NCBI GenBank assembly: GCA_947465255.1
Contig: CANIAA010000006.1
Location: forward strand, 1-33,980
Direction of reading: 5' to 3'
Length of the DNA stretch: 33,980 nucleotides
Source of the DNA: Flavobacteriales bacterium
Lineage (GTDB): Bacteria; Bacteroidota; Bacteroidia; Flavobacteriales_D; Sanyastnellaceae
Shown here: positions 1-33,980 of the stretch, piece after piece
Numbering within the stretch: position 1 is the first letter of the stretch
How the letters are laid out: the number at the start of each line of letters is the position of its first letter
Notes under the pieces: model-generated
What the model was told of the DNA's origin: nothing
The model's input: only the letters and a program-made list of their open reading frames with translations
Databases searched by the model: none
Program-made: the position numbers and the translations under genes

Positions 1-107
1 AGACATTGTCAAGAGAAAGAAGATGCTATGAAGTCGGTTCATTATTGGTACTAGTTTATTGACAAAAGTAAGGTGGAATTGTAATCTACTTTCAACATCT
101 TTGTAGT

Positions 108-467
108 GTGAAAAAGACAGCTGTTATTGGCGCATCTCCTAACCCAGACCGTTACAGTCATAAAGCGGTGCAGGCACTTGTCAAATCTGGATTCGATTGC
201 GTCGCGATTGGGTTAAAACAGGGTCAGATTGATGGCATACCCATTCAACTAAACCCCATTGATACCTCAACTATCGATACTGTAAGCTTGTATGTTGGAC
301 CCAAAAACCAACAAGCGTGGCGAGAAATGATCCTGAAAATCCATCCGAACCGAGTAATATTTAATCCCGGCACGGAGAATCCCGAATTCGAATCAGAACT
401 CATTCTTAACGGCATTGCGGTCGAGCATGCATGTACTTTGGTGCTGCTTTCCACAGGCCAATTCTGA
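108..467 (+). CDS. CoA-binding domain protein (YccU-like), GTG start
   Basis: ORF translation KTAVIGASPNPDRYSHKAVQALVKSGFDCVAIG...VIFNPGTENPEFESELILNGIAVEHACTLVLLSTGQF matches the small Rossmann CoA-binding family; GTG at 108. Confidence 0.85.
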   Translation: MKKTAVIGASPNPDRYSHKAVQALVKSGFDCVAIGLKQGQIDGIPIQLNPIDTSTIDTVSLYVGPKNQQAWREMILKIHPNRVIFNPGTENPEFESELILNGIAVEHACTLVLLSTGQF

Positions 468-474
468 ACCATCC

Positions 475-954
475 ATGATTACCCTTCGCGCACTTCGATT
501 GGCTGATTTGGATATGGTATACCAATGGGAAAACAATCCTGAACTATGGCATGTATCAGAACAAAAAGGTCCTTTCAGCAGAGCTGAAATCGAAGCGTTC
601 GTGGAAAAATGTGTCGATGAAAGTAATCCCGAAATTACCCGGTGGCTGATTTGCAGAGGTGAACATGCAATAGGAGCAGTTGACCTATTCGACATGGATA
701 ACAAATTGAATCAATGTGGTATTGGTATTTTCATTCTTGAACAGAAGAATCGAAACTATGGATACGCCACAATAGCATTAAAATCTGCACTAACAAGATT
801 GTCCAAATCAGGAATCGAAAGCGTGATTGCGATTATTTTCGACGACAACCAAGCAAGTCGGAGATTATTTTTGAGGGCGGGTTTTATTCCGGGGCGTTCC
901 TTAATCTACAACGGTAAGCATGCAACTCGGTTCTCACTTTCACTTCCCATATGA
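475..954 (+). CDS. GNAT family N-acetyltransferase
   Basis: ITLRALRLADLDMVYQWENNPELWHVSEQ... and the GIGIF..NRNYGYATIALKSAL region are typical of RimJ/RimL-like GNATs. The ORF-track start at 415 overlaps the upstream gene; ATG at 475 is preferred. Confidence 0.88.
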   Translation: MITLRALRLADLDMVYQWENNPELWHVSEQKGPFSRAEIEAFVEKCVDESNPEITRWLICRGEHAIGAVDLFDMDNKLNQCGIGIFILEQKNRNYGYATIALKSALTRLSKSGIESVIAIIFDDNQASRRLFLRAGFIPGRSLIYNGKHATRFSLSLPI

Positions 955-1964
955 AAAAAAAAACACAGAAGCTACTCATTGCCATCATCGTTATTAGTTT
1001 ACTGGCAAGTACCGGCTATCTCTTTTTATTCAAAGCGCCTAATCTTTCACTTCCGGGAAATGATTGTGTTTTCTCCGTGAAAGAAACAACTTCACTTCAA
1101 GACATACTGACACAAAACAGTATTAGCCTTAAGAGTGAAACAACTTTAAAAATAAGCTCAACACTGAAACAACTGAATTCAATCAAGCCAGGCAGATATC
1201 GTTTAACCAATGGCATGAGTAATGGCGAAATCATCCGCGAATTCAGATCAGGCGGAATAGCTACCGTAAAAATCCGAATTGACGATGTAACGACATTGGA
1301 AGAATTAGCCGGCAGACTCGGATTCAACTTGCTTCATGATAGTGCATACTTCATGAGCACATTTCTGAATGACTCACTTTTACAATCGATGGGAATATCG
1401 CCAGGCGATGCAACTATCCTGATTCGACCGAACACGTATGAATTTTATTGGGACATGAGTGGACCGACATTTCTTAAAAAGATGAAGTCAGAATTTGACA
1501 AACTATGGAATGAAAATAGGTTGAAGCAATCGGATGAAATTGGAATGTCACCATCAGAAGTTACTGTCCTCGCGTCTATTGTTAAAGCCGAAACGGCAAA
1601 CAGCGATGAAGCCCCTCGCATTGCAGGGCTCTATTTGAATCGTCTTCGCATAGAAATGCCCCTGCAATCTGACCCAACTACTCTTTTTGGAAGAAAAAAA
1701 TCGGCGCAACGTGTTTATTTGAGTGATCTGCAAGCAGACACTCCATATAATACGTATAAGATTACCGGGTTGCCACCCGGCCCGATTAACTTCCCTGAGA
1801 CCGTATACATCGATGCTGTGCTGAAGGCTGAAAGCCATGGATATATTTTTATGTGCGCAGAACCCGGAGCGACCGGTAAACACCGGTTTGCGAAATCATT
1901 GGCTGAACACGAGCGCAATAGAACAGACTACGTGAACTGGCTGCAGAAGCGGGGCATCGAATAG
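951..1964 (+). CDS. mltG: Endolytic murein transglycosylase MltG (YceG-like)
   Basis: N-terminal TM segment, LASIVKAETANSDEAPRIAGLYLNRLRIEMPLQSDPTT and YNTYKITGLPPGPINFPETVYIDAVLKAE motifs; ATGA overlap with the upstream gene. Confidence 0.95.
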   Translation: MKKKTQKLLIAIIVISLLASTGYLFLFKAPNLSLPGNDCVFSVKETTSLQDILTQNSISLKSETTLKISSTLKQLNSIKPGRYRLTNGMSNGEIIREFRSGGIATVKIRIDDVTTLEELAGRLGFNLLHDSAYFMSTFLNDSLLQSMGISPGDATILIRPNTYEFYWDMSGPTFLKKMKSEFDKLWNENRLKQSDEIGMSPSEVTVLASIVKAETANSDEAPRIAGLYLNRLRIEMPLQSDPTTLFGRKKSAQRVYLSDLQADTPYNTYKITGLPPGPINFPETVYIDAVLKAESHGYIFMCAEPGATGKHRFAKSLAEHERNRTDYVNWLQKRGIE

Positions 1965-1972
1965 GTTTTTTG

Positions 1973-2002
1973 TTGATAAATCAAGCTGTTTTATTACTTT
2001 TG
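1973..2002 (+). promoter_or_regulatory. Candidate Bacteroidota promoter TTG-N19-TACTTTTG upstream of the hybrid kinase
   Basis: TTG 1973-1975, 19-nt gap, TACTTTTG 1995-2002 (consensus TAnnTTTG); ATG at 2010. Confidence 0.5.
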
Positions 2003-2009
2003 TGTTGAT

Positions 2010-4205
2010 ATGTTAGGCAGAGAGAAGATTCTTTGGCGGCTTCGCGTGCTTCTGTTTGTTATGGTTGGTGTAACCGTAGCTTCTTGCATTGTGCTCATAT
2101 ACAGTCAAAGCAGTCTGAGCAGCTATCTCTCCAAGATTAGCCTTTCATCGCGCCAAAAGGCTTTAGCAGAGGAGTTAGGTCGCAGAATGTTCGCCATACA
2201 ACGTAAGGTAAACGAGCACAGCGACTTCCAAGGTGAAATCGCAGAGTTCGAAGTCTCTCTGAATAAATGGGAAAATGCGCAGAAGGCGCTTATAACCGGC
2301 AGCGAACAATATGGTACTTCGGGAAGCAATACCAACGCATCGCAAGAAATGCTTCAGAATTCGTCGGTTCAGTTTGTTCAGTGCCGCGATTTTCTGACAG
2401 CCTACATCAAGACACCCGAAACGTATACATTAGAACAACTGGATACCGGAATGGCGGTTTTGGAGGAGTATGTAGGCAGTATCAATAATGTAACCGGTCA
2501 GTTTTTGTTAGAAAGCGAGCTCCAAGAAAATGTAACTATTTCGGCCATCGGTTTGATTTCGGCGGCAACGCTGACAATTTTCATTTTAGGTTTTGTCTTA
2601 ATTCTCAAACCCATCCGAAAGAATTTTGAAGGTGCGGATTCGGAAATTGAAGAAGCCGAAAAGAAGGTTAATGAAGCTTTGCAAGCAAAAACAGAGTTTC
2701 TCTCCAACATGAGCCATGAAGTGCGCACACCTCTCAACGGTGTTATCGGCATGAGTGAACTACTTCTCCAAAGCAAATTGGACGAAGAGCAACGCGTGTA
2801 TTCGAGGAATATTCATAATAGTGCAATTCACTTATTGGAACTACTCAATAATGTGTTGGACGTAGCCAAAATGCAATCGACCAAGATGGAAGTTCTTAAG
2901 GAACGGTTCTCGGTTCAAGACTGTATTGATCAAGTAATCGATTTAATGAAACCACTTGCCCATGGTAAGAAGATCGAGTTGATGTCAGACGTTTCTCCTG
3001 ATATTCCCTTGGAAATTCTCAGCGATGAGCACCGGATACGTCAAATCTTAATCAATTTGGTTAACAACGCGATCAAGTTTACACACCAGGGGGAAGTTGT
3101 AATCAAAACCGAATTAGTAAATCGAGAGAACGAATTTGTGCAAATCGAGTTCAGTATTAAGGATACAGGAATCGGGATTGATGCTGAAGAATTAGAAAAA
3201 ATCTTTGAGTCATTCTATCAAGTTGATTCTTCTAATCAAAAGAAATATCCAGGATCAGGGCTTGGGCTATCAATAAGTAAGAACATCGCCCATGAACTGG
3301 GAAGCAAAATAAAGGTTACTAGCACTCCCGGTAAAGGATCCATATTCTCATTCAGTCTCGTTGCTGAGATTACAGGACAAGACCATAAAGAAAAGGTAAA
3401 GGCACTGCAAGGTTTACAAGCATTGGTTATCGACGACAACACCACCAATCTAAAAATCTTAGTCAAACAGTTATCTGCCTGGGGCATACAGGCGACTCCT
3501 TTCAACAGCCCTCAACTGGTAACAGATGTAATGTCGAATCTCAACAAGTTTGATTTCGTTATTCTGGACATGCAAATGCCGGAGCTCGACGGACAGTCAG
3601 TAGCTAAAACCATTCGCACTCACTTTACTTATCAGGAGCTTCCCATCATCGTCCTCTCCTCATTGGGCGAGTACATGATGCATGATCGAGATAATCTATA
3701 CAATGCATTCCTGACTAAACCCGTCAAGCAATCCAAACTACTCGATACAATTATCGATGTAATGCAGATAAGTCCCGTGCAATTGGCAAAGCTTACTATG
3801 CAAAGTGGAAACAAGGAAGTAATAGGATCTAACTCAGGACTGAAGATTCTACTCGCGCAAGACAATGAACTATCACGAGCGGTCACAGCAAAAACACTTG
3901 AACGTTTGGGGCACAAGTCTATCACAGTAGCAACCGGCAAAGAGGTTTTAGAAAAATCACACAAGGAAGAGTACGATCTGATTCTAATGGACGTGAAGGA
4001 GAACGAAGTTGATGGCATTGAAACAACGAAGCAGTTAAAGAAGTTGGTCGATGAGGAATCTATGCCCGTCATTATCGGTCTAAGCCGAGACCAACAGAAA
4101 GACAAAGCGATATGCATTCAAGCAGGCATGGACGACATCTTGGAAAAACCAATGCGTGCTGAAGTTCTGCAGGAAAAAATCAACTACTGGATTATATCTC
4201 AGTAA
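2010..4205 (+). CDS. Hybrid sensor histidine kinase with two C-terminal receiver domains and a PilJ-like N-terminal sensor
   Basis: Two TMs; HisKA EFLSNMSHEVRTPLNGVIGMSELL; HATPase DTGIGIDAEELEKIFESFYQ...GSGLGLSISKNIAHELGSKIKVTSTPGKGSIF; REC1 VIDDNTTN...VILDMQMPELDG; REC2 LLAQDNELSR...LILMDVKENEVDG. Confidence 0.95.
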   Translation: MLGREKILWRLRVLLFVMVGVTVASCIVLIYSQSSLSSYLSKISLSSRQKALAEELGRRMFAIQRKVNEHSDFQGEIAEFEVSLNKWENAQKALITGSEQYGTSGSNTNASQEMLQNSSVQFVQCRDFLTAYIKTPETYTLEQLDTGMAVLEEYVGSINNVTGQFLLESELQENVTISAIGLISAATLTIFILGFVLILKPIRKNFEGADSEIEEAEKKVNEALQAKTEFLSNMSHEVRTPLNGVIGMSELLLQSKLDEEQRVYSRNIHNSAIHLLELLNNVLDVAKMQSTKMEVLKERFSVQDCIDQVIDLMKPLAHGKKIELMSDVSPDIPLEILSDEHRIRQILINLVNNAIKFTHQGEVVIKTELVNRENEFVQIEFSIKDTGIGIDAEELEKIFESFYQVDSSNQKKYPGSGLGLSISKNIAHELGSKIKVTSTPGKGSIFSFSLVAEITGQDHKEKVKALQGLQALVIDDNTTNLKILVKQLSAWGIQATPFNSPQLVTDVMSNLNKFDFVILDMQMPELDGQSVAKTIRTHFTYQELPIIVLSSLGEYMMHDRDNLYNAFLTKPVKQSKLLDTIIDVMQISPVQLAKLTMQSGNKEVIGSNSGLKILLAQDNELSRAVTAKTLERLGHKSITVATGKEVLEKSHKEEYDLILMDVKENEVDGIETTKQLKKLVDEESMPVIIGLSRDQQKDKAICIQAGMDDILEKPMRAEVLQEKINYWIISQ

Positions 4206-4391
4206 GGATTGTACTCTAAGTCCGAGTTTCTTTTTCAACTCTCAGTTCTGAACCTGTACACTTTCAGTGTTACCAACCATGATGGTCAATCAAATCAAAA
4301 TTCAGAACGCCTGCGCTACATACTTCACTGCTCATCCGCATACAAACAGCCTTAGTGAATCGTTCAGTATATTGCAGCTCCTCGTATTGAA

Positions 4392-5279
4392 ATGCATCAC
4401 ACGAAACGCTTTCTATTCTTACTGATTATAGTTGTTGCTGTCATTAAAATGAAAGCGCAACATGACACACTTTCAAGTAAGTATAGAAACCTAAAGACTT
4501 GGTCAATACCCTTGACTATAGGGGCTTCCAGCTACATAATGCTCAACGAGCTTTGGTATAAAAATTATCCACGCACGAGCCTTCACTCCTTTAATGACAA
4601 CTCTGAATGGTTGCAAGTCGACAAAGTTGGGCATGCATTTACATCGTACACCTTGGCGCGATATCTCAATAGTTATTTCGAACATAATTTGAATCTAGAA
4701 TCAGATTCATGGCGAGGTGCAGCAACGAGTATGCTATACATGACAAGCATTGAACTGCTTGATGGCAGAAGCGCTCAATGGGGATTTTCGTGGGGTGATA
4801 TGATTGCGAACACGAGTGGAATTTTTCTATTCTCTGCACAAGATTTTCTTTGGAACGAGCAACGCATCACATTGAAATTCTCATACACTCCTTCCTCATT
4901 TGCGAGCTACAACGAAGAAGTACTAGGTCGTAATTTTCAACAACGCATCTTAAAGGACTACAATGCACAAACGTATTGGGCATCATTCAACATACACAAA
5001 TTTCTCGCTTCTGGCGCGACTTTCCCGAGGTGGTTGAATATTGCAATAGGATATGGCGCAACAAAAATGACAAGTGCAAATTTCGTTGTTGATGATGTTA
5101 ATAATTTTCAACGCGAGCGTGAATTCTACTTTTCATTTGATGCAGATTTGGAACGTGTTCGATGGAAGAAAAAATGGATGAAGCGAACAGCGAAAATTTT
5201 AAGCTTCATAAAAATTCCAGGACCCACTTTTGAAATTCGTGATAATGGAAAAATAAAATTTCACGGATTGTTTTTTTGA
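4392..5279 (+). CDS. DUF2279 family protein (YfiM-like)
   Basis: VDKVGHAFTSYTLARYLNSYFE and SWGDMIANTSGIFLFSAQDFLWNEQRITLKFSYTPS are characteristic of DUF2279. Confidence 0.75.
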   Translation: MHHTKRFLFLLIIVVAVIKMKAQHDTLSSKYRNLKTWSIPLTIGASSYIMLNELWYKNYPRTSLHSFNDNSEWLQVDKVGHAFTSYTLARYLNSYFEHNLNLESDSWRGAATSMLYMTSIELLDGRSAQWGFSWGDMIANTSGIFLFSAQDFLWNEQRITLKFSYTPSSFASYNEEVLGRNFQQRILKDYNAQTYWASFNIHKFLASGATFPRWLNIAIGYGATKMTSANFVVDDVNNFQREREFYFSFDADLERVRWKKKWMKRTAKILSFIKIPGPTFEIRDNGKIKFHGLFF

Positions 5280-5312
5280 AGACCTGAACAGAAACCGAAG
5301 TGAGAAATTGAA

Positions 5313-5825
5313 ATGGGAGTTTATCGAGTGACAGAGATAACACATGCTTCACCCAAGAGTTGGGAAGATGCAACGGCCAAAGTAGTGGAAGAAGCAATGG
5401 CTCGTTTCAATAGCGTTAGTTCGGTTTATGTTCAAGACCAGACCGCAAGAGTATTAAATGGGAAGGTGAATGAGTTTTGCGTTACGGCCAAGGTCACTTA
5501 TGAAATTGTAAATCACAAATCAACCGTTACAAATATGAAAACAAAGTCAAAATCACACGCTGCCCCTAAGGCCGTGAAGAAGGCTGCTGCCAAGAAGGCT
5601 GCTCCTAAGAAGAAAGCTGCTGCTAAGAAAGCTGCTCCTAAGAAGGCTGCTGCTAAGAAGGCTGCTGCTCCTAAGAAGGCTGCTGCTAAGAAGGCTGCTC
5701 CGAAGAAAGCTGCTGCTCCTAAGAAGGCTGCTGCTAAGAAGGCTGCTCCGAAGAAAGCTGCTGCTAAGAAGGCTGCTGCTCCGAAGAAAGCTGCTGCTCC
5801 TAAGAAGGCTGCTGCTAAGAAGTAA
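5313..5825 (+). CDS. Dodecin-domain protein with C-terminal histone-H1-like Lys/Ala/Pro-rich tail
   Basis: N-terminus MGVYRVTEITHASPKSWEDATAKVVEEAMARFNSVSSVYVQDQTARVLNGKVNEFCVTAKVTYEIVN resembles dodecin; residues from about 75 on are repeated KKAAAKKAAPKK-type sequence in the same uninterrupted frame. Confidence 0.85.
   Translation: MGVYRVTEITHASPKSWEDATAKVVEEAMARFNSVSSVYVQDQTARVLNGKVNEFCVTAKVTYEIVNHKSTVTNMKTKSKSHAAPKAVKKAAAKKAAPKKKAAAKKAAPKKAAAKKAAAPKKAAAKKAAPKKAAAPKKAAAKKAAPKKAAAKKAAAPKKAAAPKKAAAKK
5577..5822 (+). repeat. In-gene degenerate tandem repeat encoding K/A/P-rich tail (AAGAAGGCTGCTGCT / CCTAAGAAGGCTGCT units)
   Basis: Near-identical 15-24 nt blocks repeated throughout the 3' half of the ORF. 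Confidence 0.9.
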
Positions 5826-5845
5826 TATTCTTCGTAACGAAAATG

Positions 5846-5870
5846 AAAACCCCGCAATGCGGGGTTTTTT
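5846..5870 (+). terminator. Rho-independent, probably bidirectional terminator
   Basis: AAAACCCCGCAATGCGGGGTTTTTT: 5-bp CCCCG/CGGGG stem extendable to CCCCGC/GCGGGG, flanked by A- and T-tracts, between convergent genes. Confidence 0.92.
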
Positions 5871-5904
5871 GTTTTCAGTAATTCCGAAACAAGTATTCAG
5901 CTTT

Positions 5905-6939
5905 CTACTTCTGCAATTTGATGAACACAGGCAGATGATCTGAATATCCACCCTTGTATGAATCACCGGCGTATGATCTGCTGGGGCGAACAACGCCATC
6001 CTTGTCGCGAAAAAGGATTCTATCATCGCGCAATACACCTGACGCTTGCGCGTCAACATGCCAACCGGTTGTGGTCATAAATCCTCTGGAAGTAATCATT
6101 TGATCCAAAGCGCCCCACTCACCCTTATAGAAATAGGAGCCATTCCCCGATGCATGTATTGCGTACATCTGATTATACAAAGGAGACGAAGGCTGGTCCG
6201 ATGCGCCCAGAGTTTCATATATACTCTTGTCATTAGGATGATCATTGAAGTCACCCATGATTAGAATTTTAGCATTGGCATTTTCTGAAAGCACAACATC
6301 AATTTTCGACTTCAACAAGGCTGCAACTGCCAATCGATTCGGTTCACTTTCGGTTTGCCCACCGCTTCGGCTCGGCCAATGGTTTACAAAAAAGTGAATC
6401 GTCTCTCCATCCAACTTGCCCTGTGCATGCAATATATCACGCGTGTTTGGATCTTTCGGATCGGGCAAAGCGATCGTATAATACTCGAATCGCACATCTT
6501 TCAATTTCGATGCATCATACAATGCTACAGCATCAATACCACGCTCATCGGGACTGTCGGCATGGATAATTTCATAGCGCCCCTTTTTAGGAGAAGCATT
6601 CAATGCAGGCTCGCGCACCAAATCAAGGAGCACAGCTTTATTCTCTATCTCACACAATCCTATAAAAACAGGTAGTTCTCCAGGGAGCAAATCAATAACT
6701 TCTGAAATACGCGAAAGCTTTTCACTGTAGCGAACAGAACTCCACTGCAATTTTCCCGAGGGAGTAAAGTCTTCATCGATTGTAATCGGATCATCAATCG
6801 TATCGAATAAATTCTCTACATTATAGAAAGCAACGATTACCTCCTCGCCTCCGGATTTTGATTTTCTCTGAGCAGTAGCACAAGACATTAAACAAAAGAA
6901 GAATGCCAAAGGGAGCAGGAATGATAGATGGTATTTCAT
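5905..6939 (-). CDS. Endonuclease/exonuclease/phosphatase family protein, secreted lipoprotein-like
   Basis: EEVIVAFYNVENLFDTIDDP..., NHWPSRSGGQTESEPNR, ILIMGDFNDHPND, GGYSDHLPVFIKL motifs; N-terminal signal with LMSCATA. Confidence 0.93.
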   Translation of the reverse strand: MKYHLSFLLPLAFFFCLMSCATAQRKSKSGGEEVIVAFYNVENLFDTIDDPITIDEDFTPSGKLQWSSVRYSEKLSRISEVIDLLPGELPVFIGLCEIENKAVLLDLVREPALNASPKKGRYEIIHADSPDERGIDAVALYDASKLKDVRFEYYTIALPDPKDPNTRDILHAQGKLDGETIHFFVNHWPSRSGGQTESEPNRLAVAALLKSKIDVVLSENANAKILIMGDFNDHPNDKSIYETLGASDQPSSPLYNQMYAIHASGNGSYFYKGEWGALDQMITSRGFMTTTGWHVDAQASGVLRDDRILFRDKDGVVRPSRSYAGDSYKGGYSDHLPVFIKLQK

Positions 6940-7036
6940 ATCGCAATTTTCAGCAAAGATGACCTTTTAAAGGGAATTTCAAAAAAATGCAACCATTATC
7001 CGACTGCTTACGTAACAACATGAAAACTGAACTGCA

Positions 7037-7483
7037 ATGAATAAAAACAAACTCTATACGCTCCTTTTGGGGATGTTCGCCTTCGGTCAAGGTGTCATGG
7101 CCCAAAGTCAACTGCAGCCCAAAACAGTTCATTTAAATGCGATGATGCAAACTGCATCCGAAACAGGTGCTACTTATCGGCTGCAACTAACGCCCCTCGA
7201 CGAAACGAAATACAAAGGCATCGTTTATGACGGAATGGAAAACCTGAAAGTAGAAGGTCAATACGTAGAGCGCAACGGACGCTACATCGAAGACGGCTAC
7301 TTCAAATACTACTTCCCGAATGGCAGCGTAGAAAGCGAAGGTGAATACCAGGCCGGAGTGAAAATTGGCCACTGGAAGCGATTCGATTTTATGGGCAACC
7401 GCAAACCGGATCGATACTATCCACCATCAAGCGCCAGCATGCGTCGCAAATCGATGAACATCGACATATCCACAGACAACTAA
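7037..7483 (+). CDS. Secreted protein with MORN/YwqK-like repeats
   Basis: Signal peptide followed by GRYIEDGYFKYYFPNGSVESEGEYQAGVKIGHWKRFDFMGNRK. Confidence 0.65.
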   Translation: MNKNKLYTLLLGMFAFGQGVMAQSQLQPKTVHLNAMMQTASETGATYRLQLTPLDETKYKGIVYDGMENLKVEGQYVERNGRYIEDGYFKYYFPNGSVESEGEYQAGVKIGHWKRFDFMGNRKPDRYYPPSSASMRRKSMNIDISTDN

Positions 7484-7516
7484 ACTTCTTGATGGCCTGA
7501 CTACTTTTGGCGGGCC

Positions 7517-9163
7517 ATGACGAAACGATATTCCTGCCGAACCTATCTTTCGATGGCACTGACCTGGTCAGTGCTTTCGGCGTTAGTATCGTGTCAATCC
7601 GTTTCGAACGACACACGTAAAGTATTCTGCTACAATGAGAGTAATGGAATAACGACATTGGATCCGGCCTTCTCGCGCGATATCGAAGTGATGTGGGCAA
7701 CCAATCAGTTGTTTGATGGACTGGTCGAACTCGACTCACAGATGAAAGTCATTCCGTGCATTGCTGAACGCTGGGAAATTAGCGAAGATGGGAAAGACTA
7801 TTTTTTTTATCTGAGAGACAACGTCCATTTTCATCCGAGCCCTTTGTTTGAAGACACGGCCGGAAGAAAAGTAGTAGCGTCTGATTTCGTTTATAGTTTC
7901 AATCGACTACTCGATCCCGCGCTGGCCACTCCGGCTTCCTGGATTTTCAGCAGTGTTGATCGCACACAGGCCGGAGGATTTGAGGCCATTAGCGATCGTG
8001 TTTTCGCAATACACTTGAAAGAACCATTCCAACCGTTCTTAGGCATGCTCAGCATGCAGTATTGTAACGTAGTTCCAAAAGAAGTGGTCGAACATTATGG
8101 TCCTGACTTTCGCGAACACCCCATTGGAACTGGTCCATTTCGTTTTGCTTTCTGGTATGAAAACGTTGCACTGGTTATGCATCGCAACAATCGCTATTGG
8201 ATGAAGGATGAAGCGGGTCAGAATCTCCCCTACCTCGATGCAGTCAAAATTGAATTCGTTAAAGACATGTCTGTCGAGTTTCAAGGTTTGTTGCAAGGGA
8301 AGTACGACTTCATGAGCGGTATTCACACTTCATTCAAAGATGAATTATTGAATCAATCGGGCGAGCTGACGGAAGCCTATGAGAGCATACTGAGATTTCA
8401 GAGAACACCCTTCATTAAAACCGATTACCTCGGCTTTCAAATGGATCCATCAGCAGAGATTAATGCAAACTCTCCGTTGATGGATGTGCGAGTGAGGCAA
8501 GCCATTTCGCACGCCATCGATAAAAACGAGATGGTGAAATACCTGCGCAACAACACAGTATTCGCTGCATACAATGGTTTCGTCCCACCAATGTTGAACC
8601 CGGCAAATGAATCGCATTACTATCCCTATGACGTAACAAAAGCTAGGGCACTATTAGCAGAAGCCGGATTTCCGGATGGCAAAAACATGTCGGAGGTAGT
8701 GTTGTCGACCACGGGCGACTACGCCGACTTGATGGAGTACATCCAACATGCCCTAGGGAAAATAGGCATCCCTGTTCGCATCAACGTATTGCAAGGACCG
8801 GCACTGCGCGAGCAATCTGCAAAAGCACAATTAGCCGTATTTCGAAAATCTTGGCTAGCAGACTATGCCGATGCAGAGAATTTCCTCACCGTATTCTACT
8901 CACCGAATTTTTGTCCAACCGGGCCCAACTACACGCACTATAAAAATCCGGAATTCGATGCACGCTACGAAACTATTCGTCACGAATCGAATGATAGTAT
9001 TCGATACTCCCAAATTGCAGCGCTCAATGAGTTGCTCATGCAAGATGCGCCTGTCATTCCTCTTTACTATGATCAGGTTTCACACTTTGTGCGCAACAAC
9101 ATTGATGGAGTTCAAACAAACCCCGTGAACATGCTTGATTTACGACCGGTGCGAAAAAACTAA
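7517..9163 (+). CDS. ABC transporter substrate-binding protein, peptide/OppA-DppA type (SBP_bac_5)
   Basis: Lipoprotein-like N-terminus (ALVSCQS); GITTLDPAFSRDIEVMWATNQLFDGLVELD, WEISEDGKDYFFYLRDNVHFH, HPIGTGPFRF, VRQAISHAIDKNEMVKYL. Confidence 0.95.
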   Translation: MTKRYSCRTYLSMALTWSVLSALVSCQSVSNDTRKVFCYNESNGITTLDPAFSRDIEVMWATNQLFDGLVELDSQMKVIPCIAERWEISEDGKDYFFYLRDNVHFHPSPLFEDTAGRKVVASDFVYSFNRLLDPALATPASWIFSSVDRTQAGGFEAISDRVFAIHLKEPFQPFLGMLSMQYCNVVPKEVVEHYGPDFREHPIGTGPFRFAFWYENVALVMHRNNRYWMKDEAGQNLPYLDAVKIEFVKDMSVEFQGLLQGKYDFMSGIHTSFKDELLNQSGELTEAYESILRFQRTPFIKTDYLGFQMDPSAEINANSPLMDVRVRQAISHAIDKNEMVKYLRNNTVFAAYNGFVPPMLNPANESHYYPYDVTKARALLAEAGFPDGKNMSEVVLSTTGDYADLMEYIQHALGKIGIPVRINVLQGPALREQSAKAQLAVFRKSWLADYADAENFLTVFYSPNFCPTGPNYTHYKNPEFDARYETIRHESNDSIRYSQIAALNELLMQDAPVIPLYYDQVSHFVRNNIDGVQTNPVNMLDLRPVRKN

Positions 9164-9178
9164 AACACACTCTCGACT

Positions 9179-10189
9179 ATGAGTCTCAAGATTGATATGC
9201 ATACCCACATCATGCCTAAAGTTGTACCGGACTGGTCGGCACAATTCGGTTATGGCAGTTTCATTCACCTCGATCATCACCGACCAGGTTTTGCACGCAT
9301 GATGCAGGGCGATAAGTTTTTTCGAGAGATAGAATCCAATTGTTGGGATGCAAACATTCGCATTGAGGAGTATGCGAAGTACAATACGCAGGTTCAAGTT
9401 GTATGCACTATACCGGTTTTATTTGCCTACTGGGCTCAGCCTGCAGATGGACTAACGGTGGCGCGTTACCTCAATGATCACATTGCCGATATTGTAGCGC
9501 GTCATCCCAAAAACTATGTAGGTCTCGGCACAATACCCATGCAAGATGTAGACATCGCCATTCACGAATTGGAGCGATGCAAAACAATTGGGATGAAGGG
9601 AATTCAGATTGGCAGTAACGTCAATCAGAAAAATCTGGGTGAAACCATGTTCGAGCCGCTCTGGCAAGCCATACGCGATATGGATATGGCGGTATTGGTG
9701 CATCCCTGGGAAATGATGGGCCAAGATGACATGAAGAAGTATTGGCTGCCCTGGTTAGTGGGTATGCCGGCAGAGACAGCACGTGCCATGTGCTCGCTCA
9801 TCTTCGCAGGAGTATTGGAGCGTTATCCGGAAATCCGATTCAACTTCGCACATGCCGGCGGTTCGTTTTTACCTACACTCGGAAGGATCGAGCACGGATT
9901 CAATTGCAGGCCGGACCTTGTCGCTATAGACAATCCGGTAAACCCTCGCGAATACGTTGGTAAGTTTTGGGTTGATAGCGCAACGCATGACCCGAAGCTA
10001 TTCGAATATATCCTTGGTATGCAAGGGTCGAAACGCGTTACTCTCGGAACCGATTATCCCTTTCCGCTCGGTGATTTAGAAGTAGGAAAATTCATCACAC
10101 AAATGAACTTACCACCCGAAGATCTGCAGGCAGTTTTTTGTGACTCTGCATTGGAATGGCTGAAGCTCGATAAGAATCAATTCATTTAG
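9179..10189 (+). CDS. Amidohydrolase, likely 2-amino-3-carboxymuconate-6-semialdehyde decarboxylase (ACMSD)
   Basis: KIDMHTHIMPKVVPDW...; LVHPWEMMGQDDMKKYWLPWLVGMPAETARA; RFNFAHAGGSFLPTLGRIEHGFNCRPDL; VTLGTDYPFPLGD. Confidence 0.88.
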   Translation: MSLKIDMHTHIMPKVVPDWSAQFGYGSFIHLDHHRPGFARMMQGDKFFREIESNCWDANIRIEEYAKYNTQVQVVCTIPVLFAYWAQPADGLTVARYLNDHIADIVARHPKNYVGLGTIPMQDVDIAIHELERCKTIGMKGIQIGSNVNQKNLGETMFEPLWQAIRDMDMAVLVHPWEMMGQDDMKKYWLPWLVGMPAETARAMCSLIFAGVLERYPEIRFNFAHAGGSFLPTLGRIEHGFNCRPDLVAIDNPVNPREYVGKFWVDSATHDPKLFEYILGMQGSKRVTLGTDYPFPLGDLEVGKFITQMNLPPEDLQAVFCDSALEWLKLDKNQFI

Positions 10190-10883
10190 CCTTTCCCAGC
10201 TTAGCAGCAACGAAAAGAAGTTGCTGACTGGAATAGCGCGCATAGACGTCGTACAATTGAGTTTGCTCTTTTTTTACAACCTTCGTGCTCAGAACTAATA
10301 CAGGAATATCGGCAATGCTATCCGAACGAAAACCAACAAGCTCTGTTCGTATACCATCGTAATCAACAGAATCCTGAGTGGGAATTCGACTGCCCATAAA
10401 CTCTAAAATCGAATCCGGAAAAAAAGTGGGATCAACCACCATGCGAATGGAATCCAGTCCCTTGGATGGATGCCACCGGAAATAAGAAGATGCGTTATCA
10501 ATACAGCGATCGGCAATGGTTAACTCCTCGCAGGTATAAGTAGCTTGCAAGGCCGCACCTTGTTGCTGCGCAATATTGACCTTCACAAAGCAATTGCCGT
10601 TTCGCTGATCTTCTCGAAGTTCATTGTAAAAAGCCAACGCACAAACAGAGGTTATTTGCTCGTGGGTGAATTCGGGCAAGATCTTCGCGCCGTCAATTTT
10701 GAGTGAAAAAACATTACCGGTTGATTGCTTCAACAATTCTGCTTCGGCATGGTTAGAACCTACAAGTGCGGCCGACCTCAAGGCTGGTTCACGCAGAGAA
10801 TTTCCGTCACAGCCGATGAAAATAATGCACAGTGCCAGCGCAGCGCTAAACAGGCTAGAAAATACCGGCTCTTTTTTTACCAT
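10182..10883 (-). CDS. Hypothetical lipoprotein
   Basis: Intact ORF with signal peptide and IIFIGCDG lipobox-like site; overlaps the end of the M23 peptidase gene, suggesting a two-gene minus-strand operon. Confidence 0.7.
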   Translation of the reverse strand: MVKKEPVFSSLFSAALALCIIFIGCDGNSLREPALRSAALVGSNHAEAELLKQSTGNVFSLKIDGAKILPEFTHEQITSVCALAFYNELREDQRNGNCFVKVNIAQQQGAALQATYTCEELTIADRCIDNASSYFRWHPSKGLDSIRMVVDPTFFPDSILEFMGSRIPTQDSVDYDGIRTELVGFRSDSIADIPVLVLSTKVVKKEQTQLYDVYARYSSQQLLFVAAKLGKAK

Positions 10884-12598
10884 GTGAATCGACCATTAAA
10901 TTTTTTTTCATTTCCCACCGCATCAACAATTGTGAGCTCAAATTCATGCTCACCGGGTGATATATAACGGCTATCGAAATAATAGGTCAATCGACTGTTC
11001 TTCGCATCGTACTCCATCAGCGCCCACTTACCATCAATGCGAGGAATAATCTGATCGATACCGGAAAGTCCGTCTGAAATTTTAAACGAAAAACTCTTTC
11101 TACCCTTCATAGCCGGAGCAAAGTCAACAACTGAAATAGCGGGCTTTATGGAATCCGTCATGATGGCAAAGTAACCGAGATACATCGGCTCAGCCGTTAT
11201 CCAACCATTTTCATACTTGCTCGGCTCGGCAATCAACTTGTTCTTATCGGGATCCCATCGAACAATCGTCGATCTTCGTTCATTTCCGGGCTTCACCTTG
11301 TCGGCCTTGAGCGCAAGCGTATACGCGTTGTGGACGGGTTCATAAGGAGATGCTATTAGAAAGGCCGGGCCAACAGAGTTTGGAATTTTGGTGGTTTCAG
11401 TGATGTCCAAATCCAGGTTTTCATAAAGCGTATTGGCCTTCATGGACACCCTAACTCGTTCTGTTTCGATTTTATTGTCACGTTCCCAATCCCAGTGCGC
11501 CAAATGTGCCTTCGAGGATGCTGGTTTTCCGGGGGCAGTCTGCGATTGCACGTTGAATTTCACGCGGGTTTCATTGCCCATAATATCGAGCAAGCGATAC
11601 TCGCAAACATGGGTTTTTCCATCCCGAAAACTGATGACACCATCATTGACGAGATTGTCATAGATATCGAGCGGATTTCCCGGTAAGCGATAGGAACCAT
11701 GAATTGAGCTTCGATCTTTCTTGAATCGCTCGTAAATAGTGTGAGCATTCATAGCTCTATTGGTAGTAAAATCAAGGCGATCCATTCGTTGTCCGTAAAC
11801 CTGCAGACCATCCACGAAAAATTCAATGCGATAAATACCACAGCGATTACTATTCCCATCAAGCATATCAACCGTTGTAATGGCGAATCCCACATCACCA
11901 TAAACCTTCGGCAGGGTGGTCGTTTTAAGCCCTCCCCCCTTCGTTTCAAGTGCCACAGGCAAGCGCGCACCGTTTACCCATGAAGAGTCGGTAAGCGGAA
12001 CAATCCATACATTCGACACAGAGGGTGGAATTTTATCTTTTACCTGAAAACCAAACAACAACGGGTTAACCAGTTTCTCGGTAGCGGTTTCGCGCACCTC
12101 GAAGTGCAAATGCGGACCTCCACTGCCTCCTGAATTGCCAGAAAGTCCGACAATCTCGCCTTTAGTAACAGCTAATAGTCCACGGTCTGGATAGAGGTCA
12201 ATACTGAATGACTCCAGTTCATATTGCTGACCCTTAACATACTCATCAATTTTTGCGGAATACTTCTGCAAATGGCCATAAACAGTAGTGTATCCATTTG
12301 GATGATCGATGTACAACGCGTAACCATAACCAACGGAAGAAACCTTGATTCGGGAAACAAATCCATCAGCAGCTGCCACAACATTCAAACCTTCACGCTG
12401 CTCCGTCTTAATATCGATTCCTGCATGAAAGTGATTGGTTCTTAACTCACCAAAATTTCCGGAAAGGTTCAAAGGTATTTCCAGAGGTGATCTAAAATAA
12501 TCTGTCGGATATTCTTTCACTTGTCCATAAAACAGAGATGGAACAAAGAAAAGAGCCAGGAAATACAGACAGATTGGGTGATGTTTAATGAAAGACAT
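10877..12598 (-). CDS. M23 family metallopeptidase (secreted LytM-like)
   Basis: FGELRTNHFHAGIDIKTEQREGLNVVAAADGFVSRIKVSSVGYGYALYIDHPNGYTTVYGHLQKY...GSGGPHLHFEVRE. Confidence 0.96.
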   Translation of the reverse strand: MSFIKHHPICLYFLALFFVPSLFYGQVKEYPTDYFRSPLEIPLNLSGNFGELRTNHFHAGIDIKTEQREGLNVVAAADGFVSRIKVSSVGYGYALYIDHPNGYTTVYGHLQKYSAKIDEYVKGQQYELESFSIDLYPDRGLLAVTKGEIVGLSGNSGGSGGPHLHFEVRETATEKLVNPLLFGFQVKDKIPPSVSNVWIVPLTDSSWVNGARLPVALETKGGGLKTTTLPKVYGDVGFAITTVDMLDGNSNRCGIYRIEFFVDGLQVYGQRMDRLDFTTNRAMNAHTIYERFKKDRSSIHGSYRLPGNPLDIYDNLVNDGVISFRDGKTHVCEYRLLDIMGNETRVKFNVQSQTAPGKPASSKAHLAHWDWERDNKIETERVRVSMKANTLYENLDLDITETTKIPNSVGPAFLIASPYEPVHNAYTLALKADKVKPGNERRSTIVRWDPDKNKLIAEPSKYENGWITAEPMYLGYFAIMTDSIKPAISVVDFAPAMKGRKSFSFKISDGLSGIDQIIPRIDGKWALMEYDAKNSRLTYYFDSRYISPGEHEFELTIVDAVGNEKKFNGRFTW

Positions 12599-12682
12599 AG
12601 CCAGCGAAATTGCGGAAAGGGCATTGCCATTTCCATTGACTCGCCTTTAAAATATGAACAGCCGAAAAAGGAAAAAACAGTC

Positions 12683-12712
12683 TTGTCGCGAAGCGATCTT
12701 ACCGTAAATTTG
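12683..12712 (+). promoter_or_regulatory. Candidate promoter TTG-N19-TAAATTTG for the coiled-coil/zapA/rny genes
   Basis: TTG 12683-12685, 19-nt gap, TAAATTTG 12705-12712, matching the Bacteroidota consensus TAnnTTTG. Confidence 0.6.
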
Positions 12713-12750
12713 ACCCACAATCATTATTGACTCTATACTTTTCAGAACCA

Positions 12751-13041
12751 ATGAATGAACTTTTGATCGAACGCATACAGGCTAAAATCGTGACGCTCGG
12801 AGAGGCTAAATTGAGCCTCCAGCAGCAGGTGCAACGCCTGCGTGAAGAAAATGAAGCCATGCATCGCATCAATAAGGAACTTCAGCAACAGGTTGATGAC
12901 TTAAGTAGTCGAGTGAATAATGGTGTAAACACCGGTTCAATGCCTACCCCGCAGGACGAAAACTTCCGCGGTGTAACCCGACACAGGATCAATGAGCTGG
13001 TGAAGGAAATCGATGAGTGTATCACGCTACTCAACAAATAA
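12751..13041 (+). CDS. Small coiled-coil protein directly upstream of zapA
   Basis: MNELLIERIQAKIVTLGEAKLSLQQQVQRLREENEAMHRINKELQQQVDDLSSRV heptad pattern; ATG at 12751. Confidence 0.75.
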   Translation: MNELLIERIQAKIVTLGEAKLSLQQQVQRLREENEAMHRINKELQQQVDDLSSRVNNGVNTGSMPTPQDENFRGVTRHRINELVKEIDECITLLNK

Positions 13042-13050
13042 GCAATAGAC

Positions 13051-13371
13051 ATGAGCGACATTTCGATCAAAGTGAACATTGCAGGCCGCACCTACCCTCT
13101 TACGTTGGGCAGCGCGGAAGAAGTTAACATCCGCAAGGCAGAGACGGCTATTGAAGAGAGCATACAGGCATTCCAACAGAACTACGCAGTAAAAGATAAA
13201 CAAGATTTGCTGGCCATGGCATCATTGCAAATGGCCGCCAGTGCTATCAAAAACATGGAGCCACGCATTGAACGCGTGGTAGAAAAAGTAGTTGAACGAG
13301 TAGAAGTACCGGTCGACCTTTCTCCTTCTCTGCTCGCTTTGGAAAGTCAGTTAGACCATTATCTGGCCTAA
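13051..13371 (+). CDS. zapA: Cell division protein ZapA
   Basis: MSDISIKVNIAGRTYPLTLGSAEEVNIRKAETAIEESIQAFQQNYAVKDKQDLLAMASLQMAA. Confidence 0.88.
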   Translation: MSDISIKVNIAGRTYPLTLGSAEEVNIRKAETAIEESIQAFQQNYAVKDKQDLLAMASLQMAASAIKNMEPRIERVVEKVVERVEVPVDLSPSLLALESQLDHYLA

Positions 13372-13451
13372 TCCCCATTCGTTTCCCCCCTTTCCTGTGT
13401 CAACCCGGAGGCAAAGCGCCTGCGGTAACAACTTATTTAAAATAAATAGCT

Positions 13452-14996
13452 ATGGGCGAAATTATGTATGTGCTCGTTGCTTCACTTGCCGGAGTGGCCG
13501 TTGGTGGCGGATTTACCTGGGTGGTCTTCAATAATATATTGAAGAACAAAAAGGAAGGAATACTGGCAGAAGCAACACAAGAAGGAGAAACGATTAAGGA
13601 AAAGAAAATTCTTCAAGCCAAAGAGAAGTTTTTGGAGATGAAGAACCAACACGAAAACGAAGTTCGTGAACGCAACAAGAAACTGCAGCAGGGAGAAGAT
13701 AAAGTAAAGTCGCGCGAGCGCGAGCTTTCTCAGCAAGTTGAGCAGTACAAGCGCAAAGAGAAAGAAATCGAGACACAGCGCGAGAACCTCAACAAACAGC
13801 TCGACACAACGCAGCGCAAGCAGGCGGAATTGGAGAAGAGCAATCAAAAAGTTGTCGCTTTACTGGAAGAAACGGCGAAGATGACTGCCGACGACGCTAA
13901 GAAGCGTCTCATGGAGCAACTCAAAGAAGATGCACGCAACGCAGCCGCCTCTCAAATTCAAGGTATAGTCGACGAGGCCAAGTTGAAGGCCAATCAGGAA
14001 GCTAAGAAAATCGTTATTCAAACCATTCAGCGCACAGCCGTTGAGCACGCTGTGGAAAATAGCGTTTCGGTTTTCAATATCGAAAACGATGAAATCAAAG
14101 GCCGCATCATCGGTCGCGAAGGGCGTAACATCCGTGCACTGGAAGCAGCGACGGGAGTTGAAATCATCGTGGATGACACCCCGGAAGCAATCGTACTTTC
14201 ATGCTTTGACCCGGTTCGACGTGAGATTGCCCGCCTTTCATTGCACCAATTGGTTACTGACGGTCGTATTCACCCGGCGCGTATTGAAGAAGTTGTAGCG
14301 AAAGTGACCAAGAACATCAACGACGAAATCGTTGAAATCGGCAAGCGTACTACTATTGAATTAGGTATACATGGTCTGCACAGCGAACTTATTCGCATGG
14401 TGGGCCGCATGAAATACCGTTCATCTTACGGACAGAATCTCCTGCAACACTCCCGTGAAGTAGCGAACCTATGCGCCACAATGGCGAGCGAATTGGGATT
14501 GAATCCGAAAGCAGCCAAGCGCGCAGGTCTTTTGCACGATATCGGAAAAGTGCCGGACGATGAGAGTGAATTGCCGCACGCAATTCTCGGAATGAAACTC
14601 GCCGAGAAATTTGGCGAGAAACCCGATGTATGCAACGCGATTGGTGCTCACCACGACGAAATTGAAATGACTACCCTCTTGTCGCCCATCATCCAGGTGT
14701 GCGATGCCATTAGCGGAGCGCGCCCGGGTGCACGCCGCGAAGTGGTCGAAGCCTACATCCAACGCCTGCGCGATTTGGAAAACATGGCGCTCGAGAACAA
14801 TGGCGTATCGAAAGCTTTTGCTATTCAAGCGGGTCGTGAACTTCGTGTAATGGTAGAAGCCGACCGCGTTTCAGACGATCAAGCCGATGCATTGGCCATT
14901 AGCCTGGCAAGCAAGATTGAGACAGAAATGACCTACCCGGGTCAGGTACGAGTAACCGTTATTCGCGAGAAAAGAGCAGTAGGCATCGCACGATAA
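13452..14996 (+). CDS. rny: Ribonuclease Y
   Basis: N-terminal TM, long coiled coil, KH domain ([46 protein letters not shown]), HD domain ([15 protein letters not shown]). Confidence 0.98.
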
Positions 14997-15016
14997 ACCG
15001 CTCGCGGTTGATAGTT

Positions 15017-15090
15017 GAAGGTTGGAGGTTGCTGATTCAAGAAAGACACACACTTTCTTAGCAGCAACGTTCAACCTTCTCTCTTTTTAT
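15017..15090 (+). terminator. Long imperfect hairpin followed by T-rich tract after rny (possible terminator)
   Basis: Arms 15017-15045 (GAAGGTTGGAGGTTGCTGATTCAAGAAAG) and 15053-15080 (CTTTCTTAGCAGCAACGTTCAACCTTCT) are imperfect reverse complements, loop ACACACA, then CTCTTTTTAT. Confidence 0.6.
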
Positions 15091-15106
15091 AAAGCACAAA
15101 CGCACG

Positions 15107-16633
15107 GTGAGTACGAAAGAACAAATGGCCACTAGTTTTAGCTGGAACACGCTTACAGTGGTGTTGCAGGTGGTCATCCAATTAGCCTATACAGGACTTC
15201 TGGCACGTTTAGTTGCGAAAGACTCCTTCATGCTGATGGGCATTGTGCTTGGCATCATGGGATTTGCGGAGATTTTCTCGCAAGTAGGTGTAGGTCCTGC
15301 ACTCATTCAACGTAAGGAGGTCAACCAACAACATGTCAATGGAGCCTTCTATATCGCGGTCATTCTGGGATTAGGATTCACTCTTCTGTTTCTTGGACTT
15401 GCTCCTGCCATAGCGGTATTCTATGAGCTGCCTGAGCTAAAACCCATCATCCAGGTAGTTTGCACGAGCTTCCTTATTTCGGCCATTGCCGTGGTTCCCA
15501 GGAGTATGATGATGAAGCACATGCGCTTTAAGACCATGTTTAAAGCCAGCATGATTTCGATTATTGGCGGAAATCTGGTTGTTGGACTGACACTCGCCTA
15601 TCTGCAATGGGATGTTTGGGCGTACGTATGGGCGTTGTTCGCTCAAAACATGCTTATGACCCTGGCCCTTTGGTATTATGAACCCGTAAGAGTGACCTTT
15701 CAGTGGGAATGGAAATACACGCGAGAACTCATACGCTACGGAGCAGGCAGCACATTATTCAACGCATTAAACTATCTGGCTACCAAGCTGGATGTGCTTT
15801 TAGTGCCGCGCGCACTAAGAGCAGGACAAACAGAGCTTTCACCGGAGCAGCGCAACATGGCCTCGTACTTTGAGAGAGCCAGCTACGCCATGACACAGCC
15901 CATCACCATCATGGGCAAATTGAGCGATAGTGTGTTGTTCAGCGGGATGTCGCGCATGCAAGACGATCGCGAGCGCTTACAAAAAACAGTGACCCTGGCT
16001 ACATCCATGCTCGGAATTGTGCTCATTCCCACTAGTGTATTCATGCTCTTTTTTGCCGACGAACTCATTACACTCTGGTTAGGTATCGACTACCTCGAAA
16101 CAGCAGCCATCTTGAAGGTGCTCTTTCTGGCAGTTGTATTTCGCTCTATGAGCAAACTGGGTGATTCATTGCTTCGTGCCAAGGACGCGGTATTTCAGGG
16201 ATCTTTTTTTAAGGCCATTTATGTAGCACTTATGGCAGCGGGCATTTGGTATGGAACGGCTTATGGTATGAAAGGCACAGCCACCGGGATAGTGCTGGCC
16301 ACCATTACACATTATTTCATGAACATGTTCATGACCACCCGATTAATCGAACTTCGGTGGGGCGCCTTGTTGGGTGCGTGGTTACCCGGAATTTTTCTCG
16401 GATCGATTTGCATGGCCGCCGGATGGACCGTTCACGCCCTGGCTTTTTGGTTACAGCTGCCCGCCTTTATTACGCTCGTAATAGCCGTTGCTATCGTTCC
16501 AGGCATTTGCGTGCTGGGCGTTATAGCATTTCCTCGCATGCTCGGTCGGGGCAGCAACAACCCGCTGTTGTACTTACCACAACGGTTGAAACAAATCAAA
16601 TTCATAGGCAACCTTATTTCGCGGACAGAGTAA
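15107..16633 (+). CDS. Lipopolysaccharide/polysaccharide flippase (Wzx/WzxC-like), GTG start
   Basis: Multi-TM; ATSFSWNTLTVVLQVVIQLAYTGLLARLVAKDSFMLMGIVLGIMGFAEIFSQVGVGPALIQRKEV typical of the MOP/polysaccharide synthase superfamily. Confidence 0.9.
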   Translation: MSTKEQMATSFSWNTLTVVLQVVIQLAYTGLLARLVAKDSFMLMGIVLGIMGFAEIFSQVGVGPALIQRKEVNQQHVNGAFYIAVILGLGFTLLFLGLAPAIAVFYELPELKPIIQVVCTSFLISAIAVVPRSMMMKHMRFKTMFKASMISIIGGNLVVGLTLAYLQWDVWAYVWALFAQNMLMTLALWYYEPVRVTFQWEWKYTRELIRYGAGSTLFNALNYLATKLDVLLVPRALRAGQTELSPEQRNMASYFERASYAMTQPITIMGKLSDSVLFSGMSRMQDDRERLQKTVTLATSMLGIVLIPTSVFMLFFADELITLWLGIDYLETAAILKVLFLAVVFRSMSKLGDSLLRAKDAVFQGSFFKAIYVALMAAGIWYGTAYGMKGTATGIVLATITHYFMNMFMTTRLIELRWGALLGAWLPGIFLGSICMAAGWTVHALAFWLQLPAFITLVIAVAIVPGICVLGVIAFPRMLGRGSNNPLLYLPQRLKQIKFIGNLISRTE

Positions 16634-16642
16634 AAAGCCCCT

Positions 16643-17341
16643 ATGAAAACGCTGATTCGGATACTGTCAATGTCTACCCTACTCTTAGCAGGTCAGAGAG
16701 CCGATAGCCAATGCCGCATTCGTGTGGAAGCCCCCGACTCGCTCCCCTTCTTGTTTTCGATGAGTGAAAGGAGTATTAATCAAATACCCGTGATTTCGAT
16801 GACACTCGATCAAGCCATTTCCGGAAAAATCAATTTTAAAGCAGACTTCCCTTCTCGACCGGAACTGAGTTTCACGCAGGTTGTAACCGTTAAAAAGAAC
16901 ACCTACCTGGAGTTTGCAATTGAGCGAAGCAAGGGCACGCTTAAATTCATTCTCAAAAGCGAGTCTGAAATGGCATTCCCGGAAGTGGCAAACACAGGCT
17001 CCATGGCAGACAGCAGTAAGACTCAAGGCCATAGACATACAGGCTGCTTTCCAGTGGCCGATGATGCTGCCTACCAGGCGATGCTCGTAAACGTAGAAGG
17101 CCAGCACTTCGAGTCGAAGAAGCTGAGTATCCTGTCGGAGTTCGCGTCCGCCCAGTGCATTCGAACCGAGCAACTGCGCAACATGATGAGCGTATTAACA
17201 CAAGAAGACAACAAAATCGCACTGCTCCTAGCCTCTAAAGATCACATTTACGACCCGGAACAAATTCGCGATGTCCTTAACGAGTTCTTTTTAGCACGCA
17301 ACAAAGAGAAGGCGACCGAGATTATAGAAGCCGGTAGATAG
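16643..17341 (+). CDS. DUF4476 domain protein
   Basis: C-terminal KKLSILSEFASAQCIRTEQLRNMMSVLTQEDNKIALLLASKDHIYDPEQIRDVLNEFF. Confidence 0.75.
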   Translation: MKTLIRILSMSTLLLAGQRADSQCRIRVEAPDSLPFLFSMSERSINQIPVISMTLDQAISGKINFKADFPSRPELSFTQVVTVKKNTYLEFAIERSKGTLKFILKSESEMAFPEVANTGSMADSSKTQGHRHTGCFPVADDAAYQAMLVNVEGQHFESKKLSILSEFASAQCIRTEQLRNMMSVLTQEDNKIALLLASKDHIYDPEQIRDVLNEFFLARNKEKATEIIEAGR

Positions 17342-17387
17342 ACAAGTCTTTGCTAAATTCGTGCGCGTAAATTCAACGCACGTTTTC

Positions 17388-18458
17388 ATGAGCAAAATCC
17401 ACAACTTTAGTGCAGGCCCCTGCATTCTTCCGCAAGAAGTAATTGAACAAAGCGCAGCAGCCATCCGCGAATTCGACGGCATGGGTTTGTCGCTGATTGA
17501 AATCTCACACCGTTCGAAAAACTTCGAGCGCGTGATGGAAGAAGCACGATCACTAGTGAAAGAAATACTCGGGTTAAAACCAAATTACGAAGTGCTTTTC
17601 TTGCAAGGTGGTGCGACGCTTGGATTTTATACAGCGGCGCTTAACTACCTCAAAGAAGGGGGCAAGGCAGCATACGCGAATACAGGCGTGTGGGCTGCAG
17701 GCGCCATCAAAGAAGCGAAACTGGTTGGCGCTGTGGACGTCATTGCCGATTCTTCCGATAAGAATCACAGCTATATTCCTTCTTTCGAAGTGCCTTCAGG
17801 ATACGATTATTTCCACTTCACTTCGAACAATACGATTTACGGAACACAGTACCAGAGCTATCCGAAGTGCGATGTGCCGATGGTGTGCGACATGAGTTCC
17901 GATATTTTCTCGAAGCAATTCGACGCCAATCAATTCGCTATGATCTATGCGGGGGCGCAGAAGAACATGGGTCCGGCGGGCACTGTGTTATACATCATCG
18001 ACAAAGAACAGCTCGGTAAAACAGGACGCAAGCTTCCTACTTACATGGATTTGCAAGCACATATCGACAAAGACTCGATGTATAACACACCTCCTGTTTT
18101 TGCGGTGTATGCAAGTATGCTCACTCTGCGTTGGATCAAGAACAACGGCGGATTGAAAGGCATGGAGGACCGCAACAGAGCGAAGAAAGATTTGTTCTAC
18201 AACGAACTCGATCGCAACTCGCTTTTCCACGGACACAGCGAGCCAGGTTCACGCTCTTGGATGAACCCCACCTTCCGTCTCAACGACGATAGCACCGCCG
18301 CAGAGTTCGATAAGATGTGGAAAGAAGCCGGCATCAGCGGCATAGCAGGTCACCGCTCTGTGGGCGGCTACCGCGCCAGCATGTACAACGCACTGCCCAT
18401 CGAAAGCGTGCAAGTGCTGGTGGATGTGATGGCTGAGTTTGAAAGAGCGAAGGGATAG
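17388..18458 (+). CDS. serC: Phosphoserine aminotransferase
   Basis: KIHNFSAGPCILPQEVIEQSAAAIREFDGMGLSLIEISHRSKNFERVMEEA...; YAGAQKNMGPAGTVLYII; AGHRSVGGYRASMYNALP. Confidence 0.97.
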   Translation: MSKIHNFSAGPCILPQEVIEQSAAAIREFDGMGLSLIEISHRSKNFERVMEEARSLVKEILGLKPNYEVLFLQGGATLGFYTAALNYLKEGGKAAYANTGVWAAGAIKEAKLVGAVDVIADSSDKNHSYIPSFEVPSGYDYFHFTSNNTIYGTQYQSYPKCDVPMVCDMSSDIFSKQFDANQFAMIYAGAQKNMGPAGTVLYIIDKEQLGKTGRKLPTYMDLQAHIDKDSMYNTPPVFAVYASMLTLRWIKNNGGLKGMEDRNRAKKDLFYNELDRNSLFHGHSEPGSRSWMNPTFRLNDDSTAAEFDKMWKEAGISGIAGHRSVGGYRASMYNALPIESVQVLVDVMAEFERAKG

Positions 18459-18462
18459 ATGG

Positions 18463-18609
18463 GAAGTACGAGGGACGAGGGACGAGGGACGAAGTACGAG
18501 GTAAGTTGGACGAAGTACGAGGGACTATTCACTATTTACTATTCACTATTTACTATTTACTATTTACTATTCACTATTTACTATTTACTGTTCACTACTC
18601 ACCAATCAC
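18463..18609. repeat. Tandem heptanucleotide array, 21 x 7 bp (GAGGGAC/GAAGTAC block then TATTYAC block)
   Basis: Read directly: 9 units GAAGTAC,GAGGGAC(x3),GAAGTAC,GAGGTAA,GTTGGAC,GAAGTAC,GAGGGAC, then 12 units TATTCAC,TATTTAC,TATTCAC,TATTTAC(x3),TATTCAC,TATTTAC(x2),TGTTCAC,TACTCAC,CAATCAC in one unbroken register. Confidence 0.95.
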
Positions 18610-18633
18610 AACTCCAACACGCACCTATTCTCC

Positions 18634-18657
18634 TACAATCCTTCACCCCTATAATCC
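18634..18657 (-). repeat. Octanucleotide array, TACAATCC|TTCACCCC|TATAATCC
   Basis: Three 8-bp units; on the minus strand GGATTATA|GGGGTGAA|GGATTGTA, matching the arrays at 19607 and 29702. Confidence 0.75.
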
Positions 18658-18663
18658 TTCCAC

Positions 18664-19620
18664 ATGAAAATCCTCGCCAACGACGGCATCGACAGCACCG
18701 GTAAGAAAGCCCTTGAAGCTATGGGCTGCACTGTAATCACCGAAAAAGTTGCACAGGAAAATCTGGCTGCAGCCATCAACACCGAAGGCTACGACGGCCT
18801 CTTGGTGCGCAGTGCAACTACTGCACGCAAAGACTTGATTGATGCGTGTCCGGGATTGAAGTTCATCGGTCGCGGTGGCGTGGGCATCGACAACATCGAT
18901 GCAGAGTATGCGCGCAGCAAAGGCGTTGACGTGTTCAACACACCTGCTTCGAGTTCACAAGCTGTGGCGGAATTGGTGATGTCGGTATTGTTTGCAGCAG
19001 CGCGCGGTGTATACGACAGTGGTCGCAACATGCACTCAGCTGATGGAAAAGCATTTGAAACACTGAAAAAGAAATACAGCAAAGGATTTGAGTTGCGCGG
19101 CAAGACCATTGGCATTGTAGGTTTCGGGCGTATTGGTCAGAGCCTAGCCTCGTATGCTCTTGGATGCGGCATGCGCGTAATTGCATGCGACCGCACAACT
19201 GATGAGTACAAGACGCTCACTATAGACATGGGCGGACAAAACGTTCACGTCAATGTTCCCTACATGCCCTTTCATGCCTTGCTTCGCGAAGCTGATATTG
19301 TGTCGCTGCACGTGCCCAAACAGGCCGATGGCTCAGCCGTAATCGGAAGCGAAGAATTCCAGTATGTGCGCGAAGGCGCTGTTCTGATAAATACCTCGCG
19401 CGGTGGTGTCATAGACGAAACTGCTCTTATTGAAAATCTCAACAACGGCAAAGTGCGCTCGGCGTGTCTCGATGTATTTGTCGGAGAACCGAACGCTAAT
19501 CCTGCCATCATTTCTCACCCCGGCATCATTGCTACGCCGCACATCGGCGCGAGCACGGTGGAAGCGCAGGAGCGCATTGGGTTGGAGATTGCGGAGAATG
19601 TGAGGAGGATAAAAGGATAG
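18664..19620 (+). CDS. serA: D-3-phosphoglycerate dehydrogenase, short form without ACT domain
   Basis: KILANDGIDSTGKKALEAMGCTV...LVRSATTARKDLIDACPGLKFIGRGGVGIDNIDAEYA; GKTIGIVGFGRIGQSLASYALGCGM; INTSRGGVIDETALIENL; ATPHIGASTVEAQERIG. Confidence 0.95.
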   Translation: MKILANDGIDSTGKKALEAMGCTVITEKVAQENLAAAINTEGYDGLLVRSATTARKDLIDACPGLKFIGRGGVGIDNIDAEYARSKGVDVFNTPASSSQAVAELVMSVLFAAARGVYDSGRNMHSADGKAFETLKKKYSKGFELRGKTIGIVGFGRIGQSLASYALGCGMRVIACDRTTDEYKTLTIDMGGQNVHVNVPYMPFHALLREADIVSLHVPKQADGSAVIGSEEFQYVREGAVLINTSRGGVIDETALIENLNNGKVRSACLDVFVGEPNANPAIISHPGIIATPHIGASTVEAQERIGLEIAENVRRIKG

Positions 19621-19638
19621 TAGGATTATAGGATTGCA
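19607..19638 (+). repeat. Octanucleotide array overlapping the serA stop codon
   Basis: GGATAAAA|GGATAGTA|GGATTATA|GGATTGCA, four 8-bp units; TAG stop at 19618-19620. Confidence 0.85.
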
Positions 19639-19685
19639 GTGGGGGCCAACTTTCAACATTCACTTTCATTTTTTCAGCGCTTAGA

Positions 19686-19712
19686 AATTCTGCGTTCTTT
19701 GCGTCTTCGCGG
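19686..19712. repeat. Nonanucleotide motif, AATTCTGCG|TTCTTTGCG|TCTTCGCGG
   Basis: Three 9-bp units with GCG/CGC anchor. Confidence 0.65.
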
Positions 19713-19746
19713 TTAATCCACTTCCCTCCTATCTTTGACGGAAAAT

Positions 19747-19858
19747 TAGTCACTAGTCACTAGTCACTAGTCACTAGTCACTAGTCACTAGTCACTAGTC
19801 ACTAGTCACTAGTCACTAGTCACTCGCAACTAGTCACTCGCAACTCGTCACTCGCCAC
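19747..19858. repeat. Tandem heptanucleotide array: 11 perfect TAGTCAC + 5 variant units
   Basis: 19747-19823 is TAGTCAC x 11 exactly; 19824-19858 is TCGCAAC,TAGTCAC,TCGCAAC,TCGTCAC,TCGCCAC. Confidence 0.98.
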
Positions 19859-19863
19859 TGATT

Positions 19864-21078
19864 ATGCCCTCCCTCCGCCCCTTCACCGCCGTTCGCCCCA
19901 CGCGCGACAAAGTGCACCTTGTGGCATCGCGCTCGTATGTGAGTTACACGGCGTTGCAATTGAGGTCAAAGTTGACGGAGAACCCGTTCAGCTTTCTGCA
20001 CATCATCCATCCGGATATGACAACGACGAACTTGCACAAGACGGTGGACTTAGGTGAGCGCTTCAAGCAGGTGCGCGGCAAGTACGACGAGTTTTTGGCC
20101 GAGGGTATTCTGCAACGCGATGACACACCGAGCCTTTACATCTACCGGCAGATCAAAGCCGGACATGCGTTCACCGGTATCATTGGCGCAGTTTCGGTCG
20201 ACGATTATCTCAGCGGTAAAATCAAAATCCACGAGAAGACCATTGCCAAGCGGGAAGAGACCTTTGTGCAATACCTCGACATTACGAAAATCAATGCCGA
20301 GCCTGTGCTGCTCATGGCGCGCGACAGCAAAACCATCGATGACATCATCGCCCAAAAAACTCTTGAGCGTCCGGAATACGACTTCACCACGACCAACAAA
20401 GTGCACCATCAGTTTTGGTTAATCGATGATGCTGCTTCCATTGAAGCCATTGCACAAGCATACGCAACGCAAGACGCTTTCTACATCGCCGACGGGCATC
20501 ACCGAAGCAGTAGCAGCGCGCTTTTATTTGAAAAACACAAAGCATCGATTACGAATGATCATGACCCGATGCGCTTTTGCCTAGCCTATATTCTTTCGGA
20601 AGAAAACGTGCGCATCTACGAGTTCAATCGCATTGTGAAAGATCTCAATGGTTTGAGCACTTCTGAAGTGCTTGAAAAACTTGGGAACGCTTTTCAGGTA
20701 GCACCTTCAGACAATCCTGTGCATCCGCATCGCAAAGGCGAAATGGGACTGTACCTGGAAAACAACTGGTATAAACTCAGCTTGAAAGAAGCCTCCGATA
20801 TTCTCGACGTGCAGTTACTCACCGATCTCGTGCTGGAGCCCATCTTCGGTATTTCCGATTTGCGCAAAGACAAGCGCATCAGTTTTATGGAAGGACCAAA
20901 AGGTCTTGACGCACTGATCCAAACCGTCGACAAGCAAGGCACAGGCGCTGCGTTCACACTTTTTGCCCCAACGGTAGATGACATCAAGCGCATCGCCGAC
21001 GCCGGTCAAACCATGCCACCCAAAAGCACGTGGGTAGAACCCAAACTTCGCAGCGGGTTAGTTGTTTATGAGTTCTGA
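19864..21078 (+). CDS. DUF1015 family protein
   Basis: RPFTAVRPTRDKVHLVASRSYVSY..., NPFSFLHIIHPD, YIADGHHRSSSSALLFEKH; position after serC-serA is common in Bacteroidota. Confidence 0.9.
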   Translation: MPSLRPFTAVRPTRDKVHLVASRSYVSYTALQLRSKLTENPFSFLHIIHPDMTTTNLHKTVDLGERFKQVRGKYDEFLAEGILQRDDTPSLYIYRQIKAGHAFTGIIGAVSVDDYLSGKIKIHEKTIAKREETFVQYLDITKINAEPVLLMARDSKTIDDIIAQKTLERPEYDFTTTNKVHHQFWLIDDAASIEAIAQAYATQDAFYIADGHHRSSSSALLFEKHKASITNDHDPMRFCLAYILSEENVRIYEFNRIVKDLNGLSTSEVLEKLGNAFQVAPSDNPVHPHRKGEMGLYLENNWYKLSLKEASDILDVQLLTDLVLEPIFGISDLRKDKRISFMEGPKGLDALIQTVDKQGTGAAFTLFAPTVDDIKRIADAGQTMPPKSTWVEPKLRSGLVVYEF

Positions 21079-21079
21079 C

Positions 21080-21751
21080 ATGGCATCTATCGCTGAAAAC
21101 ATACACACCCTTCTCAAGGAACTTCCCGCTCACGTTCGCCTTATCGCTGTTTCGAAAACGAAACCGGTGTCAGATCTTCAACAAGCATACGACGCCGGCC
21201 AGCGCATATTCGGAGAAAATTATGTGCAAGAGTTGACCGAAAAGCAACCGCTGCTTCCGGCAGATATAGAATGGCATTTTATCGGTCACTTGCAAAGCAA
21301 TAAGGTGAAATACATCGCACCCTTTGTGCATTGCATTCACGGTGTGGATAGTTTCAAGCTGCTGAAAGAAATCAGCAAGCAGGCCGTTAAAAACAACCGC
21401 ACCATCCAATGCCTGTTGCAGGTTCATATCGCCCAAGAAGAAAGTAAATTCGGTTTCTCCCCTGCAGAACTTTCGGAGCAAAGTTCCTCTTTCAACCCTC
21501 AGGATTATCCAGGTATTGAGCTGTGCGGACTGATGGGCATGGCTTCTTTTTCAGACGACCAAGAACTTGTTCGCAGTGAGTTTCAGCACTTGAAATCGAC
21601 CTTCGACGTGTTACAATCAGGCGCGTTTAGCTCTTTATCATCCTTTCGTGAAATCTCTATGGGCATGAGCGGCGACTGGAAAATGGCCATCGAAGAAGGC
21701 AGCACGATGATACGTGTTGGAAGCGCTATTTTTGGAAGCCGAAATCAATAA
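21080..21751 (+). CDS. YggS family PLP-binding protein (PLP homeostasis)
   Basis: VRLIAVSKTKPVSDLQQAYDAGQRIFGENYVQELTEKQPLLPADIEWHFIGHLQSNKVKYIAPFVHCIHGVDS; SMGMSGDWKMAIEEGSTMIRVGSAIFGSRN. Confidence 0.95.
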   Translation: MASIAENIHTLLKELPAHVRLIAVSKTKPVSDLQQAYDAGQRIFGENYVQELTEKQPLLPADIEWHFIGHLQSNKVKYIAPFVHCIHGVDSFKLLKEISKQAVKNNRTIQCLLQVHIAQEESKFGFSPAELSEQSSSFNPQDYPGIELCGLMGMASFSDDQELVRSEFQHLKSTFDVLQSGAFSSLSSFREISMGMSGDWKMAIEEGSTMIRVGSAIFGSRNQ

Positions 21752-21756
21752 GTACC

Positions 21757-21978
21757 ATGTCGAAAAAAACACGCATTATCTACCTCTGTATTGCACCCTG
21801 CCTGTTCCTGTTAAGCTGGTACATTTCACACAGAATGTATACCGACTATTTACAGAACGGAGTCGGTAATATGCGTTATGCCGGCGAAGAACGCAGCTTC
21901 ATGTATGCGTCCGTATTTACCGGAATCTATCTGGTGGCGTTTTTTGTGATACGCGATTTGTACAAGGATAAAGAGTGA
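21757..21978 (+). CDS. Small membrane protein of unknown function
   Basis: 73 aa with two hydrophobic segments, 5 nt after yggS; stop codon lies inside the heptamer array. Confidence 0.55.
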   Translation: MSKKTRIIYLCIAPCLFLLSWYISHRMYTDYLQNGVGNMRYAGEERSFMYASVFTGIYLVAFFVIRDLYKDKE

Positions 21979-22079
21979 CTAGTGATTAGTGACTAGTGAT
22001 TAGTGAATAGTGACTAGTGAATAGTGACTAGTGAGCAGTAACTACTGGCAAGTCACTACTCACTAGTCACTAGTCACTC
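21975..22079. repeat. Heptanucleotide array, 15 x 7 bp, with internal orientation reversal (inverted repeat)
   Basis: GTGACTA,GTGATTA,GTGACTA,GTGATTA,GTGAATA,GTGACTA,GTGAATA,GTGACTA,GTGAGCA,GTAACTA,CTGGCAA,GTCACTA,CTCACTA,GTCACTA,GTCACTC. Confidence 0.92.
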
Positions 22080-22158
22080 AGTTATAGGCATATTATTCCC
22101 CTCGCTCCGCCCGCCATCGCTCGCAACTTTTAATTTTATGCTCATAAATTCTTTTTCG

Positions 22159-22175
22159 TTGTAAATAGTTTACAA
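22159..22175. promoter_or_regulatory. Perfect dyad TTGTAAA-TAG-TTTACAA upstream of recA (candidate operator)
   Basis: 7-bp perfect arms with 3-nt centre about 60 nt upstream of the recA ATG. Confidence 0.4.
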
Positions 22176-22234
22176 TCACGCCCACATACCTTGCGTCACT
22201 ATTCAAGGATAGCTAACTTTTAAAACACAATACA

Positions 22235-23248
22235 ATGGCTGATGTAAACAAAGAAAAAATGAAGGCGCTCCAACTCGCCATGGACAAGTTGGAAAAAACG
22301 TATGGTAAAGGTGCCGTGATGAAACTCGGCGACGAAGCCACCGAGCAAATTGAGGTTATCCCCAGCGGTTCTATCGGTGTGGATTTGGCCTTGGGCATAG
22401 GCGGTTATCCGAAAGGACGTATCGTAGAAATCTATGGTCCGGAATCTTCAGGTAAAACAACCCTGGCCATCCATGCGATTGCCGAGTGCCAGAAGGCGGG
22501 CGGTATTTGTGCCATCATCGATGCGGAACACGCGTTCGACAAGTTCTACGCAGAGGCGTTGGGTGTTGACACCGAAAACTTGCTCATTTCACAGCCCGAC
22601 AACGGTGAACAAGGATTGGAAATCGCAGACAACCTCATTCGTTCAGGCGCCATTGACCTCATCGTGATCGACTCAGTAGCCGCGCTTACTCCGCGTGCTG
22701 AAATCGAAGGCGAAATGGGCGACAGCAACGTAGGTGTTCAGGCCCGTTTGATGTCGAAGGCATTGCGCAAGCTTACATCGACCATCAGCAAGACAGGTTG
22801 CTGCTGCATCTTCATCAACCAATTGCGTGAGAAAATCGGTGTTATGTTCGGAAACCCCGAAACAACTACAGGTGGTAATGCATTGAAATTCTATGCTTCC
22901 GTGCGTATCGACATCCGTCGTTCACAGCAAATCAAAGACGGTGAAAACGCTATCGGTAACCGCACTAAGGTGAAAATCGTGAAGAACAAAGTAGCTCCAC
23001 CATTCCGCACCGCCGAGTTCGACATTATCTACGGTCATGGCATTAGCCGCGTAGGCGAACTCATCGACATGGGTGTTGACTTAAACGTGGTAAAGAAGAG
23101 CGGCTCATGGTTCAGCTACAACGAAACCAAATTGGGCCAAGGCCGCGATGCAGTGAAGCAGCTGCTCGAAGACAATCCGGATTTGATGGAGGAAATCGAG
23201 ACCAAGGTGAAAGAAGCTATTGCAGCCAAGAACCTGGTAACAGCATAA
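22235..23248 (+). CDS. recA: Recombinase RecA
   Basis: [18 protein letters not shown]..., [58 protein letters not shown]. Confidence 0.99.
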
Positions 23249-23335
23249 CATTTCTTTTCATAGGTCCTACCCTCGCTACCAACCCATCAGCCAATTCGAT
23301 GCTATTTGGGGGAATGGACGGAAAGTGCGAAATTT

Positions 23336-23362
23336 GGCCCCCGATTGTTCGGGGGCCTTTTT
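23336..23362 (+). terminator. Rho-independent terminator after recA
   Basis: GGCCCCCGA-TTGT-TCGGGGGCC followed by TTTTT. Confidence 0.93.
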
Positions 23363-23383
23363 CATTTTAATCGTTTCAACCTC

Positions 23384-24439
23384 ATGCGCATTCTCTCTAT
23401 TCTGATCTCTTTCTGCTCGTTGCTTACCCTGCACTCATGCGATGGTATGCAACAGCCGAGCAATTCGGCTAACACCGAATTAGAAGCGCAAGCCGATTCA
23501 CTTGCACAACTTGACTCGCTATTACGCGCCATCAACCAGCGCATTATAGCCAACCCCAACGACTACACAGCCTACCTCGAGCGCGCTCGCTATTGGGGAG
23601 ATAGAGCAATGTATCCCAATGCATACACCGACATTTTGCGAGCCATTGGCATTGACTCCACGAAGGCAGACATCTACCTGCTACGTGGCGAATTATACTT
23701 CCAGCAGGAAAAAGTGAAGGAAGCGTATGACGACTACAACACCTGTTTACGTTATGACTCGCTAAACGTGCAGGGACTCCTGAAGAAAACAGGCATTGAT
23801 ATCGTACTCGGAAATCATGAGATAGCCAGGCGACAGCTCAACACAGCTTTGCGCGTCAACGAATTTGAACCTGAAGCGTATTACCTGCGCGGACGTTTGT
23901 ACAAGACGATGGGCGATACCGACGTTTCGGCATCCTCATACAAAACAGCCATTGAAGTAGACCCTGATTATTACGACGCGTATATTGAAGTGGGTTTGTT
24001 GTATGCCGCGAAAAAAAGTGACCTTGCCAAAGAATACTATACGTCAGCCATCGGTATTCGCCCGCTCAGCATTGAAGCATGGTACAACAAAGCGATGTAT
24101 TTGCAAGAAACCGGATTCCGCAAAAAGGAACGCTATAGGGAAGCCTTTACATGCTACGATGAGATTTTGAAAATCGATCCGAAGTTTGTAGCCGCTCACT
24201 TCAATAAAGGATTCGTATTCCTGGAATACCTTCAGCAATATGATAGTGCCGCAATCTATTTCAGCAATGCAGTAAACATTTTCCCCGGTTATTATCAAGC
24301 CTACTACAATCGGGGTCTTTGCAACGAAAGCATGAACAAACGCCCGGAAGCAGAAGCAGACTACCGAAAGGCATTGTCTATTCAACCTAACTACACCGAG
24401 GCAGCTGTTGCGCTGAGCAGGTTAACCGATGGAAAATAA
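23384..24439 (+). CDS. TPR-repeat lipoprotein
   Basis: MRILSILISFCSLLTLHSCDG signal/lipobox, then multiple TPRs (e.g. AYYNRGLCNESMNKRPEAEADYRKALSIQPNY); ATG at 23384 rather than track start 23306. Confidence 0.88.
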   Translation: MRILSILISFCSLLTLHSCDGMQQPSNSANTELEAQADSLAQLDSLLRAINQRIIANPNDYTAYLERARYWGDRAMYPNAYTDILRAIGIDSTKADIYLLRGELYFQQEKVKEAYDDYNTCLRYDSLNVQGLLKKTGIDIVLGNHEIARRQLNTALRVNEFEPEAYYLRGRLYKTMGDTDVSASSYKTAIEVDPDYYDAYIEVGLLYAAKKSDLAKEYYTSAIGIRPLSIEAWYNKAMYLQETGFRKKERYREAFTCYDEILKIDPKFVAAHFNKGFVFLEYLQQYDSAAIYFSNAVNIFPGYYQAYYNRGLCNESMNKRPEAEADYRKALSIQPNYTEAAVALSRLTDGK

Positions 24440-24455
24440 GCCTTACTAATAAGGC
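24440..24455. terminator. Short hairpin between convergent stop codons
   Basis: GCCTTA-CTAA-TAAGGC, perfect 6-bp stem; no strong T-tract. Confidence 0.35.
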
Positions 24456-26323
24456 AACAACGTCGGTTTATAGATTTGTTCCTGCAGAATGTCAGCCCCT
24501 TGTTGCTTGCCTATCGGGATGTCCAAATAAGCTCGTTTTATCAGAAAAAACCCTTTGTTCTCGGGGTTTTCAAGCGTCAAATAGACCTCTAAATAAATAT
24601 CCGGATCGGTATATTCAGGGCTAACCGTCAGGGTAAATTCCTCTTTGCGTACCGTCTCTGAGTCCAGCTTAATGGTGCCGGAACCATCTCCTAATATCAG
24701 CTCATTTTGTCCTTGGGGCACTATAGCATATCCTTCCAGATCGAGCAATACTCGCAACTGAACCGTTTTATCGTCCATAAAGAGGGTGTCGAGCAAAGCC
24801 AAGTCACCACCGGTATGCGCAGCGTCAAAACCAACGAGTTCCTGACTTGGTCTGAACCAAAAATTCTTCATCAGTTTGTCGGAGGTCGAGCCGAGCATTC
24901 GCACCAAATGATTATCGCTGTCTACAATATACAGGTCGCCGTCCTTCACCATGATGTCAGTTGGTCCAGCAACGCGCACATCATTCTTCGCTTTGCCTTC
25001 TGCCGTTTGCTCACCAATCGTTTTCCAGTCTTTGTCTTCCTCCAAATACATCACGCGGCCATCGCGCGTAACACATGCCAGTCCGTTTTTCCATTCACAT
25101 ACAGCTACGAACCTCAGTGAATTCGCCTTCTTAATTTCCGATAACTTCCCTTTTCGGTCAACTTTATAGGCCCTTCCATCGGCCATGGTCACATACAGCA
25201 TGCTTGTTCCTGCCTGCAGGTTGACTGGGCAGTTTCGCAAAAGCCCCGCATTATTCGTTGGCAAATCACAAAGCAATCGAGCAGCGCCATCCTTCATATC
25301 AACTTCATATAGTTGGTTCGTCGTTGCACTTGCTACATACAGCAAACTACCAAGCACAGCTACGTCTACAGGCAAGCCAATGGGCTCGTAGCGCGCATCA
25401 ATCGTTTTCACTCGCTTCCAGGTGATGTATCCGCTTCCCAACAACGAGCTAACTTGTTCCGAACCCATATCAATAACCCGAACGCGATTATTATAGGTAT
25501 CAGCAATAAAGAGCTTCCCATTTGAATGGGTCATACCACCCGGGCGGTTGAACTGCGAAGTGTAAATATTCTCATCGAAATAACCAGGCAAGGTTGTTCC
25601 AACCAGATGGGTAATCGAACCGTTGGCATCAAACTCCAGCATTCGGTTGTGAGCAGCATCATTCAAATACACATGTTCACCTCCCTCTTCAAAACCAATG
25701 TAGGTGGGTGTTTCCACAACAGGATTTGCATAAGCGCCAGGTTCAACATACGCTCTGAACTGATGCTTCATGCAGGAATTAAAAACATTACCCTGCTCAT
25801 TCAAAATTTCAATTCGTTTGGTCACCGAGATAAAACCATCATGCCCACCCTGAGCGATGGTGCGCACTCCCTTCTCATACAAAATGAAAAAGGGGGCCGA
25901 CTTGACTTGAACATTGTTGAACCCATTCAAATCCGGAAACACAGCAATCGGATGAATGTAGCCGTGCTTTTGGATGTAATTGACGAGGTGCTTTCGCGAA
26001 AGCGGATTAGTAGTATCAGCGACCATGATTTCCAGCAATTGTGTCGCCGGTATTTTCACGGATGTAGCTTCCAGTTGACGCAAATAGTATCCGCATTCGA
26101 CGCAACGTTCGTCGCTGATTACGATGATGGCAATCTTCTCATTCAGATTTTCCATGGCCAGCGTGTGGTCCAGGTTAAGCCATACAGCCTTCTCCGGAAA
26201 GGTATCCGTTGTTTTCTCTGTGGTTGTAACCTGAGCAAACGACACAGCCGCTACGAAAGACAACCATACTGCTGCGATAGCTCTGCAAGTGAATGACATC
26301 ATAGAGTGGGATTTGATTTTCAC
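24446..26323 (-). CDS. Secreted thioredoxin-like + NHL-repeat protein
   Basis: Signal peptide; ISDERCVECGYYLRQLEAT (CXXC); RPGGMTHSNGKLFIADTYNNRVRVIDM and further NHL blades; C-terminal beta-rich region. Confidence 0.82.
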   Translation of the reverse strand: MKIKSHSMMSFTCRAIAAVWLSFVAAVSFAQVTTTEKTTDTFPEKAVWLNLDHTLAMENLNEKIAIIVISDERCVECGYYLRQLEATSVKIPATQLLEIMVADTTNPLSRKHLVNYIQKHGYIHPIAVFPDLNGFNNVQVKSAPFFILYEKGVRTIAQGGHDGFISVTKRIEILNEQGNVFNSCMKHQFRAYVEPGAYANPVVETPTYIGFEEGGEHVYLNDAAHNRMLEFDANGSITHLVGTTLPGYFDENIYTSQFNRPGGMTHSNGKLFIADTYNNRVRVIDMGSEQVSSLLGSGYITWKRVKTIDARYEPIGLPVDVAVLGSLLYVASATTNQLYEVDMKDGAARLLCDLPTNNAGLLRNCPVNLQAGTSMLYVTMADGRAYKVDRKGKLSEIKKANSLRFVAVCEWKNGLACVTRDGRVMYLEEDKDWKTIGEQTAEGKAKNDVRVAGPTDIMVKDGDLYIVDSDNHLVRMLGSTSDKLMKNFWFRPSQELVGFDAAHTGGDLALLDTLFMDDKTVQLRVLLDLEGYAIVPQGQNELILGDGSGTIKLDSETVRKEEFTLTVSPEYTDPDIYLEVYLTLENPENKGFFLIKRAYLDIPIGKQQGADILQEQIYKPTLLPY

Positions 26324-26390
26324 AAAAGTAACCGAATGCTCATCAATGCAGCGGTTTCATAGGCCTCGGTTTGTCAAAATAAACACAAAA

Positions 26391-26416
26391 AAAAGCGCAC
26401 CGAGGTGCGCTTTCTT
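26391..26416 (-). terminator. Terminator of the thrS-infC-rpmI-rplT operon (minus strand)
   Basis: GCGCAC-CGAG-GTGCGC stem with a run of A on the plus strand (T-tract on the minus strand). Confidence 0.88.
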
Positions 26417-26436
26417 GTATCGTGAGAGGCGTATGC

Positions 26437-26781
26437 TTATTTCACTTTGTCGACAACTGCTTTGAACGCCTCCGGATGGTTCATTGCCAAGTCGGCAAGC
26501 ACCTTACGGTTGAGTTCAATACCATTTTTGTGAACCTTACCCATGAACTCAGAGTATGACATCCCATACGGACGCACACCTGCGTTGATACGAGCAATCC
26601 ACAATGAACGGAAGTTGCGCTTTTTGTGTTTACGACCTACGTAAGCATAGGTCAACGCCTTTTCTACTGCGTTTTTGGCAACGGTCCATACGTTCTTGCG
26701 TGAACCGAAATACCCTTTAGCCATCTTTAAGACTTTTCTTCTCCTGGCTCTGGAGGCTACTGCATTTTTACTGCGTGGCAT
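26437..26781 (-). CDS. rplT: 50S ribosomal protein L20
   Basis: [68 protein letters not shown]. Confidence 0.99.
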
Positions 26782-26872
26782 AGTGTTGTTGTTTTTTGAC
26801 GTTGGCGGCAGTTGTTACGCTGCTCTTAAGACCAATTGTCGGGTTAAACTTACCTGCTCTATTTTACCGGGA

Positions 26873-27076
26873 TTAAACGGTTGGGACGAGCAATTGTCTC
26901 CTGATTGATTTAGCATCAGCGGGGTGCACGATAGCATCGTTACCAAGGGCACGCTTGCGCGCTGTTTCCTTCTTGGTGAGGATGTGTCTCTTGAACGCCT
27001 TTTTGTGCTTAATCTTTCCTGTGCCGGTGAGCTTGAATCGCTTCTTCGCGCCGGACTTGGTTTTTGATTTAGGCAT
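26873..27076 (-). CDS. rpmI: 50S ribosomal protein L35
   Basis: [44 protein letters not shown]. Confidence 0.98.
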
Positions 27077-27106
27077 TGTATTGATTATTAAAAATTACTT
27101 CCGTTG

Positions 27107-27634
27107 TTATTTTTTCTTCGGATTGATGATGATGAACATCCTCTTTCCGTCGAGCTTGGGCATTTGTTCAGGAAGACCGTATTCCATGAGTTCCTGAATG
27201 AAACGCGTCAATAAAATTTCACCGCGATCCTTGTACACAATTGAGCGGCCTTTGAAATGCACATAGGCTCTCACTTTGGCTCCCTCCAACAAGAACGCTT
27301 TGGCGTGCTTGAGTTTGAAGTCGAAGTCGTGATCGTCGGTGTTAGGGCCGAAACGAATTTCCTTGGTAGTCACATTCGTTTGCTTGGCCTTAATCTCCTT
27401 CATCTTCTTCTTCTGGTCGTACAGAAACTTTCTGTAATCCCAGATACGACAAACAGGTGGAACAGCATTTCCGGAAATCTCGATCAAATCGAGCTCCATG
27501 TCCTGCGCCATACGAATCGCTTCAGCACGTGTATATACGCCCTGTTCAATGTTCTCACCTACCAAGCGCACTTCGGCGGCGGTGATTTTTTCGTTCAGCT
27601 TATGTTCGGGTTCGAGTGATCTGCGACCTCTCAT
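27107..27634 (-). CDS. infC: Translation initiation factor IF-3
   Basis: LNEKITAAEVRLVGENIEQGVYTRAEAIRMAQDMELDLIEISGNAVPPVCRIWDYRKFLYDQKKK. Confidence 0.98.
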   Translation of the reverse strand: MRGRRSLEPEHKLNEKITAAEVRLVGENIEQGVYTRAEAIRMAQDMELDLIEISGNAVPPVCRIWDYRKFLYDQKKKMKEIKAKQTNVTTKEIRFGPNTDDHDFDFKLKHAKAFLLEGAKVRAYVHFKGRSIVYKDRGEILLTRFIQELMEYGLPEQMPKLDGKRMFIIINPKKK

Positions 27635-27695
27635 TGCCCTGTTTTGCGGTGCGTTAATGGCTCCTCCTGTTTTACGTTTTACTTATATCAATGCC

Positions 27696-29639
27696 TTACT
27701 GTGCTGACAGCATGGCTTTTACTTCGTCGTTCACTTTGTTGGCGAAATCGGCAATAGTCAACGAACCGATATCACCCTCTCCCTTCTTACGCGCTGAAAC
27801 GGTACCCGCACCTTGTTCTTCCTCACCAACTACCAACATATAAGGCACTTTCTCCATTTCCGCATCGCGAATTTTCTTCCCCACTTTCTCGTTCCTTTCG
27901 TCAACGAGGGCGCGAATATCGTAAGAAATTAACTCTTTTGCTACACTTTGCGCGTAATCATTGTATTTTTCTGATACGGGCAGGATTTTCACCTGCTCCG
28001 GCGTGAGCCACAGCGGGAATTGTCCGGCGCAGTGTTCAATGAGAATAGCCACAAAGCGCTCCATCGAACCGAACGGCGCGCGGTGAATCATTACCGGTCT
28101 ATGCTTCTGGTTATCAGCACCTGTGTATTCCAGCTCAAAACGCTCAGGCAAGTTATAATCTACCTGCACGGTACCCAACTGCCAGCGGCGACCAATCGCG
28201 TCGCGCACCATGAAGTCGAGCTTCGGACCGTAGAAGGCTGCTTCGCCATATTCCACCACCGTTTTGAGTCCCTTTTCCTTGGCCACTTCCTGGATGCCAC
28301 GCTCTGCTGCTTCCCAATTGGCGTCAGAACCGATGTACTTCGAAGGGTTACCGGGGTCGCGAAGGGAAACCTGTGCGAGGAAGTCCGGGAAGTCGAGCGT
28401 TTTGAAGATGTACAACACGAGGTCAATCACCTTTCCTACTTCTTCCTTCACTTGGTCGACCGTGCAAAAAATGTGGGCGTCGTCTTGGGTGAAGCCACGC
28501 ACGCGGGTGAGACCGTGAAGCTCTCCCGTTTGTTCGTAGCGATACACAGTTCCGAACTCGGCAAGACGCAACGGAAGGTCGCGGTATGAGCGAGGCTCTG
28601 TTTTGAAAATCTCGCAGTGATGCGGACAGTTCATCGGCTTCAGCATGTACATCTCACCCTCTTGCGGGGTGCTGATGGGCTGGAAGCTATCCTTTCCGTA
28701 TTTCTCCCAGTGTCCGCTGGTTTCATAGAGTTCCTTTGAGCCAATATGCGGAGTGATGACCTGCAAATAGCCCATTTTCTTTTGAGCATCGGTGAGGAAT
28801 GCCGTGAGGCGCATACGCAGGTCGGTACCTTTCGGCAACCACAGCGGAAGACCGCTACCAACCTTTTGTGAGAAGGCAAACAGTCCGAGTTCTTTTCCGA
28901 GTTTGCGGTGATCGCGCTTGCGGGCTTCCTCCAGGAGTTTCAAATAATCCTCAAGTTCCGATTGCTTCGGGAAGGTGATGGCATAGACGCGAGTAAGCAT
29001 CTTGTTTTTCTCATCGCCGCGCCAGTAGGCACCGGCCACGTTGAGCAGCTTGGCCGCCTTGATGAAGCCGGTATTGGGAATGTGTGGGCCGCGGCATAAG
29101 TCGGTGAAATTACCTTGTGTATAGAAGGTAATCTGACCGTCTTCCAATCCGTCGATGAGTTCTAGTTTGTATTGATCTCCCTTCTCGCGGAAGTAGGCTA
29201 CGGCATCAGCTTTAGAGACTTCCTTGCGGATGTACTCATTCTTCTGACGCGCCAAATCGAGCATGGTCTTTTCAACCTTAGCGAAATCGGCTTGTGAGAA
29301 TTCGGTATCCCCGAAGTCGACATCGTAGTAGAAACCATTTTCGATGGGCGGGCCGATCGCCAGCTTGATGCCCGGGTAGTGCGCCTCGAGCGCCTCGGCC
29401 ATCAAATGCGCCGATGAGTGCCACAGGGTGCTCTTACCCGCGTCATCATTCCACGTATACAACTTCAGCGTTGCATCCGCTTCGATTGGGCGCGTAGCAT
29501 CAATGACTTCGCCATTTACTTCTGCACTCAACACGTTGCGGGCAAGGCCTTCGCTGATCGACTGTGCGACCTGCATAGCAGTTGTGCCCTTTTCAACTTC
29601 CCGCTTGGAACCGTCGGGAAGCGTAATGGTAATCATCAT
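27696..29639 (-). CDS. thrS: Threonyl-tRNA synthetase
   Basis: TGS domain [90 protein letters not shown]. Start at 29639 (or 29636), because the track start at 29744 translates repeat DNA. Confidence 0.97.
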
Positions 29640-29678
29640 AGCGCTTTTTTTTGGGGACGCGAAGATAGGGAGAGAAGG

Positions 29679-29699
29679 GTGAATAGTGAAATGGTGGCA
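29679..29699 (+). repeat. Short heptamer run GTGAATA|GTGAAAT|GGTGGCA
   Basis: GTGAATA is identical to units in the array upstream of recA. Confidence 0.5.
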
Positions 29700-29701
29700 A
29701 A

Positions 29702-29733
29702 GGAATACAGGATTGAAGGATTGTAGAATTGTA
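29702..29733 (+). repeat. Octanucleotide array upstream of thrS
   Basis: GGAATACA|GGATTGAA|GGATTGTA|GAATTGTA, four 8-bp units. Confidence 0.82.
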
Positions 29734-29883
29734 GGGTGCGCCAACCATCAACCTTTGAGTTTATAACAGCTGAAGGGTTCGGAGGGTGCAGAGAATTTTC
29801 CGGCTCTCTGCGGTTTGCATTTCTATTCTACGCTTTTTTTTGCGTGGCAAGCCGAGCGAAGACAAGAACGTAAGAGCATACCT

Positions 29884-29917
29884 TTGAAAGCACGCTGAAA
29901 GGTGCACCCTACATTTG
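29884..29917 (+). promoter_or_regulatory. Candidate promoter TTG-N23-TACATTTG for the FG-GAP gene
   Basis: TTG 29884-29886 and TACATTTG 29910-29917, 15 nt before ATG at 29933; gap is at the long end. Confidence 0.45.
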
Positions 29918-29932
29918 ATCCTGTGTTTTTCT

Positions 29933-32900
29933 ATGTCATTGCTTTCTCCTAAATCTCGATGGAACCTTGCATCGGCTGCGATGTTTCTCAGTATTGTTCT
30001 TCCGGCCTCAGCCCAATGGTCGCAGCCGGAACTATTCTATCGCCGGCCGGGGCCCGTTGAGCAAAATGAAGTGCTCGCCGATTTCGATCAAGATGGAACC
30101 ATCGATGTGTTTTTCGTAGCCTCGAAGTTCATCCAATATCATCCGGGTCATAATGACTCCTACCAGCACGCATTTGATATCGCCGGTGCGATGTCGGCTG
30201 TGAATGCCTCCTTCGATTTCAATTCGGATGGCCGTCCTGAAATTATTTACTACGATGCCTCCGGAATAGCCCATATCCTGTGGAATGATCTTGCACAAAC
30301 GTTTCCTGAAACCATACCGGCGAGTCAGACCATGAACTCATTCGATGCGGCCGATTACAACCTGGATGGCATAGCAGACTGGTCTGTTGGCAATACCATC
30401 TACCTCAATTCTGGTGATGGTTTGAATACAACTTCGGTGACCGCTAGTTTGAATATCGGAAATCTGAACGAAGCGTTCGACATCAACAACGACAACCTGG
30501 TAGATCTGGTCACCTATTCCAACGATCAGGTGCGGGTGCGATTCAACCAAGGGAACTTTGTTTTCGGCGCGCAAACCAATTACATCTCGGCCACAACATC
30601 GGCCACCGGATACAAACCGCTGATGTATGATGATGATGATGACGGTGATCTGGATTATTTCTATTTCGGAGGTGCGCTGCTGCGAAAGGAAAACAACGGC
30701 AATGGAACCTTTGCAGCGCAAACCAACGCGCTGGATGTCGCCGGTGAAGTGTATCTGGCAGCGGGCGATTACGATCAGAATGGTCAACTGGATGTATTAA
30801 TTCAAACTGTTCCGGCAGGAACCATCCGCATTCATTGGAACGGGGTGTGGGGCTCTACCTCAGCCGGGCAAGACCTTGTGAATTACAGCCAGCTCTATGA
30901 CAACGGTTCTTTCGGCATCGACAGCAACAAATTCATGACCCATATCGGAGCAAGTGATTTCATGCTCATGGGGCGCATTCAGATGGATGGAGTTTACTAC
31001 TGGTTCGAAGTGCAAATGCCGAATGCCGACGGCACTTTGCAACAACCTCTGTTGTTCGCCAATTCCGTGGGCTACTCGGGCTCCTATTTCTCCACGCAAA
31101 AAGTACTCGACATGAACGGCGACGGTCGAACAGATATCGTAGCCTATCAGAATGCCCGCCTGCGGGTTTACTTGCAACAATCCGACGGCGAAGTCACAGG
31201 ACCTGTTTACATGCTTAATCTGCCTCAGCTTACAAGCAGGTTCATCAACCACATCGGTTATTACAACAACGACAACCTACCCGATATTTTCGTGAAGAAC
31301 AATGCCGACATAGAAGTATACATCAATGACGGAAATGCGAGCGTGCTTCCGGATCCGATAGTTTTTACGCCCCCCGGGTTATCTTCCTTTCAACTAACCG
31401 ATTTCAATAATGATCTGCGCTCGGATATGCTTGTGGTAACAGCTGCCGGTCCTTACCACTTGTATGAAAATACCGACAGCGTGTACACCAACATCGGCTC
31501 ACAAAACTCGTCGGCCTTTCAAACCCTGAGTGAAATTCAGCTCAACGCGTGTGCTGATTTTGACGACAATGGATGGAAAGATTATGTAATGCTCAGCGGC
31601 AAAATATTATATCAAAGTGAAAACGGCATCTTCTATCTCGGTCCGCAATTTTCAGCGACCGACAATTATGCGGCGCTTTTCACCGATGACTTCAATGTGG
31701 ATGGTAACATGGATTTTGTGTACGATGGAATTCCGAACAACATAATTTGTTATAACAACGGTGACGGCACCTTTACGCAGGGACCTGCATTTTCGCAAAG
31801 CCTGCTGGGCGCTTCCGATTTAGATCTCGATGGGGATCCGGATCTTTATTATACTTCAGAAGCGGGAACCACACAAACGGTTTACGCGCTGATGAATGAG
31901 GCATCCGACAACTTCACAGAAACCTCCTTGTTCACTACTCTACTCGGTCCGCTATCTATGGCTGACTGGAACAACGATGGGGCCGACGACTTTGTCAAAA
32001 TGTATTCAGGACAGGGCGCAAACTCGCTGAATCCAGCCGGCTATTTTTTGATCGACAACGAAGCTGTATCGTCGCTGACCATTTCGGGAAGTGTTTTTGA
32101 TGACACAAACAGCAACGGCGTGCGCGACAGCAGTGAAAACGGAATTGCATGGGTGCCGGTGCATGTGAGCGGCAACAGCACTTCCATAGTTTATACGGAT
32201 ATGCTGGGTAATTATATCATCAACATCGATCAACCCGGAAGCTACACACTGTCTGTAAACAATCCTGCAGATTGGACGAATACTACTCCGCTGCAATTGG
32301 ACGTCATCGTGGATTTTGCCAATCCCAATCCTATCGATATCGATTTTGGTCAAACCCTGAGCAACCTACAACGCGAGTTAATTTTTAGCATGAATACAAG
32401 CCAACCGCTCTGTAACGAAACAAAGGTCAATTGGCTCAGTTGCTACAACGCCGGCACTACAACCTTGTCAGGCATAGCCACGTTGGATCTACCGGTCGGC
32501 TCCATAGCCTACGATTTTTTCCCTGAACCCGATACCGTGTTCAGCGATACTATTCAGTGGCAAATAGAGAATTTAGCTCCGGGTAGTTACAGCAATTTTT
32601 ATGTTTCCGTGCTTCATCCGGGAGTAGAGTTCATCGACAGTCTCATGATTTTCGAATCGCTTGTGAGCTTTACCGATCAACTCGGTGATACGTTGCTCGC
32701 CGATTCGATTGCGTACGATCTACTTTGCGCCTACGACCCCAACATGAAGGAAGAGCACACAGGGTATGGTCCGCAAGGGTATGTGAACGAGCTGGCAGAA
32801 CTCGACTATACCATTCACTTTCAGAACACAGGCACTGCAACAGCCACAGATGTTCTGATTGTCGATTCGCTTTCGGAATATCTCGACCATGCGAGTATCT

Positions 32901-33980
32901 TCCCCATCGCATCGTCGCACAATATGCAGGTATCCTACACCGACGAAGGTGCGTTGCATTTCTATTTCCCGAATATCATGCTGCCCGACAGCGGTGCCGA
33001 TTATGCCGGCAGTCAGGGGTTTGTGCGCTTTCGGATTCACATCAATGAACTGGCTACACCAGGAACGGAAATTTTCAATCATGCGGAAATCTATTTCGAT
33101 CAGAATCCGGCCATCATAACCAACGATGTCATCAATACGGTTTTTGATTGTTACACAATGCCTCTGGTATACGACGATGTCATATGTCCGAATGTAAGTT
33201 CCGTATTCTCGACCACACGTTCCGATATGGAATCTTATACTTGGTACGTCGACGGCTCACGATTGGACTATTCAGAATCTGCTGTCGACATTGCCTTGAA
33301 TGCAGCGCCGCACGAGGTAATACTCATCGGCTCCCATCCACTTTGCGATATCACCACAACAGCATGGGTACAACCCACCTCAGCGCCGGCATTTATACTT
33401 ATGCAGGAAGACGTCACCTATTGTGAAGCACCTGTGTTATTGCAGGCCTCAGGCAATGGCGACATCTCCTGGTATGCCGGAGATGCAATCGTTCAACAGG
33501 GAAATGATTGGTTGGCAGAGTCACCGGGAACCTACGTGGCCATGCTGACGGGATTGTGTGGAGTTGTGCTAGACACGGTGCAGGTATTAAATGCCAGTCC
33601 ACCTGCATTCACTCTATTGCCTGTAGATGGTTATTCCTGCAACGAACCTATCGAATTGCAGGCAGCAGCGCCGTATCCGATTGAATGGTACTTGGACGAA
33701 ACATACCTTGCAACGGGTGAAAACGTATTGGTTGACGCAACAGGTGTGTACACTGCCCGAATAGACGATGGATGCTTGGCGAATGAAGTCAGTGTGCAAA
33801 TTGATATCCGCCCATTGTCGGAGCTCAGCGCGAACATTCTCGCAGACACTTCCTTTTGTTTCGGCGACTCTGTCTTATTCTATCTAATTGACAACACATT
33901 TAGCACAACGTGGATGCTAAACGGAGAAGCGATTGTTCCCAAGGCTGACGCTCTTACGCTCAACGAAAGTGCGGTTCTCA
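29933..33980 (+). CDS. Large secreted FG-GAP/VCBS-repeat protein with SdrD B-like and Ig-like repeats; 3' end outside the window
   Basis: Frame reads open from ATG 29933 wherever I translated it: MSLLSPKSRWNLASAAMFLSIVLPASAQWSQPELFYRRPG..., about a dozen D-x-[DN]-x-[DN]G motifs (DFDQDGTID, DFNSDGRPE, DMNGDGRTD), SGSVFDDTNSNGVRDSSENGIAWVPVHVSG, then FQNTGTATATDVLIVDSLSEYLD and repeated Ig-like modules. Absent from the ORF track because no stop falls in the window. Confidence 0.9.
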   Translation, partial: MSLLSPKSRWNLASAAMFLSIVLPASAQWSQPELFYRRPGPVEQNEVLADFDQDGTIDVFFVASKFIQYHPGHNDSYQHAFDIAGAMSAVNASFDFNSDGRPEIIYYDASGIAHILWNDLAQTFPETIPASQTMNSFDAADYNLDGIADWSVGNTIYLNSGDGLNTTSVTASLNIGNLNEAFDINNDNLVDLVTYSNDQVRVRFNQGNFVFGAQTNYISATTSATGYKPLMYDDDDDGDLDYFYFGGALLRKENNGNGTFAAQTNALDVAGEVYLAAGDYDQNGQLDVLIQTVPAGTIRIHWNGVWGSTSAGQDLVNYSQLYDNGSFGIDSNKFMTHIGASDFMLMGRIQMDGVYYWFEVQMPNADGTLQQPLLFANSVGYSGSYFSTQKVLDMNGDGRTDIVAYQNARLRVYLQQSDGEVTGPVYMLNLPQLTSRFINHIGYYNNDNLPDIFVKNNADIEVYINDGNASVLPDPIVFTPPGLSSFQLTDFNNDLRSDMLVVTAAGPYHLYENTDSVYTNIGSQNSSAFQTLSEIQLNACADFDDNGWKDYVMLSGKILYQSENGIFYLGPQFSATDNYAALFTDDFNVDGNMDFVYDGIPNNIICYNNGDGTFTQGPAFSQSLLGASDLDLDGDPDLYYTSEAGTTQTVYALMNEASDNFTETSLFTTLLGPLSMADWNNDGADDFVKMYSGQGANSLNPAGYFLIDNEAVSSLTISGSVFDDTNSNGVRDSSENGIAWVPVHVSGNSTSIVYTDMLGNYIINIDQPGSYTLSVNNPADWTNTTPLQLDVIVDFANPNPIDIDFGQTLSNLQRELIFSMNTSQPLCNETKVNWLSCYNAGTTTLSGIATLDLPVGSIAYDFFPEPDTVFSDTIQWQIENLAPGSYSNFYVSVLHPGVEFIDSLMIFESLVSFTDQLGDTLLADSIAYDLLCAYDPNMKEEHTGYGPQGYVNELAELDYTIHFQNTGTATATDVLIVDSLSEYLDHASIFPIASSHNMQVSYTDEGALHFYFPNIMLPDSGADYAGSQGFVRFRIHINELATPGTEIFNHAEIYFDQNPAIITNDVINTVFDCYTMPLVYDDVICPNVSSVFSTTRSDMESYTWYVDGSRLDYSESAVDIALNAAPHEVILIGSHPLCDITTTAWVQPTSAPAFILMQEDVTYCEAPVLLQASGNGDISWYAGDAIVQQGNDWLAESPGTYVAMLTGLCGVVLDTVQVLNASPPAFTLLPVDGYSCNEPIELQAAAPYPIEWYLDETYLATGENVLVDATGVYTARIDDGCLANEVSVQIDIRPLSELSANILADTSFCFGDSVLFYLIDNTFSTTWMLNGEAIVPKADALTLNESAVL

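Follow-up and report, generated by a model that had tools for sequence, protein, structure and literature searches.

A dodecin gene joined in frame to a resident histone H1-like gene, with a candidate internal start codon, in a genus of Flavobacteriales

Introduction

How does a bacterial gene come to begin as a dodecin and end as a histone H1-like protein, and what would such a gene make? The question is raised by one locus in the window, by which we mean the whole stretch of 33,980 nucleotides of Flavobacteriales DNA that was analyzed. An earlier note on this DNA took the N-terminal ∼70 residues to be a dodecin that runs in frame into an H1-like tail rich in lysine, alanine, and proline (K/A/P). 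Both observations are borne out. A single open frame on the plus strand, from the ATG at 5313 to the stop codon ending at 5825, encodes 170 amino acids, and residues 3–65 of this product match the Pfam dodecin family (E = 1.8e-15; score 57.5 bits, family cut-off 22.5). The note also suggested that the architecture is undescribed, and we likewise found no paper on a dodecin/H1 fusion in the searchable literature.

Results

Organization of the fused gene

The features of the locus are as follows.

4392 to 5279, plus strand: DUF2279 gene, the conserved upstream neighbor at fused and unfused loci (domain match, synteny)
5313 to 5507, plus strand: dodecin domain, residues 1–65 (Pfam match, AlphaFold2 fold with PDB matches, pocket-residue check)
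5511 to 5534, plus strand: linker NHKSTVTN, once the untranslated leader of the H1-like gene (the 18 nt at its 3' end are AAATCAACCGTTACAAAT; strong synonymous conservation)
5535 to 5537, plus strand: original ATG of the H1-like gene and proposed internal start
5535 to 5825, plus strand: H1-like K/A/P tail of 96 amino acids (composition, matches to stand-alone genes)
5845 to 5869, plus strand: hairpin after the stop codon that resembles an intrinsic terminator, suggestive only
5905 to 6939, minus strand: endonuclease/exonuclease/phosphatase-family gene, the conserved convergent neighbor (domain match, synteny)

The two halves of the product differ in composition. Residues 75–170 comprise 44 Ala, 37 Lys, 9 Pro, and 6 others, giving a net charge of +37 over 96 residues, whereas the net charge of residues 1–66 is −1. 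The tail is predicted to be disordered, and residues 1–66 form a confident beta-alpha-beta-beta unit in an AlphaFold2 model built from a 17-sequence alignment. Two minus-strand frames (5513–5857 and 5553–6059) are complements of the tail repeat and were set aside.

Signals around the gene are sparse. The flavobacterial promoter TTG-N17-23-TAnnTTTG has no match in 4300–5600, with none near either start, and the one sigma70-like match (5230–5259) is not clearly above those in shuffled sequences. The hairpin is only suggestive because each shuffled region contains about one site of this kind.

Distribution of the fusion

All eight sampled species of the window's genus carry one dodecin per genome, always fused to the tail, so that the fusion is kept in close relatives. 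No dodecin was found in the other 106 of the 114 family genomes searched. The most divergent congener, G003, has a one-codon gap just 5' of the linker that keeps the frame. Purifying selection acts on the dodecin part, for which pairwise dN/dS values are 0.04–0.45. In a four-protein tree, the genus has a support of 98, and the genus designated g8 is its sister with a support of 96 for the pair.

Dodecins are present in 167 of 396 genomes of a phylum sample and in 24 of 299 genomes of the order. In the dodecin tree, the nearest relatives of the window dodecin have a support of only about 31–36, too low to place its origin. Of 20 other long-frame dodecins of the phylum inspected, none carries a K/A/P tail and most reflect upstream read-in; the table was sampled, and other tailed dodecins may exist. 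No relatives were found in viral contigs, and the five plasmid records of dodecins each have <40% identity.

Other departures from the plain dodecin form were seen. Three dodecins of genus g52 in family f20 (L106, L107, and L108, from G223, G445, and G129) have a conserved, noncationic C-terminal extension of ∼60 amino acids ending in GGSATEP(E/Q)SGGGYSG, and thus constitute another tailed dodecin lineage in Bacteroidota. In the dodecin L136 (G627), an insert of ∼16 residues follows the first strand.

Origin of the tail in an older resident gene

Searching with the linker-plus-tail sequence recovered stand-alone, dodecin-less genes from five sister genera (G014, G033, G025, G023, G017, G036, and G026). 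Their proteins begin with MKTKSKSHAAPK or close variants, and the genes occupy the same locus as the fusion, with the DUF2279 gene upstream on the same strand and the endonuclease/exonuclease/phosphatase gene convergent downstream. The G023 contig stops before the latter gene; further neighbors also match in most loci. The tail in the window shares with these genes its locus, its start peptide, and its leader (more diverged in G026), and differs from them in having a dodecin upstream. On this combination of synteny and sequence, the stand-alone gene is the direct ortholog of the fusion tail, and the tail, far from being a random extension, is a resident gene that predates the fusion and has a start codon of its own. 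Because an H1-like gene resides at the same locus and its leader corresponds to the linker DNA, the fusion is best read as an in-frame insertion of a dodecin before the resident gene.

Hc1 (PF07432) has no match in the fusion protein or anywhere in the genus, and the fusion protein scores 23.1 bits against a cut-off of 80 with the bacterial histone H1-like model NF038053. In G003, a genome 99% complete, the search turned up a topoisomerase tail but no further H1-like gene of this kind. A topoisomerase-I-like protein of the same genus (L044, L045, and L047, from G003, G001, and G007) has its own short K/A/P tail.

The sister genus g8 (L078 and L079, from G014 and G033) has 235–240 nt between the DUF2279 gene and the ATG of the H1-like gene, compared with 57–91 nt in the other sister genera. 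This spacer is open in frame in both genomes, has many small indels between them, and shows no similarity to dodecins. It may be what is left of the same insertion after decay, or a separate in-frame addition.

From untranslated leader to linker

In six of the seven sister-genus genes, the DNA preceding the stand-alone ATG ends with AAACAAATCAACCGTTACTAAA. The corresponding stretch in the window's genus is AATCACAAATCAACCGTTACAAAT, which is read in frame as NHKSTVTN. The leader AAATCAACCGTTACTAAA and the ATG of the stand-alone genes are the DNA that encodes KSTVTN-M in the fusion. The last leader bases have changed from ACTAAA-ATG in the sister genera to ACAAAT-ATG in the window's genus. The leader-plus-ATG pattern has exactly one match in each of 14 family genomes and none elsewhere among the 114. 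G023 and G025 have an in-frame stop immediately 5' of the leader, with no intervening ATG, GTG, or TTG, and the leader is therefore untranslated in both.

This DNA is strongly conserved. Codons 66–75 are identical between the window and G003 (30/30 nt), whereas the dodecin part matches at 119 of 192 nt. Of the codons for residues shared by all eight species, 17 of 20 in codons 1–54 and 5 of 21 in codons 55–84 show synonymous variation (Fisher p about 1e-4), with the boundaries chosen after the data were inspected and with a possible contribution from the codon bias of a highly expressed gene. Within codons 55–65, the constraint is true of seven species and not of G003. The leader bases are conserved in the sister genera as well, where they are noncoding.

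The old start codon is probably still in use

In Flavobacterium johnsoniae, ribosome profiling has shown that adenines at positions −3, −6, −12, and −13 favor initiation (PMC6847099). The ATG at 5535 has A at all four positions, whereas the dodecin start at 5313 has one of the four. Only one of 744 other internal in-frame ATGs in six loci of the genus has all four. Predicted base-pairing is low around the ATG at 5535 (0.29); the dodecin start has 0.57, and starts in the window average 0.47. The synonymous conservation, the conservation of the leader where it is noncoding, and the four favorable adenines together suggest that the old start is probably still used. We infer that the locus makes two products, a tailed dodecin and a free H1-like protein. 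Since no further gene of this kind was found in G003, the free protein in that species would come from internal initiation alone. The earlier note had not recognized that an older gene, complete with start codon and conserved leader, underlies the tail, so that two proteins may be made.

A less likely explanation is that the fusion is the sole product, that the former leader and start codon persist only as fossils, and that the linker is conserved as protein, either as a flexible linker or as a short motif. The frame is intact in eight of eight genomes, the linker residues are invariant, and the bases nearest the ATG differ from those of the sister genera, all of which agree with this idea. 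However, conservation of the linker as protein does not account for constraint that reaches synonymous sites and extends to genera where the DNA is not translated, nor for the ideal start context kept at 5535.

Alternatively, the free H1-like protein may be the product that mainly matters, with translation of the dodecin coupling to or regulating that of the H1-like part, and the fusion being a tolerated by-product. The start context at 5535 is indeed stronger than that at 5313. But the dodecin has an intact fold and an amino acid sequence under purifying selection, and the junction is open in all eight species, though G003 differs by one whole codon. We consider this scenario improbable.

The dodecin half lacks the flavin pocket

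The modeled domain has the order of elements expected of its fold (strand 3–13, helix 17–31, strands 35–48 and 51–65), and Foldseek places it on PDB entries 6ri3, 2vxa, 2yiz, and 3onr at about 1.1–1.8 Å rmsd. At the flavin-pocket positions where canonical dodecins have Trp, Arg, and Gln, the window dodecin has Ser37, Thr44, and Cys56, and that of G003 has SRR. The flavin-binding dodecin model NF043052 gives 31.1 bits against a cut-off of 75. These residues put the window dodecin in a subgroup that lacks the flavin-pocket side chains. A third pocket type, with His in the flavin-Trp column (H/Q or E/R), was seen in dodecins L118 and L125.

The earlier note had proposed a flavin-storage particle. 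A flavin-storage dodecin with a nucleic acid-binding arm would fit the Pfam match and the fold match to flavin dodecins, but the pocket substitutions mean that flavin storage is not supported, and canonical W/R/Q dodecins do occur elsewhere in Bacteroidota. This possibility is very doubtful. An assembly or frameshift artefact that joined two genes has virtually no probability: although the genome is fragmented and 77% complete and the tail is repetitive, the junction lies in unique, nonrepetitive sequence 5' of the repeats and is found in the same frame in seven other species-level congeners, which refutes an artefact at the junction and leaves only the tail length as something that could be wrong.

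Discussion

The best explanation for these data is in-frame insertion of a dodecin gene between the DUF2279 gene and the resident H1-like gene, in the ancestor of the genus or in that of the genus and g8. Synteny and sequence show that the untranslated leader thereby became a linker and the old start codon an internal Met. Dodecins of solved structure form dodecamers whose termini both lie on the outer surface (PMC7414021), and a shell bearing 12 outward cationic arms, with about 440 positive charges, is therefore a fair inference by analogy. The full-length protein would assemble through its dodecin part, with each disordered arm contributing about +37, and the ATG at 5535 would yield the free H1-like protein.

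KPAA-type tails similar to that of the fusion bind DNA, the tail of AlgP, a protein linked to polyphosphate granules, is needed for granule spacing, and the tail of PhaF is proposed to anchor granules on the nucleoid (PMC9239181). Together with the expected dodecamer, this behavior favors a multivalent polyanion-binding shell. Most likely, by analogy, the arms tether the shell to DNA, the first candidate, or to a different polyanion, for example RNA or polyphosphate. Since the dodecin lacks the flavin-pocket residues, the shell is probably a multivalent scaffold, or a binder of some other ligand. We lean toward this explanation as a whole, comprising the insertion, two products, and a polyanion-bound armed dodecamer. 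The narrower proposal, that nested starts give a 12-armed cage and a free histone-like protein and that the cage is a multivalent crosslinker of the nucleoid (or of polyphosphate), is offered tentatively.

The locus records a gene birth in which each step is visible in living relatives: the resident gene, the inserted gene, and the conversion of leader to linker, with the old start codon possibly still in use as the final step. It also provides a test of start-codon choice in Bacteroidota, which initiate without Shine–Dalgarno sequences. Assembly as proposed would give a naturally occurring cage with polycationic arms, which could be used to model nucleoid bridging and possibly as a nucleic acid scaffold.

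Each half of the fusion resembles known proteins. The flavin dodecins (Rv1498A, 2yiz; Thermus thermophilus, 2cz8; Halorhodospira halophila, 2vxa) share the fold at 1.1–1.4 Å rmsd; in contrast, they are tailless, and their pocket Trp, Arg, and Gln are absent from the window dodecin. Among solved structures, the best sequence match is the calcium dodecin Rv0379/SecE2 (PDB 3onr; 6.7e-10 with the profile), which also has no flavin Trp and matches in fold, but it is 72 amino acids long without a cationic tail, and the likeness is one of overall similarity only. The closest parallels to the tail are AlgP and PhaF of Pseudomonas, in which a disordered K/A/P tail of KPAA repeats is likewise carried on another domain. 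Their N-terminal parts are not dodecins, however, and the similarity of their tails to that of the fusion is compositional.

Follow-up and report, generated by a model that had tools for sequence, protein, structure and literature searches.

The spacer between serA (positions 18664-19620, encoding a 2-hydroxyacid dehydrogenase) and a DUF1015 gene (19864-21078) carries a succession of short repeats with several different periods. This raises the question of whether these repeats make up one composite element or several unrelated ones. The window, meaning the whole stretch of 33,980 nucleotides that was analysed, is a contig (G000:C6) of G000, a metagenome-assembled genome (MAG) of 2.45 Mb in 265 contigs that is 77% complete. 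It was compared with the sister species G001 and G003 to G007 and, as an outgroup, with G017 from another genus; the genus panel contains eight genomes, one of which is 99% and another 94% complete. Spacer statistics derive from sampled stretches and a simple home-made gene caller that may have missed short or overlapping genes. Autocorrelation was calculated on the intergenic DNA within 430 kb, local arrays were scored over 726 kb of G000, and the counts of positions and stems pool four array-bearing species.

No known Rfam RNA scores above its gathering score within the window. An assembly artefact was rejected, given that the orthologous site in G007 has a matching serA-DUF1015 composite whose sequence has diverged.

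Modules of the spacer and their order

Every module that a preliminary description listed for this spacer can be found there, displaced by no more than a few bases (Table 1). The octamers read AGGATAAA, AGGATAGT, AGGATTAT and AGGATTGC, and the serA stop codon, TAG (19618-19620), is contained among them. Only two of the CAACYTT-type heptamers are good copies, the third being degenerate. The nonamer block has three GCG anchors spaced by 9 and then 8 nucleotides, hence a weak period, and a 28-mer taken from it has two further copies in the genome at two to three mismatches. About 16 units make up the TAGTCAC array, of which the final five are degenerate.

Table 1. Repeat features of the window discussed in the text
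Feature	Position	Strand	Remark
Octamer array AGGATWRY x4	19606-19639	+	Starts inside the last serA codons and provides the serA stop
GGG-rich linker TGGGGGC	19640-19646	+	Typical connector from octamers to the following module
CAACYTT-type heptamers CAACTTT, CAACATT and degenerate CACTTTC	19647-19667	+	
Nonamer block TTCTGCGTTCTTTGCGTCTTCGCGGTTAA, right-arm orientation of AACCGCAAAG..	19688-19716	+	Paired arms in other copies
TAGTCAC heptamer array	19747-19859	+	Stops 4 nt short of the DUF1015 ATG
Heptamer arrays ACGAGGG then ACTATTT, aminotransferase-serA spacer	18468-18611	+	Other units in sister species
Reverse octamers CCTACAATCCTTCACCCCTATAATCC	18631-18662	-	Immediately 5' of the serA ATG
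Inverted TAGTGAC arms (hairpin), small ORF-recA spacer	21974-22083	+	
Hairpin with arms GTTGAAG / CAACCTTC, g12-g13 spacer	15006-15079	+	Unit conserved in G004, G005 and G006
thrS-upstream succession of octamers, CAACC heptamers and nonamer-like units	29709-29792	+	

Intergenic DNA in the 430-kb sample shows autocorrelation at lag 7 (z = 14.6), with little or no global excess at lags 8 and 9 (z = 0.1 and 3.2). When arrays were scored locally over 726 kb, intergenic DNA held 32 with period 7 and 10 with period 8, whereas Markov shuffles yielded none and coding DNA almost none. Period-9 arrays numbered zero in the same 726 kb, with no excess over shuffles. The excess periodicity of 7, 8 and 9 nucleotides that the preliminary description expected in other intergenic regions is thus borne out for 7 and 8, as local arrays, and fails for 9; we rejected the nonamers as a periodic class and regard them as a small dispersed family. 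The heptamers and octamers are dispersed throughout the genome: three consecutive TAGTCAC units (at most two mismatches) match at 85 places and three consecutive octamers (at most three mismatches) at 36, the reversed-pattern controls giving none in either case.

A coding repeat of another kind is also present in the window. A dodecin-domain protein (5313-5825) has a long Lys/Ala-rich tail encoded by ~15 copies of the 15-bp unit AAGAAGGCTGCTGCT, and this tail region varies between sister species.

Module order was checked at G000 octamer sites collected by octamer sequence alone, which form 35 distinct arrays. A CAACYTT module lies at most 80 nucleotides downstream on the same strand in 15 of the 35, whereas the control configurations (downstream in the opposite orientation, upstream in either orientation) gave 0/35 each; a random intergenic stretch of 80 nucleotides contains the module in 1.3% of cases. 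Nonamer blocks occur within 130 nucleotides past the octamer arrays in up to seven cases (four forward, three reverse). Part of the module order is fixed, running from octamers through the GGG-rich linker to CAACYTT heptamers and often on to a AACCGCAAAG nonamer block. The order is genuine, and the modular idea is correct for this octamer cassette. TAGTCAC is a separate and independent family, most often seen as inverted arms with no octamers nearby. The serA-DUF1015 spacer is a mosaic in which the pattern is incomplete, the octamer-linker-CAACYTT-nonamer cassette following serA and a lone right-hand TAGTCAC arm preceding DUF1015. Its folding z score is -5.5 in G000 and only -1.6 in G007, and it is not a clean hairpin. 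The similar succession proposed upstream of thrS can be found, although it is thin, comprising 1.7 copies of GTGAATA, ~3.4 octamers (29709-29735), two CAACC heptamers (29742-29755) and two nonamer-like units (29775-29792).

A survey of 84,980 species genomes for octamers followed by a gap and CAACYTT recovered the cassette in several other freshwater-type Flavobacteriales MAGs and in MAGs labelled Chryseobacterium gleum. JAIYBR010000217 carries, in a row, an octamer, GGGGGCGCC, CAACTTT, TTAACCGCAAAGGCGC, an octamer and CACTCGCC, and a Bacteroidales MAG (L158) has GGACTGTA octamers and then CAACTTT. Several taxa outside this group also gave exact matches to the composite pattern (L146, L148, L152, L153, L154, L159, L161); these were set aside, as they are without octamer arrays and look like chance. 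The octamer is present in six of seven sister species and missing from G003. Of 52 further genomes from the family and order, one matched it weakly, and a slightly wider octamer pattern matched none of 117 other genomes of the phylum; TAGTGAC x3 was found in 4 of ~296 other genomes of the phylum. Spacers with any 7- or 8-mer array number 32/305 in G000, 10/71 in G007 and 0/61 in G003, and the outgroup has arrays in 2/38, with different units. On the MAG contig CANHPZ010000232 (L141), a nonamer-octamer-linker-CAACTTT cassette is itself duplicated in tandem. With regard to viral spread as a possible route, the octamer had no matches in viral contigs; the TAGTGAC heptamer had nine scattered matches in the viral collection, on nine contigs (L252-L260).

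Gene 3' ends, hairpins and exchange of units

The preliminary description missed three features of these arrays: their siting at gene 3' ends, the hairpins in ~40% of them, and the change of unit between sister species with the hairpin kept. Arrays are present in 17 of 63 convergent spacers (27%), 49 of 376 codirectional spacers (13%) and 5 of 109 divergent spacers (5%), a frequency that rises approximately in step with how many gene 3' ends each spacer type contains (p = 0.002 for divergent versus the rest, 0.007 for convergent versus codirectional). Array edges fall between -20 and 12 nucleotides of the 3' end in 24/69 cases and of the 5' end in 5/43. Arrays tend to begin on the stop codon, and the TGA stop (21976-21978) of the small ORF before recA is likewise supplied by a TAGTGAC array. 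Read outward from the gene, the arrays have their G-rich strand on top, left-side arrays being G-rich in 23 cases versus C-rich in 4.

A long inverted stem is found in 30 of 71 array spacers (42%) versus 19 of 477 others (4%; p = 1.6e-17), so that more than half of the array spacers are without one. The paired TAGTGAC arms that were found read GTGACTA...TAGTCAC. Eighteen such pairs are spread across all seven phases, and because no constant 7-base phase links left and right arms, we rejected the idea that the hairpin is one uninterrupted array. The stems are strong, and a T-rich tail follows only 7 of the 30, a combination that differs from the stem-loop and T-run of an intrinsic terminator. 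In some cases an ordinary terminator lies next to the array or follows it (L074, L051, L045), and therefore the hairpin is not always the terminator. A further dispersed intergenic hairpin of the genus, the palindrome GGACGCACTGCAGTGCGTCC, occurs in array-like places (L088:9841, L140:11287, L122:2602, L125:14266, L222:3152).

Orthologous spacers reveal both gain of arrays and replacement of their units. The serA spacers of G003 and the outgroup are only 10-36 bp long (for serA-DUF1015, G003 has 27 bp and G017 has 36 bp), and relative to these the array-bearing spacers have gained sequence. G007 has the serA-DUF1015 composite seen in G000 with a different TAGTCAC copy number, G005 has CCCAGTA-type heptamers, and G006 has AGTCATT-type heptamers. 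The G001 spacer contains TAGGTGA heptamers, CAACGTT heptamers, AACCGC, a YhcG/DUF1016 gene and CACTCGC heptamers. The comparison shows that modules here were replaced singly, with their places persisting; together with the independence of the TAGTCAC arrays, this leaves one fixed composite element unsupported. What stands of the proposed modular class is a set of dispersed families with part of their order fixed. In G001, the inserted gene (L126:661-1662) encodes a YhcG/DUF1016 PDDEXK nuclease and has the AACCGC block on one side and the heptamer arm on the other.

The aminotransferase-serA spacer has different units in G000, G005 and G006, a nonamer-plus-palindrome block in G004 and G007, and a length of 30 bp in G003. 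At g12-g13, the GTTGAAG hairpin is common to four species. In the small ORF-recA (sm-recA) spacer, three species have hairpins of three units, all adjoining the conserved recA leader: TAGTGAC in G000 (folding z = -6.0), GTGAAATG of period 8 in G005 (z = -10.4) and GGGTACT in G007 (z = -7.0), with 0.1 for the leader control. Between a convergent gene pair (L089/L236; L089:6473-6546), G000 has a hairpin of TAGTGAC heptamers and G006 a hairpin of AGGATTGT octamers, 74 versus 76 bp in length with z scores of -3.7 and -10.9, respectively. The flanking proteins end in ..NPVMMIV and ..VKEMFN with the identical last residue in both species, the two genes stop with TGA and TAA in one species but both with TAG in the other, and no target-site duplication was seen at the junctions. 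At L047/L222, an octamer hairpin corresponds to a GGACGCAC palindrome. Hairpin retention across a change of unit is suggested by a handful of orthologous sites. Two G005 spacers (L223:4242-5853) contain several copies of a ~45-bp core (..TTGTATGATGAATTCTATGCGCAGCCG..) with flanking GTACTTA heptamers; the orthologous G000 spacers are without it.

Explanations for the arrays

We tentatively favor the explanation, with a probability of about 0.48, that the arrays are a mosaic of dispersed non-coding repeat families behind stop codons, in which a 3'-end hairpin and the stop codon are selected and the sequence is free. Several such families accumulate just past stop codons within a single genus of freshwater Flavobacteriales; each is a short tandem unit of 7 or 8 bp, the 9-bp-like block being less periodic. 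Their arms point away from gene 3' ends, have the G-rich strand in sense and often include the stop codon. A matching inverted arm is frequent, so that the transcript would fold into a long hairpin directly after the stop. If selection retains the hairpin and stop codon rather than the sequence, then the unit would be freely replaceable, whether by slippage, by fold-back copying or by copies brought in from other spacers. The RNA hairpin might act as mRNA 3' protection or in weak termination. Against this explanation stand the serA-DUF1015 spacer, which is no clean hairpin, the array spacers that have no long stem and the scarcity of T-rich tails. In addition, the serA spacers of outgroups resemble junctions within operons, and a terminator at such a place would do harm.

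Alternatively, the arrays could be neutral or selfish repeats, spread by slippage and recombination and purged from coding DNA and promoters so that they remain behind stop codons, their stems being functionless by-products of fold-back. We consider this possible, if not our expectation, and it stays serious because many arrays, including that of serA-DUF1015, are half-arms and the G007 orthologue folds poorly. Scarcity between divergent genes is compatible with promoter avoidance, units and presence turn over rapidly, and G003 lives without arrays (0/61 spacers). Neutrality is harder to reconcile with the strong z scores of stems that survive a complete change of unit (sm-recA, L089/L236), and with arrays twice as frequent in convergent as in codirectional spacers.

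A further reading, which we think unlikely, is a more specific and so far undescribed exchange process. Whole 3'-end hairpins of one unit would be replaced by those of another, from stop codon to stop codon and without a recognisable transposase or reverse transcriptase, such that shape and stop are inherited and sequence and period are not.

Non-autonomous elements of the REP/BIME or MITE kind, mobilised by the genome's IS200-type Y1 transposase, would also be dispersed, intergenic and equipped with inverted arms, and Y1_Tnp genes are present in all eight genus genomes; octamer arrays sometimes point inward from both spacer ends, at most 130 nucleotides apart in 6 of 35. However, the array-free G003 also has Y1_Tnp, arrays lie near only 2 of 14 Y1_Tnp genes although a RAYT gene is said always to have an inverted pair of REPs around it (PMC2817692), no target-site duplication was seen at the L089/L236 junctions, and the arms are tandem arrays of variable length. 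Y1_Tnp does not track the arrays, its role as driver is not supported, and we judge mobilisation of this kind improbable.

Phase-variable simple sequence repeats, whose copy number would switch expression, are very improbable: the units are short, tandem and close to genes, and TAGTCAC copy number differs between G000 and G007, but the units are degenerate and the arrays lie behind genes rather than within promoters or reading frames, with housekeeping genes such as serA and recA as neighbours in the window. Telomerase-like addition of repeats templated by a reverse transcriptase would account for many copies of a few defined units, although nothing specific to it was seen, and we rejected it as having almost no likelihood since RVT_1 (PF00078) has no match in any of the eight genus genomes, one 99% and one 94% complete, and did match control genomes.

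Comparison with known repeat systems

Cyanobacteria and a few other bacteria have been known for a long time to carry intergenic heptamer repeats, to our knowledge without a settled function or mechanism of spread. In this genus, arrays are absent, shared or exchanged site by site among close relatives, so that their origin and function are open to direct tests. If the shape of the hairpin does outlast the change of unit, it would be an extreme case of structure conservation without sequence conservation. The suggestion that such elements might be undescribed does not hold for intergenic heptamers, which have been published with the same placement (PMC4692102, PMC4679880); the octamer cassette, its fixed order and the exchange of units with a retained hairpin appear to be new, not having been found in a literature search that covered little of the subscription literature.

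Rehm et al. (2015, PMC4692102) described G-rich heptameric intergenic repeats, with the unit GGGAATC in Xanthomonas and GGGGAYT in Nostoc. They are scarce between divergent ORFs, their G-rich strand is the sense strand less than 50 bp from stop codons and overlapping them, some inverted copies could form stem-loops, and long arrays lie at different genes in two species (PMC4692102). The arrays described here are similarly intergenic tandem heptamers in excess (32 vs 0), depleted between divergent ORFs and with a G-rich sense strand near stops. In contrast, many units, as well as octamers, occupy the gene-end position within one genome of this genus, the octamer-CAACYTT order is fixed, and the unit changes with the hairpin kept at some sites. 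Also, most units cannot form G-quadruplexes: TAGTGAC, AGGATTRT, GTTGAAG and ACTATTT have no G3 runs, which are found in only a few arrays (GGGTACT, GGGGACT, GAGGGAC).

TAACTGA repeats occur in Beggiatoaceae, Cyanobacteria and some Bacteroidetes (MacGregor 2015, PMC4679880). They consist of a single heptamer, mostly just 5' of start codons, rarely inverted and with some stop-codon overlap; mixed heptamer assemblages exist in some Bacteroidetes, and spacers of close relatives are shorter and repeat-free (PMC4679880). Our arrays share the intergenic heptamers, the mixture of units, the overlap with stop codons and the short repeat-free spacers in relatives, but their units differ, they start at 3' ends (24/69 vs 5/43 at 5' ends) and they are often inverted.

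REP and BIME elements are associated with RAYT transposases (Nunvar et al. 2010, PMC2817692). Like these, the elements of this genus are short dispersed extragenic palindromes that are mosaic and species-specific, although their arms are tandem 7- or 8-mers of variable length, and the Y1 genes are mostly unflanked and do not track abundance. Borg elements (PMC9879509) also have fast-evolving, recently formed tandem repeats, some of them intergenic, but are extrachromosomal and archaeal, and their repeats are not recurring 7/8-mer families at gene 3' ends. Calothrix tandem heptanucleotides resemble our arrays in having several families per genome, whereas the octamer cassette and the exchange of units at orthologous sites are not part of their description as cited in PMC4692102. 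The repeat class is thus already known, mainly from cyanobacteria and Xanthomonas, and this genus presents an unusually dynamic version of it.
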